NCBI RefSeq assembly: GCF_036924535.1
Contig: NZ_JAZHRT010000001.1
Span: forward strand, 8,742,001-8,806,000
Source: Bradyrhizobium sp. AZCC 2262
GTDB taxonomy: Bacteria; Pseudomonadota; Alphaproteobacteria; Rhizobiales; Xanthobacteraceae
Length of the DNA: 64,000 nt
Direction: 5' to 3'
The position numbers were made by a program, and so were the translations under genes. The notes under the pieces are model-generated. The model was not told the DNA's origin and ran no database searches. It saw nothing but the letters and a program-made list of their open reading frames with translations. Each line of letters opens with the position of its first letter. Position 1 is the first letter of the stretch. Shown here in pieces: positions 1 to 64,000 of this stretch.

Positions 1-2
1 TG

Positions 3-1100
3 GAGAATTTCCAGGGCCGGCACCGCAACCTGCTGGAGACGTTTGAGCGCCGGGCCGACGAAATGGAGGAGGCGCTGCTCGCGCACTGCACGTTTTCCGA
101 AATACAGCGCCAGCTGATCGGCGCCTACTTCCTGCACGAATATTCCTTCGAAGCGTCGGCACTGTTCAATCCAAGTATCGTGCCGCACCCTGATCAGTCG
201 GGAATTCCGAATGGCAACCTGCGCTTCATTCTGAGCCTGCGAGCCGTCGGTGAGGGGCACGTATCGTCGCTGACGTTTCGCGCCGGCGTCATCGCGGCGG
301 ATAGCACCATTACAGTCGATCCGACGGCCCGGCTCGCTACGAGTCCCCGGATCGCGCATCGGGGGGCCGGACCGATCGGCGACGAAGTCGAAATCGTTTT
401 CGAGCCGGCGCCGGACATCAGCGAACGCGTGATCTTTCCGGTGACGGAGTCGCAATCGAACGGCATCGAAGATGCGCGCTTCGTCCAATTCAGCGATGGC
501 GACCGGACGACCTATTACGCAACCTATACCGCCTACAAGGGCACTGCGATCCGATCAGAGCTGATCGAGACCACCGACTTCCTCTCATTTCGGATGGCGC
601 CGCTGCAAGGCGCAGCCGCGCGCAACAAGGGTATGGCGCTGTTCCCCCGCAAAATCGACGGCAGGTACGCCATGATTGCGCGGCAGGACAACGAGAATCT
701 CTATTTGGTCTATTCGGACGATCTCTACAGATGGGAAGGCGGTCAGGCGATCCTGAAGCCGCAATTCCCCTGGGAGTTCGTGCAGATCGGCAACTGCGGA
801 TCACCGGTCGAACTGGAGGAAGGCTGGCTGATGTTGACGCACGGTGTCGGCCCGGTTCGAAAATATTCGATCGGCGCAGCGCTGCTCGACAAACGCGATC
901 CCTCCAGGGTGCTGGCGCGTTCGAGCGAACCGTTATTGCGACCCGAACCATCCGAACGCGAAGGCTATGTTCCCAATGTGGTCTATACCTGCGGGGCAAT
1001 GACGCACAATGATCAGCTCATTTTGCCCTATGCCGTATCGGATACTTACTCCAACTTTGCAACGATCCAGATTTCCGCGTTGATGCGATCGATGTCCTGA
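3..1100 (+). CDS. GH130-like glycosidase/phosphorylase, 5' end missing
   Basis: The frame is open from the first bases of the window, so the true start lies upstream; the ATG at 63 is internal. The C-terminal half fits the GH130 fold of beta-mannoside phosphorylases and related glycosidases: a GNLRFILSLR-like early strand, the segment GNCGSPVELEEGWLMLTHGV (residues about 245-265 of the visible part), then GPVRKYSIGAALLD and a late EGYVPNVVYTCG block with LPYAVSD. Members of this family cleave or phosphorolyse mannose-containing oligosaccharides in the cytoplasm. Substrate cannot be told from sequence. The following genes are short hypotheticals, so context does not help. Family assignment is from motif recognition; fairly sure of GH130, unsure of the reaction. 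Confidence 0.8.
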   Translation, partial: ENFQGRHRNLLETFERRADEMEEALLAHCTFSEIQRQLIGAYFLHEYSFEASALFNPSIVPHPDQSGIPNGNLRFILSLRAVGEGHVSSLTFRAGVIAADSTITVDPTARLATSPRIAHRGAGPIGDEVEIVFEPAPDISERVIFPVTESQSNGIEDARFVQFSDGDRTTYYATYTAYKGTAIRSELIETTDFLSFRMAPLQGAAARNKGMALFPRKIDGRYAMIARQDNENLYLVYSDDLYRWEGGQAILKPQFPWEFVQIGNCGSPVELEEGWLMLTHGVGPVRKYSIGAALLDKRDPSRVLARSSEPLLRPEPSEREGYVPNVVYTCGAMTHNDQLILPYAVSDTYSNFATIQISALMRSMS

Positions 1101-1145
1101 ATTGGAAATCGCGCGGTGTGACCCGCATCCCGCAAGGAGAGCTCC

Positions 1146-1388
1146 ATGGCTCGCGAAACAAGCTACTTCGTTCAGGCCTTCGATGCCGGCCGTGGAGGAA
1201 ACCTGAAAGCGGGCGCGCCGATCGCCTGCAAAACGGCAACGGGCGCGCTTCGCACGGCAGAGCGGCTGGCCTTGAGCAAGGTGGGGGTTGTTGCCTTCTC
1301 ATCCACCGGCGATCCCGAGATGGGCGACTATGACGACGAGCCAACGGTCATCTTCCGCAAGGGAGAGCTGCCATCGGCCTTCGATTGA
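1146..1388 (+). CDS. conserved small hypothetical protein (80 aa)
   Basis: The ATG at 1146 follows an AAGGAGA ribosome binding site with good spacing. The 80-residue product has no signal peptide or membrane segment. It begins MARETSYFVQAF and carries an alanine-rich helix (TGALRTAERLALSKVGVVAF) followed by an acidic stretch (GDPEMGDYDDEP). Short proteins of this kind, which look as if they take a sequence of per-residue parameters, recur in Bradyrhizobium, but I know of no function. Codon use and the clear RBS support a real gene. Confidence 0.75.
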   Translation: MARETSYFVQAFDAGRGGNLKAGAPIACKTATGALRTAERLALSKVGVVAFSSTGDPEMGDYDDEPTVIFRKGELPSAFD

Positions 1389-1724
1389 GACGGGCCCTGC
1401 AACTTCCGCGGGGTCGGCCTGCTTTCGGACCACGTCGATCTGCTTCGAGCTGGAAGCGACACGATTGCGTCAGCTATCCTTCCACAGCCGCGATTGAGGA
1501 AAGGGCGTCGCGATCGTCTCCGAGGCGTTTTAGCGCTCGCTATTCCCGAGACGCGAGCCTAGGGTCGATCAGCACCGCGTTTCCCACGGCGTCTATCGGT
1601 GACTGAGGGCTGAGGATGCTCACGCCCGGACGAACGGAGTTCTTGTTGTCCCAGGTTTGCTTGGCTGCCGACCGGACCGTCCTGCAGTTCCATCCATTGT
1701 TGGTGTCGGCCGTGGCATTCCTAC
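1389..1724 (+). other. gene-free stretch of 336 bases
   Basis: No open frame here has a ribosome binding site or protein-like composition. Short open frames exist on both strands but look like GC-rich noise. I see no hairpin terminator, tRNA-like fold or repeat. The final bases just before 1725 presumably hold the promoter of the next small gene, but no clear -35/-10 pair stands out. Confidence 0.4.
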
Positions 1725-1922
1725 ATGGATAGGACGATCGAACTGCATTACCTGATTAGCGGCAACAATCAATTTGGCCGGGTCAACCTTAGCCGCATGG
1801 CGGCGGGAGCGGCCGTCAAGAAGGCAAAGGAGCTTTTGCAGGAAGGCTATTTGGACGTGAGGATATCCACGCCCCGGGGCCGGATCCTCTTGTCTGATGA
1901 GTTTGATCAGCTTGAAGGATAG
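1725..1922 (+). CDS. conserved small hypothetical protein (65 aa)
   Basis: Starts with ATG at 1725 (MDRTIELHYLISGNN). The product is a small cytoplasmic protein with a central Ala/Lys helix (MAAGAAVKKAKELLQEGY) and a beta-like C-terminus with DVRISTPRGRILLSDEFDQL. It reads like a compact alpha/beta protein, and relatives occur in Bradyrhizobium, but I do not know a function. It is followed after 33 bases by another small gene on the same strand, so the two may be co-transcribed. The opposite strand also has a long open frame here, rejected as a GC shadow. Confidence 0.65.
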   Translation: MDRTIELHYLISGNNQFGRVNLSRMAAGAAVKKAKELLQEGYLDVRISTPRGRILLSDEFDQLEG

Positions 1923-1955
1923 CGGAGCGTCCACAAGAGGTCCGGGAGGCGAGCC

Positions 1956-2195
1956 ATGAGCGTCAGGGCCTTCAAGACCGCCGATGAGCTCCAGGATATG
2001 ATTGTCGAGCAGGCAAGGATCCTCCATGGTCCCTGGCCTTCGGGGATGACGATGTTCGTTTTCGACGATGCTTACGGATGGAGCGCGAGCATCAGTCGGC
2101 CCATGTCGGAGGCCGAAAATTTCTATCGCACCAAGACGCTCGATCTGATCAGGAGGTTGAAGGTCAGATATGATCTGGACGCGCCTCGCTTCTAG
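1956..2195 (+). CDS. conserved small hypothetical protein (79 aa)
   Basis: ATG at 1956 is preceded by a GGGAGG-type ribosome binding site (TCCGGGAGGCGAGCC). The product (MSVRAFKTADELQDMIVEQA...) has a helical N-terminus, a beta segment TMFVFDDAYGWSASIS and a helical C-terminus ending RYDLDAPRF. No signal or membrane segment. I recognise the type from Bradyrhizobium genomes but not a role. The stop codon TAG is supplied by the first bases of the dispersed repeat that begins at 2193. Confidence 0.72.
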   Translation: MSVRAFKTADELQDMIVEQARILHGPWPSGMTMFVFDDAYGWSASISRPMSEAENFYRTKTLDLIRRLKVRYDLDAPRF

Positions 2196-2296
2196 AGCGT
2201 TTTCGAGCGAAGTGGACACCGGTTCGCGTCAAGAAAACGCGTCAAATAAGAATCTAGAGCCCCGTTTCGATTCCATCTAAACGGAAAAGGCCCTAG
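2193..2296. repeat. dispersed intergenic repeat of the TAGAGCGTTTTCGAGCGAAG type
   Basis: The sequence opens with TAGAGCGTTTTCGAGCGAAG, passes CCGGTTCGCGTCAAGAAAAC and ends CGGAAAAGGCCCTAG. This is recognisable as a repeat dispersed through rhizobial genomes, where it sits between genes. The outer ends (CTAGAGC... and ...CCCTAG) are partly complementary, and an internal CTAGAGCCCCG begins a second arm. It abuts the preceding gene so closely that it provides the stop codon. Confidence 0.7.
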
Positions 2297-2359
2297 TCGA
2301 CGACGATATCAGCCAGCAGCATTAAGTTCCGGCGTCACCATCAACCCAGGGAGATCGAC

Positions 2360-2494
2360 ATGGCCAAAGGCGAGCAAAGAGGCAATCGGGAAACCAAGAA
2401 ACCCAAGAAAGAGAAGATCAAGGTGATTGCCGCGGCACCAAGCCAGAAGGGTGCGGGCTGGCAGCCGACCTTGAGTTCCGGCAAAAAGAAGTAA
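2360..2494 (+). CDS. tiny lysine-rich protein (44 aa)
   Basis: ATG at 2360 follows CCCAGGGAGATCGAC, a good ribosome binding site. The 44-residue product begins MAKGEQRGNRETKKPKKEK, continues through a short hydrophobic segment (IKVIAAA) and ends LSSGKKK. It is strongly basic, which suggests nucleic acid or ribosome contact, but this is inference. Very similar short proteins are widespread in Bradyrhizobium and relatives as unannotated or hypothetical genes. Its size makes it easy to miss; RBS, composition and recurrence make it credible. Confidence 0.75.
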   Translation: MAKGEQRGNRETKKPKKEKIKVIAAAPSQKGAGWQPTLSSGKKK

Positions 2495-2671
2495 TGACGG
2501 ATACCCCTTGGTTGGGGCGGGTCCTCATTTCCGAACCTTCGGCCGCATACTCAGCCGATGGCGGCGTGTTGGCCGGCTGCCGTCCCCGCGCATCGGCCAT
2601 GGAACCCATCCTCTCGGCGTGGATTCGGATCGTGGTGAGCGGCGTGGGTGACCAGACCATGCCTGCCGGCA

Positions 2672-3637
2672 TCAGATCTTGATCAGCCGCAGCTTCGTGC
2701 CCCAGGGATCGACAGTCTCGATGCCGTTCTCGATCGCCGCAGCCGGCGCGCCCGCCTGCCGTAGACGCAGCGTTTGGGCCTCGAGAATTTGCTGCGCCGC
2801 GACCTCCAGCGAAAACCACGCGAGCCCGGTGGCTGTGGCATCGCGCGGGCCGGCGCCGGCGCTCTGCCAGACGTTGATCGCGAGGTGATGGTGATAACGC
2901 CCGGAGGAAAGGAACGCGGCGCCGCTGCGCTTGCGGGTCGGGTCGAGACCAATGGTGCCGCTGTAGAAGCGGTCGGCCTGTTCGAGGTCGCCGACGCGCA
3001 GGTGCATGTGGCCGATGCGCAGGTCATCGGGGGCCTTGGCATAGTTGGTCGTGTGCGTGTCCGCCAGCGCCAGCAGGCCGTCGATGTCGAGCTGGTCGGT
3101 TGCCATTGCGACCGAGCCGGCTTCCCATTTCCAGAGCTCGGGCGCGCGATCGGCATAGACCTCGATGCCGTTGCCTTCGGGGTCGTCGAGATAGACGGAC
3201 TCGCTGACGAGGTGGTCGGCGAAGCCGGACAGCGGGATCCTGTTTTTCGCCGCGTGCACCAGCCAGCGCGCGAGGTCCTTGCGCGTCGGCATCAGGAACG
3301 CCGTGTGATAAAGTCCCGCCGCGTTCCGCGCCTCGCGCGGTGCGCTCTCGCGCCGCTGCAGATGGAGCAGCGCCACGCCACCCGTGCCGAGGAGCGCGCC
3401 CATTATCGAGCGCGTCATGACGGTCAGGCCAATCGCGTCGCGATAGTAATCGGCGACCTTGTCGAGGTCGCGCACCCGCAAGTTCACCATGCCGATCCGC
3501 ATCGGCGTCCGGCTGGCGAAGGTCGGCCCGCCGCCGCCCGCGGTCCCCTCGGCTTGCGCTGCCGCCATGGCGGCCGCGGTCAGCGACGAGGCGCCGGCGA
3601 GGTGAAGCAGCGTACGCCGCGTCAGGTCGATGGTCAT
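2672..3637 (-). CDS. Tat-exported VOC (glyoxalase/dioxygenase fold) protein
   Basis: The start at 3637 is chosen because MTIDLTRRTLLHLAGA follows AAAGGGAGCC and gives a twin-arginine-like signal (RR at residues 7-8, then a hydrophobic Ala-rich stretch to AQAEG); a further in-frame start lies 72 bases upstream. The mature part contains two vicinal-oxygen-chelate modules: one from about residue 47 (RIGMVNLRVRDLDKVADYYR) with the partner strand near EGNGIEVYAD, and one from about 205 (IGHMHLRVGDLEQADRFY). The layout matches CatE-like two-module dioxygenase or glyoxalase proteins. A periplasmic location is unusual for the fold. Reaction unknown. Divergent from the exported small protein at 3816. 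Confidence 0.8.
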   Translation of the reverse strand: MTIDLTRRTLLHLAGASSLTAAAMAAAQAEGTAGGGGPTFASRTPMRIGMVNLRVRDLDKVADYYRDAIGLTVMTRSIMGALLGTGGVALLHLQRRESAPREARNAAGLYHTAFLMPTRKDLARWLVHAAKNRIPLSGFADHLVSESVYLDDPEGNGIEVYADRAPELWKWEAGSVAMATDQLDIDGLLALADTHTTNYAKAPDDLRIGHMHLRVGDLEQADRFYSGTIGLDPTRKRSGAAFLSSGRYHHHLAINVWQSAGAGPRDATATGLAWFSLEVAAQQILEAQTLRLRQAGAPAAAIENGIETVDPWGTKLRLIKI

Positions 3638-3815
3638 GAAGGCTCCCTTTGACGACCGGTTGAGCGAAGCAAATCCTGCGCCGATCTGATCGCTGCCATC
3701 GCCCAACATACGGCCTGTCCGCCGGTTGTCGCAAATGTCGCGATATCAGTCCCGGAACCATCGTTGCGACGGGACGTTTGCTCCAGGCAAGCCATTTCAA
3801 CGATTGGAGATCACA

Positions 3816-4100
3816 ATGACGCGCGTCGCGGCAGTGATTGTCGTTGGACTATTGAGCGTGAGCGCCGCTACCGCCCAGTCTACCGGGACATCGGCTGCGA
3901 AGCCGGAAACGGCCTGCACCACCTCGCCGGCGGCAACGACCGGAAGCGGCGAGGAAAAGACCGCAAACTCAATGGCCGCTGAGAAGAGCGCCGTGTTGCC
4001 AGATGCCGGCGGATCCAACTCGGCTGCGCCCACAGTGCAGAGCGGCGGCAAGCCATTGAAGGTCGACCCGAACTGCCCGCCGGATTCCAAGCCGAAGTAA
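3816..4100 (+). CDS. small exported hypothetical protein (94 aa)
   Basis: The ATG at 3816 follows GATTGGAGATCACA and opens a clear Sec signal peptide: MTRVAAVIVVGLLSVSAATAQ. An earlier in-frame ATG at 3726 would bury the signal, so it is not used. The mature region is low-complexity, rich in Thr, Ala, Ser and Pro, with two cysteines (ETACTTS and DPNCPPDSK) that could form a disulphide in the periplasm. No known domain. It diverges from the VOC gene and converges with the AAA+ gene. Confidence 0.7.
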   Translation: MTRVAAVIVVGLLSVSAATAQSTGTSAAKPETACTTSPAATTGSGEEKTANSMAAEKSAVLPDAGGSNSAAPTVQSGGKPLKVDPNCPPDSKPK

Positions 4101-4138
4101 ATGTTCCTTCGATCCGCCAATCTCGCGGGTGGTAACTG

Positions 4139-5881
4139 TCACACCTCGGCTGTCGCCTGCGCCGTTTCGCGCGCACCTCCGAGCAGCTTGATATTGAGCT
4201 TGCCGCTCGCGAACAGCATGTCATCGAGCGCTTCGCCGAGATCGGCTGACTTGATTGCCGTACCGCCATCCCGGCCAATGCCGGCTTGCGCGGTTCGCCG
4301 CATCAACTCCTTGATGAAGGCGGCGCTGACGCCTCTGGTCCGCCGGACGGCTTCGTCGATCAGGGTTTCGTCGAGCCGCAGCCCCTTGCCGTAGAGCTGA
4401 ACCAGCTTCCTTCGGCCGGTGTCATCCGGCAGCGGAATTTCAATCGCCTGATCGACCCGGCCAGGTCGGTTGGCCAGCGCGCCCTCGAGCTGTTCGGGCC
4501 GGTTGGTAGTTAGGACAAACAGAATGTCCGCATCCTCTTTCAAACCGTCCATCTCGTTGAGAAGATTGTTGAGCATCGATTCTTCGCATGGCCCCATCAT
4601 CTCGCGATCGGTTGCGATGAGATCGACATCCTCGATGATCACCATGGCCGGCTGCAACAGGCGAGCGAGGTTCATGTAGGCTCCGAGCAACTCAACCTGC
4701 GCGGCCATGATGATCAACGTCGTGTGGCCGGGCAGGTTGCTGGCGAGGTAGCGAATGGTATGGGTCTTCCCGGTGCCGGGCGGTCCGTACAGCAGGATTC
4801 CCTTGCGGGTCGATTGACCGAGCTGGCGCAGTTTTGTGCGATGCTGCACAAAGTTCAGGATGTTGCGGTCGAGCAGCTTCAGTGTTGCGTCGGGCAAGAT
4901 CACGTTGGCGCGTTCAACGGGCGGCAGCTTGTGGACCATAAGGCCTCGCGACCTTCCGCGATAATTCGCGCCCCCGTCGAACGACAGGATCTTACCCCGG
5001 TAGCTATTCGCGGCGTTGACCGCGTCCTCGATAGCGATGAAGCAGCGCCTCACGAACTCCGCTCCCGCCGCTCCGGCAGACGCCGCGATTTCAATGCGAA
5101 CACCCGTTTCTTCACCATGTTCGCGATGAGCAGAGAGCAAGACCGCATATCGCAGGTCTTCGGCGCCACACAGCCATAGTCCATTGTCGAGGCATTTGAC
5201 CGGCTCGGCTTCGCCAATCTCCACATCATGGTATTGCGCTGGCGCGATGGCATGAGCGGCCTGTCCAGCACTCGTCAGCGAGGCGAAGGTGAGGGTCTCG
5301 TAGCGGTGGCGCTCCTGAATGCCGAAGAACCTGATGCGCTGGATGGAGAACAACTTGTCCACCGCCACCTGAACGTCGGCGCGCATATGCCCGGGAAACT
5401 GCCGCGACGTCGCGACCAGTCGATCGAGAGGGACGCCGGCGAAATGCCATCCAATGGCCGTGCAGGCAAAGTCGAACCGCTTTGTTTCCGTGATGGCACC
5501 GAGGTTTTCTGCGGCCGCCAGAAGGCAGTCCTCGCAGACCAGTGCCGCCTTGCCGACCCAACGGAGCGGGTCTTCGGAAAAATTGCCGCACAGCTTGCAG
5601 CGATCACTCCCCATGTCATCGCCGGCGCGGGCCGTGATCGCCAGTTGATGGCCCGATGCCCGGATCCGCTCCTGTGCAGCCTGCAACAGCGCCTCCGCGA
5701 CAGTGCGCGGATACGTGCCGCAAACCGCCGTCCCCCTCCTTTCGATGGCGATCATCACTTCAATGGCGTCGCTGGACGGTTGGCTGAATACCGAGCGTAG
5801 CAGACCGATCACAAAATCCTGCGGGGTGTTCTCGTCATTATGAAGAACGAGCTGAACGTAACCAGGCTGAAGGCGATCCAT
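4139..5881 (-). CDS. ClpS-like domain / zinc finger / AAA+ ATPase fusion protein (580 aa)
   Basis: The start at 5881 (MDRLQPGYVQ) follows CCGGAGTTTTTCA. Residues 8-85 read as a ClpS fold: HNDENTPQDFV matches the LLNDDYTPMEFV of ClpS, GTAVCGTYPRTVAE matches its GxxVCGVYTxEIAE, and HQLAITAR closes the domain. Residues 95-119 hold CKLC...CEDC, a ClpX-like four-cysteine zinc finger. An uncharacterised middle region runs to about 340. A single AAA+ module follows: Walker A GPPGTGKT 366-373, Walker B MVIIEDVD 413-420, sensor TTN 458-460, and NRPGRVD 471-477 with the arginine-finger region. The AAA+ part resembles Cdc48/FtsH-type modules. I see no ClpP-docking IGF loop and no C-terminal HbYX. Likely an unfoldase or remodelling ATPase with its own substrate-selection domain; partner protease unknown. 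Confidence 0.85.
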   Translation of the reverse strand: MDRLQPGYVQLVLHNDENTPQDFVIGLLRSVFSQPSSDAIEVMIAIERRGTAVCGTYPRTVAEALLQAAQERIRASGHQLAITARAGDDMGSDRCKLCGNFSEDPLRWVGKAALVCEDCLLAAAENLGAITETKRFDFACTAIGWHFAGVPLDRLVATSRQFPGHMRADVQVAVDKLFSIQRIRFFGIQERHRYETLTFASLTSAGQAAHAIAPAQYHDVEIGEAEPVKCLDNGLWLCGAEDLRYAVLLSAHREHGEETGVRIEIAASAGAAGAEFVRRCFIAIEDAVNAANSYRGKILSFDGGANYRGRSRGLMVHKLPPVERANVILPDATLKLLDRNILNFVQHRTKLRQLGQSTRKGILLYGPPGTGKTHTIRYLASNLPGHTTLIIMAAQVELLGAYMNLARLLQPAMVIIEDVDLIATDREMMGPCEESMLNNLLNEMDGLKEDADILFVLTTNRPEQLEGALANRPGRVDQAIEIPLPDDTGRRKLVQLYGKGLRLDETLIDEAVRRTRGVSAAFIKELMRRTAQAGIGRDGGTAIKSADLGEALDDMLFASGKLNIKLLGGARETAQATAEV

Positions 5882-5941
5882 TGAAAAACTCCGGAAGTGA
5901 ACTGAAACAGCTTGTGTGATGCACAAGAACAAATCGGGAAC

Positions 5942-5970
5942 AATCTTCAATAACCCGCAGAGGTTGTCAA
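5942..5970 (-). promoter_or_regulatory. candidate promoter of the ClpS/AAA+ gene
   Basis: On the minus strand TTGACA (plus positions 5965-5970) is followed after exactly 17 bases by AAGATT (5942-5947). The -35 is perfect; the -10 is weak, as is common in alphaproteobacteria. The predicted transcript would start near 5935 and leave a leader of roughly 54 bases before the ATG at 5881. Confidence 0.4.
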
Positions 5971-6333
5971 GAGTAAATCCTGTAAGGTGGGGATTAACCG
6001 AGCCTGATGCCGCACGGATGCAGCAGGATTCCGGATGTGATTGCCAGTCGGCAAATCACTCGCTTCGCGCGTCGCGGTGTCAGTTTCTCTCGCGGAAATA
6101 GTCCGCTCGTGCCGTGCCCGCCATTCAGGAAGACGCTACGCGAGAGATGGTGGGCACGGCGCCAGTGCGCCTTTGCCCCGCCTACGACTGAGATGCTGCC
6201 CAGAACTTGCAACCCCACATCAGCCTTTCAATTTTGCGATAGAAGCCATGTCCACATTCAAATTCCTCGAACCCCCGCCACGATCTATTCTCCGTACAAA
6301 TCAACCCTGAAGTGGCAGAGGAAATTGAGTCCG
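5971..6333 (+). other. gene-free divergent intergenic region
   Basis: This stretch separates the minus-strand ClpS/AAA+ gene from the plus-strand TPP enzyme pair. An open frame runs through it into the downstream gene, but no start in it has a ribosome binding site and the translated composition (Arg, Cys, Pro, Ser) is not protein-like. I see no repeat or RNA gene. Confidence 0.4.
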
Positions 6334-6900
6334 ATGGCGGAAGCAGCAAAATCACGTGGCGAGGCGCCGGCCGCGTTGCCGACGTGGCCGGACGAAATCT
6401 ACCACGTCCTCAAGGACGCCGGCATTCGCCAGGTCGCGATGGTGCCGGATGCCGGCCACAGCCGCCTGATCCGATCCTTCGAGGCCGATCCCGAAACCCG
6501 CGTCGTGACGCTGACGACGGAAGAAGAGGGCGTGGCGATGCTGGCGGGCGCATGGCTCGGCGGCGAGCGCGGCGTTCTGCTGCTGCAGTCGAGCGGTGTC
6601 GGCAACTGCATCAACATGTTGTCGCTGCCCGTCATCTGCCACATGCCGCTGTTGATGATCGTCACCATGCGCGGCGATTGGGGCGAGTTCAATCCGTGGC
6701 AGATCCCGATGGGGCAGGGCACGCGGCCCTCGCTGGAGGCCATGGGCGTGATCGTGAACAAGGTGGACGAGCCCGATCTGGTCGCTTCCGCCGTGCAGGG
6801 CGCGGCGAATCTTGCCTTCAACACCTGGAAGCCGGTAGCGGTCCTGCTCGGACAGCGCGTGCTCGGCGCCAAGAATTTCAAGGAGCTTGCCCGCAAATGA
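6334..6900 (+). CDS. TPP-dependent decarboxylase, alpha (PYR-domain) subunit
   Basis: The start MAEAAKSRGEAP at 6334 is chosen because homology-like sequence begins just after it and AGAGGAAA lies upstream. The 188-residue product matches the N-terminal pyrimidine-binding domain of split thiamine-diphosphate enzymes of the sulfopyruvate/phosphonopyruvate decarboxylase type: VAMVPDAGHS, then TTEEEGVAMLAGAWLGG with the glutamate that activates TPP, and LLQSSGVGNCINML. It overlaps the next gene by four bases, so the two subunits are made in a coupled way. The 2-oxo acid substrate is unknown; sulfopyruvate is one option, but no other coenzyme M or sulfonate genes are nearby. Confidence 0.8.
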   Translation: MAEAAKSRGEAPAALPTWPDEIYHVLKDAGIRQVAMVPDAGHSRLIRSFEADPETRVVTLTTEEEGVAMLAGAWLGGERGVLLLQSSGVGNCINMLSLPVICHMPLLMIVTMRGDWGEFNPWQIPMGQGTRPSLEAMGVIVNKVDEPDLVASAVQGAANLAFNTWKPVAVLLGQRVLGAKNFKELARK

Positions 6901-7496
6901 CCAATCCCAACGCCCTTCTACATCGCCGGGACGTCGTCAACGAGCTCCTGCGTGACCGCGCCGACCTCCTCGTCATCGCCGGCCTCGGCGCGCCGAACTG
7001 GGACGTCTCCGCCGCCGGCGATCATCCCAACAATTTCCCGCTCTGGGGCGCCATGGGCGGCGCCTCGATGATCGGGCTCGGACTGGCGCTGGCGCAGCCG
7101 AAGCGAAAAGTGCTCGTCGTCACCGGCGACGGCGAGATGCTGATGAATATCGGCTCGCTCGCGTCAATCGCGGTGGAAGCGCCGAAGAATCTGACGATCG
7201 CCGTCCTCGACAATGAGCGTTTTGGCGAGACCGGCATGCAGAAAACCCCGACCGCCTCCGGCGTCGATCTCGCCGCCATCGCCACCGCCTGCGGCATCCG
7301 CACTTCGCGCATCGTCCGCACGATGGCGGAAGTCACCGAGCTGCGCGACCTCGCACACGAGGGACGGGGAACGGCATTCGCCCAGATCAAGATCAATCCC
7401 GAGGCGCTGGTCTTCGTAATGCCGCCGGCCGACGGCGTCATCCTGACGACGCGCTTCCGGCAATCGGTGCTAGGCGACGAGGCGCTGTTTAATTGA
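6897..7496 (+). CDS. TPP-dependent decarboxylase, beta (PP-domain) subunit
   Basis: The ATG at 6897 overlaps the stop of the alpha gene. The 199-residue product is the pyrophosphate-binding half: GAMGGASMIGLGLALAQP and then the TPP motif GDGEMLMNIGSL (GDG followed by N), with LTIAVLDNERFGETG downstream, typical of the sulfopyruvate decarboxylase beta / acetolactate synthase class. Together with the preceding subunit it would form a heteromeric cytoplasmic decarboxylase. It converges on a LysR regulator across a palindromic repeat. Exact substrate cannot be read from the sequence. Confidence 0.8.
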   Translation: MTNPNALLHRRDVVNELLRDRADLLVIAGLGAPNWDVSAAGDHPNNFPLWGAMGGASMIGLGLALAQPKRKVLVVTGDGEMLMNIGSLASIAVEAPKNLTIAVLDNERFGETGMQKTPTASGVDLAAIATACGIRTSRIVRTMAEVTELRDLAHEGRGTAFAQIKINPEALVFVMPPADGVILTTRFRQSVLGDEALFN

Positions 7497-7519
7497 GGGA
7501 TGGCGCTGCGACCAATGCC

Positions 7520-7608
7520 GTCATGCCCGGGGTCGTCCCGGGCATCCACGTCCTTGGCCGCCATTATGCGAGAAAGACGTGGATGGCCGGGTCAAGCCCG
7601 GCCATGAC
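7520..7608. repeat. palindromic repeat (GTCATGCCCGG family)
   Basis: Two complementary arms: GTCATGCCCGGGGTCGTCCC and, after a spacer, GGGTCAAGCCCGGCCATGAC. Inner arms ATCCACGTC and GACGTGGAT also pair, so the whole element can fold into one long hairpin. It sits between two convergent genes, where it could act as a bidirectional transcription barrier. This family is common in Bradyrhizobium intergenic DNA. Confidence 0.7.
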
Positions 7609-7628
7609 GAACAGTGAGCAAGATGGCG

Positions 7629-8552
7629 CTACGCCGTCATGTTGATCTTCCACAGACCTTCCTTCGAGAGCTGCTGAATCTCGGACACGATCAGCGTCGC
7701 AATCGTCGTCGTCGCGATCGACGGCGGATGGGCGATCGGCGAGGCCAGGATCAGTTCGCGCGACACCGAGGGACTGACGGCGGCCATCTCCAGCCGTTTC
7801 GCCGCCACCTCGGTGCGGATCGCCGACGGCGGCAACAGCGTATAGCCGAGCCCTTCCTCCATCAGGCTGATCTGGGCGCGATAGGAATCCACCTCGATCA
7901 TGGCGTCGAGCTTCAATTTCTCGCGCGCCAGCGCCTTCGCCAGCAGCGCCCGCAAGCCGTGCGAGATGCTCGGCAGGATCAGCTTCTGCTTCGCCAGCCA
8001 TTTGAGCTCGACCTGCTTCCGCTTGCTCAGGCCAGAGCCGGGCGGCCCGACGGCGACGATATCCTCGCGGCCGATCGACTGGACCTGAAGATGCAGATCG
8101 ACCGCCGGCCCATAGATGATCGCGAGATCCATTTCGCCGCGGTGCAGCCACTCGACCAGATGGCCGCCATAGCTTTCCACGATGCGCAGCGAGACGTCGG
8201 GAAACTCGTTGATGACGCGGCGGGCGAACCGTCCGGACAGCACCGCGCTCACCGTCGGCACCAGGCCGAGGATGACGCGGCCCGACGGATTACCGTTCGC
8301 CGATTTGAGGTCGTCGCTGACCTGCTCGATCTGGCGAATGAGCCCCGTGGTGCGGTCGAGCAGCATCCGGCCGGCGCTGGTCAGCAGCATGCCGCGGCCG
8401 TTGCGGACGAACAGCTCGACGCGAAGCTCGTGCTCGAGCAGCTTGATGTGCCGGCTCAGCGCAGGCTGGGCGGCGCGCAGCCGGTCCGCCGCCTTGCTGA
8501 GGCTGCCCAGCTCGGCCACGGCGCGGAAGGTGCGCAATTGTTTGAGGTCCAT
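7629..8552 (-). CDS. LysR-family transcriptional regulator
   Basis: A 307-residue protein with the standard LysR plan. Residues 1-60 form the winged helix: MDLKQLRTFRAVAELGSLSK, then AADRLRAAQPALSRHIKLLE with the recognition helix. The periplasmic-binding-protein-like effector domain follows from about residue 90 (GRVILGLVPTVSAV). Length is normal for the family. It lies convergent with the TPP decarboxylase pair and divergent from the rhodanese gene, 167 bases apart; LysR proteins often control the divergent neighbour, so the rhodanese gene is the likelier target. Inducer unknown. Confidence 0.9.
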   Translation of the reverse strand: MDLKQLRTFRAVAELGSLSKAADRLRAAQPALSRHIKLLEHELRVELFVRNGRGMLLTSAGRMLLDRTTGLIRQIEQVSDDLKSANGNPSGRVILGLVPTVSAVLSGRFARRVINEFPDVSLRIVESYGGHLVEWLHRGEMDLAIIYGPAVDLHLQVQSIGREDIVAVGPPGSGLSKRKQVELKWLAKQKLILPSISHGLRALLAKALAREKLKLDAMIEVDSYRAQISLMEEGLGYTLLPPSAIRTEVAAKRLEMAAVSPSVSRELILASPIAHPPSIATTTIATLIVSEIQQLSKEGLWKINMTA

Positions 8553-8719
8553 TGGATGCCTAGATGCTCATTCAGCGGCATCATATGCGGTTTCGAGCAG
8601 GCCCGTGCAATTAGATCAATGCTCCCATGACATGAGAGTTAATGGCCTGCCGGGCGTGACGGGCCGCGCGCGATGCTGCTAGTCATGCAAGTACGATCCA
8701 CACCTGGAATTCCCGATTC

Positions 8720-9952
8720 ATGACCTTGCCGTCCGTCACCCCACCCGAAATCCGCACCGCGCTGCTGTTGCGCGATGAAATCGCACTGCTCGATGTCAGG
8801 CATGAGGCCGTCTTTGCCACCGGCCATCCGCTGTTTGCCGCCAACATGGCCGCTGACCGGATCACGTTGGAGGCCGAAGCGCGGCTGCCGCGCAAGGACG
8901 CGCCGATCGTCCTCTACGATGACGGTGAAGGCCTCGTGCCGCAGGCTGCGGATCGTCTGAACGCCTTGGACTACACCAATGTCCGCCAGCTTGACGTTGG
9001 GCTGCGGGGCTGGAAATCGGCGGGCTATGAAGTGTTCCAGGACGTCAATTCCTATGCCAAGGCCTTTGGCGAGCTGGTGGAGCATCGCCGCCACACGCCT
9101 TCGCTGGCCGCCGAGGAAGTCAGCGCCCTGATTGCTGATGGCGCCAACATTCAAATCCTCGATGTCCGCCGGTTCGACGAATACGCGACCATGAATATCC
9201 CGGGCTCGATCAGCGTACCCGGTGCGGAGCTGGTGCTGCGTGCGGGCCGCGCTGCGCCGGATTCCGAAACCACCATTATCGTCAATTGCGCCGGCCGCAC
9301 CCGCTCGATCATCGGCACGCAATCGCTGATCAATGCCGGCGTCACCAACAAGGTGCGGGCGCTGCGCAACGGAACGATCGGCTGGACGCTGGCCAAACAG
9401 AATCTCGAACATGGCTCGAAGAGACGCGGCGAGATCGGCGCCATCGCGGGCGGTGACGCCAATGCGCGTGATGTCGCCTATCGCGCCGGCGTCCGGCACG
9501 TGGGCCTTGCGGAGATGGCGGCGCTGCAGGCGCAGGCCGATCGAACGCTGTATCGTTTCGACGTGCGCTCGGAAGAGGAATACTCCGCGGGCCATCTCAC
9601 AGGCTTTCGCCATTATGCTGGCGGGCAGCTGGTGCAGGAGATCGACATGGCAGCCCCGGTGCGCGGCGCGCGCATCGTGCTGACCGACAATTTGCGTGTC
9701 CGCGCCGACATGACCGCGTCCTGGCTCGCGCAGATGGGATGGGAAACCTATGTGCTCGAAGGCGGCTATGACGGCACGCTCGAGATCGGCCCGCCGCTTG
9801 TGATTCCAAAGCCCGATCCGTCACATCGCTATCGTCGTCCCTATGAGGGCACCGATATCAAGGAAAGCGCGATGCAGGCCTATCTTGACTGGGAGTACGG
9901 CCTCGTCGAACAGCTCCGCCGCGACGCAAGCCACGGATTTTTCGTCATCTGA
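8720..9952 (+). CDS. multi-domain rhodanese (sulfurtransferase)
   Basis: A 410-residue protein with three rhodanese-like modules. In the first the catalytic-loop position reads IVLYDDGEG and lacks cysteine. The second holds an intact loop, VNCAGRTRS, with Cys190 able to carry the persulfide. The third reads IVLTDNLRVRAD and again lacks cysteine. The product would transfer sulfane sulfur between a donor and an acceptor in the cytoplasm. The C-terminus (AMQAYLDWEYGLVEQL...HGFFVI) is typical of this multi-rhodanese family. No signal peptide. Divergent from the LysR gene, which may regulate it. Confidence 0.85.
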   Translation: MTLPSVTPPEIRTALLLRDEIALLDVRHEAVFATGHPLFAANMAADRITLEAEARLPRKDAPIVLYDDGEGLVPQAADRLNALDYTNVRQLDVGLRGWKSAGYEVFQDVNSYAKAFGELVEHRRHTPSLAAEEVSALIADGANIQILDVRRFDEYATMNIPGSISVPGAELVLRAGRAAPDSETTIIVNCAGRTRSIIGTQSLINAGVTNKVRALRNGTIGWTLAKQNLEHGSKRRGEIGAIAGGDANARDVAYRAGVRHVGLAEMAALQAQADRTLYRFDVRSEEEYSAGHLTGFRHYAGGQLVQEIDMAAPVRGARIVLTDNLRVRADMTASWLAQMGWETYVLEGGYDGTLEIGPPLVIPKPDPSHRYRRPYEGTDIKESAMQAYLDWEYGLVEQLRRDASHGFFVI

Positions 9953-9958
9953 GCCGCG

Positions 9959-10022
9959 CAGCATGGGTGGAGCGACTTGTCGCGCCGTAGCTCAAAGAGC
10001 GAAGGCGGAAGCGATGCCCATC
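9959..10022. repeat. dispersed repeat (GCATGGGTGGAGCG family)
   Basis: Begins GCATGGGTGGAGCGACTTGT and ends GCGGAAGCGATGCCCATC; the ends ATGGGT/GCCCAT are near-complementary. The inner CGCCGTAGCTCAAAGAGCGA is characteristic of a Bradyrhizobium repeat. A second member lies at 46588-46670. It fills the gap between two convergent genes and touches the stop codon of the downstream minus-strand gene. Confidence 0.6.
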
Positions 10023-10740
10023 ATTCGTCGCCGCCCATCATGCTCTCAAGTTTTTCCGCCGCATAATTCTCGCCGATCGACAACGCACAAATCCGCGAGA
10101 GCTGCACGTAGGAAAGCCCGGTCTCCTCGGCCCATGCGTTGAACTGCGCCTGCACCTTGGCGAGATCGCGCTTCGAAGTCACCGTTTCCGCGATGTCGAG
10201 CCCGGCGTCGCGCAGGCACAGCACGACGTCCCTGGAGGTGACGAACCCGTCCCAGCCGAGGAAGCGCAGCATCATCTGTCCGGTATTGCCGCCGAGCCGG
10301 CTGCCGCGCTTGGACAGGAGTTCGAGCAGCCCGACCTCGTCGGACGAGGGCCAGTTCGCGAGGAACTTGCCGAAGCTGCCGTGCTCCCGGGCGATGTCCC
10401 GGACGAAGCTGGCATTGGCGCGCACCGACATGATCTTGGCGCCGTTGCGCACGATGCGCGTGTCCTTCATCAGGTCGTCCCAGAACTCGTCCGGCTTCAG
10501 CGACAGCGGGCCCGGCTTGAAGCCGAGAAATGCTTTCTCGAAGCCAGGCCATTTGCTCTCGATCACGCTCCAGGCAAACCCCGCCGAGAATGCCCGCTTG
10601 GTCATTTCGGCGAGAATCCGGTCGTCACCGAGCCTGGCGAGCGTCTTCGGGTCGGGATTGGCCGGCAGCAGCTTGGCGAGCGCCTTGGGGCCGCCTTTGC
10701 GCTTCTCGGCCCTGGCGCGAATGGTCTTGAACGCGGTCAC
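10021..10740 (-). CDS. tag: DNA-3-methyladenine glycosylase I
   Basis: The product excises 3-methyladenine from alkylated DNA. The GTG at 10740 gives VTAFKTIRARAEKRKGG, the usual N-terminus for this group, and follows an AGGGGGGG purine run; the frame remains open upstream to 10881 but that extension is unlike the family. Features: RILAEMTKRAFSAGFAWSVIESKWPGFEKAF (helix-hairpin-helix glycosylase core, residues about 45-75), NGAKIMSVRANASFV and the C-terminal FLGWDGFVTSRDV. About 239 residues, somewhat longer than E. coli Tag, as usual for the alphaproteobacterial branch. Monocistronic. Confidence 0.82.
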   Translation of the reverse strand: MTAFKTIRARAEKRKGGPKALAKLLPANPDPKTLARLGDDRILAEMTKRAFSAGFAWSVIESKWPGFEKAFLGFKPGPLSLKPDEFWDDLMKDTRIVRNGAKIMSVRANASFVRDIAREHGSFGKFLANWPSSDEVGLLELLSKRGSRLGGNTGQMMLRFLGWDGFVTSRDVVLCLRDAGLDIAETVTSKRDLAKVQAQFNAWAEETGLSYVQLSRICALSIGENYAAEKLESMMGGDE

Positions 10741-11049
10741 GGTGTTCGGCCCCCCCCTGAACGACGGCTGATGTGAAAAATATGCGTAAAACGCCTCAAA
10801 ACCGCAGTGTAGCCGATCATTAGCGTCGCTGCATGCAGCCTGAGAGGTTAACCGTCGCAGAAGTGATCGGCTGACCTGCAAAGAATGGATGGCGTATTGG
10901 CTGGTTTTCGCCTAAAGCACCCGCAACCTCAATGAAATCGGTCAGGCCGTACGGCTGCGCTTTGTGAAACGCGCAAGCCTCGAGCCATTTCGGTTCGGGG
11001 CAGTATTCAACATTTCCGGCTGATAGAGCCAACCAGGGTCTGACATCAC

Positions 11050-12918
11050 GTGACATTATTGCCCACCCATCCGCCGCTCGCCCGAGCTTTGGCGGAACGC
11101 AACTTCGATCGGCTTACGCAGGTACAGACCGCGGTGCTGGCCGACGACGCGGCCGGCCGCGACCTGCTGGTTTCGGCGCAAACCGGTTCGGGCAAAACGG
11201 TCGCCTACGGCCTGGCGCTTGCAAACAACCTGCTTAATGGCGCCGAGCGGTTCGAGCGCGCCGCCGCCCCGCTGGCGCTGATCGTCGCACCGACGCGCGA
11301 ATTGGCGCTTCAGGTGCATCGCGAACTCGCCTGGCTCTATCAGCATGCCGATGCGCGCGTGGTTTCCTGTGTCGGCGGCATGGATCCGCGCCGCGAGCAG
11401 CGTGAGCTCGCCGCGGGCGCTCACATCGTGGTCGGCACGCCCGGGCGGCTCTGCGACCATCTGCGGCGCGGCCGGCTCGACGTCTCGGAACTGAAGGCGA
11501 TCGTGCTCGACGAGGCCGACGAGATGCTCGATCTCGGTTTTCGCGAGGACATGGAATTCATCCTTGAGGCCACGCCGGACGAACGCCGCACGCTGCTGTT
11601 TTCGGCGACGTTGCCGCGTGGCATCGTGGCGCTGGCGAAGGAATATCAGCAACAGGCCTTTCGCGTCGAAGTCGCGGGCGACGAGGGCGGCCATGCCGAC
11701 ATCGAGTACCGCGCGATCCGGATTGCCGCCGGCGATGTCGAGCACGCCGTCGTCAATATTCTGCGATTCTACGAATCACCGAGCGCACTGGTGTTTTGCA
11801 ACACGCGGGAAGCTGTTCGACATCTGCAGGCGACACTGCTGGAGCGCGGCTTCTCCGTGGTCGCGCTGTCAGGCGAACTGACCCAGAACGAGCGAACCCA
11901 GGCACTGCAGGCGTTGCGGGATGGCCGCGCCCGCGTCTGCGTGGCGACCGACGTGGCGGCGCGCGGCATCGACCTGCCGAACCTCGATCTCGTCATTCAC
12001 GCCGATATTCCGAATGATCCGGAAGTCATGCAGCATCGCTCCGGCCGTACCGGCCGCGCGGGCCGCAAGGGCGTCAGCATCATTTTGGTGCCGCCGGCAC
12101 GCAGGCGGCGCGCCGAGGTGCTGCTGAATCTCGCCGGCATCGATACGGTGTGGGGCACGGCGCCCCAGCCGGATGAAATTCGCAAGCTCGATCAGGAGCG
12201 CATGCTGAAAGATGCGCTGTTTTCAGAGGAGACGACGCCTGAGGATCTGGCGCTGGCGCAGGCCCTGCTCGCCGAACGGTCGGCGGAGGACGTTGCCGCG
12301 GCGCTGGCGCGGCTCTATCGCGCACGGCTCCCGTCGCCCGAGGACATCGTCGATCCCGGCGAGAATCGTGTCAAATCTCGTGCGGAACGCGCCCGGGAGA
12401 AGACCGATCGCGAGACCGGTCAGGGATCGAAGCCTGCAAAATCCTCGCCGCGTCACCGCATGGAGGACGGCGTCTGGTTCAGCGCCGCGATCGGCCGCAG
12501 GAAGAACGCCGAAGCGCGCTGGCTGCTGCCGATGCTGTGCCGCCGCGGCAGTATCAAGAAGGAGGACATCGGCGCCATCCGCATTCTCGATACTACCACC
12601 GAGTTCGAGATTTCCGCGCGCGTCGCCGACCGCTTCGCCGCACGAATCCGTCGTCCCGACAAGGAAGACAGCATCCGCATCGAGGCGATGAAAGATGCGC
12701 CGCGACGCGAGGAGGTTCGCGAGAAGGAATGGACACCAAAGTCGCACGGCAAAAACGCAAAGACCCCTGACAAGCCGGCGTTTGACAAGAAGGCGCATTA
12801 CGATACCAAAAGGCGGGATCGAGCCGAGCCGGCGCACGCGGGAAAGCCGCGGCATGAACATGGAGCGTCTGCAAAGCCCGCATTCGGCAAGAAGAAAAAG
12901 AAGAAGTTTCGCGGTTGA
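11050..12918 (+). CDS. DEAD-box ATP-dependent RNA helicase
   Basis: Starts with GTG at 11050. The 622-residue protein shows the full helicase series: Q-motif region FDRLTQVQTAVL, Walker A AQTGSGKT (about residue 43), PTRELALQ, VLDEADEMLDLGF (about 153), SAT (about 185), then ARGIDLPNLD and HRSGRTGRAGRKG in the second RecA lobe. Residues about 475-545 (VWFSAAIGRRKNAEARWLLP...EFEISARVADRF) look like a DbpA/CsdA-type RNA-binding domain. The tail is rich in lysine and ends KKKKKKFRG. Likely role: ribosome assembly or mRNA remodelling, often cold-induced in the family. Monocistronic. Confidence 0.92.
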   Translation: MTLLPTHPPLARALAERNFDRLTQVQTAVLADDAAGRDLLVSAQTGSGKTVAYGLALANNLLNGAERFERAAAPLALIVAPTRELALQVHRELAWLYQHADARVVSCVGGMDPRREQRELAAGAHIVVGTPGRLCDHLRRGRLDVSELKAIVLDEADEMLDLGFREDMEFILEATPDERRTLLFSATLPRGIVALAKEYQQQAFRVEVAGDEGGHADIEYRAIRIAAGDVEHAVVNILRFYESPSALVFCNTREAVRHLQATLLERGFSVVALSGELTQNERTQALQALRDGRARVCVATDVAARGIDLPNLDLVIHADIPNDPEVMQHRSGRTGRAGRKGVSIILVPPARRRRAEVLLNLAGIDTVWGTAPQPDEIRKLDQERMLKDALFSEETTPEDLALAQALLAERSAEDVAAALARLYRARLPSPEDIVDPGENRVKSRAERAREKTDRETGQGSKPAKSSPRHRMEDGVWFSAAIGRRKNAEARWLLPMLCRRGSIKKEDIGAIRILDTTTEFEISARVADRFAARIRRPDKEDSIRIEAMKDAPRREEVREKEWTPKSHGKNAKTPDKPAFDKKAHYDTKRRDRAEPAHAGKPRHEHGASAKPAFGKKKKKKFRG

Positions 12919-12970
12919 CCGGCGGGATCTCCATCTCAGGCCGCTGCCGCCGATCTGACGGAGGCGCGTC

Positions 12971-13975
12971 ATGGATGCCAGCTTCAAGCGAAACACGGGT
13001 TCACGTGGCGACAGTGTGATCGACCGCCGTTCTGTTCTCACGCTTATCAGCGCGGCGCTGATGCCTTCTCTTGTCAGCGCCGCCCAATATCCGTCCCGGC
13101 CGATCAGGATCATCGTGCCGTTTGGACCGGGAGGGTCGGGCGACATCACGGCGCGCCTGATTGGCAAGCAGATCGAGGAGAAAACCAGGCAGGCGGTCGT
13201 CATCGACAATCGCCCCGGTGCCAACGGCATCATCGGCACCATGGCGGTGAAGATCGCGGAGCCTGACGGCTATACGGTGCTGCTGATCACCACCAGCACC
13301 CATGCCGCCAATGTCAGCCTCGTGCGCAATCTGTCTTACGATCCTGCCAAGGACTTCACCGTGGTCGGCGTGTTTCGTTCCAGCGGCAGCTACCTGATGG
13401 TGCGGCCGCAGGCGCCGTGGCGCGACCTTGCCGGCTTGATCGCGGCCGCCAAGGCCGCGCCCGGCAAGTTCACCTTTGGTTATTTCAATGCCTCCTCGCG
13501 CACGCCGCCCGAGTATCTCGGCAAGCTCGCCGGGGTCGAGCTGCAGGGTGTGCCTTATCGCGCGATCGCAAATGCGGTGGCGGATTTGATCGGCGGTGAA
13601 ATTAATTGCCTGTTCATGGATACGACGGCCTCGAATCAATATTTGCAGAACGGTCAGCTGCGTCCGCTGGCGATTACGCGGTTGAAGCGCGCGCCGACAA
13701 CGCCGGATGTGCCGGCCGTCGCCGAGACCTTTCCGGGCTTCGAACTCACCGGCTTCCTCGGCATGGCCGTCCCGTCGGCCACGCCTCGCGATATCGTCGA
13801 GCAATTGAACGGGTTGATCAACGAGGCCTTGGCCGCGCCGGCGGTACGAAGGCGAATGGACGAGTTCGGCTTGTCCTGGGATACTACGGACCTTGCCGCC
13901 TGTGAAGCTGAAGTGCGGGCGGAGCGCGAGCGCTGGACTGAATATACTCGCGTTGCCGGTATTCAGCCCGAGTGA
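12971..13975 (+). CDS. Bug-family periplasmic solute receptor (TctC-like)
   Basis: A 334-residue exported receptor. A charged N-region with RR is followed by SVLTLISAALMPSLVSAAQ, then the diagnostic opening YPSRPIRIIVPFGPGGSGD (residues about 38-57) and VVIDNRPGANGIIG, both hallmarks of the Bug family, and later PDVPAVAETFPGFELTGFLG. Bug proteins bind carboxylates and serve tripartite tricarboxylate transporters; no TctA/TctB genes are nearby, which is normal for orphan Bug receptors. It is followed after 21 bases by a DUF1330 gene, suggesting a small catabolic operon. Confidence 0.9.
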   Translation: MDASFKRNTGSRGDSVIDRRSVLTLISAALMPSLVSAAQYPSRPIRIIVPFGPGGSGDITARLIGKQIEEKTRQAVVIDNRPGANGIIGTMAVKIAEPDGYTVLLITTSTHAANVSLVRNLSYDPAKDFTVVGVFRSSGSYLMVRPQAPWRDLAGLIAAAKAAPGKFTFGYFNASSRTPPEYLGKLAGVELQGVPYRAIANAVADLIGGEINCLFMDTTASNQYLQNGQLRPLAITRLKRAPTTPDVPAVAETFPGFELTGFLGMAVPSATPRDIVEQLNGLINEALAAPAVRRRMDEFGLSWDTTDLAACEAEVRAERERWTEYTRVAGIQPE

Positions 13976-13996
13976 TGCATTGAACAGAGGACGATC

Positions 13997-14287
13997 ATGA
14001 GCGTCTACATCATCGCGCAGCTGAAGTTCACCCGTCGCGAACTCTATGACCGCTATCAATCGCGCTTCATGGGCGTATTCAGCAAATTCAAGGGCAAGCT
14101 GCTGGTGGCGGACGCGCATCCGGTGGTGCTGGAAGGCGAGTGGCCGCGCGACAAGGTCGTGATCATGGAATTCCCGGATGACGCTGCCGCGCAGGAATTC
14201 CAGAATTCTCCCGAATATCAGGAGATATCGGTGGATCGAAAAGCGGGCGTCGACGCGATCGTGCTCACGGTGAGAGGCCTGTCCTGA
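13997..14287 (+). CDS. DUF1330 family protein (96 aa)
   Basis: ATG at 13997 follows CAGAGGACGATC. The product is a dimeric alpha/beta-barrel (ferredoxin-like) protein: MSVYIIAQLKFTRRELYDRY, then LVADAHPVVLEGEWPRDKVV and IMEFPDDAAAQEFQNSPEYQ. The WPRDKVVIMEFPD segment is diagnostic of DUF1330. These proteins often accompany catabolic genes; no reaction is established. It probably shares a transcript with the Bug receptor gene upstream. Confidence 0.88.
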   Translation: MSVYIIAQLKFTRRELYDRYQSRFMGVFSKFKGKLLVADAHPVVLEGEWPRDKVVIMEFPDDAAAQEFQNSPEYQEISVDRKAGVDAIVLTVRGLS

Positions 14288-14425
14288 ACGGGCCGGGCGA
14301 GCACGACTTCATATCCCCGTGAAACTGCGGGTGAAGCTGCCCGGGTTTGGCCAGGAGCATTGCAGTAATGATGAGGGTCATATAAAAGGCTCTCGCTGTG
14401 TTCAATCGTTGCAGGAGCGGCTTCC

Positions 14426-15119
14426 ATGGGAACGGCAATCGTCATCGGTGTTGGGCCGGATCAAGGCCTTGGCGCGCAGCTCTGCAAACGCTTTGCGGCT
14501 GAGGGCCTCAATATTCTGGTCGGCACTCGATGCCGTCGTGGCCGATATCGTCGCCGCGGGTGGGCGTGCAGTTTCCGTGGTCGCGGACGCGACCAGCGAA
14601 GCCGATATTGTCGCGTTGTTCGATCAGGCAGGCGGCGACCTCGAGCTGGCGATCTACAACGCGGGCAACAATACGCCAGGCAAGATCATCGATATGGAGG
14701 CCGGCTATTTCGAGCAGAGCTGGCGCGTCGTATGCTTTGGCGGCTTCTTGTTCGGGCGTGAAGCCGTCCGCCGCATGGTTCCGAAAGGCGTGGGAACGCT
14801 GCTGTTTACGGGTGCGAGCGCGTCTCTCAGGGGACGTTCGGGCTTCGGTGCTTTCAATTCGGCCAAGGCCGGGCTTCGCACGTTGGCGCAGGCGATGGCA
14901 AAGGAATACGCAAGCGACGGTATCCATGTCGGCCACGTGGTGGTCGATGGTGCGATCGGCGGTGAAAAGATAAGAAAGCGTTTCCCTGACGCGGCTAGCC
15001 GCGAGGATCGACTGATCAGCATCGACGGCATCGTTGACAGCTTCGTTTTTCTTCACAAGCAGCCGCGCCGGGCCTGGTCCTTCGAACTCGACGTGCGAAC
15101 CTCGCACGAGAATTGGTGA
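14426..15119 (+). pseudogene. short-chain dehydrogenase/reductase, frameshifted
   Basis: AGGAGCGG precedes the ATG at 14426. The first segment (MGTAIVIGVGPDQGLGAQLC ... GLNILV) is the N-terminal Rossmann unit with a GxxxGLG-type glycine pattern. Near 14515-14533 the reading passes into another frame, which continues as ALDAVVADIVAAGGRAVSVV and keeps SDR character to the stop at 15119. Residues normally found between NILV and ALDAVV (the GRTK-like segment that contacts NADP) are missing, so a small deletion is the simplest reading. The active-site tyrosine position reads AFNSAKAG, i.e. Phe instead of Tyr. Either a decayed gene or an assembly error. Confidence 0.75.
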
Positions 15120-15209
15120 ATCCCGGCGGATATTTCGGCAGCGGTTCAGCGCCTGAGATGGCGGACCAGCGTGCTCGCCGTTTCAAGCGCTAAGTTGATA
15201 CGCGTTGGA

Positions 15210-15378
15210 GTCACGGCAAAAGCCGTGACCTGTGTACGTACGAGATTGGCGTCTCTCGCCTCAAGGGCGTCTCAAGGGTTTATCAAGCTTCCTCACGTCC
15301 ATTTGTCCCGTGCGACGAAGAACCTGTGAACTATCTCACAGGCCTTCTTCGCGCGGGCTGACATTTTGCCCGCGCGAA
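15210..15378 (+). promoter_or_regulatory. three-hairpin leader before a small gene
   Basis: Three stems in a row. First: GTCACGGC / GCCGTGAC with an AAAA loop (15210-15229). Second: CGAAGAACCTGTGA (15316-15329) pairs with TCACAGG-CC-TTCTTCG (15336-15351), 14 pairs with a two-base bulge. Third: TTCGCGCGGGC (15348-15358) pairs with GCCCGCGCGAA (15368-15378). The second and third share bases 15348-15351, so their full forms compete. The region ends 24 bases before the ATG at 15403. No known RNA family is recognised. Confidence 0.4.
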
Positions 15379-15402
15379 ACACCAGCACGCGGGGCATCAG
15401 CG

Positions 15403-15681
15403 ATGCGTATTTTCTCCGAAGGCGAATTCAGGCAGCGTACGAAGCGCAAGGGCTTCTTTGCACGCCTGCTCGAAGCGCTTCACCGCTCGCGGCGCCGCGA
15501 GGCGATACGGGTGTTGCGTCGTTACCGTCATTTGATCGCCGGACAGGCACAGGTTCGTCCCGCGACGTATGCGCCTGGATCCCGACAAACCGAGAAGAGC
15601 AGCCGAAATGCCCACGGAAATAGCACGCTCGCCAACGCCATCCGCCGGGCGCGCCGGAATGCCAGGAATGAATTCGCGTGA
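15403..15681 (+). CDS. basic small hypothetical protein (92 aa)
   Basis: ATG at 15403 (MRIFSEGEFRQRTKRKGFFA). The first 50 residues form a strongly basic amphipathic region (LLEALHRSRRREAIRVLRRY) and the C-terminus is again basic (AIRRARRNARNEF). The N-terminal motif FSEGEFRQR-x-KR recurs in small Bradyrhizobium proteins of unknown role. No signal or membrane segment. The basic composition suggests nucleic-acid binding or membrane-surface association, which is inference. A structured leader lies directly upstream. Confidence 0.7.
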   Translation: MRIFSEGEFRQRTKRKGFFARLLEALHRSRRREAIRVLRRYRHLIAGQAQVRPATYAPGSRQTEKSSRNAHGNSTLANAIRRARRNARNEFA

Positions 15682-15862
15682 CGTAACGCCACTTAGCATC
15701 ACTGCGCTCGCCATCATCGCCATCCTCATACTGGTCCTGCATGTCGCTGGCGGCGACTTGCTCGTTCATTCGCAGGCGCATGCGTCGATTGCTGCGCCGG
15801 GCGATGAAGCGATGTGCCCGGCGGATGCAGCGCCGTCGGCGCCATCACTGCCGTTTAACTAG
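15659..15862 (+). CDS. small single-pass membrane protein (67 aa), start uncertain
   Basis: The segment ITALAIIAILILVLHVAG forms one clear membrane helix near the N-terminus, followed by a short Ala/Pro-rich exported tail with one cysteine (EAMCPADAAP). Possible starts in the same frame are 15611, 15659 and 15668; the later ones overlap the end of the previous gene only slightly, and the 15668 ATG lies just after CCAGGA. No known family. A real hydrophobic helix in an otherwise Arg/Pro-rich neighbourhood argues for coding, but support is limited. Confidence 0.45.
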   Translation: MPGMNSRDVTPLSITALAIIAILILVLHVAGGDLLVHSQAHASIAAPGDEAMCPADAAPSAPSLPFN

Positions 15863-15885
15863 CCTATTCGCGAGGGGCGAAACGC

Positions 15886-16622
15886 ATGCCGGATCTGGCG
15901 ACCAATCTGCTGTTGTGCGTCGCCGTGTTCGCCGGCGCCTTTGTCTCCAGCCTTGCCAGCTTTGCGTTCTCCGCCGTGGCGGGCGCGATCCTGCTGCGCA
16001 TTTTCCAGCCGATGGAGGCGATGCCCCTGATGATGGCCTGCAGTATCGGCGTGCAGGCCGCCAATTTATGGGCGCTCCGCCGCAAACATCCAGTGGGAAG
16101 GCAGCCTGCTCTTGATCGTCGGTGGCGCGCTCGGCATCCCGATTGCGATCTACCTGCTGCAGAATGCGGACACGCACATTCTCCGGGTAGCCTTCGGGAT
16201 CATCGTCGCCATCTATGCCGGCTATATACTGTTCCGGCCGACGCTGGCGCGCGGCGGCGCAACAGCCCAGCCGGCATCTCACGGCGCTGATCGGATTCGG
16301 CGGCGGCCTGGTCGGCGGCTTGACCGCGATGCCCGGCGCCATTCCGACCATCTGGTGCGACATGCGCGGACTGCCGAAGAGCGACCAGCGCGGGCTGGTG
16401 CAGCCGTTCATCGCCATCATGCAGGTGCTGGCGCTGGCGTTATTGCTCGGGCGCCAAAGCCTGTCTTCCAAACTCGTGATCGACTTCGTCATCAGCGTGC
16501 CGGCGCTGTTCGCGGGTTCCGTGCTCGGCATTGTTGCATTCCGGAACATCAATGAGGTCGGGTTTCGCCGGGCTATTCTTGTGCTATTGCTGGTCTCAGG
16601 CGCTTCGCTCGCTTTGGCGTGA
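15886..16622 (+). pseudogene. TauE/SafE-like sulfite exporter, two frameshifts
   Basis: Three consecutive frames together encode one TauE/SafE-type permease. Frame one: MPDLATNLLLCVAVFAGAFV to QAANLWALRR. Frame two: WEGSLLLIVGGALGIPIAIY to LFRPTLARGG. Frame three: HLTALIGFGGGLVGGLTAMP to the stop at 16622. The first shift is explained by one extra A in the AAA at 16084-16086 (reading CGC-AAC-ATC restores RNIQWEG). The second lies in the GC-rich run 16247-16260. Duplicated glycine-rich membrane halves are typical of the family, which exports sulfite or sulfonates. As written no full product can be made. Confidence 0.8.
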
Positions 16623-16685
16623 TGGTGTGATCACGGCCGGAGGCTGCGAGGCTTTAAAAGCCCAACAGCACTGGCCGAAAGAATC

Positions 16686-17942
16686 ATGACCGCACATCAG
16701 CGTAACGTTTCCGTCTCGATCGATCCCGTGAAACTCGACCGCCTCGCCGAAGTCGCGGTCAAGGTCGGCTTGCGGCTGCAGCCGGGACAGGACCTGCTGC
16801 TGACCGCGCCCTCGGTCGCGCTGCCGCTGGTACGCCGGATTGCCGAACATGCCTACAAGGCCGGCGCGGGTATCGTGACCCCGTTCCTGTCGGATGAGGA
16901 GATCACGCTGTCGCGCTATCGCTACGGTCACAATGACAGCTTCGATCGCGCCGCCGGCTGGCTCTATGAGGGCATGGCGAAGGCGTTCAGCGCCAACACC
17001 GCGCGGCTGGCCATCGTCGGCGACAATCCGATGCTGCTGTCGGGCGAGGATCCGGCGAAGGTAGCGCGCGCGAGCAAGGCCAATTCGATCGCCTATCAGC
17101 CGGCGCTGGAGAAGATCGTCAATTTCGATACCAACTGGAACATCATCGCCTATCCGAGCCCGTCCTGGGCGAAGCAGGTTTTCCCGGACGTCCCGGAGGA
17201 TGTAGCGGTGGCGAAGCTGGCGGATGCGATCTTTGCGGCATCCCGCGTCGATCAGGACGGCGCCGTCGCTGCGTGGGAAAAGCACAACGCCGTGCTGCGC
17301 GAGCGGACCGAATGGCTGAACGGCCAGCGCTTCCACGCACTGAAATATTCCGGACCCGGCATGGATCTGACGATCGGTCTTGCCGACGGCCACGAATGGG
17401 CAGGCGGCGCCTCGACCGCCAGGAACGGCATCACCTGCAACGCCAACATCCCGACCGAGGAAGTCTTCACCACGCCGCATTGCCGGCGCGTCAGCGGCCA
17501 CGTCGTCAGCTCAAAACCGCTGTCCTATCAGGGTTCCCTGATCGACAACATCGCCGTGCGGTTCGAGGAAGGCCGCATCGTCGAGGCAAAGGCTTCGCGC
17601 GGCGAAGAGGTGCTGAAGAAAGTGCTCGATACCGATGAGGGCGCAGCGCGTCTCGGCGAAGTGGCGCTGGTGCCGCATTCCTCCCCGATCTCGAAGAGCG
17701 GACTGTTGTTCTTCAACACGCTGTTCGATGAGAACGCCGCCTCCCACATCGCGCTCGGCCAGTGCTACTCGAAATGCTTCGTCGGGGGCGACAAGCTGAC
17801 CCCGCAGCAGATCGCGGCGCAAGGCGGCAACAAGAGCCTGATTCACATCGACTGGATGATCGGTTCAAACGAGACCGATATCGACGGCATGCACGCCGAC
17901 GGAAGCCGCGTGCCGGTGTTCCGCAAGGGCGAGTGGGCGTGA
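16686..17942 (+). CDS. M29 family aminopeptidase
   Basis: A 418-residue cytoplasmic metallo-aminopeptidase of the AmpS/thermophilic type. Recognisable parts: LDRLAEVAVKVGLRLQPGQD near the N-terminus, NIPTEEVFTTPH (about residues 252-263) with metal-binding Glu and His, SHIALGQCYS near 355 and HIDWMIGSNETDIDG near 395, which carry further metal ligands. The protein removes N-terminal residues from peptides using a dinuclear metal site. Length is normal. It stands alone on the plus strand and converges with the amidohydrolase gene. Confidence 0.92.
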   Translation: MTAHQRNVSVSIDPVKLDRLAEVAVKVGLRLQPGQDLLLTAPSVALPLVRRIAEHAYKAGAGIVTPFLSDEEITLSRYRYGHNDSFDRAAGWLYEGMAKAFSANTARLAIVGDNPMLLSGEDPAKVARASKANSIAYQPALEKIVNFDTNWNIIAYPSPSWAKQVFPDVPEDVAVAKLADAIFAASRVDQDGAVAAWEKHNAVLRERTEWLNGQRFHALKYSGPGMDLTIGLADGHEWAGGASTARNGITCNANIPTEEVFTTPHCRRVSGHVVSSKPLSYQGSLIDNIAVRFEEGRIVEAKASRGEEVLKKVLDTDEGAARLGEVALVPHSSPISKSGLLFFNTLFDENAASHIALGQCYSKCFVGGDKLTPQQIAAQGGNKSLIHIDWMIGSNETDIDGMHADGSRVPVFRKGEWA

Positions 17943-17966
17943 GACGATCTCTCACGCCGGCCGTCG

Positions 17967-19019
17967 TCAATCGAACTTGAGCTTGTAGAAGTCGGTCGCC
18001 GTCTTCGAGAACAGCGCCGTCTTCTCCGCCTCGCTATATGGCGCGGCCAGCCGCTTGAAGGCGTTGAAGATCACCTGATAGCTGCACTGGCCTTTATCCG
18101 GCGGAAAATTGCTTTCGAACATGCATCGGTTGGGCCCAAAGGCCTCGATGCAGGTTTCGATGTAGGGACGCCACGCGGCCGCGGCTTCCTCTGAAGACGG
18201 CGGTTTGGGCCGCAGATGAAAATCGTAGCCGAGCAGGCACATCGCGAGCCCGCCGAGCTTGACGACAACGTTTTCACATTTGGCGATTTCCTGGATCGAG
18301 GCTTTCCACACCGGAAAGATTTCCTCGCGCCGTCCGGCATAGCTGCCGATGCCGATCGGGCCGCCGCAATGATCGAGCACGATCTTGGTGTCGGGAAAGG
18401 CGTGCGCGAGGTCGGTGAGTTCGCCGATCTGCGGGTGAAACAGCCAGGCATCGAAGCTCAAGCCCAGGGGCGCTAGGCAGGCAAAGCCCTTGCGGAAGGT
18501 GCTGTCGAGCAACAGCCCCTTCGGCCGTGTCGCATACATGCCGGCGACGTTGGGATCGGCATCCCACGCCGACGAGTGCCGGATGCCGCGGAAGCGGCCG
18601 TTGCCGGCAACGATTTCCGCCTCCAGCACGGCCTTGGCGCCGTCGCCGAGCAGCAGATTGACGTGGCTGACGATGCCGGCGCAGATCGCGGCCTTGCCAT
18701 AGCCGCCGCTCGCGGCCATGGCCGCTACGCCATTGGCGAACTCGACCTCGCCGACCGGGCGGAACGCCTCAGGGCCGTGCGCGCGGTACATCGAACGGCA
18801 ATCGACATAGACGGTGGCGATGATGCTGTGGCCGGAGGCGATGTCGGCCGCCATCTCCTCGATCATGTAGCGCAGGCCGCCGCGGTCCCAGAGATGGTGA
18901 TGCGGGTCGACGATCGGACGGGTGGGATCGATGATCTCCTCGGTGTGTTGCGCGAGCCAGTCCTCGCGCGGATCGGCATAGAGCCCGCTCTTCGAGGCGG
19001 GTGCAGTGCTGGCGGCCAT
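17967..19019 (-). CDS. amidohydrolase (Amidohydro-rel / lactonase-like)
   Basis: Start at 19019 follows AAGGGAGCGAAACTC; the frame is open further upstream but that part is unlike the family. The 350-residue TIM-barrel protein has DPHHHLWD (residues 38-45) with the HxH metal pair, FRGIRHSSAWD, VLDHCGGPIG with a third metal-side histidine, and the late ESNFPPDKG motif. This is the group of 2-pyrone-4,6-dicarboxylate-lactonase-like and sugar-lactonase-like hydrolases. It lies 52 bases downstream of the epoxide-hydrolase-like gene on the same strand, so a two-gene catabolic operon is likely. Substrate unknown. Confidence 0.88.
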   Translation of the reverse strand: MAASTAPASKSGLYADPREDWLAQHTEEIIDPTRPIVDPHHHLWDRGGLRYMIEEMAADIASGHSIIATVYVDCRSMYRAHGPEAFRPVGEVEFANGVAAMAASGGYGKAAICAGIVSHVNLLLGDGAKAVLEAEIVAGNGRFRGIRHSSAWDADPNVAGMYATRPKGLLLDSTFRKGFACLAPLGLSFDAWLFHPQIGELTDLAHAFPDTKIVLDHCGGPIGIGSYAGRREEIFPVWKASIQEIAKCENVVVKLGGLAMCLLGYDFHLRPKPPSSEEAAAAWRPYIETCIEAFGPNRCMFESNFPPDKGQCSYQVIFNAFKRLAAPYSEAEKTALFSKTATDFYKLKFD

Positions 19020-19071
19020 GAGTTTCGCTCCCTTGATTTTTGTTTGTTGGTGGCTCGCTGCCGTGAACGTT

Positions 19072-20073
19072 TCAGTCCGGCAGGCCACGGATGAAATCGA
19101 TGATCGCGGCGCTGACCTCGCTTGGTCGCTCCTGCTGGGTCCAGTGTCCGCAGCCGGGCAGAATTCGCACGTCACGCAGCGTCGTAACGAACTGCCTGAG
19201 GTTGGCGAGATGCTGGTCCATGCCGGGGGGAGCAGCCATGACCATGTCATGGTCGCCGGCGATAAAGAGTGCCGGGACCTTCACCCTGACGTCTGCGAAC
19301 GCCGCCATCAGTTCCCAATTACGGTCAATGTTGCGATAATAATTGAGCGAACCGCGGAAGCCGCTGCGCCTGAATTCGCCGGCGTAGAACTCGATATCGG
19401 CTTCGCTGAGCCACGCGGGCAGCGGTAGTGGCGTCCCCGTTCCCTGCAACATGCCGCCGTCGCGCGGCACCATGCCCGGGGTGCGCGTGATGTCACCGCG
19501 TGCCGCAGCGGCGCGGAATGCAGTAGCGCCTTCGCCCGACGCGCCGTAGAGCATGCGATGCACGGTGATGCGCGGATCCCGCTCCAGCTCCGCCTCCGCT
19601 ACGCCCGGCTCCTGAAAATACAGCTGGTAGAATTGCGCGTCCGCAGTCTGCGGCATCACGCTGGTCGGGCGCGCCGGGCCACGCGGTCGAAGCGGCACGC
19701 TGAGGCTGGCAACGGCGCGGAAGCGGTCGGGGCGCAGGCGCGCCGCCTGCCAGGCGATCTGCGCGCCCCAGTCATGGCCGACGATCACAGCGGTTGGCGC
19801 TTCGAGGGCATCGAGCAGCCCCAGCAGATCGCCGATCAGATGGAAGATCGTGTATTGATCGATCGCCTCCGGCCGGTCGCTCTTGCCGTAACCGCGCATA
19901 TCAGGAGCGACGGCGTGGAAGCCGGCTTCGGCCAGCGCGGTGAGCTGATGACGCCAGGAATACCAGGACTCCGGGAATCCGTGACACAGGATCACCGGCG
20001 GCCCCTTGCCCTGCTCGGCGATATTGAGGCGGATACCATTGCTCTCGACGATTCGCTGCACAGGTCCGCTCAC
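19072..20073 (-). CDS. alpha/beta hydrolase, epoxide hydrolase-like
   Basis: A 333-residue cytoplasmic enzyme. The oxyanion HGFP is at residues 31-34, the nucleophile elbow GHDWG at 99-103 with Asp101 as nucleophile, and the acid and histidine near GDHDMVM and GCGHWTQQE. The aspartate nucleophile and the cap region (residues about 135-250) with YYRNIDRNWE fit soluble epoxide hydrolases rather than serine esterases. Probably co-transcribed with the amidohydrolase downstream. Epoxide substrate unknown. Confidence 0.9.
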   Translation of the reverse strand: MSGPVQRIVESNGIRLNIAEQGKGPPVILCHGFPESWYSWRHQLTALAEAGFHAVAPDMRGYGKSDRPEAIDQYTIFHLIGDLLGLLDALEAPTAVIVGHDWGAQIAWQAARLRPDRFRAVASLSVPLRPRGPARPTSVMPQTADAQFYQLYFQEPGVAEAELERDPRITVHRMLYGASGEGATAFRAAAARGDITRTPGMVPRDGGMLQGTGTPLPLPAWLSEADIEFYAGEFRRSGFRGSLNYYRNIDRNWELMAAFADVRVKVPALFIAGDHDMVMAAPPGMDQHLANLRQFVTTLRDVRILPGCGHWTQQERPSEVSAAIIDFIRGLPD

Positions 20074-20107
20074 GTTTCCCTCCCCTTGAGTTGCTAGTTT
20101 TTATTTT

Positions 20108-20185
20108 CGTCATTGCGAGCGCAGCGAAGCAATCCATCTATCAGCGTGTGGCACTATGGATTGCTTCGCTGCGCTCGCAATGACG
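20108..20185. repeat. palindromic repeat (CGTCATTGCGAGCGCAGCGA family)
   Basis: The left arm begins CGTCATTGCGAGCGCAGCGA and runs into AGCAATCCAT; the right arm is its complement, ATGGATTGCTTCGCTGCGCT through CGCAATGACG. The arms are about 30 bases each around a short central spacer. A shorter, degenerate member with the same AGCAATCCAT / ATGGATTGCT arms lies at 34510-34577. It fills the gap between two same-strand genes. Confidence 0.75.
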
Positions 20186-20209
20186 GTGGTTGGCAGTTGC
20201 GCCCCACAC

Positions 20210-21040
20210 TCACACCCCATCCAGAATGATCACCGTCGGCGTGCCCGGCAGCGTGTCCCGTGAAATCTTCAACGTTCGCTCCGTCCGCTGGTCGATGACG
20301 AACTGCTGGCCGATCAGGCGCATGAATTCATCGAGCGGGGTGGCGAAGCGGTGCATCGGCAGCACGACGGAGGCGCGCAGCCGCTTGGTGATCTCCGAAA
20401 CGCCGTCGAGCGACATCGTATAGGTGCCGTCGATCGGCACCATGACGATGTCGAGCCGGCCGATTGCCGCGAAATGCGTGTCGTCGAGCTTGTGATGCAG
20501 GTGGCCGAGATGGCCGATGCAAAGGCCGGCGACCTCGAAGATGAAGATCGAGTTGCCGTCCTTGATCATCTCGCCACTGGTGCCCTCGCCATAGTAGCGA
20601 CGGATGTCGGTGGGGACGTTGCGGATGTAGACGTCGCCGACGCGCGTTGAGACCTGCGCCGCCTGTCCGTTCTCGCCCCAGCCATGCAGGACGTGCGGAA
20701 TTTTTGGATCGGGGAATAAAGTATAGTGGGTCGAGTGCGCGCGGTTCATGGTGATGACATCGGGCAGCCGCCCGGTCCGGTAGGCGCCGTTGAAGTCAGT
20801 CGCGATCCGCACGCCGCCGGGCGTGTCGATGTAATAGGTGGAATGTCCGACATAGGTGATCGCGACGTCTTCGGCCTTGGCGGCGGTGCGGCGAAGGCTG
20901 ACCGGCACGACGAACGGCGGGGCGCTCGCCATCGCCAGGCACTCGCTGCGCAAGGGCTGCTGCTGGGCGGCCGCAGGCTCGATCAGCGAACCGAGGAAGG
21001 CAAGGGCTGTGGCAAGGGATACGTTAAGCGATCGCAACAT
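20210..21040 (-). CDS. exported MBL-fold metallohydrolase
   Basis: The start at 21040 (MLRSLNVSLATALAFLGSLI ending AAAQ) gives a clean Sec signal; two further in-frame ATG codons lie up to 21 bases upstream. The mature protein has a UlaG-like metallo-beta-lactamase plan: AITYVGHSTYYIDTPGGVRI, DVITMNRAHSTH with metal-side histidines, LCIGHLGHLHH and VLPMHRFATPLDEF. The first motif lacks the full HxHxDH, so the metal site may be altered or use other ligands. Periplasmic hydrolase of unknown substrate. About 276 residues. Confidence 0.8.
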   Translation of the reverse strand: MLRSLNVSLATALAFLGSLIEPAAAQQQPLRSECLAMASAPPFVVPVSLRRTAAKAEDVAITYVGHSTYYIDTPGGVRIATDFNGAYRTGRLPDVITMNRAHSTHYTLFPDPKIPHVLHGWGENGQAAQVSTRVGDVYIRNVPTDIRRYYGEGTSGEMIKDGNSIFIFEVAGLCIGHLGHLHHKLDDTHFAAIGRLDIVMVPIDGTYTMSLDGVSEITKRLRASVVLPMHRFATPLDEFMRLIGQQFVIDQRTERTLKISRDTLPGTPTVIILDGV

Positions 21041-21193
21041 GGCATAACCCATCCGCGGCAAAGGCCGCAGCCGACACTGTATCGCCGAATTCCGTGGACG
21101 TCATGATGACATTCGCGCACGGCAGCGCGCCGGAATTGCTTCATCGGGGAAGGACGAAATGCCGTATTGTAGAATTCAACCAGGGAGTTTGCC

Positions 21194-22139
21194 GTGACTG
21201 AAAAGACCGCCGCCGCAGCCCCGCATGCCCCGTCATCGAAACGGCTGGAGCCGTTGCGCCAGGTCGACGCCGGCGTTCTCAGCATCGCCTATTACGAGGC
21301 GGGTCCCGCCGATGGACCGGCCGTGATGCTGATGCACGGCTTTCCCTACGACATTCACAGCTATGTCGACGTCGCGCCGCAACTGGCGGCGCAAGGCTGC
21401 CGCGTCATCGTTCCCTATTTTGCGCGGCTACGGCCCGACCCGGTTTCGCGATTCCGCGACGCCGCGCTCGGGCGAGCAGGCCGCGATCGGCGCCGACATG
21501 ATGGCGCTGATGGATGCGCTTGGCATTCGCCGCGCGGTGTTCGCGGGCTACGACTGGGGTGGCCGCGCGGTCTGCGTCGGCGCCGCGCTATGGCCGGAGC
21601 GCTGCATCGGGCTCGTCTGCGTCAATTCCTATCTGATCCAGGATATCGCCAACGCCATGGCGCCGCTGCGGCCGAAGCGTGAGGTGCCGCTGTGGTATCA
21701 GTATTACTTCCAGCTCGAGCGCGGCCGCGCAGGATTGGCCGCGAACCGGCGCGAGATCGCCAGGATATTGTGGACGGAATGGTCGCCGAACTGGCCGTTC
21801 GACGATGCCTGTTTCGAGCGAACTGCAATGGCCCACGACAATCCTGATTACGTCGATGTGGTGATCCACAGCTACCGCCACCGTTTTGGTCTGGCCGACG
21901 GCGATCCGCACTATGCTGACATCCAGCGCAGGTTGGCGACGCTGCCTCCCATCACCGTACCAACGATTACACTGGACGGCGCAGATGATGGCGTAGCGCC
22001 GGCGACCGATGGCACCGCCAGCGCGACGAAATTCACCGGCCGCCGTGTTCATCGCGTCGTACCAGGCGCGGGGCACAATCTGCCGCAGGAAGCGCCGGAG
22101 GCCTTTGCCGCGGCGGTGATGGAGCTGATCAAGGCATAG
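21194..22139 (+). pseudogene. alpha/beta hydrolase (tandem copy 1), single frameshift
   Basis: GTG start at 21194 after CAGGGAGTTTGCC. The first frame encodes LRQVDAGVLSIAYYEAG, MLMHGFPYDIHSYVDV and CRVIVPY, then breaks; a second frame continues LRGYGPTRFRD and runs intact to 22139, including the elbow GYDWGG with the nucleophile Asp. The break is one extra T in TTTT at 21418-21421: reading TAT-TTG-CGC-GGC gives YLRG, exactly as in the intact neighbour copy (22143-23156). With one base removed the gene is complete at about 314 residues and without a signal peptide. Decayed copy or sequencing error. Confidence 0.85.
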
Positions 22140-22142
22140 GCG

Positions 22143-23156
22143 ATGTCTGATTCCATCGATCGCGGGCGTCGTCTGCTGCTTGGCGCGGCCTTGTCGGGGA
22201 TAGCCGGCAGGACCTTTGCCCAGGCTGATGCGCCCGCGCGTCCGGCGCCGTCGTCGCGGCGGATGGAAGCCCTGAAGCGTGTCGATGCCGGTGTCCTCAA
22301 CATCGCCTATTATGAGGAAGGCTCCGCGGATGGTCCGGTCGCGATCCTCCTGCACGGCTTTCCCTATGACATTCACTCTTATGTAGATGTCGTCAGGCAA
22401 TTGGCGGCGCAGGGCTGCCGCGTCATCGTCCCTTATCTGCGTGGTTTCGGCGCGACACGCTTTCGCGCTCCGGCGACGCTTCGGTCCGGCGAGCAGGCGG
22501 CGATCGGCGCCGATGTCATCGCGCTGATGGATGCATTGGGTATCCGGCGCGCCGTGCTGGCCGGGCACAATTGGGGTGGCCGCGCGGCCTGCGTCGCCGC
22601 CGCGCTGTGGCCGGAACGTTGCCGCGGCATGGTGACCGTGAACAGTTACCTGATCCAGGATATTTCCCGCGCGATGGTGCCGCTCAGCCCCAAGTATGAA
22701 GTCGCACTCTGGTACGAATATTATTTTCAGCTCGAGCGCGGCCGCGCCGGATTGGCCGCCAACCGGCGTGAGATCGCCAGGCTATTATGGGAGCAGTGGT
22801 CGCCTGACTGGGATTTTGACGATGCCACCTTCGAGCGCTCCGCGGCGGCGCACGACAATCCCGATTATGTCGACGTCGTGATCCACAGCTACCGCCACCG
22901 CTTCGGCCTTGCGGCGGGCGATCCGCGCTATGCCGAGCTGCAGCGGCGGCTGGCGTCACTGCCGCCGATCTCCGTGCCGTCAGTGACGCTGGATGGCGAC
23001 AAGGATGGCGTGCTGCCCGCGGGCGACGGAAGCGCCAGCGCGTCCAAATTCACCGGCCGCCGCATTCATCGCGTGGTGCCGGGCGCGGGACATAACGTGC
23101 CGCAGGAAGCGCCGGAGGCCTTTGCGGCGGCGGTGATGGAGTTGATTCGCACCTAG
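22143..23156 (+). CDS. alpha/beta hydrolase (tandem copy 2), exported, Asn at nucleophile
   Basis: A 337-residue paralogue of the gene just upstream, separated by three bases. It carries its own signal, with RR at residues 9-10 followed by LLLGAALSGIAGRTFAQ, suggesting Tat export. The oxyanion HGFPYDIH (71-78) is shared, but the elbow reads GHNWGG (141-146), with Asn143 (codon AAT) where copy 1 has Asp. In epoxide hydrolases and haloalkane dehalogenases this position is the nucleophile. The late GAGHNVPQEAP supplies the histidine. Either inactive, activated by deamidation, or using another mechanism. Confidence 0.88.
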   Translation: MSDSIDRGRRLLLGAALSGIAGRTFAQADAPARPAPSSRRMEALKRVDAGVLNIAYYEEGSADGPVAILLHGFPYDIHSYVDVVRQLAAQGCRVIVPYLRGFGATRFRAPATLRSGEQAAIGADVIALMDALGIRRAVLAGHNWGGRAACVAAALWPERCRGMVTVNSYLIQDISRAMVPLSPKYEVALWYEYYFQLERGRAGLAANRREIARLLWEQWSPDWDFDDATFERSAAAHDNPDYVDVVIHSYRHRFGLAAGDPRYAELQRRLASLPPISVPSVTLDGDKDGVLPAGDGSASASKFTGRRIHRVVPGAGHNVPQEAPEAFAAAVMELIRT

Positions 23157-23249
23157 GTCGACTTTGCCGCATGGCAAGCTGCTGCGGAAACCATCATTGT
23201 CCCCAACGCAAGTCCTCCGAGAAGGACGAATTTTACGGGGCGGAATTCC

Positions 23250-24221
23250 ATGGCAAAGCGTCACGTCCTGCTTGCGGTCTGGCTTGCGTCCCTTGCCGTT
23301 GTCGCACCGGCTTCGGCCGAAGAATTCCCCAGCCGTCCGATCACCTGGGTCGTGCCCTTCGCGCCGGGCGGTATCACCGACACGACGTCACGCATCGTCG
23401 CTGAGGAAATGTCGAGGACGCTCGGTCAATCGGTCCTGATCGACAATCGCGGCGGCGGGGGCGGCACGGTCGGCACCGAACAGGTGGCGCGATCGAAACC
23501 CGATGGCTACACGTTGATCTACGGTACGCAGGGCACGATGGCGGCCAACGTCACGCTGCGCAAAAACCTGTCCTACGATCCGCTGACGAGTTTCCTGCCG
23601 GTGCATCTGGTCGGCGAAAGCCCGAACCTGTTCGTCGCTTATCACGACGCACCCTATAGTTCGGTGTCCGGGTTGATGGCCTACGCCAAGCAGAATCCGG
23701 GCAAGGTGACGTTCTCCTCCTCGGGAGTCGGCACCGCGACACATCTGGTCGCCGAGCTGTTCAAGACGGTTGCCGGCATCGAGATGCAGCACGTGCCCTA
23801 CCGGGGCAGCGCGCCGGCACTGAACGACATGATCGCCGGCCGCGTCGATGTCATGTTCGATTACCCGGTCTCGGTCGGCCCCCATGTCGAGGCCGGCAAG
23901 CTGAAGGTGCTGGCCACGACCGCGCCGGAACGCCTGCGCGCATTCCCTGATGTGCCGACCATGGCCGAACTCGGCATGAAGGACATGACCACCCAGAGCT
24001 GGTCGTCGATCATGGTGCCGGCGGGCACGCCCGCGCCGGTCGTCGACCGACTGGCGGCGGCGGCGCATGCCGCACTGTCATCGGAACGCGTGCGCACGCA
24101 TTTCGAAAAAGTCGGCACCCGCCCGATGATGCTGCAGAAGGCCGAGATGATCCCGTTCATCGAGAAGGAGATCAAGCGCTGGGGCGATGTGATCGAGCGG
24201 GCAGGGCTGGAGAAGCAGTAG
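23250..24221 (+). CDS. Bug-family periplasmic solute receptor
   Basis: A 323-residue receptor with signal peptide MAKRHVLLAVWLASLAVVAP ending ASAEE and the Bug signatures FPSRPITWVVPFAPGGITD, VLIDNRGGGGGTVGTE and LRAFPDVPTMAELGMKD. Second Bug receptor in the window. It would deliver a carboxylate to a tripartite transporter encoded elsewhere. It follows the tandem hydrolases by 93 bases on the same strand, so the receptor may bring in a compound those enzymes process; this is inference. Convergent with the toxin gene. Confidence 0.9.
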   Translation: MAKRHVLLAVWLASLAVVAPASAEEFPSRPITWVVPFAPGGITDTTSRIVAEEMSRTLGQSVLIDNRGGGGGTVGTEQVARSKPDGYTLIYGTQGTMAANVTLRKNLSYDPLTSFLPVHLVGESPNLFVAYHDAPYSSVSGLMAYAKQNPGKVTFSSSGVGTATHLVAELFKTVAGIEMQHVPYRGSAPALNDMIAGRVDVMFDYPVSVGPHVEAGKLKVLATTAPERLRAFPDVPTMAELGMKDMTTQSWSSIMVPAGTPAPVVDRLAAAAHAALSSERVRTHFEKVGTRPMMLQKAEMIPFIEKEIKRWGDVIERAGLEKQ

Positions 24222-24237
24222 CGGCTTGCAGGTTGCA

Positions 24238-24636
24238 CTATGGCAACAGTCGAGCAGACAGACCTTGTGCATCCATCAACTTGACAGCTCGCTTATCGAA
24301 GGAAACGAAAGTGTCTGCGCCGAGCCAGCTTCCTTCGTAGGCGATAACACCATCGGCGAAATCGCCGCCGGCGTCCAGAAAAGTCAGCCCGGCTTCTGCT
24401 GCCGGACGGTTCACTTCGACATTTTCGCCATTTATCAGCTGCCGGATTGCAGTCGCAATGTCCTTTGATGGAACTTTATAGCCCTGTGAAAGAACCCAAA
24501 CCAGCTCGCAAAGTGCTGAGAGGGAAATCGCAACCAGTTCAGCTCGCTTCAAGGTCGATTGCGCTGCTTTGCTCTGCGATTCATGGTCTTCGGTGATGGC
24601 CCGAACCAACACGTTGGTGTCGGCGGTGATCTTCAT
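24238..24636 (-). CDS. vapC: PIN-domain toxin (VapC-like)
   Basis: The start at 24636 (MKITADTNVLVRAITED) overlaps the antitoxin stop by four bases (ATGA), the usual translational coupling of such pairs. The 132-residue product has the PIN acidic quartet: Asp6 in TADTN, Glu44 in LCELVW, Asp95 in FADGVIA and Asp114 in VSFDKRA. PIN toxins are Mg-dependent ribonucleases that cut tRNA or rRNA and stop growth when the antitoxin is lost. RNA target cannot be predicted. Confidence 0.9.
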   Translation of the reverse strand: MKITADTNVLVRAITEDHESQSKAAQSTLKRAELVAISLSALCELVWVLSQGYKVPSKDIATAIRQLINGENVEVNRPAAEAGLTFLDAGGDFADGVIAYEGSWLGADTFVSFDKRAVKLMDAQGLSARLLP

Positions 24637-24884
24637 CGCTTGCCGGCCCACCCTCGCGCGGCGATCTTGTTCATCTCCTCGATCGTCAGCGACGGCCCAC
24701 CTTTTCGCTTCAGGAGGCCGAACACATCGGAAATCTTGCCGGTCGGCCGGGCAGCCTTCACTTCTATCTTGCCGTCGGGGAGTTTGTTCACGGTAATTTT
24801 CTCGCCAGGATGCACGCCCAGATGTTCAAGCACATCCTTGCGCAGTGTGACCTGACCCTTAGCGGTGACGGTGAGTGTGCTCAT
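24633..24884 (-). CDS. vapB: AbrB-type antitoxin
   Basis: The start at 24884 (MSTLTVTAKGQVTLRKDVLE) follows GAGGTCTGCC; an upstream in-frame ATG gives four more residues without an RBS. Residues 1-45 form the swapped-hairpin AbrB DNA-binding domain (VTAKGQVTLRKDVLEHLGVHPGEKI). The C-terminal part, with an FGLLKRKGG segment and TIEEMNKIAARGWAGKR, would wrap around the toxin. Its dimer should bind the palindrome at 24907-24940 and repress the operon, more strongly with toxin bound. Confidence 0.9.
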   Translation of the reverse strand: MSTLTVTAKGQVTLRKDVLEHLGVHPGEKITVNKLPDGKIEVKAARPTGKISDVFGLLKRKGGPSLTIEEMNKIAARGWAGKR

Positions 24885-24906
24885 GGCAGACCTCAAGCTC
24901 TTACCG

Positions 24907-24940
24907 CTTGAATGTAAGGCAAAAACGCCTTACATTCAAG
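24907..24940 (-). promoter_or_regulatory. promoter with perfect 14-bp palindromic operator of the vapBC operon
   Basis: On the plus strand CTTGAATGTAAGGC, a six-base loop AAAAAC, and GCCTTACATTCAAG form a perfect inverted repeat. On the minus strand the same DNA reads TTGAAT (24934-24939), 17 bases, TACATT (24911-24916): a good -35/-10 pair. The two hexamers lie in the two palindrome arms, so a bound antitoxin dimer would cover the promoter. The transcript would start near 24904, 20 bases before the antitoxin ATG. A terminator role for the exporter operon is less likely because no T-run follows. Confidence 0.7.
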
Positions 24941-24971
24941 AGGTATGACTGTCTGTGAGAACTGGGACTGC

Positions 24972-26491
24972 TCACCCCTGTCGTGGGCTGATCTTCCACG
25001 TCGCAGCCAGGATCGCCGCGGTCATTGCGCCGCTGATGATTGCGGCGATCGGGATCGTGACGGCGAGCGCCGCGGTCGCGGCCCATCCGATCGAGCAGAA
25101 GGCTTCCGCGAATGTCGCCAGCCGCGAAGAGGTCTGGCGGCGGCGGAACTGGCTGCGTTTGGCCTGTACGCGAAACCAGAGCTGGATCGCGCCCGCCGAG
25201 ACGGTGGCGACGATGACGCCGAGCGCGGTGATGATCGCCTGCGTCAGGGAGGCAAAGGCAAGTGCCGTGATCAGCGGCGCGAAGATCACCCCGATTGAGA
25301 TCAGCACCACCTCGATCTTGGCGCGGATTACGCGCGACGGTGGCAGCGGCGCGGTCGCGACCAGGTCGGCGGCGTCTTCGCCCGAGATCGTCAGCCAGGC
25401 GAGGCCGCCGGCAAGCTGGCCAGCCGCCATCACGATCACGGGCGTGATCAAGACGATCGCGGTCGAGGTTTCGGAAAAACTTCGCCACAGCATCAGGGCC
25501 GGCGGCACCAGATAAAGCAGTTGCATCAGGCTTTGCGACAACAGCCACGGGTCGCGCCGCAGCAGCAGGAATTCCTTGGTGCGCAGCGCCTGTTGCCGCG
25601 AACCGCCGCGAAATGCGGTCGTGCGCGGTCCGTGACGGACGGACCGGGCGGTTGCGGCGGCACTGACGACGGTATCGGCAAATCTCGGCGAGAACACCGC
25701 CATCACCACGCCGAGCAGCAAGAGCCCGCCGGCCATCAGCCACGACAGCACCATGCCATCGCCGATCGCCGCGCGCGCCGGCCACCACAGCGGGCTGTCG
25801 AGCGCGGGCGCATAGGCTGCAGCGGCGTCGGAGGTCAGCACTGCAAAGCGCGATAACGTACCGTAGGAAAGGATGGCTGCGACCTGGAGCGCAATGACGA
25901 AGCCGGCGCCGATGATGGCGGCCACGATCTGCGCGACGAGGCGAGTCCGGCTCGGGCCGATCAGCCTGAACAGCGCGACCGTGATCGCGATCGCAACGGC
26001 CGCGGCCGAAAGACCAATGGCAATGACGACGCCGAATGCCGAAAGCCATCGGATGCCGCCGCCGATCACGAGAACGTCGACAAAGGGCGTCGACAGCAAC
26101 AGCGCCATCGCGATCACGGACAGCCCGATCGCCGCGATCCGCACCGAGAATACGTTGGCGAGGTTGGCCGGCGACGACATGATGAGATCGAGGTCGGCGC
26201 GGGCGTAGAACACCCGCGTCACCGATTCGATGGCCTGCGACAGCATCAGGGCCCAGGCGAGGAAGATGGACGCCGTGATGACGATCAATTCCGACTTGCC
26301 GAGCGGGGCTTGCAGATCTGCGAAGCGGCCGATCACGGCATAGGCCGGCAGGTGAATGATGGCGACGAACACGGTCAGGGCGATGATCGCGCGCTTTCGT
26401 TTTCCGCGTCTGCCGGCGATCATCGCCAGCCATTCGCGCCACGCCAGACGGATCTCGTGCCGGGCAAACCAGGTGAGTGCCGCGGCCGAAC

Positions 26492-26495
<4 letters not shown>
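24972..26495 (-). CDS. ABC exporter permease
   Basis: A 507-residue polytopic membrane protein. Hydrophobic segments include RAIIALTVFVAIIHLPAYAV, ELIVITASIFLAWALMLSQA, VVIAIGLSAAAVAIAITVAL and several in the C-terminal half (LISIGVIFAPLITALAFA and the last, LAVTIPIAAIISGAMTAAIL). It overlaps the ATPase gene by four bases (26492-26495), giving a two-gene exporter. The substrate is not indicated; ABC-2-like exporters of this size carry polysaccharides, antibiotics or peptides. Confidence 0.8.
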
Positions 26496-27244
<749 letters not shown>

Positions 27245-27401
27245 GATGACGGGACGGTCCGGTTTCGTTTTGTCGTTCGGAACATGGACCGAAGAACTTT
27301 CGGCACGGTGAATCGAGCGGCCCAAATCGCACCGAACCCCGCAACTTCCCGGGCTGCGGCATTTCTCCGCAATTGTTAACGGCGGGGCGGCCAGCGTTTT
27401 G

Positions 27402-27430
27402 TTGACAGCGGTCGGCGCTTTGGGCTCAAT
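27402..27430 (+). promoter_or_regulatory. candidate promoter of the liv operon
   Basis: TTGACA (27402-27407), 17 bases, CTCAAT (27425-27430). The -35 is perfect and the -10 is weak but usual for the group. The start of transcription would lie near 27437, giving a leader of about 100 bases before the ATG at 27538, which has a GGGAGGG ribosome binding site. Confidence 0.4.
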
Positions 27431-27537
27431 GCAGCGGGACATATGCGGCTACAGGCATCGCGGATGGTCGATAGCGTGTAGACACAAGATGCGGAAAAGG
27501 CGGTCGACAGAATCGCCTGGCATCGGGGAGGGAAACG

Positions 27538-28413
27538 ATGCTGGACTTCGTTCAGCAGCTGGTGAGTGGCATCGCGCTCGGCTGCGTTTACGGCTTGATC
27601 GCGCTCGGCTTTGTGCTCGTTTACAAGGCAACCGAGGTCGTCAATTTCGCCCAGGGCGATTTGATGATGCTGGGCGGGTTCTTCGCCTTCACCTTTATCG
27701 GGATGCTTGGTCTCAACTACTGGCTTGGATTCGCCGGCGCGGTCATCGCCATGGCGGCGTTCGGCATGCTGGCCGAACGCGTCGTGGTGCGTCCGATCCT
27801 CGGCTATCCGCAGTTTTCCATCATCATGGCGACGATCGGGCTCGGATATTTCCTGCGCTCCGTGGTTGGCATGATCTGGGGCACCGACGATTTCAAGATC
27901 GAGACGCCGTTCAGCGACGGCGTGTTGCGGATCGGCTCGCTGGTGCTGGCCTACGACAAGCTGTCGGTGATCGCCGCAACCGTCATCCTCTGCGCGCTGC
28001 TGTATCTGTTCTTCAACCGCACCACGCTCGGCACCGCGATGCGCGCCAGCTCCGAGAACATGCTGGCCGCCTACTACATGGGCATTCCGGTCAAGCGCGT
28101 GGTGTCGATCGTGTGGGCGATCAGCGCGGCGGTCGCGACCGCCGCCGGCGTGCTGCTGGCGCCGATCACCTTCATTCACTCCAATGTCGGTCTCGTGCTG
28201 GGCCTGAAGGCGTTTCCTGCCGCCGTGCTCGGCGGCTTCGGCTCGATACCCGGCGCCGTGGTGGGCGGCGTGCTGATCGGCGTGATCGAGAGCATGGCAG
28301 GCTTCTATCTGCCGCAAGGCTGGAAGGACGTCGCGCCCTACATCGTGCTTCTCGTGGTGCTGCTGCTCAAGCCCGAAGGCCTGTTCGGACTTCATAAGCG
28401 GAAGAAGGTCTAA
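27538..28413 (+). CDS. livH: branched-chain-type ABC transporter permease LivH
   Basis: A 291-residue inner-membrane permease. It opens MLDFVQQLVSGIALGCVYGL and carries the LivH hallmarks GLIALGFVLVYKATEVVNFA-QGD, TTLGTAMRASSENMLAAYYM-GI and PAAVLGGFGSIPGAVVGG. Its stop TAA overlaps the LivM start by one base. Operon order is H-M-G-F, then acyl-CoA synthetase and receptor. The presence of a CoA ligase suggests that the imported solute is a carboxylic acid, possibly aromatic or fatty, rather than leucine. Confidence 0.93.
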   Translation: MLDFVQQLVSGIALGCVYGLIALGFVLVYKATEVVNFAQGDLMMLGGFFAFTFIGMLGLNYWLGFAGAVIAMAAFGMLAERVVVRPILGYPQFSIIMATIGLGYFLRSVVGMIWGTDDFKIETPFSDGVLRIGSLVLAYDKLSVIAATVILCALLYLFFNRTTLGTAMRASSENMLAAYYMGIPVKRVVSIVWAISAAVATAAGVLLAPITFIHSNVGLVLGLKAFPAAVLGGFGSIPGAVVGGVLIGVIESMAGFYLPQGWKDVAPYIVLLVVLLLKPEGLFGLHKRKKV

Positions 28414-29564
28414 TGCGGTTCCTCTTCAAGACCGATTACGAAGACGACATCAGGCTGTTTCCGCACAGCGGCTACATCGTTTCCTACGGTATTCTGCTGG
28501 CGTTTCTGGCGGTCGCACCGTTCGTGCTTTCCAGTTATCTGGTCAGCCAGCTGGTGTTCGTCTGCATCTATGCCACCGTCGGCGTCGGGCTGATGATCCT
28601 TACCGGCTTCACCGGGCAGGCCTCGCTCGGGCACGCCGCGTTTCTGGCGATCGGCGCCTACACGGCGGCCTTTCTGCAGCAGTACAACGTCCCGTTTCCG
28701 GTCTACTTCCTGGCCGCCGGCCTGTTGACCGGCGTGGTCGGCGCGCTGGTCGGATTCCCGGCGCTGAGGCTGACGGGCATCTACCTCGTCATCGCGACGA
28801 TTTCCTTTGCCTTCATCGTCGAGGAAGTGCTGGCGCGCTGGGAAAGCGTGACCCACGGCAACGAGGGCATGCGGGTCAAGACGCTGTGGTTGTTCGGGCA
28901 GGCGGTGCCGCAAAACGGCCCGACCTTCTATTTCCTCTGTCTTGCCGTATTGATCCTCACCATCGTCGGCACGCTCAATCTGCTGCGCTCGCCCACCGGG
29001 CGCGCCTTCGTCGCGATCCGCGACAGCGAAACGGCGGCGCGCAGCATGGGCGTCAACGTCTCGCTCTACAAGGTGAAGTCGTTTGCGATCAGCGCCGCGA
29101 TCACCGGATTGGCCGGTGTGCTGTTCGCGCACAAGCTCTCCTTCATCTCTCCGGAAATGTTCACGCTGCAGCTCTCGATCGAGTTCATCATCGTGATCCT
29201 GATCGGCGGCACCTTCAGCCTGCACGGCGCGGTGCTCGGCGCGATCTTCCTGGTCATGATCGATCCGTTCCTGACCTACCTGAAGGACGACATGCCTGGC
29301 ATCATCGCCGGCATTGCCGCAACGTTCGGCGCGGACAGCGTGACCGCGGGGAAGATTTATAGCAACGTCGCCGCCGTAGCATCCGCTAACGGCCTCAAGG
29401 GCGCGATCTACGGCGTGATCATCGTGCTGTTCGTGCTGTTCGAGCCGCTCGGTCTCTACGGGCGCTGGCTGAAGATAAAACTCTTCTTCCAGCTATTCCC
29501 GCTCTACAAGCGCGCCACTTTCAAGCGCCAGAAGATCTACGTGAAATCGGAGCGGAACCGATGA
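28413..29564 (+). CDS. livM: branched-chain-type ABC transporter permease LivM
   Basis: A 383-residue membrane protein, the second permease of the HAAT family transporter. Recognisable segments: GVGLMILTGFTGQASLGHAA, the LivM EAA-like loop PTGRAFVAIRDSETAARSMG-VN, and GVLFAHKLSFISPEMF. It is somewhat longer than average because of an N-terminal extension (MRFLFKTDYEDDIRLFPHSG) and an insertion near residue 290-320 (DDMPGIIAGIAATFGADSV), common in carboxylate-type Liv systems. It overlaps LivG by four bases. Confidence 0.93.
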   Translation: MRFLFKTDYEDDIRLFPHSGYIVSYGILLAFLAVAPFVLSSYLVSQLVFVCIYATVGVGLMILTGFTGQASLGHAAFLAIGAYTAAFLQQYNVPFPVYFLAAGLLTGVVGALVGFPALRLTGIYLVIATISFAFIVEEVLARWESVTHGNEGMRVKTLWLFGQAVPQNGPTFYFLCLAVLILTIVGTLNLLRSPTGRAFVAIRDSETAARSMGVNVSLYKVKSFAISAAITGLAGVLFAHKLSFISPEMFTLQLSIEFIIVILIGGTFSLHGAVLGAIFLVMIDPFLTYLKDDMPGIIAGIAATFGADSVTAGKIYSNVAAVASANGLKGAIYGVIIVLFVLFEPLGLYGRWLKIKLFFQLFPLYKRATFKRQKIYVKSERNR

Positions 29565-30319
29565 GTTATTTCCGTGCGGAAAACCTGTCCTTGCACTTCG
29601 GCGGCCTCAAGGCGGTCGATGCCGTAAGTTTCGCGGTGGAGAAGGGCGAGATCCTCTCGATCATCGGCCCCAATGGCGCTGGCAAGAGTTCGATCTTCAA
29701 CCTGATCTCGCGGATCTATCCGCCGACCTCGGGCAGGATCTTCTTCGAAGACCAGGATATCACCGAGCGGCCGGCCTACGAGATTGCCGGGCTCGGCATC
29801 GCCCGCACCTTCCAGAACATCGAATTGTTCGAGAATGCGACCATGCTGAGCAACCTCCTGGTCGGCCGTCACCGGCACTCCGCCACGCAGCTCTGGCAGG
29901 AATTGCTGTTCTTGCCGAGCGTGCGCGCCGGCGAAAAGGTTCATCGCCGCCGCGTCGAGCAGGTGATCGAATTCCTCGATCTCGAAGCCTATCGCGACAA
30001 GCTGATCTCCGGGTTGCCTTACGGCGTCCGCAAGGTGATCGAGCTGGCGCGGGCGCTGTGCTCCGAGCCGAAGCTGATCCTGCTCGACGAGCCGTCGTCC
30101 GGCCTGAACGTCGAGGAAACCGACGACATGTCGTTCTGGATCCGCGACATGAAGACCGAACTCGGCATTACCGTCCTGATGGTCGAGCACGATATGACGC
30201 TGGTCAATCGCGTTTCCGACCGCGTGATCGCGCTCAATTACGGCCGCGTGCTGGCGATGGGCTCGCCGGCAGAAGTACAGCGCCATCCCGACGTCGTCGC
30301 CGCCTATCTCGGCGCATGA
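29561..30319 (+). CDS. livG: branched-chain-type ABC transporter ATPase LivG
   Basis: A 252-residue ATPase. Walker A GPNGAGKSS (about residues 36-44), AGLGIARTFQNIELFENAT with the Q-loop (typical of LivG), GLPYGVRKVIELARALCSEP as the signature, LILLDEPSSGLNVEET as Walker B and MVEHDMTLVNRVSDR as the switch. The signature is LPYGVRK instead of LSGGQ, a normal LivG variant. Starts four bases inside livM. Confidence 0.93.
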   Translation: MSYFRAENLSLHFGGLKAVDAVSFAVEKGEILSIIGPNGAGKSSIFNLISRIYPPTSGRIFFEDQDITERPAYEIAGLGIARTFQNIELFENATMLSNLLVGRHRHSATQLWQELLFLPSVRAGEKVHRRRVEQVIEFLDLEAYRDKLISGLPYGVRKVIELARALCSEPKLILLDEPSSGLNVEETDDMSFWIRDMKTELGITVLMVEHDMTLVNRVSDRVIALNYGRVLAMGSPAEVQRHPDVVAAYLGA

Positions 30320-30329
30320 GGATGATGCC

Positions 30330-31109
30330 ATGAGCGCTCCCGACATCATCCTCAAGCTCAGCAATATCGAGAGCTATTACGGGCCGATCATGGCGATTAG
30401 AGGCATCAGCCTCGAAGTGCCGCGCGGCCGGATCGTCACGTTGCTCGGCGCCAACGGCGCCGGCAAGACCACGGTGCTGAAGACCATCTCCGGCATTCTC
30501 GATCCCCAGAAGGGCTCGATCGAATTTCTGGGCAAGCCGATCCAGCGCATGGAAGCCGACAAGATCGTGCGGCTGGGCTTAAGCCACGTGCCGGAAGGGC
30601 GCGAGGTGTTTCCATTCCTCTCGGTGCGCGAAAACCTGATGATGGGCGCCTATCCGCGCAAGGATCGCGACGGCGTCGCCGAGGATCTCGAACGCGTCTA
30701 CGGCTATTTCCCGCGGCTGAAGGAGCGCATCAACCAGCCGGCCGGACAGCTTTCCGGCGGCGAGCAGCAGATGCTGGCGATCGGGCGGGCCCTGATGAAC
30801 CGTCCGACCCTGCTACTTTTGGATGAGCCGTCGCTCGGCCTGTCGCCGATCCTGGTGAAGGAGATCTTTACCATTATCAAGCGCGTCAACGAGGAGCAGG
30901 GCATGTCGATCCTGCTGGTCGAGCAGAACGCCAAGGTCGCGCTGGAGACGGCGCATTACGGCTATGTGCTGGAAATCGGCCGGGTCGTGATGAACGACAC
31001 CTGCGAACGGCTGATGAGTTCAAAGGACATCCAGGAATTCTATCTCGGCGCCAAGGAAGAAGGCGCCCGTGGCGAGCGGCGCTGGAAAAAGAAGAAAACC
31101 TGGCGGTAA
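30330..31109 (+). CDS. livF: branched-chain-type ABC transporter ATPase LivF
   Basis: A 259-residue ATPase. Walker A GANGAGKTT, then LGLSHVPEGREVFPFLSVRE (a LivF diagnostic), signature QLSGGEQQMLAIGRAL, Walker B LLLLDEPSLGLSPILV and LLVEQNAKVALETAHYG. The C-terminus is extended and strongly basic (RGERRWKKKKTWR). It begins 10 bases after livG and is followed by the acyl-CoA synthetase gene after about 120 bases on the same strand. Confidence 0.93.
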   Translation: MSAPDIILKLSNIESYYGPIMAIRGISLEVPRGRIVTLLGANGAGKTTVLKTISGILDPQKGSIEFLGKPIQRMEADKIVRLGLSHVPEGREVFPFLSVRENLMMGAYPRKDRDGVAEDLERVYGYFPRLKERINQPAGQLSGGEQQMLAIGRALMNRPTLLLLDEPSLGLSPILVKEIFTIIKRVNEEQGMSILLVEQNAKVALETAHYGYVLEIGRVVMNDTCERLMSSKDIQEFYLGAKEEGARGERRWKKKKTWR

Positions 31110-31230
31110 AGGTCGCAGCCAAGAGCATGGCGTTCAGGACTGGTTGGAGCTAAATTCAGGCCACGCTTCGAGAAAACAGACCGGTCGCCAAGGCCGGCAC
31201 CAGAAGCAGGCCACAGAGGGAGGAAGACGC

Positions 31231-33069
31231 ATGGCCAGACCGGCAGTGCTGACGGTCGCCGACACGATCGCGAGGAGCTTTCTGAAGTCCGTGGAAACCC
31301 GCGGCGACCGGCCGGCGATCCGCGAAAAGAAATTCGGCATCTGGCAGCCGACCAGTTGGCGCGCGTGGCTGCAGATCTCCAAGGATATCGCGTTCGGCCT
31401 GCATGCCTCCGGCTTCCGGCCCGGCGACGCCGCCTCGATCATCGCCAACGCGGTACCGGAATGGGTCTATGCCGACATGGGCATCCTGTGCGCCGGCGGC
31501 GTCTCTTCCGGAATCTATCCGACCGACTCCTCTTCGCAGGTCGAATATCTGATCAACGATTCCTCGACCAAGGTGATCTTCGCCGAGGACGAGGAGCAGC
31601 TCGACAAGATCCTGTCGTGCCGTTCGCGGTGCCCGACACTGCAGAAGATCGTCGTGTTCGATATGGAGGGGCTGAGCGGCTTTACCGACCCGATGGTGCT
31701 GTCGCTGGCCGAGTTCATGGCGCTCGGGCGCAACCACGCCCAGGGCAAAGACGCGCTGTGGGACGAGATGATCGGAAGCCGCTCAGCGTCCGATCTCGCC
31801 ATCCTGGTCTACACGTCAGGCACGACCGGCCCGCCCAAGGGCGCGATGCATTCCAATCGCAGCGTGACGCATCAGATGCGCCACGCCAACGATCTGTTTC
31901 CGTCGACCGATTCCGAGGAGCGGCTGGTGTTCCTGCCGCTCTGCCATGTCGCCGAGCGGATCGGCGGCTATTACGTTTCGCTGGCGCTGGGATCGGTGAT
32001 GAATTTCGCCGAGAGCCCGGAAACCGTCCCGGACAATCTGCGCGAGGTGCAGCCGACTGCGTTTCTGGCGGTGCCCAGGATCTGGGAAAAATTCTATTCC
32101 GGCATCACGATCGCGTTGAAGGACGCAACCGGTTTCCAGAACTGGATGTACCGCAACGCGCTCGCGATCGGCAATCGCGTGACTGAGTACAGACTGCAGG
32201 GCGATACGCCGCCATTGGCGCTGCGGCTCGCCAACAGCGCCGCCTACTATCTGGTGTTCCGCAACATCCGCCGCATGCTCGGCCTCGACCGTTGCCGGCT
32301 GGCCTTTACCGGCGCAGCGCCAATCGCACCCGATCTGATCCGCTGGTATCTCTCGCTCGGCATCGACATGCGGGAGGTCTATGGCCAGACCGAAAACTGC
32401 GGTGTCGCCACCGTGATGCCGCCCGAGCGCATCAAGCTCGGTTCGGTCGGCAAGGCCGCGCCCTGGGGCGAAGTTGCGATCTCTCCGCAAGGTGAAATCC
32501 TGATCCGCGGCGATTTCCTGTTCATGGGCTATCTGAACCAGCCGGAAAAGACCTCGGAGACCATCGACGCCAAGGGATGGCTGCATACCGGTGACGTCGG
32601 CTCGATCGACAACGAAGGCTTCGTCAAGATCACCGACCGGATGAAAGACATCATCATCACCTCGGGCGGCAAGAACATCACGCCGTCGGAGATCGAGAAC
32701 CAGCTCAAGTTCTCGCCTTACGTCTCCGACGCCGTTGTCATCGGCGACAAGCGGCCGTATCTGACGTGTCTGGTCATGATCGACCAGGAGAATGTCGAGA
32801 AGTTCGCGCAGGACCAGGACATTCCCTTCACCAACTACGCCAGCCTGTGCCGTGCGCAGGAAGTCCAGGATCTGATCCAGCGCGAGATCGAGGCGGTCAA
32901 CGTCAACTTTGCGCGCGTCGAAACCATCAAGAAGTTCTACCTGATCGAACGCCAGCTCACGCCAGAGGACGAGGAGCTGACGCCGACCATGAAGCTGAAG
33001 CGCAGTTTCGTGAACAAGCGTTATGCCGCCGAAATCAACGCCATGTATGGCGAGCGGGCGGTGGCGTAG
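31231..33069 (+). CDS. AMP-forming long-chain-type acyl-CoA synthetase
   Basis: The ATG at 31231 follows GGGAGGAAGACGC; an open frame extends upstream but overlaps no conserved part. The 612-residue protein activates a carboxylic acid to its CoA thioester through an acyl-adenylate. Motifs: LVYTSGTTGPPKGAMHSN (about residue 190) for AMP binding, REVYGQTENCG near 385, GWLHTGDVGSIDNEGFVKIT near 450 and DIIITSGGKNITPSEIE with the C-terminal catalytic region. The order and length fit FadD15-like synthetases. Its place inside a liv operon suggests that imported acids are trapped by CoA ligation. Confidence 0.93.
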   Translation: MARPAVLTVADTIARSFLKSVETRGDRPAIREKKFGIWQPTSWRAWLQISKDIAFGLHASGFRPGDAASIIANAVPEWVYADMGILCAGGVSSGIYPTDSSSQVEYLINDSSTKVIFAEDEEQLDKILSCRSRCPTLQKIVVFDMEGLSGFTDPMVLSLAEFMALGRNHAQGKDALWDEMIGSRSASDLAILVYTSGTTGPPKGAMHSNRSVTHQMRHANDLFPSTDSEERLVFLPLCHVAERIGGYYVSLALGSVMNFAESPETVPDNLREVQPTAFLAVPRIWEKFYSGITIALKDATGFQNWMYRNALAIGNRVTEYRLQGDTPPLALRLANSAAYYLVFRNIRRMLGLDRCRLAFTGAAPIAPDLIRWYLSLGIDMREVYGQTENCGVATVMPPERIKLGSVGKAAPWGEVAISPQGEILIRGDFLFMGYLNQPEKTSETIDAKGWLHTGDVGSIDNEGFVKITDRMKDIIITSGGKNITPSEIENQLKFSPYVSDAVVIGDKRPYLTCLVMIDQENVEKFAQDQDIPFTNYASLCRAQEVQDLIQREIEAVNVNFARVETIKKFYLIERQLTPEDEELTPTMKLKRSFVNKRYAAEINAMYGERAVA

Positions 33070-33164
33070 CCAACGAAACTTGAAGCGGAATTTTTTCGGA
33101 AACGGCGAAGGATTGAGAAGGCCCCACCCTTCGCTCAACACGGGCCATCGAAGAGGAGACTGCA

Positions 33165-34364
33165 ATGTCGAAATCGTTCAAGGCGCTCGGCCTTGCGGTC
33201 AGCGCCCTTGCGCTGACCCAACTGCCGGCCGCCGCCCAGACCAAGGTTACCAATGAAGGCATCTCCGCATCCGAGATCGTTATCGGTACCCACCAGGACC
33301 TCTCTGGCCCGATCAAGGTCTGGGGCGTGCCGGTTTCCAACGGCATGAAGATGGCCACGGAGGAAATCAACGCGGCCGGCGGCATCCATGGCCGCAAGAT
33401 CAAGCTGATCCTGGAGGACAGCGGCTACGATCCGAAGCGCGCCGTGCTGGCGTCGCAGAAGATGGTCGAGCGCGACAAGGTGTTCGCTATGGTCGGTCCG
33501 ATGGGCTCGCCCACCGTGCTCGCCGCGCAGGACATCCTGTTCGATGCCGGCGTCCTGCAGCTGTTCCCGCTGACGGCGGCCGAATTCACCTTCAAGTTCG
33601 ATCCGGCCAAGCCGCAGGAGCGACTGAAGTTCAACAATTTGCTGCCTTACGTCGAGAGCACGCGTGCGGCCGTCAAATACATGATCGAGGGGAAGAACTT
33701 CAAGAAGCCCTGCATTATGCACCAGGACGACGAGTACGGAAAGAACGTGCTTGACGGCTTCACGCAGCAGGTTTCCGCGATGAAGCTGACGCCCGCGTCG
33801 GTCACGAGCTACAAGCGCGGCGCTTCCGACTTCAGCGCGCAGATCGCCAAGATGAAGGCCGACGGCTGCGACATGGTTGTGCTCGGCACGGTCATTCGCG
33901 AAACCATCGGCGCCATGGGCGAGGCCAAGAAGCTCGGCTGGGACGTCACCTTCCTCGGCGCCACGCCGACCAACGTGCTCGAGGTGCCGGCGCTCGGCAA
34001 GGACGCAGTCGAAGGCCTCTACGCGGCTTCGGGTTTCGAAATCCCGTACGAAGACACCGCAAAGGGCAAGGTCAAGGATTGGCTTGCCAACTACAAGAAG
34101 ATGTTCGGCACCGACGCCAACACGCAGGCGATCATCGGCTACAACGCCACGATGACGTTTGCGTTCTACGCCAACAAGGCGGGCAAGGATTTGACCGGCC
34201 AGAAGATGATGGACGCGCTGGAATCCGGCGACAAGTTCATGGACATCTTCAACTCGCCGCCGACCAAGTTCTCCAAGACCGATCATCTCGCCAACACCAT
34301 CACCCAGGTCCAGCAGGTCAAGAATGGCCGCTGGGTGCTGGTCAAGGAAGGCCTGATGTTCTGA
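33165..34364 (+). CDS. Liv-type ABC transporter periplasmic substrate-binding protein
   Basis: A 399-residue receptor. Signal peptide MSKSFKALGLAVSALALTQL ending AAAQ; then EIVIGTHQDLSGPIKVWGVP, MKMATEEINAAGGIHGRKIK and DPKRAVLASQKMVERDKVFA, all typical of the Peripla_BP_6 family. ATG is preceded by GAAGAGGAGACTGCA. It is the last gene of the livHMGF-synthetase operon and is followed by a strong terminator. The family spans amino acids, aromatic acids and other carboxylates; the ligase next door favours an acid. Confidence 0.93.
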   Translation: MSKSFKALGLAVSALALTQLPAAAQTKVTNEGISASEIVIGTHQDLSGPIKVWGVPVSNGMKMATEEINAAGGIHGRKIKLILEDSGYDPKRAVLASQKMVERDKVFAMVGPMGSPTVLAAQDILFDAGVLQLFPLTAAEFTFKFDPAKPQERLKFNNLLPYVESTRAAVKYMIEGKNFKKPCIMHQDDEYGKNVLDGFTQQVSAMKLTPASVTSYKRGASDFSAQIAKMKADGCDMVVLGTVIRETIGAMGEAKKLGWDVTFLGATPTNVLEVPALGKDAVEGLYAASGFEIPYEDTAKGKVKDWLANYKKMFGTDANTQAIIGYNATMTFAFYANKAGKDLTGQKMMDALESGDKFMDIFNSPPTKFSKTDHLANTITQVQQVKNGRWVLVKEGLMF

Positions 34365-34404
34365 GGGAGCATTCTCGCTCCAACGGCAAGGGCTAACGAC
34401 ATAG

Positions 34405-34436
34405 GGGCTGCGCGAGACGATCGCGCAGCCCTTTTT
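34405..34436 (+). terminator. intrinsic terminator of the liv operon
   Basis: A perfect 10-bp stem, GGGCTGCGCG (34405-34414) and CGCGCAGCCC (34422-34431), with a seven-base loop AGACGAT, followed at once by TTTTT. It lies 41 bases after the receptor stop codon. Confidence 0.88.
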
Positions 34437-34509
34437 GTCTGTGCCTTTAGCTCGGACGGCAAGCGCTGTCGTTGCCTGCGACAAACGCGAAGCGTTTGCG
34501 CAAGGGAGC

Positions 34510-34577
34510 AAAGCGACGAAGCAATCCATCCCTCCGCTTGTGGCGCCATGGATTGCTTCGCTTCGCTCGCAATGACG
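34510..34577. repeat. palindromic repeat, degenerate copy of the 20108 family
   Basis: Arms CGACGAAGCAATCCAT and ATGGATTGCTTCGCTTCG face each other across CCCTCCGCTTGTGGCGCC, and the right side ends CTCGCAATGACGG. The right arm matches the complete copy at 20108-20185, while the outer part of the left arm is altered. It lies between the liv terminator and the convergent xox-like cluster. Confidence 0.65.
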
Positions 34578-34608
34578 GAGAACCAGCACGATCCGCACAC
34601 TCCCGTCG

Positions 34609-35529
34609 CTATTTCTGAAGTATCTTCAGCAACTCGTCGCCGAGGATCGCGGGTTCTACCGGCGGCAGATAGGTGAGGCCGGCCGCCTTCGCGAGGTCGG
34701 CGATGGTTCCTGCTGCCTGCAAATCGGAGAGCGTCTTATTGACCGCGACGATGAGGGCCGGATCGCTGGCGAGGCCGACATAGCCCCGATTAACGCCGAT
34801 GGGATAATAATATCCGGATGCGGCGAGCTTACTGTCGGGATGGGCGCCGCGGTAGGCATCGAAGCGGCTCAGGTCGAGCAGCGTCGCATCGAATTCGCCG
34901 CGGTTGAGCGCGCCGAGCAAGTCCTGCCGCCCTGGAACCAGATGCGTGATGTCGTCGATCAAGCGTCCTTTTTCGAACGTCATCAGGATAGCGTCGCCAA
35001 GCGTGCCGCTTTCGATCGCGATGCGCAGCCCGGCGAGATCGCCGATGCCGGAGATCTTGCGGTCGCGCGCCTTCTCGCCGAGCACGACGGTCAGTGGCGA
35101 GTAAGCATAGGGCTGGCTCGGTGCAAGCACGCCGACCGGCACGCGGCGGCGGCGGTCGTCGCGGGTGGCGCCCTCGAAATCCGGCAGCTTCGCCGTCTTG
35201 ACGCCAGGTACCTTCAGCGAGTCATTGGTCAAGGCATAGCTGCCGACCAGCGCGCAGCGGCCGTCGGAGAGCAGGGCATTGGCTTCGAGGGCCGGGCTCG
35301 AGCTTTCGTCGAGCTTGCTTTCAAACCACTGGATCTTGAACGGCCGGCCGAGGCGATCGGCAACAGCCTGCGCAAGCGCGACGTCAAACCCGCTGTCGGG
35401 CTTTCCGCGCTGATGCAGTGAAAGAGGAGGCAGGTTCTCATCGAGACAGACTTTCAGCGGATCTCCATCCGCATGCGCTGCCGTCGCCGTCGCAAGCAGC
35501 ACGGCCGCAACCGCGAGCCAGCGCTTCAT
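34609..35529 (-). CDS. periplasmic binding protein of a quinoprotein dehydrogenase cluster (XoxJ-like)
   Basis: The start at 35529 overlaps the cytochrome stop by four bases. The 306-residue protein has signal peptide MKRWLAVAAVLLATATAAHA and a family-3 solute-binding fold: LKVCLDENLPPLSLHQRGKP, GFDVALAQAVADRLGRPFKI and LAGLRIAIESGTLGDAIL. Proteins of this kind sit with PQQ methanol/ethanol dehydrogenases as XoxJ/MoxJ and are thought to help the dehydrogenase mature rather than import a nutrient. Position after the dehydrogenase and cytochrome genes supports that role. Confidence 0.85.
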   Translation of the reverse strand: MKRWLAVAAVLLATATAAHADGDPLKVCLDENLPPLSLHQRGKPDSGFDVALAQAVADRLGRPFKIQWFESKLDESSSPALEANALLSDGRCALVGSYALTNDSLKVPGVKTAKLPDFEGATRDDRRRRVPVGVLAPSQPYAYSPLTVVLGEKARDRKISGIGDLAGLRIAIESGTLGDAILMTFEKGRLIDDITHLVPGRQDLLGALNRGEFDATLLDLSRFDAYRGAHPDSKLAASGYYYPIGVNRGYVGLASDPALIVAVNKTLSDLQAAGTIADLAKAAGLTYLPPVEPAILGDELLKILQK

Positions 35530-35879
35530 TGCTTCCTCCGGCTCGATACGAAGGCCCAAATCTCGGTGATCTCCTGGTCGCTCAGAATGTCCTTCCACGG
35601 CGGCATGTTGTTCTTGCCCTGCTTCACCGTGGCGATGAATCGCGTGTTGTCGTCCGGGAACGCACGCAAGTCGGGCGCAACCGTGCCAGCAGTGACCATG
35701 TTCGGGCCATGGCAGTGCGAGCATTTCTGCGCATAAGTGGTCTTGCCAGGGCCGATCAGCGTCTGATCGCTGACGGCGGCTTGTTGCTGCGCGGTAGCCG
35801 GCATCGCCATCCACGCCATTGCCGCCACCGCGACGGCGGCGAGAGACGCCGCCGTCAGCTTCGACACCTTGTCAGTCAT
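35526..35879 (-). CDS. periplasmic cytochrome c (XoxG-like electron acceptor)
   Basis: A 117-residue protein with signal peptide ending PATAQ and one haem-binding site, CSHCH (Cys53, Cys56, His57). The sixth ligand is probably Met92 in NNMPPW. It begins 13 bases after the PQQ dehydrogenase gene and overlaps the binding-protein gene, so the three are one operon. Its likely role is to take electrons from the reduced PQQ enzyme and pass them to the respiratory chain. Confidence 0.9.
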   Translation of the reverse strand: MTDKVSKLTAASLAAVAVAAMAWMAMPATAQQQAAVSDQTLIGPGKTTYAQKCSHCHGPNMVTAGTVAPDLRAFPDDNTRFIATVKQGKNNMPPWKDILSDQEITEIWAFVSSRRKQ

Positions 35880-35892
35880 CGGCGTTCCGCGA

Positions 35893-37557
35893 TCAGTTCT
35901 TTACCGCGAACACCCAGAGCGACCCGCCTGTCGGCACGTTGGCAAGCCGTTCATCGCCGGAGAAGATCGAGTAGACGCCGCCATAGCCGCTGGTGACGGC
36001 GATATACTGGACGCCGTCCTGCTGCCAGGTCACTGGTTGCCCTTCGATGCCGGAGCCGGTCTGGAAGCTCCACAGCTTCTTGCCGTCGTTGGCGTCAAAG
36101 GCGTCAAACTCGCCGGTCAACTGGCCGGAGAACACGATGCCGCCGGCCGTCGACAGCACGCCCGAGAAGCGCGGTATATCGCTCGGCACTTCCCACTTTG
36201 CCTTTCCGGTCATGGGATCGATGGCCTTGAGATGGCCGCGCGGTCCGTCAGGCCATGCCCAGATGTCGGTCAGGTCCATGCCGAGATACCATTCGCCTTG
36301 CTTGAAGACGGCCGGTTCGGCCTTGTAGTTGCCGCCGATATTGAGCGTATTGGCGTAGGCAAGGCCGGTCTGCGGATTGTACGACATCGGTTCCCAATTC
36401 TTGCCGCCGAGGATCGACGGCTGAACCGTAACCTTCTTGCCTTCGCGGGCGTCCTTGGACACGTCGGTCTCAATCGGACGGCCGGTCTTCATGTCGATGC
36501 CGGTGGCCCAGTTCACCTTCACATAGGGATTGGCCGCGAGCAGTTTCCCGTTCGTCCGGTCAAGCACGTAGAAGAAGCCGTTGCGATTGGCATCCATCAG
36601 AACCTTGGTGGGCTTGCCTTCGATGGTCATATCGGCAAGCACCATCTCGGCGACCGCGTCATAGTCGAACGGATTGTTTGGCGAGAACTGATAGTGCCAC
36701 TTGATCTTGCCGGTCTTCGGCTCGAGCGCCAGGACCGCGCAGGTGTACAGATTGTCACCGGGACGCACCGCCGCGTTGAACGGCCCCGGGTTGCCGACGC
36801 CCCAATACACCGTGTTCAGCTCCGGGTCATAGGAGCCGGTGATCCATGTCGATCCGCCACCGAGCTTCCAGGTATCGCCTTTCCAGGTGTCGCCGCCGGG
36901 CTCCTCGGGGCTGGGTACCGTGTTGGTCCGCCACAGGCGCTTGCCCGTCTCTGGATCCCAACCATCGATGAACCCGCGGGTCCCGAACTCCGCGCCGGAA
37001 ATGCCCGTGATGACAACGCCGTCCGCGACGAGCGGCGCCACGGTCATCGAATAGCCTTCCTTGATGTCGGCCGCTTTCTGACGCCACAGCTCCTTGCCGG
37101 TCTTCATGTCGAGTGCAATGACGTGGGCGTCGAGCGTGGTGCGGAAAAGCTTCCCGTTGTGAATCGCCCCACCGCGGTTGATGATGCCGCAACAAACGAT
37201 GCGCGGCGTCTCGGCCGGGTACTCGACCTTGGTCTTCCAGATCTGTTTGCCGGTCTTTGCGTCAACCGCCATCGTGGCGTTGTGGTTGGTGACGTAAATG
37301 ACACCTTGGTATACCAGTGGCTGCGACTGCGCGCTTCGATCATCTGCGAAGCTGTAGTTCCACACCGGCACCAGGTTCTTTACGTTATCCTTGTTGATCT
37401 GCGTCAGCGGACTGAACCGCTGCAGATTATAGCCCATACCGTAATTGAGAACGCTCGTAGTATCGGCCGCTCCCTTGACCAATTGATCGGTCGTCTGAGC
37501 GCTTGCGCCGAGCGGCGCAAGAATGACAAGGCCTGCAGCAAACGCAATGCTCTTCAT
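35893..37557 (-). CDS. PQQ-dependent alcohol dehydrogenase with Asp-Tyr-Asp metal signature
   Basis: A 554-residue periplasmic beta-propeller quinoprotein. Start at 37557 after GGGAGGGACGAC; signal peptide MKSIAFAAGLVILAPLGASA. The vicinal disulphide over PQQ is Cys122-Cys123 (RIVCCGII). Metal-side residues are Glu190 (GAEFG) and Asn256 (GVGNPGP). The catalytic region reads FDYD, Asp298-Tyr299-Asp300: the extra Asp two residues after the catalytic one marks lanthanide-dependent (XoxF/ExaF-type) enzymes; calcium MxaF has Ala there. Repeated tryptophan-docking motifs such as DAKTGKQIW are present. It oxidises a primary alcohol, passing electrons to the cytochrome encoded next. Somewhat shorter than typical XoxF, so the substrate may not be methanol. 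Confidence 0.9.
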   Translation of the reverse strand: MKSIAFAAGLVILAPLGASAQTTDQLVKGAADTTSVLNYGMGYNLQRFSPLTQINKDNVKNLVPVWNYSFADDRSAQSQPLVYQGVIYVTNHNATMAVDAKTGKQIWKTKVEYPAETPRIVCCGIINRGGAIHNGKLFRTTLDAHVIALDMKTGKELWRQKAADIKEGYSMTVAPLVADGVVITGISGAEFGTRGFIDGWDPETGKRLWRTNTVPSPEEPGGDTWKGDTWKLGGGSTWITGSYDPELNTVYWGVGNPGPFNAAVRPGDNLYTCAVLALEPKTGKIKWHYQFSPNNPFDYDAVAEMVLADMTIEGKPTKVLMDANRNGFFYVLDRTNGKLLAANPYVKVNWATGIDMKTGRPIETDVSKDAREGKKVTVQPSILGGKNWEPMSYNPQTGLAYANTLNIGGNYKAEPAVFKQGEWYLGMDLTDIWAWPDGPRGHLKAIDPMTGKAKWEVPSDIPRFSGVLSTAGGIVFSGQLTGEFDAFDANDGKKLWSFQTGSGIEGQPVTWQQDGVQYIAVTSGYGGVYSIFSGDERLANVPTGGSLWVFAVKN

Positions 37558-37820
37558 GTCGTCCCTCCCAATGAACTCCTGCGCGCCTATTGCTGGCGCT
37601 GCGGATCAGCAATCTTCCTGAAACGGGAAAAAGCGTCAATACGAAAGTCGAAGATGACGCGTGAGATCCCGCGAAGAGAAAAGCGAGAAGCTTGTCTCGT
37701 CATGTTTTCGGGAGTGCGGTGCGCATTACGGCTGCAGCGCACCATCGGTCATGAGGCAAGGAAGATCAGGCAAGGAAAGCAGATTGTTGTCGGCTATCGC
37801 CGCGCAACATTTGCGTGCTG

Positions 37821-38621
37821 TCAGTAGGCACGTTCGAATGGCCGGGCCACGGAGCCGGCCAGAGAACTCACGACGAGCGAAGCCACAGAATTATCGCCCG
37901 AGGCGTCGGCGAGCAGAGGAGCATCGGCGTATCGCATCACGCCGTGCTGGCCGATCACGAATGTCGGCCGGAAATTTCTGACGTCGGCATCCCAAACCAT
38001 GGCCATGCGGCGGTTGTCGAGCGTCAGCCAGCGGCCATCCAGCCGCGCGGCGGCCACCGCATGGTCCTCGCCATGAATGGTGTCGTGCAGCACCACGATC
38101 CTGAGATCGTCGGCTGCGAGGCCGGCGCGGCGCAAGGCGACGAATTTCGCAATCGCATAATCCTCGCAGTCGCCGCCGCCGCGCGCGAGCGTTGCGAGCG
38201 GCGACGTCCAGACGTCGATCTGGCCGTGCTGGGCGAGGTCGCTGATCGGCCGGATAGCGAGATTGATGGCGCGGTTGATTTCGCCGAGCCGGGCGCGGCC
38301 TTCGCGCAGCCGGGCGGCGTCGACGATGTCGAGGAATTTCAACGCGGCCGGCGACACGCAGCCGTCACGGTCGCCTTCGCAGAGCGCAAGCTGCACCATT
38401 TCGTCGTCGAGCCGGCGTTGCACGCCGAGCCATTTGTCGCGCAGTCCGCCGCTCGGGAGGGGAGATGCGGCAAGCCCGAACGGCTCGGCCGATCGCTGGA
38501 TCAACTCCGCCGGTGCCGACGGCTCCGGCGTTTCAGCCCGCAGGTCACCCGGCCCGAACCAGGCCAGACCGCACGCAATGATGCCCGCACGCCATGCGCG
38601 CGCATAGACTGATAACCCCAT
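37821..38621 (-). CDS. periplasmic cysteine protease, transglutaminase-like family C93 (LapG-like)
   Basis: A 266-residue protein with N-terminal signal (RAGIIACGLAWFGPGDLRAE). The BTLCP/C93 core is clear: KFLDIVDAARLREGRARLGE, AINLAIRPISDLAQHGQIDV-W, and the triad Cys152 in GGGDCEDYAIAKF, His187 in HGEDHAVAA and Asp202 in LTLDNR. The acidic residues around the cysteine (DCED) match the calcium-binding site of LapG. LapG proteases cut the N-terminus of type I-secreted adhesins and release them. The gene lies 679 bases from, and divergent to, a giant secreted repeat protein, an obvious candidate substrate. Confidence 0.88.
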   Translation of the reverse strand: MGLSVYARAWRAGIIACGLAWFGPGDLRAETPEPSAPAELIQRSAEPFGLAASPLPSGGLRDKWLGVQRRLDDEMVQLALCEGDRDGCVSPAALKFLDIVDAARLREGRARLGEINRAINLAIRPISDLAQHGQIDVWTSPLATLARGGGDCEDYAIAKFVALRRAGLAADDLRIVVLHDTIHGEDHAVAAARLDGRWLTLDNRRMAMVWDADVRNFRPTFVIGQHGVMRYADAPLLADASGDNSVASLVVSSLAGSVARPFERAY

Positions 38622-39300
38622 CTGACGCCCCTCGTCCGGGCATCGGCTGGCTTGCTCTGCCTGCGCGTGACCGGATCATTTCCGAATGGGCAGGATGGGC
38701 AATGGATCTTTTGATCCGTCTAAAACGATAGGGGGCGAGCCGGGAGTTTTCGAAACAGTCTGAACGTGGCCTTGCCAGCTACAGCTAATTTTATCGATCC
38801 ACTCGGATTGGGGCTCGTCAAAGCCGCCCGGTTACCCGGGTAGGGCTGCGGGATAAGGCTCAAAGTTACGGTTGCGAAAGGGTCACAGCGTCACCGAATT
38901 AACCCTGTCCGCAGATCGCTGGGTAAGCAATTATGACCTGTCCGGATGCCTCGAAGGGAGGGCGGCATCAATGGGATCCGGGGAAACTGATCAGTCTTCA
39001 GGCGGCTGTCGCTTCGCTCAGGAAGCAGAAATATTGCGTTGCAGAAAATATAAGCTATTGTATTTCCTTACCTTTATGTCTCGGGCGAGCCGTGCCCATT
39101 TCTCAATCGCCTTGGTTAAACCCCGCCTTTTCCTCGCCACACTTTCGCCCGAGAGTTTTTCCGGACCTTTTCGGTCCTGTTGCAGACTTACCCATATTGA
39201 GGGTGTTCCGCGGCCGCGTACTGTTGTGTTCCTTACCTGCGTGGTATGAAAACCCCGCAGGGAAATTTTATACTTCTTAACCATTTAGTGTGGTGCCCCA
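38622..39300 (+). other. gene-free divergent region, 679 bases, relatively AT-rich at its right end
   Basis: Separates the C93 protease gene from the giant repeat protein. No open frame here is protein-like. The right half (about 39020-39290) is clearly richer in A and T than its surroundings and holds short homopolymer tracts (GAAAATATAAGCTATTGTAT, AAATTTTATACTTCTTAACC), as expected for a long promoter or silencer-bound region. I find no convincing -35/-10 pair, sigma-54 site or known riboswitch. The size and composition suggest complex transcriptional control of the adhesin. Confidence 0.45.
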
Positions 39301-42300
39301 TTGAACTACGCCGGGAAATTCGGATCGGGCGGTCTCGACACTGCTTCCGGCGTGGATATTGACGTTGGGCCGCTGTCACAGCACGGCCATCTTTCGTCCC
39401 ACGGCAAGGTCCATGTCGACACGGTTTCGACACATGCGCCGTCCGACGCCATAATTATTTCTGATGCTCATCTGCTCTTCACCGGCGACTTCAAGCGGTC
39501 GGGCGTCGACCTGGTCCTCACCAGCGGCGACCACGAGGTCGTGTTGCCCGATTACTTCAAGGGCGAGAAACGCGCCGCACTGGCCTCGCCTGATGGCGCC
39601 CACCTCACCGGCGACATCGTCAACGCGCTGGCCGGGTACACCCAGTTCGCGCAGGCCGACGGCAGCGCCAGCGTCGCGCCGCAGCTCATCGGCCATGTCA
39701 CCAAGCTGGCCGGCAACGCGACCGCGATCCGCAACGGCGTGTCGATGATCCTGAACCAGGGTGACAACGTCCTCAAAGGCGACGTTGTTCAGTCCGGTTC
39801 CGATTCGACGCTTGGCATCACCTTCATCGACGGCACCGTGTTCGGCCTCGCGTCGAACGCGAAGATGGTGCTGAACGAAATGGTCTACGACCCCAATGGG
39901 TCGGACAACAAAACGCTGCTCAGCCTGGTGCAGGGCACGATCTCCTTTGTCGCCGGCGCCACCGCCAAGAAAGGCGACATGAAGATCGACACGCCGGTCG
40001 CGACCATGGGCATCCGCGGCACCGCGGTGCTGGTCGAGATCGATTTCGATGTGCCGGTGCAGGGTGGTGCGCCGCCGGCGAAATTCCAGGTGCTGGTCGA
40101 GCCCGATGGCACCACCGGCTCCTACATCCTGTACGACAAGACCACGCTGACGCAGATCGCAACCGTCAACCGGGCGGGCACGCAGACGATCATCAACGGC
40201 CAGGGCGCGGTCAGTTTCCAGTCGTCCGTGCAACTCTCGCCCGACGCGCAGAAGATCATCAGCGATGTGTTTTCGCTGAAGTTCACCGACGTGAAAAACC
40301 CGAACACCAAGCTCACGACCAACTTTACCGACACGGTCATTCCGGAAACGATGTTCGTCAAGGTGGCCGGCAATGAGTTCGTCCCGGTTACGCTTCAGTT
40401 CCTCAACATCCCGGACAGGCCGTCGGTCGCCCCGGCGCCGGGCCCCGCACCCCAGCTCGTGCATATTCCAGGGCCGCCGCAGGCGGCGGCGTTCGGCAGC
40501 GCGCTTACTGAACGCGTCACTCTTACCGCCAGTGCCGCCGTCGACAGTGTGTCCGGCGCGGTCAACTATGTCGACGTCAACGTCGGCGACAGGCCGAGCG
40601 TCAGTGCGCAGTTTTCTTCTTTCACCTACCAGAGTGCGCAGGGCGCCAACGTCACCGCCTCCCTGACGGCGGAGCAACTGGCTGCGGTCAAGGCGGTCCA
40701 AGTGCCGCTCTCGATGGTGCAGGACCCCAACGGCAAGAACATCGGCACGGCAACCTGGACCTACAACATCGCCGATGGCGCGTTCGACTTCCTCGGTGCC
40801 GGCGAGACGCTGACGCTGACCTATCTGGCGCGGGTCGACAACAACTACGCGCCGAACAACGAGACGACGTTCGTGCCGTTTACGATCGTCATCACCGGCA
40901 CCAACGACAAGCCGACGCTCTCCGCGACGGGCGGTACGATCACGGAGCGGATCGGCACCGGCAACACGGCGGTCGATACCGTGACCGGCTCCGTCACCTT
41001 CGCCGACGTTGACCTGACCGACCGGCCCGTCGTCAGCGCCGCGATCTCCACGACCGATCCGTTCCGCTACTACGATGCGGAGGGCAACGACATCACCGCG
41101 ACGCTGACGCCGGCGCAACTGGCGGCGATCCTGGCCGTCGAGGTGCCGCTGAGCGTGGTGCAGGCGGCCGGCAACACCCACAAGGGCTCGGCGAGCTGGA
41201 CCTACAGCATTGAGGACAGCAAGTTCGACTTCATCGCCAAGGGCGAGACGCTGACGCTCAACTACGTCGCCCAGGTCGATGACGGCCACGGCGGCGTCGT
41301 CTCCACGCCGATCACGGTCTCGATCCAGGGCGCCGACGTCGTCGTCGCCGGTACCAACGACGTGCCGACCATCGCCACGACGAGCGGTGGGTTTGCCGAG
41401 CTTTCGAACGCGGAGCAGCCGAACCCGACCGGGTCCACCGAGCTGCATACGGCGTCCGGCACCATCAGCTTCACCGACGTCGACCTGACCGACCGGCCGG
41501 TGGCGAGCGCCGCCTTCACCTCGTTCAGCTACCTGAACGCCCACAGCGTCGACATCACCTCACAGCTCACGGCCAAGCAGCTCGCGGCGATCGCGGCCGT
41601 GGATGAGCCGCTGACGGTGGTGCAGACTCCCGGCAATGCCAATGATGGTTCGGCGAGCTGGAGCTACAGCGTCGCCGACGGTGCCTTCGATTTCCTTGCC
41701 GACGGCGAGACCCTGACGCTGACCTACACCGCAACCGTCGATGACGGCCATGGCGGCGTGGTGACCAAGCCGATCGCCGTCACCGTCACCGGCAGCAACG
41801 ATACGGTTAAAATTACCAGCGACCCGCAGACCGCGGCCATCACCGAACATGTCGGCACCCACCATTCGGCGACGCCGGATACCGCAAGCGGTGCAATCAC
41901 GTTCACCGATGCCGATCTGACCGACACGCACGCGGTCAAGATCACCAGCGTCCACGCTACCGGCGTGACGACTGGCCTTGTTAACGGCGCGGTCCCGTCC
42001 GAGTGGCTGTCGCTCGGCCCGCTGAACGATTCCACCGACGGCAAGCCGGGCTCGCAGAGTTGGTCGTTCTCGGCGCCGGATAGTTATTTCGACTATCTCG
42101 CCGATGGCGAGGCGGTCAAGCTGACCTACACGGTGGAGGTCGACGACCATCATGGTGGCGTCACCTCGCAGAACATTGTCGTCACCGTCAACGGCAGCAA
42201 CGACGCGCCTGAGATCGCCGACATCGCGCAGCAGGGCCTCGTCGAGCAGGCCAATACCGCGCCGCTGGCGACGACGATCCCTGTCACTTTCACCGATCTC

Positions 42301-44259
42301 GATTTGTCCGATGTCGGCCACACCGCAACCATCACCGGCGCGGTGGCGACCGGCACCACCACGGGCCTTGGGCTCGACCAGGGCGCGCTGATTGCGCTCG
42401 TGACGCCCGGCGCGGTGACCAAGAATTCCGGTTCGTCGTCCGGTTCGGTCGATCTGTCGTTCTCGGCGGCCTCGACCGCGTTCGATTATCTGCCGAAGGA
42501 CAAGGTCCTAACGCTGACCTACACCGTTGCGATCGACGATGGCGACGGCGGCGTGACGCCGAAGACCTTCGTGGTCACCGTTACCGGCACCAACGACGCG
42601 CCGTCGATCGTGGGTGAAGTCGATCCCGCCGCACAAACCGTCATTGTGGCGGCTCCGACCGCGCCGATCGTGCTTGACCCGGGCGTAAACGTAAACTCAC
42701 TCGGTTTGAATACGGAGACGTTCGACGGTGTAACGACCGGCACGTCATCGCACACCTTCCAAAGCGCGACGCTCGGAGCGACCTTTTCGGCGTCAGGCAA
42801 TGCTGGAATCGTCAACGGCTCGTCCTCGGTCACGGCAGCCCCGTTTGTCGGGCCGCTGCCTGGAGGGAAGGATACGACAAACTATTTGACCATCGGCGCA
42901 AACGGCACCGAGACGATCACCTTTGCGTCGGAGAAGAACGCGTTCGGCCTTTACTGGGGTTCGCTCGATTCCTACAACACCATCAAATTTTACGACGGAA
43001 CGACGCTTGTCGCCTCCTATACCGGCGACGAAATTTCCCCGCTGTTTCCGACCGGCAACCAGGGTTCATTCTCCTCGAACGGGTATGTCGAATTTTCCGG
43101 CCTGCACCCCTTCGACAAGGTCGTGCTCAGCAGCAGTGCAAACGCGTTCGAGATTGACAACATTTCCGCCGGCAACGTCCCGGCGCCCGTTACCGGGCTT
43201 TCGGGGCCGATCAAGGGCACACTCAGCGTCCACGACGGCGACGTCGGCGACACCTTGACGGCGTTCGTAACCGGCAATGCCACGATCGAGTACAATGGAT
43301 CGGCGTCCGTGCCGGGCAACATCGACATATCGGCCTTGGTGAATGCCGCGGACGTGACCTTCAACAGCGTGCCAAGTAACGGCGGAACGGCGGTCCTGAA
43401 CTGGACCTATCAGCCGACCAATGCCAATTTCGACTTCCTGAATGCGGGCGACATACTGAAGATCAAATTCGTCGCCGAGGTCAGTGACGGTCATGGCCAT
43501 ACCGGAAGCCAGCCGCTGACCATCACCCTCGTCGGCGCCGAAAATTCGACGAACGGATCGAGCATCCTCGCCGCCGGGCCGGTCATCGGCACCGATGCGT
43601 TCGGCGTCACCCACAATGGCGACGGCACGACGACGGTAACGGGCTTGTATGTCTCCGACACCGACGCCTCCGCGCCGAACCACACGTTCACGGTCAGCGC
43701 GGCAGCCAGTGGTGCCAGCAGTAGTTTGAGCCCGCCGGCGACTGACGGCTCGCTCGCGGCGGTCAACGCCGCGCTGGATAAGGGCATCACCTACGATCCG
43801 GGTAACGATCCATCGCAAACCGACATGGTGACGCTGACCGTCTCCGACGGCCTCGGCCATTCCGATACGGTACATTTCGTCTTCAACGAGGCCGGACAGG
43901 GTCCCGTGACATTGACCGGCACGCCCGGCAAGGACATCTTTTTCACGACCGGCTCCGACGACACGTTGACCGGCGGTGCGAGCGCCGATCAGTTCGTTTT
44001 TGCGCCGGGACAGACCCCGAGCGCCGACACGATCACGGATTTCACGCCGGGCGAGGACCGCATCGATCTGCGGCCGTTTGCCGAAGTCGTGGATTCGGAC
44101 AATATCAATGGTTGGCTGTCCGCCCATGCGGTGCAAAGTTCGACAAACCCGGCGGACGTCCTGATCACGCTCGGCAACGACACTCTCACGCTGAAGAACG
44201 TCACCGTCACCAGTCTGCATGCCGGCGACTTTATCGTGTCGCCGCATCACGTTGCCTAG
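39301..44259 (+). CDS. giant FecR/VCBS/RTX secreted repeat protein, probable type I-secreted adhesin (1652 aa)
   Basis: A TAG at 39286 closes the frame upstream, so TTG at 39301 is the earliest start; its RBS is poor. Residues about 130-245 form a FecR-like domain (IGHVTKLAGNATAIRNG, ILNQGDNVLKGDVV, DTPVATMGIRGTAV). From about 400 to 1100 come VCBS/cadherin-like repeats ending in G[ST]ND near residues 532, 684, 830, 965 and 1096. Residues about 1125-1300 are a different, lectin-like beta domain (LYWGSLDSYNTIKFYDG). Another VCBS-like unit follows, then from about 1540 an RTX/serralysin-type C-terminus (GSDDTLTGGASADQFVF, ITDFTPGEDRIDLRPF), the usual uncleaved type I secretion signal. No N-terminal Sec signal. 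Likely released or retained at the cell surface; the C93 protease upstream may cut it. Confidence 0.85.
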   Translation: MNYAGKFGSGGLDTASGVDIDVGPLSQHGHLSSHGKVHVDTVSTHAPSDAIIISDAHLLFTGDFKRSGVDLVLTSGDHEVVLPDYFKGEKRAALASPDGAHLTGDIVNALAGYTQFAQADGSASVAPQLIGHVTKLAGNATAIRNGVSMILNQGDNVLKGDVVQSGSDSTLGITFIDGTVFGLASNAKMVLNEMVYDPNGSDNKTLLSLVQGTISFVAGATAKKGDMKIDTPVATMGIRGTAVLVEIDFDVPVQGGAPPAKFQVLVEPDGTTGSYILYDKTTLTQIATVNRAGTQTIINGQGAVSFQSSVQLSPDAQKIISDVFSLKFTDVKNPNTKLTTNFTDTVIPETMFVKVAGNEFVPVTLQFLNIPDRPSVAPAPGPAPQLVHIPGPPQAAAFGSALTERVTLTASAAVDSVSGAVNYVDVNVGDRPSVSAQFSSFTYQSAQGANVTASLTAEQLAAVKAVQVPLSMVQDPNGKNIGTATWTYNIADGAFDFLGAGETLTLTYLARVDNNYAPNNETTFVPFTIVITGTNDKPTLSATGGTITERIGTGNTAVDTVTGSVTFADVDLTDRPVVSAAISTTDPFRYYDAEGNDITATLTPAQLAAILAVEVPLSVVQAAGNTHKGSASWTYSIEDSKFDFIAKGETLTLNYVAQVDDGHGGVVSTPITVSIQGADVVVAGTNDVPTIATTSGGFAELSNAEQPNPTGSTELHTASGTISFTDVDLTDRPVASAAFTSFSYLNAHSVDITSQLTAKQLAAIAAVDEPLTVVQTPGNANDGSASWSYSVADGAFDFLADGETLTLTYTATVDDGHGGVVTKPIAVTVTGSNDTVKITSDPQTAAITEHVGTHHSATPDTASGAITFTDADLTDTHAVKITSVHATGVTTGLVNGAVPSEWLSLGPLNDSTDGKPGSQSWSFSAPDSYFDYLADGEAVKLTYTVEVDDHHGGVTSQNIVVTVNGSNDAPEIADIAQQGLVEQANTAPLATTIPVTFTDLDLSDVGHTATITGAVATGTTTGLGLDQGALIALVTPGAVTKNSGSSSGSVDLSFSAASTAFDYLPKDKVLTLTYTVAIDDGDGGVTPKTFVVTVTGTNDAPSIVGEVDPAAQTVIVAAPTAPIVLDPGVNVNSLGLNTETFDGVTTGTSSHTFQSATLGATFSASGNAGIVNGSSSVTAAPFVGPLPGGKDTTNYLTIGANGTETITFASEKNAFGLYWGSLDSYNTIKFYDGTTLVASYTGDEISPLFPTGNQGSFSSNGYVEFSGLHPFDKVVLSSSANAFEIDNISAGNVPAPVTGLSGPIKGTLSVHDGDVGDTLTAFVTGNATIEYNGSASVPGNIDISALVNAADVTFNSVPSNGGTAVLNWTYQPTNANFDFLNAGDILKIKFVAEVSDGHGHTGSQPLTITLVGAENSTNGSSILAAGPVIGTDAFGVTHNGDGTTTVTGLYVSDTDASAPNHTFTVSAAASGASSSLSPPATDGSLAAVNAALDKGITYDPGNDPSQTDMVTLTVSDGLGHSDTVHFVFNEAGQGPVTLTGTPGKDIFFTTGSDDTLTGGASADQFVFAPGQTPSADTITDFTPGEDRIDLRPFAEVVDSDNINGWLSAHAVQSSTNPADVLITLGNDTLTLKNVTVTSLHAGDFIVSPHHVA

Positions 44260-44351
44260 CGTAGCGGCTTGCGAATTCGCACCGGCGCCGTGATATCGAT
44301 ACCATCTTCTGGCTTGTCTGGAGCTGCCGGTTAGGCGAACAATCGGAAGCC

Positions 44352-46580
44352 ATGAAGCGACTACGGGCCTTACCGAGGTGGTTCAAGCGGCGCATCGGCT
44401 ATGCCCGGATGCTGTGCCTTGCGCTGCTGATCGGGTTCGCCGCCCTTCGTGCCGCCGATCCGGCTCCCGTCGAGGAAATTCGGGTCAGGACCTTCGATTT
44501 TTTCCAGCGCATCGATCCCCGCCAGAAGACCGCAAGGCCGGTGACGATCGTCGATATCGACGACAAGAGCCTGGAAAAGTTCGGCCAGTGGCCGTGGCCG
44601 CGGACGCGGATCGCCGATCTCATTACCGAGCTGACCAGGTTGGGCGCCGTCGTGATTGCATTCGACGCGGTGTTTTCGGAGCCGGACCGGCTCAATCCCG
44701 CTGATGCAGCCGATACGTTCCGGAATCTCGATGAGGACACCCGCGCCAAATTACGCGCGCTGCCGAGCAACGACGAGATTTTTGCCGAAGCCATTCGGAA
44801 GTCGCGCGTAGTGCTTGGTGAATCGGGGGCCGCGGAAGAGCTGGCCGCGCTCGACAAGACGCTACCGGTGACCGGACTGGCGATGCTGGGCGAGGAACCG
44901 CAACGCTTCATGTTTGAATTCCCGGGCCTGCTGCGCAACACCAGGGTGCTGGAACATGCCGCGGCCGGGCGCGGCCTGTTCACAATCAAGCCCGAGCGTG
45001 ACGGCATCGTGCGGCGCGTGCCGATGATCATGTTGGCGCAGGGCCAGGCCATGCCCTCGCTGAGTTTCGAGATGCTTCGGGTCGCCACCGGTTCGGGTAC
45101 GATCCTGATCAAATCCGAAAAAACTGGCATCAAGAGCCTCCGCATCCAGGGCTTTGAGCTTCCGACCGACCGCAATGGCCAGCTTTGGGTTCGCTACGCC
45201 CGTCAAGACTCTTCTCTCTACGTTCCGGTGATGAACGTGCTGGAAAAGACCGTTGCGCCCGAAATGATCGCGGGCAAGCTGGTCCTGATCGGCACCTCGG
45301 CCGTCGGTCTCAACGACATCAAGACCACGCCGGTTTCGCAGAACATGCCGGGCGTGGAAATCCACGCCCAGATTCTGGAAAGCGCATTGACCGGCGACGT
45401 GATCTCGCAGCCGATCTACGGCCTTGCCGTCGAATTGGTGAGCGCGCTGCTGTTCGGGCTGCTGGTGATCGCGTTTGCGCCCCTGTTCGGGCCGGTCACG
45501 CTGGTCGCCCTTGGCGCGGCGTTCGCAAGCATGCTGGTTGGCATGTCAGTGTATTTCTACACGCACAACCGTTTGCTGATCGATTTCACCTATCCCCTGA
45601 TGTCGACCACGGCGATCTACCTTGCGCTGATCTTTTCCAGCTTCGTGCGCGAGCAGGCGCAGCGCCGTCAGATTCGCTCGGCCTTCGGCCAGTATCTGTC
45701 GCCGGCGCTGGTCGAGCAGCTCGCGCAGTCGCCGGAAAAGCTGGTGCTCGGCGGCGAGGAGCGCGAGATGACCATCATGTTCTCCGACATGCGCGGCTTC
45801 ACCTCGATCTCGGAAACCTACAAGAACGACCCGCAGGGCCTGACCGCGCTGATGAACCGTTTCCTCACCCCGCTGACCAACGCCATCCTCAGCCGCAAGG
45901 GCACCATCGACAAATATATGGGCGACGCCATCATGGCGTTCTGGAACGCGCCGCTCGACGACAAGGATCATGAGCTCAATGCCTGCGAGGCGGCGCTCGA
46001 CATGCTGGAGCGCGTCGACGAGCTCAACCAGGCGCGCGAGCAGGAGGCAAGGGAAGAAGGGCGTCCGTTCATTCCGCTCAATGTCGGCGTCGGCCTCAAT
46101 ACCGGCATCTGCGTGGTCGGCAACATGGGCTCCGATCAGCGCTTCGACTATTCGGTGTTCGGCGACAGCGTCAATCTGGCCTCGCGCCTCGAAGGCCAGT
46201 CCAAGGAATACGGATTTCCCATCATTGTCGGCTCCAAGACCGCGCTGACGGTCAAGGACCGCTTCGCGATCCTCGAACTCGACTTCATCATGGTGAAGGG
46301 CAAGAAGGAGCCCGAGGTGATCTACGCCATCGCCGGCCGCGAGGACACCGCGCAATCCGGCCGCTTCCAGCGCCTGCGCAACCTGACGATCGAGATGCTC
46401 TCCTGCTATCGCAACCGCGACTGGGAAGGCGCACTCGCGGCGATCGAACGCGGCCGCAACACCGACGAGGCGAATTCGCTGGAGCTGCTTTACAATCTCT
46501 ACGAAGCCCGCATCCGCGGCTACCTCGAAAACCCGCCGCCGCAAGACTGGAACGGCGCCTTCGCGCTGCTGACGAAGTAA
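44352..46580 (+). CDS. CHASE2-domain adenylate cyclase
   Basis: A 742-residue membrane protein. One N-terminal membrane helix (RMLCLALLIGFAALRA) leads into a periplasmic CHASE2 sensor (IVDIDDKSLEKFGQWPWPRT, VVIAFDAVFSEPDR, about residues 40-340). Three further helices follow at about 365-440. The class III cyclase domain starts near 470: MTIMFSDMRGFTS and MGDAIMAF supply the metal aspartates, DKYMGD the purine-selecting lysine, and VFGDSVNLASRLE the transition-state Asn and Arg. Lysine with serine at the second selecting position is compatible with ATP. It lies 92 bases after the adhesin gene and senses an unknown periplasmic signal. Confidence 0.92.
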   Translation: MKRLRALPRWFKRRIGYARMLCLALLIGFAALRAADPAPVEEIRVRTFDFFQRIDPRQKTARPVTIVDIDDKSLEKFGQWPWPRTRIADLITELTRLGAVVIAFDAVFSEPDRLNPADAADTFRNLDEDTRAKLRALPSNDEIFAEAIRKSRVVLGESGAAEELAALDKTLPVTGLAMLGEEPQRFMFEFPGLLRNTRVLEHAAAGRGLFTIKPERDGIVRRVPMIMLAQGQAMPSLSFEMLRVATGSGTILIKSEKTGIKSLRIQGFELPTDRNGQLWVRYARQDSSLYVPVMNVLEKTVAPEMIAGKLVLIGTSAVGLNDIKTTPVSQNMPGVEIHAQILESALTGDVISQPIYGLAVELVSALLFGLLVIAFAPLFGPVTLVALGAAFASMLVGMSVYFYTHNRLLIDFTYPLMSTTAIYLALIFSSFVREQAQRRQIRSAFGQYLSPALVEQLAQSPEKLVLGGEEREMTIMFSDMRGFTSISETYKNDPQGLTALMNRFLTPLTNAILSRKGTIDKYMGDAIMAFWNAPLDDKDHELNACEAALDMLERVDELNQAREQEAREEGRPFIPLNVGVGLNTGICVVGNMGSDQRFDYSVFGDSVNLASRLEGQSKEYGFPIIVGSKTALTVKDRFAILELDFIMVKGKKEPEVIYAIAGREDTAQSGRFQRLRNLTIEMLSCYRNRDWEGALAAIERGRNTDEANSLELLYNLYEARIRGYLENPPPQDWNGAFALLTK

Positions 46581-46587
46581 GAAGAAC

Positions 46588-46670
46588 GCAGGATGGGTGG
46601 AGCGAAAGCGATACCCATCCAATCCCTGCGCCGAAGCGCGATGGGTTTCGCTCCGCTCGTCCCATCCTGC
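46588..46670. repeat. palindromic repeat (GCAGGATGGGTGGAGCG family)
   Basis: The left arm GCAGGATGGGTGGAGCGAAA faces TTTCGCTCCGCTCGTCCCAT plus CCTGC on the right, and the inner ACCCATC / GATGGGT also pair. A shorter relative is at 9959-10022. It lies between two convergent genes, just after the cyclase stop codon. Confidence 0.7.
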
Positions 46671-46752
46671 CGGCTCCCCGTTGTTATAAGCCGCCGGTCA
46701 CGCTTCGCTTGCCCGGGACGACAGCGGATATTGCGAGACCACCAACCGCCGA

Positions 46753-47403
46753 CTACTCCGACGACAGGCGGACCATCTGGCGTCCGCCATTCATTTCCTT
46801 GAGGCTGTTGACGTAGTTCTCGGGACGCTGCCAGCGGAGAGGCACTTTCAGTCCCATAAAACTTGCGATGCTACCGATAAACGCCGTGCAATTGGATGTT
46901 TCCGCGTTCCAGACCGGTGAACTCGCCTGCAACTCCTTGATGTAGGCGAACACCCTTTTTGCGTCCGGCTCACTCAGGTAAACCCGGTAGCTCGCGGTCA
47001 GGTACTCCGGATCAAGATCGCCATAGCTTGCTCCGGTCTCGGACGGGACCCACGTCAAATGCCCCAGCACGTAGGTAAAGGTCTCTCCCGCAGGCGTTAG
47101 ACCCGCGACCTCAACGGCTCGCTCGCTCGTCTTCCCGTACCAGACGAAAGCATGTCCCCAGCTCGCCGCCGTCCTGGCTCTGAAATCGACGTAGTACGGC
47201 CCCTTGGCTGTACCCAGCTTTCGAGCCGCCTGTACCGTCGGTCTTGGCTGGGTGGGCGCGTCACCAGACACAAGCGCATTCGCGTCAGCTAAGCGCCTGC
47301 GTGCCTCGTGTGCAGAAGCTGATGGGATTGTGCCTGGGAGCGAAGCTGCGAGTGTGAGTCCCGCAAGCAACCATGGTCCCAGTCTGTTAGGTCGGCTTGC
47401 CAC
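46753..47403 (-). CDS. exported protein with papain-like His/Cys motifs, function unknown
   Basis: GTG at 47403 is chosen because GAGGGGG stands six bases upstream; a TTG five codons earlier is possible. The 216-residue protein has a signal peptide (RLGPWLLAGLTLAASLPGTI ending ASAHE). The mature part contains TAASWGHAFVWYG and, later, NAETSNCTAFIGSIASFMGL. The histidine after the first strand and the cysteine at the start of a helix recall circularly permuted papain-like or LPXTG-independent acyl-transfer folds (as in DUF4105/Lnb-like proteins), but the match is loose. No informative neighbours. Confidence 0.7.
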   Translation of the reverse strand: MASRPNRLGPWLLAGLTLAASLPGTIPSASAHEARRRLADANALVSGDAPTQPRPTVQAARKLGTAKGPYYVDFRARTAASWGHAFVWYGKTSERAVEVAGLTPAGETFTYVLGHLTWVPSETGASYGDLDPEYLTASYRVYLSEPDAKRVFAYIKELQASSPVWNAETSNCTAFIGSIASFMGLKVPLRWQRPENYVNSLKEMNGGRQMVRLSSE

Positions 47404-47467
47404 GCTTCGCCCCCTCAACCGTCGACGACAAAGGCAGGTTTAACGACCCCTCGGTCAATGCCGTGCG

Positions 47468-47653
47468 CTAGTAGCGCGACACGACGGGCCCTGGCGCCTT
47501 GCCGATTGGGCTTTTCCCGATCGGGGTCTTGCCGATCGGCATCTTGCCTACGGGCGCTTGCTGATAGACGGGCTGTCGGCGTGGAATGTCGGCAGCGCTG
47601 GCGGCAGTCACCACGGCAAGCGTTGCACCTACTACAATCGCAATCTTGATCAA
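47468..47653 (-). CDS. small exported protein with PIGK repeats (61 aa)
   Basis: A TTG at 47653 follows GGGGAACTGCC, a good RBS. The product has a Sec signal (LIKIAIVVGATLAVVTAASA-A) and a mature part of about 40 residues made of near-perfect repeats: PVGK, MPIGK, TPIGK, SPIGK, APG. Similar short exported proteins with PIGK repeats occur in Bradyrhizobium, which supports the call despite the unusual start codon. Role unknown; the regular Lys and Pro spacing suggests an extended, cationic periplasmic or wall-associated peptide. Confidence 0.65.
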   Translation of the reverse strand: MIKIAIVVGATLAVVTAASAADIPRRQPVYQQAPVGKMPIGKTPIGKSPIGKAPGPVVSRY

Positions 47654-47831
47654 GGCAGTTCCCCATGACGTTGGACGAAACAAGGCATGCCTGCAGAGCG
47701 CTGCCCGGCAGGCATGCCGTGCACATGATCGTCGGAATACGACGACAGTACGGCGGACACGTTCGGCGAACATGACTGCTGTGCGGCAATTGTGAGACGG
47801 GCAAAATTCTCGAGCCTTATTCGTGCCCCTT

Positions 47832-49445
47832 TCACTCCAGCCCGATCTGCGTCAGATCCTGGAACCAGTGCTGCGCCTGCACGAACTTCTTCACCTTCGG
47901 CGACAGCGCATGCGGGTTGGTGTCGTGCACCACCCAGACCAGCGTGGCATCGTCGACGATCAGCGCATGCGCCTGCGCCAATAGCTCATCCTGCTTCGCC
48001 GTATCAAAGGTCTGCTTGGCCTCGTCGATCAGCGCGTCGACCTTCGGGTTCTTATAGCCGCCCCAGTTGACGCCGACCGGCGCGATCTGACCGGAGTGGA
48101 AGAATCGCACGATGGCATAGAGCGGATCTGACGTGACATAGGCGATGTTGTTGGAGGTGATGCCCGCGTTCATCTCGTCGGCCGCGCCCTTGCGCCACGC
48201 GGTATAGAGAGTCTCGAGTTCGACCACCTTGAAGTCGATCTCGATGCCGATTTCCTTGAAACTCTGCTGCAGGAATTCGTTCATCGGCAGCGACAGCATC
48301 TGCCCGGTGCCGCCTTGCGCGATGACGAAGGTCGTCTTCAACGGCTTCTCCTTCGAATAGCCGGCCTCCTGCACCAGCTTCTTCGCCGCCGCGACATCGT
48401 ATTTGAGCTCAAAGGACGGCTTGCCGAACCAAGGGCTCGACGGGTCGACCTGGCCCTTGGCGGGTTTTGCGAGGCCGTTCATCAGCCCGACCACACCGTC
48501 GCGGTCGATCGCGAGATTGAGCGCCTTGCGCAGGCGGATGTCGGTCCAGGGCGAACCCGGCAAAACGCTCAAATGATAATTCCAGACATGCGGCGTGACG
48601 TTGTCGACGATCTTCATGCCGGCGGATTTGAGCTGCGGCACGGCATCCGGCGCCGGCGTCTCGATCAGATCGACCTGGCCCGCCAGCAGCGCATTGGTGC
48701 GCGTCAGCGCCTCCGGCATCGGGATCAGCACGATCTTGTCGGCCTTCGGAATTCGCTTGCTGTCCCAATAGTCGGCGTTCCTGGTCAACTCGGCGAGTTC
48801 GCGCGGAACGAGTTTTGTGAGTTTGAACGGCCCGGTGCCGGAGGGCTGGCTGGCGAACTTGTCCCAGTCCTTGCCAAGCTTTTCATATTGCGCGGGGCTG
48901 GACACCAGAAACCAGAGCATCTGATACGGGAAGAAGGAATCCACGGTCTTGGTGGTGATCTCGACCGTGTCATCGTCGATCTTGGCGTAGCTCGCGACCG
49001 AGGGGAGGCGGGTTTTCACCTGCGCGCTCTGCCGCTTGTCGAACTGCGGTGCCTTATCGTTGAGCACCTTGTCCAGATTCCAGATCACGGCGTCGGCGTT
49101 GAATTCGCTGCCGTCGTGAAACTTGACGCCCTTGCGCAAGGCAAAGCGCCATTTCTTCTTGTCGGTGTCGTCGACTTTCCATTCGGTGGCGAGCCCCGGC
49201 ACCAGTTTGCCGGGCCGGTCGGACACGTCCATCTCCCAGGCGACCAGCGGGTCGTAGATCGTGTAGGCCGAGAACTGGTAGGCGCCGGCGCCGCGGTCGG
49301 GCTGGCCAGTGGTCAGCGGAATGTCCGCCATCGAAATGCCGTAGCGCACAACGGTCTCGGCCTGCGCCGAAATCGTGGGCAAGCCAAGAGACAATCCGAG
49401 GGCCATTGCCGCGGCAGCAAGAAGCATCGAATTTCGGGTGCGCAT
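47832..49445 (-). CDS. ABC transporter substrate-binding protein, family 5 (peptide/amide type)
   Basis: A 537-residue periplasmic receptor with signal peptide (MLLAAAAMALGLSLGLPTIS ending AQAET). Family-5 marks: LVPGLATEWKVDDTDKKKWR, FALRKGVKFHDGSEFNADAV, DIRLRKALNLAIDRDGVV and a GTGPFKLTKLVPRE segment. It is a paralogue of the receptor encoded divergently at 49643: both share an MADIPLT/AADIPRT-like start of the mature protein and the same C-terminal SPKVKKFV/SPKVKGFV block. It has no permease of its own nearby and may share the transporter at 51514-57025. RBS GAAGGAGC. Confidence 0.9.
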   Translation of the reverse strand: MRTRNSMLLAAAAMALGLSLGLPTISAQAETVVRYGISMADIPLTTGQPDRGAGAYQFSAYTIYDPLVAWEMDVSDRPGKLVPGLATEWKVDDTDKKKWRFALRKGVKFHDGSEFNADAVIWNLDKVLNDKAPQFDKRQSAQVKTRLPSVASYAKIDDDTVEITTKTVDSFFPYQMLWFLVSSPAQYEKLGKDWDKFASQPSGTGPFKLTKLVPRELAELTRNADYWDSKRIPKADKIVLIPMPEALTRTNALLAGQVDLIETPAPDAVPQLKSAGMKIVDNVTPHVWNYHLSVLPGSPWTDIRLRKALNLAIDRDGVVGLMNGLAKPAKGQVDPSSPWFGKPSFELKYDVAAAKKLVQEAGYSKEKPLKTTFVIAQGGTGQMLSLPMNEFLQQSFKEIGIEIDFKVVELETLYTAWRKGAADEMNAGITSNNIAYVTSDPLYAIVRFFHSGQIAPVGVNWGGYKNPKVDALIDEAKQTFDTAKQDELLAQAHALIVDDATLVWVVHDTNPHALSPKVKKFVQAQHWFQDLTQIGLE

Positions 49446-49576
49446 GAATTAAGCTCCTTCGGCGGGGTTTGGAGCTGAAAAATGCAAGCTTGATGCCAGA
49501 TGTAGCATAGAAGGCGCGGTTGTATGCGCAATCACCGGAAGTTGTGCGGCTATTGGCCCCTAGCGAAGTGCCTTCC

Positions 49577-49594
49577 TTGGCACAGGCGTTGCAT
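49577..49594 (+). promoter_or_regulatory. sigma-54 (RpoN) -24/-12 promoter
   Basis: TTGGCACAGGCGTTGCAT fits the consensus TGGCAC-N5-TTGCW: the GG at 49579-49580 and the GC at 49591-49592 lie exactly 12 bases apart. It faces the receptor gene at 49643; transcription would start near 49604. A half-palindrome GCGCAA (49526-49531) / TTGTGC (49542-49547) upstream might be an activator site, but it is not a clear NtrC box. Confidence 0.8.
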
Positions 49595-49642
49595 ACCTTT
49601 GCATAAGAATTAGTCACCCAAGTTGAGAAGGAATTGCTGCAG

Positions 49643-51301
49643 ATGCGTAACGACAAACCGAAGAAGGCGGCCACCGCATGGCTGCTGGCGACCGCGCTGG
49701 TAGTAGGACTGCCGCAGGTTGCGAGCGCCGAAACGGTGCTGCGGATCGGCATGACCGCGGCCGATATACCGCGCACCCTCGGCCAGCCCGATCAGGGCTT
49801 TGAGGGCAACCGCTTCACCGGCCTGACCATGTACGACGCGCTGACGATGTGGGACCTGACGTCGGCCGACAAGGCGAGCATCATGATCCCCGGGCTCGCG
49901 ACCGAATGGAAGGTCGACGAGGCCGACAAGAAGAAGTGGACGTTCAAGCTGCGTCCCGGCGTCACCTTCCACGACGGTTCGCCGTTCAATGCCGACGCCG
50001 TGGTCTGGAATGTCGAAAAAGTGCTGAAGCAGGACGCGCCGCATTTCGACGCCAGCCAGGTTGGCGTCACCGCCTCGCGCATGCCGACATTGGCCTCGGC
50101 GCGCAAGATCGACGACATGACGGTGGAATTGACCACCAAGGAGCCGGACAGCTTTCTGCCGATCAACCTGACCAACCTGTTCATCGCCAGCCCTTCGAAG
50201 TGGCAGGCGTTTTACGACAAGGCTGAAGGCGCCGACGCCAAGGCAAAATCGCAGGCCGCCTGGGCGGCGTTCGCCAAGGACGCCTCGGGCACCGGCCCTT
50301 GGAAAATGTCGCAGTTCACGCCGCGCGAGCGGCTCGAGCTGGTCAAGAACGAGGGCTATTGGGACAAGGCGCGCGTGCCCAAGGTCGACAAGATGGTGCT
50401 GCTGCCGATGCCGGAGGCCAACGCCCGCACCGCCGCTCTGCTCTCAGGCCAGGTCGACTGGGTCGAGGCACCGGCGCCGGATGCGGTCAAGGAAATCAAG
50501 CAGCGCGGCTTCACGATTACGTCCAATGAGGAGCCGCATGTCTGGCCGTGGCAGTTTTCGCGGATCGAAGGCTCGCCCTGGAACGACATCCGCGTCCGCA
50601 AGGCCGCCAATCTCTGCGTCGATCGCGAGGGCCTGCGCGACGGCTTGCTGGCCGGCCTGATGGTGCCGGCGACCGGCACCTTCGAGCCCGGCCATCCCTG
50701 GCGCGGCAAGCCAACGTTTGAGATCAAGTATGACCTGAAGGCCGCGCAGAAGCTGATGCAGGAAGCAGGATACGGTCCGAGCAAGAAGCTGACGGTGAAG
50801 ACCCAGACCTCGGCCTCCGGATCGGGCCAGATGCTGCCGCTGCCGATGAACGAATATCTGCAGCAGGCGCTGGCGGAATGCTACTTCGACGTCCAGCTCG
50901 ACGTCATCGAGTGGAACACGCTGTTCACCAACTGGCGGCGCGGCGCTAAGGATCCCACCGCCAACGGCGCCAACGCCACCAACGTGACCTATGCGGCGAT
51001 GGATCCGTTCTTTGCTCTGGTGCGCTTCCTGCAATCGTCGATGGCGCCGCCAACGTCGAATAATTGGGGTTACATCAACAACCCCAAATTCGACGAGCTG
51101 GTGACCAAGGCGCGCCAGACCTTCGACCCCGCCGCGCGTGACGCCGCGCTCGCCGAACTGCACGCGGCCTCGGTGGACGATGCGGCGTTCCTCTACGTCG
51201 CCCACGACGTCGCGCCGCGCGCGATGAGCCCGAAGGTCAAGGGCTTCGTGCAGCCGAAGAGCTGGTTCGTCGACTTCTCGCCGGTGTCGATGGCGCCGTA
51301 A
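49643..51301 (+). CDS. ABC transporter substrate-binding protein, family 5, of the amide-uptake operon
   Basis: The ATG at 49643 (MRNDKPKKAATAWLLATALV) follows GAGAAGGA; a TTG three codons upstream sits too close to that RBS. The 552-residue receptor has a signal peptide ending VASAE and the family-5 marks GLATEWKVDEADKKKWTFKL, FHDGSPFNADAVVWN and DIRVRKAANLCVDREG. It is the first gene after a sigma-54 promoter and precedes two permeases, two ATPases and an amidase pair on the same strand. It likely captures a peptide-like or amide-bearing compound that serves as nitrogen source. Confidence 0.92.
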   Translation: MRNDKPKKAATAWLLATALVVGLPQVASAETVLRIGMTAADIPRTLGQPDQGFEGNRFTGLTMYDALTMWDLTSADKASIMIPGLATEWKVDEADKKKWTFKLRPGVTFHDGSPFNADAVVWNVEKVLKQDAPHFDASQVGVTASRMPTLASARKIDDMTVELTTKEPDSFLPINLTNLFIASPSKWQAFYDKAEGADAKAKSQAAWAAFAKDASGTGPWKMSQFTPRERLELVKNEGYWDKARVPKVDKMVLLPMPEANARTAALLSGQVDWVEAPAPDAVKEIKQRGFTITSNEEPHVWPWQFSRIEGSPWNDIRVRKAANLCVDREGLRDGLLAGLMVPATGTFEPGHPWRGKPTFEIKYDLKAAQKLMQEAGYGPSKKLTVKTQTSASGSGQMLPLPMNEYLQQALAECYFDVQLDVIEWNTLFTNWRRGAKDPTANGANATNVTYAAMDPFFALVRFLQSSMAPPTSNNWGYINNPKFDELVTKARQTFDPAARDAALAELHAASVDDAAFLYVAHDVAPRAMSPKVKGFVQPKSWFVDFSPVSMAP

Positions 51302-51318
51302 TATCGGCTTCGCGCTCG

Positions 51319-51498
51319 CTTCCCCTCTCCCCTTGTGGAAGAGGGTGGATCGAATGAGCGAAGCTCATTCGAGACGGGTGAGGGGTTCTCTCCGCGGATA
51401 CGCGCCCCTCATTCGAAATGCTTGCGTCCGCGGACAGAGACCCCTCATCCGGCGCGCATGAATGCGCGCCACCTTCTCCCACAAGGGGAGAAGGGAAG
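51319..51498. repeat. long palindromic repeat (CTTCCCCTCTCCCCTTGTGG family)
   Basis: The outer arms CTTCCCCTCTCCCCTTGTGG and CCACAAGGGGAGAAGGGAAG are almost perfectly complementary. Inside lie AATGAGCGAAGCTCATT, GGGTGAGGGGT / ACCCCTCATC and GGCGCGCATGAATGCGCGCC. This is a well-known kind of rhizobial intergenic repeat. It interrupts the operon between the receptor and the first permease, so it could cut expression of the downstream genes or process the transcript. Confidence 0.8.
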
Positions 51499-51513
51499 AA
51501 GAAAAAGTGACCC

Positions 51514-52467
51514 GTGTTTGCTTACATCGCCCGACGCATCGTCTACGTCATCCCGATCGTGATCAGCGTCGCACTGGTATGCTTCCTGCTCGTGCACATC
51601 ACGCCCGGCGATCCGCTGGTCGCGGTGCTGCCGGCGGATGCGTCGCAGGAGCTCGCCGCGCAACTGCGCACCGCCTACGGCTTTGACCGTCCGCTGCCGG
51701 TCCAGTTCGGGCTCTGGCTGTGGCGCGCGCTCCATGGCGATCTCGGCAATTCGATCGCGACCGGCCGCCCGGTGCTGTCGGAAGTGCTGCGTGCCGTCAG
51801 CAACACCGTCACGCTCGCCATCGCCGCGGCGCTGATCGGCTTCACGCTCGGGCTGCTGTTCGGCCTGATCGCCGGCTATTTCCGCGACACCTGGATCGAC
51901 AAGGTCGCGACCTCGATCGCGATTGCCGGCGTCTCGGTGCCGCATTACTGGCTCGGCATGGTGATGGTCATCATCTTCTCGGTGCAGCTCAACTGGCTGC
52001 CCGCGGTCGGCGCCGGTCCCAGCGGTTCCGGCTCGTGGGGCTGGGATTGGGAGCACATGAAATATCTCATCCTGCCGGCGATCACGACCTCGGTGATTCC
52101 GATGGGCATTGTCACCCGCACGGTGCGCGCGCTCACCGGCGACATCCTCTCGCAGGACTTTGTTGAAGCGCTGCGTGCCAAGGGCTTGCGCGAACTCGAC
52201 GTGTTCAAGCATGTCATCAAGAACGCCGCGCCGACGGCGCTCGCCGTAATGGGCCTGCAACTGGGCTACATGCTCGGCGGCTCGATCCTGATCGAGACCG
52301 TGTTCTCCTGGCCCGGCTCGGGATTGTTGCTCAATTCCGCGATCTTCCAGCGCGACCTGCCGCTGCTGCAGGGCACGATTTTGGTGCTCGCGCTGTTCTT
52401 CGTGGCCCTCAATCTGCTGGTCGATATCGCGCAGGCCGCGATCGATCCGCGCATCAAGCGGGGCTGA
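51514..52467 (+). CDS. dipeptide-type ABC transporter permease (DppB-like)
   Basis: GTG start at 51514. A 317-residue inner-membrane permease that opens MFAYIARRIVYVIPIVISVA and contains the DppB hallmarks VHITPGDPLVAVLPADAS, PHYWLGMVMVIIFSV and the EAA loop DFVEALRAKGLRELDVFKHV, followed by ETVFSWPGSGLLLNSAIFQR. First permease of the peptide/amide importer. It follows the intra-operon repeat closely; four bases separate it from the next permease gene. Confidence 0.92.
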   Translation: MFAYIARRIVYVIPIVISVALVCFLLVHITPGDPLVAVLPADASQELAAQLRTAYGFDRPLPVQFGLWLWRALHGDLGNSIATGRPVLSEVLRAVSNTVTLAIAAALIGFTLGLLFGLIAGYFRDTWIDKVATSIAIAGVSVPHYWLGMVMVIIFSVQLNWLPAVGAGPSGSGSWGWDWEHMKYLILPAITTSVIPMGIVTRTVRALTGDILSQDFVEALRAKGLRELDVFKHVIKNAAPTALAVMGLQLGYMLGGSILIETVFSWPGSGLLLNSAIFQRDLPLLQGTILVLALFFVALNLLVDIAQAAIDPRIKRG

Positions 52468-52470
52468 TTC

Positions 52471-53358
52471 ATGACCGTGATGTCGGATACCGCCCTGCAA
52501 GCCGCGCCCGCCACCAAGGCGCGCGGCTATTGGGCCACCGTCGGCCGCCGCATTTCACGCGACAAGGTCAGCATGGTCTGCGCGTTCGTGCTGGTGCTGA
52601 TCTTTCTCTCCGCGCTGCTCGCGCCGTGGCTCGGCCTTGCCGATCCCTACCAGGGCTCGATGATCCGCAGGCTTCGCCACATCGGCACGCCGAATTATCC
52701 GCTCGGTACCGACGAACTCGGCCGAGACATGCTGGCGCGGCTGATCTATGGCGGCCGGCTGTCGCTGATCATCGGCATTTTGCCTGTGATCCTCGCCTTC
52801 ATGATCGGCACCTCGCTCGGGCTGATCGCCGGCTATGTCGGCGGCAGGCTCAACACCGCGATCATGCGCACGATCGACGTGTTCTACGCCTTTCCGTCGG
52901 TGCTGCTGGCGATTGCGATCTCGGGCGCGCTGGGGGCGGGCATCGTCAACTCCATCGTTTCGCTGACGATCGTGTTCGTGCCGCAGATCACCCGCGTCGC
53001 CGAAAGCGTCACCACAGGCGTGCGCAACATGGATTTCGTCGAGGCCGCGCGTGCTTCCGGCGCCGGGCCGTTCACCATCATGCGCGTCCACATGCTGGGC
53101 AACGTGCTGGGGCCGATCTTCGTCTACGCCACGGGTCTGATCTCGGTGTCGATGATCCTCGCCGCCGGACTTTCATTCCTCGGCCTCGGGACGAAGCCGC
53201 CGGAGCCGGAATGGGGGTTGATGCTGAACACGCTGCGCACCGCGATCTATGTCAATCCATGGGTGGCGGCGCTGCCGGGCGTCATGATCTTCGCGGTATC
53301 GATCTGCTTCAATTTGCTCAGCGACGGCATGCGCAGCGCCATGGACATCAGGAACTGA
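52471..53358 (+). CDS. dipeptide-type ABC transporter permease (DppC-like)
   Basis: A 295-residue membrane protein, second permease of the importer. DppC marks: [40 protein letters not shown] and the EAA loop [20 protein letters not shown], then [22 protein letters not shown] at 52471 or the one three codons later (MSDTALQ); the first is annotated because it directly follows the upstream gene. Five bases before the ATPase gene. Confidence 0.92.
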
Positions 53359-53362
53359 CGCG

Positions 53363-54442
53363 ATGAGTGAGACAAGCCCGTCAGTCGAACTACTGGAGCC
53401 GGTCGCGGACGTCGGCGGCGCCGCGCAGCCGCTGCTGCAGGTCACCGGCCTCACCAAACATTTCCCGGTGCGGGGCGATCTGTTCAGCCCCCGCAAAACC
53501 GTGCGCGCGGTCGATGATGTGTCCTTCTCCATCGCCAAGGGCGAAACCGTGGGCATCGTCGGCGAATCCGGCTGCGGCAAGTCGACCACGGCGCGGCTGT
53601 TGATGCACCTGATGAAGCGCGACGCCGGCGACATCGTCTATGATGGTATGCAGGTCGGCCGCGCGCTCTCGCTGCGTGAACTGCGCCGCGGCATGCAGAT
53701 GGTGTTTCAGGACAGCTACGCCTCGCTCAACCCGCGCCTGACCATCGAAGAGTCGATCGCGTTCGGCCCAAAAGTTCACGGCATGGCTGATGGTACCGCG
53801 CGCACGCTGGCGCGCGAACTGCTCGGCAAGGTCGGCTTGCGGCCCGAAACGTTTGCCAACCGCTATCCGCATGAGATTTCCGGTGGCCAGCGTCAGCGCG
53901 TCAACATCGCGCGTGCCTTGGCGCTGTCGCCGCGGCTCGTGATCCTCGATGAAGCCGTCTCGGCGCTGGACAAATCGGTCGAAGCGCAGGTGCTGAATCT
54001 GCTGGCCGATCTCAAGCGCGAATTCGGCCTTACATACTTGTTCATCAGCCACGACCTCAACGTGGTGCGTTACATCTCGGACCGCGTGCTGGTGATGTAT
54101 CTCGGCGAAGTCGTCGAACTCGGCCCCGTGGACCAGGTCTGGGACGCGCCGGCGCACCCCTATACGCGGGCGCTGTTGGCGGCGATGCCGTCGTCCGATC
54201 CAGACAATCGCACCGAGACGCCGCCGATTTCGGGCGATCCACCGAATCCGATCGACCCGCCGTCCGGTTGCCGGTTTCACACCCGCTGTCCGTTTGCGGA
54301 GCCGCTCTGCGCAAATGCGACGCCAAAGCTCAGCGATCTCGATACAATGGGCCATCAGGCGGCGTGCTACATGGCCATTGCTGGCTCCGGGCACAGCCGC
54401 GCGCCGGCCAAACAAGACGACAAGGGAGCAAGTGCCGCATGA
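53363..54442 (+). CDS. oligopeptide-type ABC transporter ATPase (DppF/OppF-like)
   Basis: A 359-residue ATPase. Walker [35 protein letters not shown], signature [20 protein letters not shown], Walker [21 protein letters not shown], switch [12 protein letters not shown], and the C-terminal oligopeptide-transporter extension with [16 protein letters not shown] and [14 protein letters not shown], whose cysteines bind an iron-sulfur cluster in relatives. It overlaps the small DUF4089-like gene by four bases. Confidence 0.93.
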
Positions 54443-54636
54443 CAAGACCCGATCCCAAGCAGGTCAAGGCAATGACCGATGTCGCCGGCGTGCCGCAGGA
54501 TTCTGAAGTCGCCGCGCGGATCGCCAATTCCATCGGCCCGGCCTTTGACGGCTTCGCGCCCGTTAGCGGCACGCTGCCGATGGATCTCGAGCCAGCGAGC
54601 TTTCTCCTGGTGCAGCGCGCGAGGGTGTCGAAATGA
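54439..54636 (+). CDS. small amidase partner subunit, AtzG-like (DUF4089)
   Basis: ATG at 54439 overlaps the ATPase stop (ATGA), and its own stop overlaps the amidase start, so translation is coupled on both sides. The 65-residue product begins [20 protein letters not shown] and ends with the motif GTLPMDLEPASFLLVQRA, which fits the C-terminal pattern of AtzG-type, GatC-like helpers. In the cyanuric-acid pathway AtzG forms a transamidosome-like complex with the amidase AtzE and stabilises it. Its size and fixed place before an amidase make the call good. Confidence 0.8.
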   Translation: MTRPDPKQVKAMTDVAGVPQDSEVAARIANSIGPAFDGFAPVSGTLPMDLEPASFLLVQRARVSK

Positions 54637-56045
54637 GCGGCGAACCGGCCTTGATGTCGCTGGTCGCGGTCGCCAAGGCGATCGCCGGCAAGAAATTTTC
54701 TTCGCGCGAGGTCACGCAGTCCTGTCTCGACCGGATCGCGCAATGGCAGCCGCGCGTCAACGCCTTTATGTCGATCGAGGCGGATGAGGCGCTCGCGGCC
54801 GCGGACGCGGCCGACGCCGCGCTTGCCAAGGGCAAGCTTTCCGGCCCGCTGCACGGCGTGCCGCTGGCGCACAAGGACATGTATTACGACGCCGGCAAGG
54901 TCGTGACCTGCGGCTCCAAGATTCGCCGCGATTTCGTGGCGACGACGACCTCCACGGCATTGCAGCGGCTGAAGGACGCCGGCACCGTCAGGCTCGGCTC
55001 GCTGCAGATGGTAGAATTCGCCTATGGGCCGACCGGCCATAATCCGCACTACGGCGCGGTGCGCAACCCCTGGAACGTCGATCACATCACCGGCGGTTCG
55101 TCGTCCGGTTCGGGATCGGCGGTCGCGGCCCGGCTGACCTTTGCGGCGCTGGGCTCCGATACCGGAGGCTCGATCCGGATGCCCGCGCATTTCTGCGGCG
55201 TCACCGGCTTCAAGACCACGGTCGGCCTGATCAGCCGCGCCGGTGCGATGCCCTTGTCGCAGTCGCTCGATACGGTCGGACCGCTCGCGCAAACGGTTGA
55301 AGATTGCGCGCTGCTCGTGGGCCTGATGGCGGGTGCCGATCCTGAGGATCCGACCACGTCGTCACTGCCGGTGCCGAACTACATGGCCGCGACCACGGGC
55401 TCGCTCAAGGGCCTCAAGATCGGCGTGCCGACCACCTTCTATGTCGATGATCTCGATTCCGAAGTGGCGCGGGTGCTCGACGAGACCATCGCCACGCTGA
55501 GACGCGAGGGCGCCGAGATCGTCAAGGTCGAACTGCCGGACCAGCGCCAGCTCACCGCCGCCTGCCAGATCGTGCTCGCCACCGAAGCCGCCGCCTTCCA
55601 CAAGCGCTGGATGATCGAGCGGCCGCAGGATTACGGCGCGCAGGTTTTGATGCGCTTACAGAACGGGCTAGCGATTCCAGGCGTGACCTATCTCGAAGCG
55701 ATGCGCTGGCGCGGGCCGGCGCTTGCCGCCTACCTCGCGGCGGTGGAAGGCACCGATGCCGTGATCGCACCGGTGGCGCCAATGCCGGCGGTGACGATTG
55801 CCGAGAGCGATGTCGGCAACAGCCTCGATGCGGAGGCCGTGATCCAGCGGATCACGAAGTTCACGCGCCCGATCAACTACCTTGGCCTGCCGTCGCTCTC
55901 GATTCCCACGGGCTTCACCAGGAGTGGCCTGCCGGTTGGCATGCAGTTGATCGGCCGCGCCTTCGATGAGGCCGGGCTGGTGCGGATCGGCGCGGCGTTC
56001 CAGCGCGCCACGGATTATCACCAAAGAGTACCCAAGTTGGCATGA
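54633..56045 (+). CDS. amidase signature enzyme (AtzE/GatA-like)
   Basis: A 470-residue amidase with the Lys-Ser-Ser triad: Lys81 in PLAHKDMYY, the cis-serine in GGSSSGSGSAVAARL (from residue 154) and the nucleophile Ser180 in GSDTGGSIRMP. Length is normal. The preceding DUF4089-like partner points to the AtzE branch, acting on a carboxyamide or ureido compound and releasing ammonia. It lies inside an ABC importer operon, so substrate uptake and hydrolysis are joined. Cytoplasmic; no signal peptide. True substrate unknown. Confidence 0.92.
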   Translation: MSGEPALMSLVAVAKAIAGKKFSSREVTQSCLDRIAQWQPRVNAFMSIEADEALAAADAADAALAKGKLSGPLHGVPLAHKDMYYDAGKVVTCGSKIRRDFVATTTSTALQRLKDAGTVRLGSLQMVEFAYGPTGHNPHYGAVRNPWNVDHITGGSSSGSGSAVAARLTFAALGSDTGGSIRMPAHFCGVTGFKTTVGLISRAGAMPLSQSLDTVGPLAQTVEDCALLVGLMAGADPEDPTTSSLPVPNYMAATTGSLKGLKIGVPTTFYVDDLDSEVARVLDETIATLRREGAEIVKVELPDQRQLTAACQIVLATEAAAFHKRWMIERPQDYGAQVLMRLQNGLAIPGVTYLEAMRWRGPALAAYLAAVEGTDAVIAPVAPMPAVTIAESDVGNSLDAEAVIQRITKFTRPINYLGLPSLSIPTGFTRSGLPVGMQLIGRAFDEAGLVRIGAAFQRATDYHQRVPKLA

Positions 56046-57025
56046 GCAACCTCGTCGAAATCCGCGACCTCAACATCCGCTTTACCGGCGAGCGTACGGT
56101 TCACGCCGTCAACGATATCTCGCTCTCGCTCGGCGAGGGCGAGGTGCTCGGCCTGCTCGGCGAATCCGGCTCGGGCAAGAGCGTGACCCTGCGCGCGCTG
56201 ATGCGGCTGTTGCCCCGGAAGCGGACGCAGATTGCGGGTACGGTAAACGTATTGGGCCGCGACGTGCTGGCGATGAACGAAGAAGAGCTTTCGGCGTTCC
56301 GCGGCCAGACCGTCTCGATGATTTTTCAGGAACCCGCGCTGGCGCTCGATCCCGTCTACACAATCGGCCACCAGATCGCGGAAAGCGTGATGCGCCATGA
56401 AGGCAAGAGCCAGAAGGAGGCGACCGCGCGCGCATTGGAAATGCTTGAAGTGGTGCGCATTCCCTCCGCCAAGCGCCGGCTGGACGCCTATCCGCATGAA
56501 ATGAGCGGCGGCATGCGGCAGCGCGCGATGATCGCGCTTGCGCTGGCCTGCAAGCCAAAGATCCTCTTGGCCGACGAACCCACCACGGCGCTGGACGCCA
56601 CCGTGCAGATCCAGATCCTGTTGCTGCTGCGCGAACTGCAGCGCGAGTTCGGCATGTCCGTGATTTTCGTGACCCACGACATCGGCGTCGCCATCGAAAT
56701 CTGCGACCGTGTCGCCGTCATGTATGCCGGCCAGATCGTGGAGCAGGGCCGCTTGCGTGACATCGTGCGTACGCCGGTTCACCCCTATGCCAAGGGTTTG
56801 CTCGCCTCGACCGTCCACGGCGCCAAACGCGGCCAGCGGCTGGAGACCATCCCGGGCACGCCGCCCTCGCTCGACAAGGCGCCTGCAAGCTGCTCCTTCG
56901 CGCCGCGCTGCGCGGTGGCAGAGCCGCGCTGCAGCGAGGGATTGCCGCCCAATGTGCAGGTATCGCCGGATCGAACCGCGCGATGTGTGCTGGCGGTGCG
57001 GGCTGAAGTTTCTGCGGCGACCTGA
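56042..57025 (+). CDS. oligopeptide-type ABC transporter ATPase (DppD/OppD-like)
   Basis: A 327-residue ATPase starting four bases inside the amidase gene. Walker A GESGSGKSVTLRAL, VSMIFQEPALALDPVYTIGH, signature EMSGGMRQRAMIALALACKP, Walker B ILLADEPTTALDATVQIQIL and VTHDIGVAIEI. The C-terminus has TPVHPYAKGLLASTVHG and a cysteine-bearing CSFAPRCAVAEPRC region. It pairs with the DppF-like ATPase to drive the two permeases. Last gene of the operon, followed by a palindromic repeat. Confidence 0.93.
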   Translation: MSNLVEIRDLNIRFTGERTVHAVNDISLSLGEGEVLGLLGESGSGKSVTLRALMRLLPRKRTQIAGTVNVLGRDVLAMNEEELSAFRGQTVSMIFQEPALALDPVYTIGHQIAESVMRHEGKSQKEATARALEMLEVVRIPSAKRRLDAYPHEMSGGMRQRAMIALALACKPKILLADEPTTALDATVQIQILLLLRELQREFGMSVIFVTHDIGVAIEICDRVAVMYAGQIVEQGRLRDIVRTPVHPYAKGLLASTVHGAKRGQRLETIPGTPPSLDKAPASCSFAPRCAVAEPRCSEGLPPNVQVSPDRTARCVLAVRAEVSAAT

Positions 57026-57081
57026 CTTTCGAGACAGGAACTTTGACTGTGATGATCGGAGCCGCGCACGCGCGCTATCCC

Positions 57082-57182
57082 CGTCATCCTGAGGAGCCGC
57101 GAAGCGGCGTCTCGAAGGACGACGGCCCCAAGCCGGGCCGTTCATCCTTCGAGGCTCGCTACGCTCGCGCCTCAGGATGACG
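57082..57182. repeat. palindromic repeat (CGTCATCCTGAGGAGC family)
   Basis: Left arm CGTCATCCTGAGGAGCCGCG, right arm CGCGCCTCAGGATGACG, with inner TCGAAGGAC / ATCCTTCGA and GGCCCC / GGGCC pairs, so the element folds as one long stem. It lies at the end of the amide-uptake operon between convergent genes. A fragment (ATCCTTCGAGACGC) recurs near 62933. Confidence 0.72.
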
Positions 57183-57217
57183 GATTTGAATGTCGGCTCA
57201 ACCTAAGCGATTTCGCT

Positions 57218-57457
57218 CTACCCACCAATCCCCGGATCGGCCCAGCTCTCGATCTGCGCCGGTCCCACGATCTGTTTCGGCTGATGGGGATTGAGCGTGC
57301 CCGCGCTGGCGGACCAGCCCTTGGCCAGGATCTGCATCGCAAAAAGCTTGGCGTCGATTTCCGATTTGAAGGTGCGGGTCGAGCGGGCCATGCTCTCCGC
57401 GGTATCGTCCGTCTTGTCCGGACCAAAAGTCACATACCAAATGTCGCCGTGTTTCAT
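57218..57457 (-). CDS. small conserved hypothetical protein (79 aa)
   Basis: Annotated from the ATG at 57457 (MKHGDIWYVTFGPDKTDDTA); a TTG at 57544 would add 29 residues but has no clear RBS. The core TRTFKSEIDAKLFAMQILAK followed by AGTLNPHQPKQIVGPAQIESW matches a family of short Bradyrhizobium proteins with an AGT[IL]NPH motif. No signal or membrane segment. Function unknown. Convergent with the amide-uptake operon and divergent from the YeaQ-like gene. Confidence 0.65.
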   Translation of the reverse strand: MKHGDIWYVTFGPDKTDDTAESMARSTRTFKSEIDAKLFAMQILAKGWSASAGTLNPHQPKQIVGPAQIESWADPGIGG

Positions 57458-57596
57458 GGTGACATAACGCGGGTGACGTAAAAAAGTTTCACTTCGCAGG
57501 CGAAGTTGGACGGCGCGCGGATTGCGGCTCGTCACATCGGACAATAATGCGATAGGCTGTCACCCGGCCAGCGTGGCAAACCCTGGGGGACGTCAG

Positions 57597-57866
57597 ATGT
57601 ATATTTCCAACGAAGGCATTCTCGTTGTTCTGTTTGTCGGACTGGTGGCCGGCTGGCTGGCCGGCAAGATCGTCCGCGGCACCGGCTTCGGCATTATTGG
57701 CGACATCCTGGTCGGCATCGCCGGCGCGCTGCTCGCCAGCCTGCTGTTTCCCAAGCTCGGCATTCGTATCGGCAGCGGACTGGTGTCGGAGATCGTCTAC
57801 TCTACCATCGGCGCCGTCATATTGCTGCTGATCGTGCGGCTGATCCGTACTGGCGGGCGAATGTAG
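57597..57866 (+). CDS. GlsB/YeaQ/YmgE-family small membrane protein (89 aa)
   Basis: ATG at 57597 follows GGGGGACGTCAG. Three membrane helices: ILVVLFVGLVAGWLAGKIV, GIIGDILVGIAGALLASLLF and VYSTIGAVILLLIVRLI. The glycine motifs GWLAGKIVRGTGFG and GDILVGIAGA define the transglycosylase-associated / stress-response family. The exact job is not known; members are often induced by envelope or osmotic stress. Monocistronic, convergent with a LysR gene. Confidence 0.92.
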   Translation: MYISNEGILVVLFVGLVAGWLAGKIVRGTGFGIIGDILVGIAGALLASLLFPKLGIRIGSGLVSEIVYSTIGAVILLLIVRLIRTGGRM

Positions 57867-57872
57867 CGAGCG

Positions 57873-58805
57873 CTATTTCGCGCGGCCAACCGCCTCCACG
57901 ATCCAGCGCCGGACGGCAGCGATCCGGCGGTCGCGTGCCTGCTCGGTGCGGGAGACGAGGTAGATCGTCTCGCTATGGCGGGCCTCGAACGCAAAGGGCG
58001 CGACCAGTTTTTTCCCGAAGCCCGGCCGCGCCTCGATCAGCGGCGACATTCCCAAGGTGACGCCGAGCCCCTGTTCGGCAGCCTCAAGCATCGCCGGCAC
58101 GCTGTCGAGCCAGAGATGGCCGCGCGGGGTGAGATGTTGAAGGCAGGCCTCCTTGAGCCATGCCGGCCAGGCGCGCGGTTGCGTCGTCAGATGAATCAGA
58201 ACCTGGTGTGACAAATCTTCCGGCTGTTTCAGTCCACCTTTGACCAGCGCGGGCGCGCAGACGGGCAGACCCTTCACCGCGACCAGCGGTTCGAACTTCA
58301 GTCCCGTCGAATGCTCTCGGCCATAGCGGATCGCAACATCGACGCGGGAAGCATTGAAGTCGGCATATTGATGCGTGGCCTCGATGCGCAGCGTCAGTCC
58401 CGGGTTGCGCCGCTTGAATTCCGGCAGCGCCGGGATCAGCACGGCGGAGGTGAAGAACGGCAGCGAACTGATCCAGAGTTCGGCGTGCGCATCGCGGCGA
58501 TGTCGCAGCATGTCGCGGCCTGCGTCCTGCAGCGCCGCCAGCGCGGCCGAGACTTTTGCGAAATAACGCTCGCCATCGGCCGTCAGCCGCACCGAACGCG
58601 CGCCGCGCACGAACAGTTTGGTGCCGAACTGCTCTTCCAGCCCGCGGATCTGATGGCTGATCGCGGACGGGCTGAGCGAGAGGTCACGCGCTGCGCGGCG
58701 AAAGCTCAGCTGCGAAGCGGCGCGCTCGAACGCCAGCAAGGCGGTCAGGGGCGGGATCGCGCGCAGTGGCGAAAGCGGCGCTTCCGAGAGTTGAGCGGTA
58801 CTCAT
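57873..58805 (-). CDS. LysR-family transcriptional regulator (GcvA-like)
   Basis: The start at 58805 (MSTAQLSEAPLSPLRAIPPL) is preferred because the helix-turn-helix begins soon after; ATG at 58838 is an alternative with GCGGAAG upstream. The winged helix reads ALLAFERAASQLSFRRAARD, then LSLSPSAISHQIRGLEEQFG-TKLF, which is typical of the GcvA subgroup. The effector domain extends to about residue 300. It is divergent from the thioesterase-like gene with about 75 bases between, so that gene is the probable target. Confidence 0.88.
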   Translation of the reverse strand: MSTAQLSEAPLSPLRAIPPLTALLAFERAASQLSFRRAARDLSLSPSAISHQIRGLEEQFGTKLFVRGARSVRLTADGERYFAKVSAALAALQDAGRDMLRHRRDAHAELWISSLPFFTSAVLIPALPEFKRRNPGLTLRIEATHQYADFNASRVDVAIRYGREHSTGLKFEPLVAVKGLPVCAPALVKGGLKQPEDLSHQVLIHLTTQPRAWPAWLKEACLQHLTPRGHLWLDSVPAMLEAAEQGLGVTLGMSPLIEARPGFGKKLVAPFAFEARHSETIYLVSRTEQARDRRIAAVRRWIVEAVGRAK

Positions 58806-58879
58806 CTGAGGTGAGGAAATCCCTTTTGTGATGGGCATTAGCTTCCGCCAGACTGGCCTAACGTTCAACATTCTTCATC

Positions 58880-59710
58880 TTGGATATCGCACCCGTGGCC
58901 ATCTTCGAGCCCGTCGGCCCCCATCGCTGGCAACCCACCGCACTTGCCGCCGGCCCCTTTGCGGGCCTGCAGGGCGGGGCGGTCGCAAGCCTGCTGACAG
59001 CCGAAATCGAGGCGCTGGCGGAGCAGCGGAAATGGGGCACGGCGATCACCTCGTCGGCCTGGTTCCTGCGGCCGACCCCGATGACAGTTTTGCGTACTGG
59101 GCTGTCGGTCGTGGCCGAGGGCGGCCGCGTCAGTGTGGTCGACAACACGCTCTGGCCCGACGGCGAGGACCAGCCCAGCGCCACCGTGCGGGTGACGTTG
59201 TCGCGGGAACGCGCGGTCGAAGTATCCGGCTTTGCCGAGCCCGCGAGCGATGCCGCCGATCCCACCCGGTTTCCGGTGCGCACCCGGCAGGCGGCGCATG
59301 GCCGGCCCTGGTTCATGGATGCCATGGAGGCCCGCGAGGGTGGCGGCGTCGCCTGGTTTCGCATGAACCAGGCGATCATCGACGGCGCCGGACCCATGTC
59401 GAGCCTGCCGCTGTCCTCGGTGCTCGGCCCGGCGGACTGGACCCATGGCATCGCCCGGCCATTTAGGGATGTGGTGGCGGATCCGAACCCGAATCTGACG
59501 GTTCAATTGTTTCGCCGGCCGGAAGGCCGATGGATCGGCATTCGCGCGCAAGCCAAATGGCGGCCGGCAGGCGGCCTGGGTGCGGGAAGCGGCGTCCTGC
59601 TCGATATCAACGGCGAGATCGGCCGGGTCTCGATGTCGGTGATTCTGGTGCCGTTTCCGGGCAGCCCGAAGCCCGAATCCGCCGCGGGGCCGGCGCCGGC
59701 GTCAAATTAG
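58880..59710 (+). CDS. thioesterase-like double hot-dog protein
   Basis: The start is uncertain: TTG at 58880 or GTG at 58895. The 276-residue protein has two hot-dog-like halves: GPFAGLQGGAVASLLTAEIE and TAITSSAWFLRPTPMTVLRT, then WFRMNQAIIDGAGPMSSLPL. The first motif corresponds to the HGGxxAALL-type helix of TesB-like acyl-CoA thioesterases, with Gln in place of His. Probably hydrolyses a CoA thioester or binds one in the cytoplasm. Likely regulated by the divergent LysR gene. Confidence 0.75.
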   Translation: MDIAPVAIFEPVGPHRWQPTALAAGPFAGLQGGAVASLLTAEIEALAEQRKWGTAITSSAWFLRPTPMTVLRTGLSVVAEGGRVSVVDNTLWPDGEDQPSATVRVTLSRERAVEVSGFAEPASDAADPTRFPVRTRQAAHGRPWFMDAMEAREGGGVAWFRMNQAIIDGAGPMSSLPLSSVLGPADWTHGIARPFRDVVADPNPNLTVQLFRRPEGRWIGIRAQAKWRPAGGLGAGSGVLLDINGEIGRVSMSVILVPFPGSPKPESAAGPAPASN

Positions 59711-59790
59711 CTGCCCAAAGGCGCGACTTCCGTCTCTACCCGCTTCATGGCGGTGAACTGGATGAAGGTTAACGTGACTTAAAATGGACG

Positions 59791-61596
59791 GTGTCCGAAA
59801 ACATCGGTAAAACCGGCACGTACCTTATCCGTTTGAAGAGATACGCATTAATGGCAGCCGCTCCCGGCGTCCGGCGTTCCGAACTCGGTGAAGCGTTGCG
59901 CGCCTGTCGCAGCGCCTTTATCGGCGTCGGCGTCATGAGTTGCATGATCAATCTGCTGTACCTTACCGGCTCGATTTTCATGCTGGAGGTCTACGACCGC
60001 GTGCTGCCGAGCCGCAGCGTGCCGACCCTGGTCGGCCTGGTGATTCTCGCCGGCGGCCTCTACATCGCCCAAGGCGGCCTCGATCTGCTCCGCGGTCGCA
60101 TTCTCGGCCGCATTGGAACCGCGCTCGACGAAGCCCTCAACACGCGCGTGTTCGAAACCGTGGTACGGCTGCCGCTATTGGTAGGCAGCCGCAACGAGGG
60201 CCTGCAGCCGCTGCGCGACCTCGACAATGTCAGGTCGTTTCTCGGCAGCATGGGGCCGGGCGCGTTCTTCGATCTGCCGTGGTTGCCTTTCTATCTCGCG
60301 ATCTGCTTTGCGTTTCACTGGCTGCTCGGCGTCACGGCCTTGGCGGGCGCTATCGTTCTGGTGACGCTGACCTTGATCACCGAGTTCCTGTCGCGCACGC
60401 CGGCAAAGGAGGCGATGACGCTGGCCGCGCGGCGCAATGACCTCGCCGCCACCAGCCGGCGCAACGCCGAGGTGTTGGTCGCGATGGGCATGTCCGGACG
60501 CCTGACCAGGCGCTGGAGCGAGGCCAATGAGATCTATCTGGCGGGTAATCAGCGCGCCAGTGACGTCGCCGGTGGTCTTGGTGCCGTCGCAAAAGTCTTG
60601 CGCATGATGCTGCAATCGGCGGTGCTCGCGGTCGGCGCCTATCTCGTGATCCACCAGGAAGCCACCGCCGGCATCATCATCGCGGGCTCGATCCTGAGCG
60701 CACGCGCGCTGGCGCCGGTCGATCTCGCGATCGCCCACTGGAAAGGTTTCGTCGCCGCGCGCCAGAGCTGGCATCGTCTGTCCAAGCTGTTGCAGCAAAT
60801 GCCGGCGGCGAATGAACAGACGCTGTTGCAGGCGCCGTCGAAGCGGCTGTCGGTCGAGGCCGTCAGCATCGCACCCCCGGGCGATCAGCGCGTCATCGTC
60901 CAGGATGTCAACTTCGCCGCCGAGGCCGGCACCGGCATTGGCGTGATCGGTCCGAGCGGTTCCGGCAAGTCGTCGCTGGTGCGCGCGCTGGTCGGTGTCT
61001 GGATGCCGGTCCGCGGCAAGGTACGGCTCGATGGTGCTGCGCTCGACCAGTGGTCGTCGGACGTGCTCGGTCGCCACGTCGGCTATCTGCCGCAGGACGT
61101 CGAATTGTTCGCCGGCACCGTGGCGCAGAACATCAGCCGCTTCGACGCGGAAGCGAAGTCGGACGCGATCATCGCCGCCGCCAAGGAAGCCGGCGTGCAT
61201 GACATGATCATCAAGATGCGCGAGGGCTACGATACCCAGATCGGCGAGCAGGGCACGGCACTTTCGGCCGGTCAGGCCCAGCGCGTGGCGCTGGCGCGGG
61301 CGCTTTACGGCAATCCGTTCCTGATCGTGCTCGACGAGCCGAATTCCAATCTCGATAGCGAGGGCGACGAGGCACTGACGCGTGCGGTGCGCGGCGCGCG
61401 CGAGCGCGGCGCCATCGTGGTCGTGGTGGCGCACCGGCCGATCGGCATCGAGGCGGTCGATCAATTGCTGGTGCTGAAGGACGGCCGCATGCAGGCGTTC
61501 GGTCCGAAGGAGACCGTGCTCGGCCAGGTGCTGCAGCGGGTCCCGTCGCCGCCGCCGATCAAGATCGTGTCCGAAGCGGGAGCGAAGAAATCATGA
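59791..61596 (+). CDS. type I secretion system ABC transporter (PrtD/HlyB-like)
   Basis: GTG start at 59791. A 601-residue half-transporter: membrane helices include SAFIGVGVMSCMINLLYLTG and SIFMLEVYDRVLPSRSVPTL (a PrtD hallmark), then four more to about residue 305. The nucleotide-binding domain has Walker A GPSGSGKSSL (about 387), YLPQDVELFAGTVAQNISRF, signature LSAGQAQRVALARALYG and Walker B LIVLDEPNSNLDSEG. There is no C39-peptidase domain, fitting RTX-type cargo. It overlaps the HlyD-like gene by four bases. The giant RTX protein at 39301 is the natural cargo, though 15 kb away. Confidence 0.92.
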   Translation: MSENIGKTGTYLIRLKRYALMAAAPGVRRSELGEALRACRSAFIGVGVMSCMINLLYLTGSIFMLEVYDRVLPSRSVPTLVGLVILAGGLYIAQGGLDLLRGRILGRIGTALDEALNTRVFETVVRLPLLVGSRNEGLQPLRDLDNVRSFLGSMGPGAFFDLPWLPFYLAICFAFHWLLGVTALAGAIVLVTLTLITEFLSRTPAKEAMTLAARRNDLAATSRRNAEVLVAMGMSGRLTRRWSEANEIYLAGNQRASDVAGGLGAVAKVLRMMLQSAVLAVGAYLVIHQEATAGIIIAGSILSARALAPVDLAIAHWKGFVAARQSWHRLSKLLQQMPAANEQTLLQAPSKRLSVEAVSIAPPGDQRVIVQDVNFAAEAGTGIGVIGPSGSGKSSLVRALVGVWMPVRGKVRLDGAALDQWSSDVLGRHVGYLPQDVELFAGTVAQNISRFDAEAKSDAIIAAAKEAGVHDMIIKMREGYDTQIGEQGTALSAGQAQRVALARALYGNPFLIVLDEPNSNLDSEGDEALTRAVRGARERGAIVVVVAHRPIGIEAVDQLLVLKDGRMQAFGPKETVLGQVLQRVPSPPPIKIVSEAGAKKS

Positions 61597-62903
61597 CCGC
61601 CGAGCTGAAAGGTGCGCGCCGCTCGATCCGAGCGCACCTGATCGTCGGGCTGGCGCTGATGCTGGTGCTCGCCGGCGGGTTCGGCGGCTGGGCCTCCACC
61701 GTGCAGCTTTCGGGCGCGCTGATCGCGCCGGGTTCGGTGGTGGTCGATTCCAACGTCAAGAAGGTGCAGCATCCGACCGGCGGCGTGGTCGGCGAGGTGC
61801 GCGTGCGCGACGGCGATATCGTCAAGGCCGGCGACATCGTGGTGCGTCTCGACGAGACCGTGGTCAAGGCGAGTCTGGCCATCGTCGTCAAGACGCTGAA
61901 CGGATTGTGGGCGCGCGCCGCGCGGCTGGAGGCCGAGCAGCGCGGCCTCGACCAGATCAAGTTTCCCCCACAGCTCACCGATCAGGCCGGCGATCCCGAT
62001 GTCCGCGACGTCATGGCGAGCGAAACAAAACTGTTCGAAGTGCGCGTGTTTGGGCGCGCCGGACAAAAATCGCAGTTGCGCGAGCGCGTCGCGCAGCTCA
62101 ACGAAGAGATCGCCGGCCTCACCGCGCAGGAGCAGGCCAAGGACAAGGAAATCGCGCTGGTCGAGAAGGAACTGGTCGGCGTCCGTCAACTCTACGAGCA
62201 GCGCCTGATCCAGATCTCGCGCCTCACGGTGCTGGAGCGCGACCTCGCCCGGCTGTCGGGCGAGCGTGCGCAATACATCGCCGCGCGTGCGCAGGCGAGG
62301 GGCAAGATCACCGAGACCGAGCTGCAGATCATCCAGGTCGACAAGGACGTGGTCAGCGAGGTGTCCAAGGATTTGCGCGAGACCAATGACAAGATCGGCG
62401 AGTTCGTCGAGCGCAAGGTCACCGCCGAGGATCAATTGCGCCGGATCGACATCCGCGCGCCGCAGGACGGCGTCGTGCTGCAGTCGACGGTGCACACCGT
62501 GGGCGGCGTGATCACCGCGGGCGACGCCATCATGATGGTGGTGCCAAGGGCGGACGATCTCTCGGTCGAGGCCAAGGTCAATCCGCAGGACATCGACAAG
62601 CTGCAGATCGGCCAGAAGACGCTTTTGCGACTATCCGCCTTCAACCAGCGCACCACGCCGGAACTCAATGGCGTGGTGACGCGCGTCTCCGCCGACGTCA
62701 ACACCGACCAGCGCACCGGCCAGAGCTACTACACCATCCGCGTCTCGCTGCCGCCGGCCGAAGTCGCCCGCCTCGGCCACGACGTCAAGATCATCCCGGG
62801 CATGCCGGTGGAAGCCTTCGTCCAGACCGGCGACCGCACCATGCTTTCCTATCTGATGAAGCCATTCAGCGACCAGCTGATGCGCTCGTTCAGGGAGAGG
62901 TGA
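61593..62903 (+). CDS. type I secretion system membrane-fusion protein (HlyD/PrtE-like)
   Basis: A 436-residue adaptor: one N-terminal membrane helix (LIVGLALMLVLAGGFGGWAS), a lipoyl/barrel-sandwich part (HPTGGVVGEVRVRDGDIVKA) and a long coiled coil from about residue 100 to 280 (LRERVAQLNEEIAGLTAQEQ ... LAEKELVGVRQLYEQRL-like heptads). The second lipoyl half follows (IDIRAPQDGVVLQSTVHTVG) and the beta-barrel with MPVEAFVQTGDRTMLSYL at the C-terminus, as in PrtE/HlyD. It bridges the ABC exporter and an outer-membrane TolC-like channel, which is not in the window. Confidence 0.92.
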   Translation: MTAELKGARRSIRAHLIVGLALMLVLAGGFGGWASTVQLSGALIAPGSVVVDSNVKKVQHPTGGVVGEVRVRDGDIVKAGDIVVRLDETVVKASLAIVVKTLNGLWARAARLEAEQRGLDQIKFPPQLTDQAGDPDVRDVMASETKLFEVRVFGRAGQKSQLRERVAQLNEEIAGLTAQEQAKDKEIALVEKELVGVRQLYEQRLIQISRLTVLERDLARLSGERAQYIAARAQARGKITETELQIIQVDKDVVSEVSKDLRETNDKIGEFVERKVTAEDQLRRIDIRAPQDGVVLQSTVHTVGGVITAGDAIMMVVPRADDLSVEAKVNPQDIDKLQIGQKTLLRLSAFNQRTTPELNGVVTRVSADVNTDQRTGQSYYTIRVSLPPAEVARLGHDVKIIPGMPVEAFVQTGDRTMLSYLMKPFSDQLMRSFRER

Positions 62904-63135
62904 GGTGGTGGGAACGCGAGACCGCGGCCACATCCTTCGAGACGCAGCGGAGCCTGTCATCGGGCGCGCATTCTGGACTCAGTCGGACATCGCGCGAGGT
63001 CCGAAAGAGCCACTGGCGGAAGTGAACCTGATTCGATCACCTCGTCGGCGGTAGCCAGGGACGTTTCTTTCGCGGTCGTGCCGTGCTTGGTGCTGTAGGT
63101 GCTCGGCGGCCACGGTCTCGCCCGCATTCGCGTTT

Positions 63136-63423
63136 TCACCTACCGCCGGCGCCTGAGGGAATCATGGGCCCATAGTAGGCGCCCCAGTGGCCCCACACAT
63201 CGCGGTCCCCGTACCTGTCGCCGCGAGTACCGCCGAAGACGCCGCCAAGGTGATTGCCACGAAAACCATCATCTGCGCCAACATAACGCGTGCCCGACTT
63301 GGTACTCGCATTGGCATCTCCAGCAAGGTGCTGCAAGCGTACATGGCTCTTACGAGCCAAGGCGGGAGTTGCCAGCATGGCTGCGGCGATCACTGCAACC
63401 GAAAGAAATTTGAGCTCCGTCAT
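63136..63423 (-). CDS. small exported hypothetical protein (95 aa)
   Basis: The start at 63423 (MTELKFLSVAVIAAAMLATP, ending ALAR) gives a clear signal peptide and lies downstream of a GGATGGAAAATTTGAA stretch; the frame extends 27 codons further upstream, but that part lacks sense. The mature part is rich in Gly, Arg, Asp and aromatics (GDRYGDRDVWGHWGAYYGPM) and contains no cysteine. Small proteins with the pattern LATPALARxSHV are common in Bradyrhizobium. Function unknown. Confidence 0.75.
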   Translation of the reverse strand: MTELKFLSVAVIAAAMLATPALARKSHVRLQHLAGDANASTKSGTRYVGADDGFRGNHLGGVFGGTRGDRYGDRDVWGHWGAYYGPMIPSGAGGR

Positions 63424-63891
63424 TTCAAATTTTCCATCCTGATATGAGGAGCCAAACAGCGTTTGGCTCGTCCATGAAAATGGTGGAGCGATTAGACCGC
63501 TCAAGGGAACATTTCCTCACGTTGTTACAACTCCGCGCGAGGTCGACGGGTCTTGCCATCGCCAATTTGCTCAACAGCCCGCCACCGGGACATCCCACTC
63601 CAGGAGCCGCAGTGTCCGGCTCCGTTCCATTTCCGGTTTGGGCCATCTTCGGAAGTGGACATGAGCAATCGCAAGGTCCGCTTTGCTCCCATCAACTGAC
63701 CTGTTCAGTCCGGCCCGTCAGGTCGGAACCGACTGCCGCCTCGTCGGTGCGCCAATCAATATCTTGGCGGGGGAACGCTGAGCTGCGCAAAAGCCTACGG
63801 GAAAATCGGACTGCGCAAGTCTGGATTCATCCGATAGTTGGGATAAGGTTGCTGTATCCGCAGAAAAACTGAGAAACGACACAGGGAGGAA
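63424..63891 (+). other. gene-free divergent region
   Basis: A plus-strand open frame at 63444-63872 exists but lacks an RBS at its start and its translation (Ser, Arg and Pro rich without pattern) is not protein-like. The end, just before 63892, holds the GGGAGGA ribosome binding site of the next gene. No repeat or RNA gene is recognised. Confidence 0.4.
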
Positions 63892-64000
63892 ATGATGCTC
63901 GACACCACGCTTAATGCGCGCATTCAAGCCTTTCTTGACAAATTTGATGCGGCGCTTGCGGCAGGAGATATCGACGACGCGGTAGGGATGTTCGCGCTGG
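63892..64000 (+). CDS. NTF2-like N-terminus, probably of a flavin-dependent oxidoreductase, 3' end cut off
   Basis: ATG at 63892 (or the one directly after, 63895) follows ACAGGGAGGAA. The visible 36 residues, LDTTLNARIQAFLDKFDAAL then AAGDIDDAVGMFAL, match the start of an NTF2/SnoaL-like domain. In Bradyrhizobium this opening is, from memory, typical of NAD(P)/FAD-dependent monooxygenases carrying an N-terminal NTF2-like domain, but the window ends before any flavin motif, so only the first domain is supported. Confidence 0.6.
   Translation, partial: MMLDTTLNARIQAFLDKFDAALAAGDIDDAVGMFAL

Follow-up and report, generated by a model that had tools for sequence, protein, structure and literature searches.

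Threading protein unfoldases of the FtsH, Cdc48 and ClpX type use a loop known as pore loop 1. Two other AAA proteins are relevant here. YjoB of Bacillus subtilis is a soluble AAA protein with chaperone activity, and it is not known to carry a ClpS domain or a zinc finger. Bcs1 is a mitochondrial translocase of folded proteins whose Walker B motif has the E-D order. PMC11143374 describes Bcs1 as having no conserved pore loop and a seven-stranded RecA sheet, and it is described as heptameric, with a membrane segment. For the adaptor ClpS, PMC12493166 reports that the substrate amino group is contacted by Asn47, Asp49 and His79 in the Caulobacter protein, while in E. coli ClpS the gate is Met40 and the ClpA contacts are Glu79, Glu82 and Lys84.

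The window, i.e. the whole stretch of 64,000 nucleotides that was analyzed, contains a gene whose single protein product combines an ATPase motor with a ClpS-like domain and a ClpX-like zinc finger. The joining is real, the observation goes beyond chance, and our literature search, which reached few subscription papers, found no paper describing such a fusion. The host genome, Bradyrhizobium sp. AZCC 2262, is a single contig of 9.48 Mb; it encodes three separate ClpS genes and one ClpX-type gene elsewhere, and nifD was not found in it.

Domain composition of the fusion protein

The reading frame in the window stays open up to a TTG at 5950, which would give a protein of 603 amino acids. Most of the 120 listed homologs are 578-582 amino acids long, and therefore the ATG at 5881, giving 580 amino acids, is the likely start codon. 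Features of the gene are as follows (window coordinates, strand, description and basis).

4139..5881, (-): whole gene, 580 codons plus stop, with the likely ATG start at 5881 (open reading frame, homolog lengths, start region)
5624..5860, (-): ClpS-like domain, residues 8-86 (Pfam, PDB ClpS match, AlphaFold2 secondary structure)
5741..5743, (-): Glu47, at the position of the amino-group-contacting His of ClpS (aligned with E. coli ClpS; no His among 146 fusions)
5525..5599, (-): Cys4 zinc finger, residues 95-119 (carried by 146 of 161 family rows; family profile compared with 31 ClpX fingers)
4934..5476, (-): predicted middle domain, approximately residues 136-316 (modelled within the whole chain and as residues 128-322 alone; common to ClpS-less relatives)
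4172..4906, (-): AAA module, approximately residues 326-570 (PF00004, E 1e-19; model)
4763..4786, (-): Walker A, GPPGTGKT, residues 366-373 (sequence)
4643..4705, (-): shortened stretch, residues 393-413, at the place of the FtsH-type pore loop 1, with 8 residues missing
4622..4642, (-): Walker B in E-D order, VIIEDVD, residues 414-420
4457..4468, (-): RPGR arginine-finger region, residues 472-475 (sequence; conserved columns R472-R475)

Pfam recognizes ClpS and AAA domains in the 580-residue protein and nothing convincing in between. The AlphaFold2 model of the whole chain (59 sequences, mean pLDDT 80.9, pTM 0.67) shows a predicted ClpS fold at residues 8-86, a middle domain at approximately 136-316 and then the AAA module; approximately residues 88-135, including the Cys4 finger, are mostly of low confidence. 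An initial annotation of the gene, made from the sequence, had named three modules, all of which are present, but it overlooked the middle domain, which together with the AAA module forms a core common to ClpS-less relatives.

The ClpS-like domain

Pfam PF02617 matches residues 9-82 with 61.3 bits (E 7.9e-17), a phmmer search with residues 1-87 retrieved E. coli ClpS structures at E ~1e-10, and the phmmer alignment of E. coli ClpS with residues 6-84 is ungapped. The ClpS-like domain that the initial annotation placed at residues 8-85 is thus borne out. That annotation had staked the assignment on the predicted fold and on homologs: the region is predicted to fold as ClpS and is conserved in Bradyrhizobium, but it is absent from the wider family.

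We compared residues at functional positions of ClpS between 33 stand-alone ClpS proteins, three from the host genome and 30 from other Alphaproteobacteria, and 146 fusion proteins. The 30 were chosen as the top-scoring loci of 96 genomes, so this sample leans toward canonical sequences; two of the three host proteins are divergent, and all three keep Asn34 and His66. The fusions are the 161 family rows minus 15 (8 ClpS-less relatives and 7 database proteins in which the ClpS part is missing or gapped), with 9 duplicates retained. The position of the amino-group-contacting His (E. coli 66) is His in 33 of 33 stand-alone proteins and in none of the 146 fusions, which carry Glu (105) or Asp (25) there, i.e. 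an acidic residue in 130. The Met40 gate is kept in 32 of 33 stand-alone proteins versus 0 of 146 fusions, among which 12 different residues occupy this position. Among the ClpA contacts, Lys84 is kept in 32 of 33 versus 0 of 146 (Leu in 123), Glu79 in 31 of 33 versus 4 of 146, and Glu82 in 32 of 33 versus 82 of 146; the window protein retains Glu82 alone from this set. At E. coli positions 34, 36 and 66 the window protein has N, E and E. Across the 146 fusions, position 34 carries Asp (87) more often than the canonical Asn (54), and position 36 is most often Asp (55) or Glu (52) but also Lys (22), while Asp35, Thr38 and Pro39 are kept in 139, 144 and 143, respectively.

These counts indicate that the fold and the loop are retained, that the pocket has mostly become more acidic and that much of the ClpA-docking face is altered. 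As read from the alignment, the standard recognition residues are lost from the ClpS part throughout the family, and docking on ClpA in the usual manner is improbable for this domain. The window protein therefore shares a domain fold and a sequence family with the ClpS adaptor but differs from it in that its ClpS is part of a 580-residue chain and in that the His, the Met gate and the ClpA-contact Lys are replaced in 146 of 146 fusions. A loss of function should not be concluded from this, however, because the similarly altered stand-alone ClpS1 of Leptospira, which according to PMC12493166 carries a natural His to Asp change together with Met to Tyr and Lys to Val, still binds its own ClpA at 0.44 uM. 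Purifying selection acts on the ClpS part: in seven pairs dN/dS is 0.06-0.41 there and 0.09-0.17 in the AAA part, dN being higher in the ClpS part in 7 of 7 pairs and dN/dS in 5 of 7.

Stand-alone ClpS proteins of the host genome vary as well. One (L002) departs from the ClpA-contacting residues Glu79 and Lys84, and in another (L003) the Met gate is replaced by Arg; Asn34 and His66 are retained in both.

The zinc finger

The initial annotation had described a C-x2-C-x17-C-x2-C finger at residues 95-119, and it is indeed there (C95-x2-C98-x17-C116-x2-C119). The more general pattern C-x2-C-x(17-19)-C-x2-C is shared by 146 of 161 family rows; its middle gap is 17 residues long in 67 rows, 18 in 77 and 19 in 2. 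The 15 finger-less rows comprise five ClpS-bearing members (L009, L163, L164, L165 and L066), eight ClpS-less relatives, and P0053 and P0054, which are altered or short database entries.

The proposed resemblance to the ClpX finger was supported by one comparison but not detected by another. The Pfam ClpX-finger model did not reach the window gene at E <= 10 in a genome scan. In a first hhalign run the family finger profile matched 31 ClpX fingers with a probability of 94.2% in local mode and 52.6% in global mode; a second comparison gave 88.9% locally with a score of 27.5, which none of 100 column shuffles that kept the cysteines reached (top score 22.6). Common descent with the ClpX finger is thus probable on the strength of these profiles. 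The two share four cysteines with 17-19 residues between the pairs and, by the profile comparison, probably a likeness beyond the cysteines, but the window finger lies below detection by the Pfam model and sits on a different motor. Elsewhere in the same genome, at approximately 9.02 Mb of the contig, a 219-codon open frame that is not ClpX (L200) also carries a ClpX-type zinc finger.

The middle domain and the AAA motor

By sequence the AAA module (PF00004) is closest to Cdc48 and FtsH, where the initial annotation had placed it. Its motor motifs were described there as intact, and this description needs amending: Walker A, the sensor and the arginine region are present, with GPPGTGKT and RPGR conserved in the family, but the window Walker B, V-I-I-E-D-V-D, reverses the usual D-E to E-D, and there is no pore loop 1. 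The distance from Walker A to Walker B is 8 residues below that of FtsH and Cdc48, and the missing part is where pore loop 1 lies. When Walker A-B segments were sorted, five 'ED' segments (four of 45 residues and one of 48) fell under 'other', and two examples among them (L078 and L147) are family members. Unlike the FtsH/Cdc48-type motors, the chain also has no protease domain that Pfam could find, and its sequence contains neither an IGF loop in the motor nor an HbYX tail, in agreement with the initial annotation.

A Foldseek search with the whole chain returned YjoB in the first three rows (PDB 7w42 and 7w46) and Bcs1 at rank 4; a second structure aligner placed YjoB level with p97/proteasome-type rows. 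The YjoB alignment spans the middle domain through the AAA module, and the fold and arrangement of its N-domain and AAA domain match those predicted for the window protein. YjoB is absent among the matches listed for the middle domain alone, and no sequence match to it was found either. Bcs1 resembles the window protein in lacking a canonical pore loop. The two differ in that the RecA sheet is seven-stranded in Bcs1 but has five strands in the AlphaFold2 model, and in that Bcs1 has an N-terminal membrane segment where the window protein has its ClpS head. The best match in a defense library is IetA, the ATPase of the anti-phage system IetAS, which aligns over the AAA domain and the preceding linker (residues 320-536, 4.1e-20); that match stops short of ClpS, the finger and most of the middle domain, and the window gene has no conserved neighbor.

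Distribution of the family

A match at E <= 1e-60 is found in 97 of 195 Bradyrhizobium genomes, some of them partial or in pieces, and the window gene is an accessory gene of Bradyrhizobium. It is broken in several genomes (G302, G372 and G432), as expected of an accessory gene. Among the matches listed from 299 Pseudomonadota genomes, the long ones are all from Bradyrhizobium and the others cover the AAA part or little more. The ClpS-less core (approximately residues 133-577, the middle domain plus AAA) is found in Planctomycetota, Abditibacteriota and Actinomycetota, and also on plasmids of Rhizobium, Sinorhizobium, Mesorhizobium and Paraburkholderia; an uncultured alphaproteobacterium (L066) has a member with ClpS but no finger. 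Near the N-terminus, 101 of 118 relatives retrieved with a planctomycete query contain a strongly hydrophobic 19-mer, versus 1 of 120 Bradyrhizobium proteins.

In a tree of the core, ClpS-bearing rows lie apart from actinobacterial and plasmid rows. The ClpS-less rows require two changes and long branches meet, and we do not claim a single origin of the ClpS fusion. The tree labels P0105 as finger-only on the basis of a regular expression, yet the Pfam list of this protein includes ClpS.

Searching with a planctomycete member, 7,091 of 8,000 scored proteins have E <= 1e-30, although some may be other AAA proteins. A large AAA family is indicated, of which single members bear the database names FtsH, '26S protease regulatory subunit' or ClpS despite a motor without the unfoldase-defining loop. 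P0124, P0209 and other planctomycete relatives have no protease domain in their Pfam list and are named FtsH or '26S protease regulatory subunit' in some sources, probably wrongly. Some sources call the Bradyrhizobium fusion protein 'ATP-dependent Clp protease adapter protein ClpS'.

Genomic neighborhood of the window gene

The window gene is surrounded by a glyoxalase-type gene, a short open reading frame with a signal-like start, a gene for a thiamine-diphosphate enzyme, a LysR regulator and a rhodanese-type gene. Comparison with 22 other loci revealed no neighbor, protease genes included, that is conserved throughout, so the earlier statement that no partner gene is adjacent stands. Neighbor sharing is confined to subsets of the compared loci, and for this reason the gene looks like a single-gene unit.

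Proposed function

With moderate confidence we propose that the protein is a ring-forming AAA chaperone of the YjoB/Bcs1-like kind, with a ClpS and zinc-finger head of altered specificity. Judging from the fold match, six or seven copies would assemble into a ring, with the middle domains enclosing a chamber N-terminal to the ATPase ring. A client that is folded, or partly so, would be held in this chamber, whose opening and closing would be driven by ATP binding and hydrolysis. Since pore loop 1 is missing, the client would not be threaded. The chain of many relatives opens with a short leader or with a hydrophobic segment that probably spans the membrane; in that place the window protein appears to have a flexible arm made of the ClpS-like domain and the ClpX-like finger, which are kinds of domains that recruit substrates or partners for Clp machines. 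We infer from this anatomy that the arm probably captures clients or partners via a protein terminus or some other short motif. Given the increased acidity of the pocket and the loss of its hydrophobic-residue gate, a standard Leu/Phe/Trp/Tyr N-degron is an improbable ligand. If this is correct, an N-degron adaptor fold has been placed on a non-threading motor, and recognition of protein ends feeds a chaperone, not a protease.

The initial annotation saw a self-contained machine in which ClpS binds destabilizing N-termini, the finger helps and the ring unfolds substrates and threads them to some protease. In its favor, one chain unites a ClpS fold and a finger with complete ATPase motifs, the ClpS loop nearly always keeps Thr38 and Pro39, and unfoldases are the nearest sequence relatives of the AAA module. 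We nevertheless consider this reading very improbable, since the recognition and ClpA-contact residues are replaced family-wide, pore loop 1 is absent, Foldseek ranks YjoB and then Bcs1 on top, no protease domain or conserved adjoining protease gene was found in the chain and the compared loci, and the IGF loop and HbYX tail are missing from the sequence, although a protease partner may be encoded elsewhere; a chaperone with a borrowed recognition head is more likely than such a degradation machine. In a variant of delivery that we regard as quite unlikely, the ClpS domain binds other N-termini, with basic or small first residues, in its acidic pocket, and the ring hands the clients to a protease such as FtsH. 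The acidic residues at the His position and, in 87 fusions, at the Asn position, next to retained loop residues, would fit this, as would the natural His to Asp change of Leptospira ClpS1 (PMC12493166), but Lys at the Asp36 position in 22 of 146 fusions fits poorly and the absence of the pore loop argues against unfolding on behalf of a protease.

The ClpS part may instead have ceased to recognize termini and serve simply as a module for protein-protein contacts or self-association, linking the ATPase to a partner complex. The variable pocket, exemplified by the diversity of residues at the gate, and the higher dN of the ClpS part in every pair agree with this, and L12/ClpS domains are called multimerizing and inserted in other NTPase systems in PMC7159879. 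Most fusions keep an acidic residue at the His position along with Asp35, Thr38 and Pro39; their retention suggests that the ClpS site is still in use, and we hold this alternative to be unlikely. The chaperone with a recognition head of altered specificity remains our preferred reading.

Copies in nif and symbiosis regions

A second ClpS-bearing type, without the finger, is found in nif regions of other Bradyrhizobium (L163, L164 and L166). Neighbors in L164 and L166 include nitrogenase-type, FeMo-cofactor (nifX-like), DUF269, ferredoxin and Rieske genes. In all three loci a same-strand gene of approximately 217-238 codons follows the ATPase gene, and in L164 and L166 the Rieske gene lies beyond it; the L166 copy of the following gene has no Pfam match, and the L163 copy belongs to the same family by clustering. 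Fourteen copies of this type were hand-picked from the Bradyrhizobium matches, four of which were read as sequence (L163, L164, L165 and L166). Four of the 14 are no more than 12 kb from nifD and one is 44 kb away; two more are separated from it by 285 kb and 5.6 Mb, and for seven nifD is on another contig. For the family as a whole, co-occurrence with nif is weak: nifD is present in 71 of 97 genomes with a family member versus 57 of 98 genomes lacking one (Fisher p 0.035, with no correction for kinship).

Rieske genes lie near the nif-island copies L164 and L166 (Pfam 1.4e-8 for the L166 protein; L164 by likeness), and a Rieske-type motif is close to a planctomycete family member (L068, ~7182, (-)). 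The motif search missed the L164 and L166 genes and also gave an unconvincing frame in L160. These observations could hint at a folded iron-sulfur client. They may also be due to chance, and we do not claim the Rieske neighbor as a Bcs1-like client. A more specific proposal, speculative and rather doubtful at present, is that a proteolysis adaptor was recruited, with a new terminus specificity, to a non-destructive Bcs1/YjoB-like ring that handles folded clients, taking the place of the membrane segment of relatives, and that the nif-island copies serve folded iron-sulfur or nitrogenase-related clients in symbiosis.

Copies in nif and symbiosis regions of alpha- and beta-rhizobia make the function testable. 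ClpS-less core genes are found on rhizobial plasmids (L144, 5956-7363; L145, 6034-7410; L147, 5983-7374). On a Sinorhizobium plasmid a ClpS-less copy lies among groESL, TlpA-type and hemN genes, and on a Mesorhizobium plasmid one is near fdxB and a NifX-associated gene. In Paraburkholderia sprentiae a ClpS-less copy, annotated as two overlapping CDS, is located between nifK and nifE.
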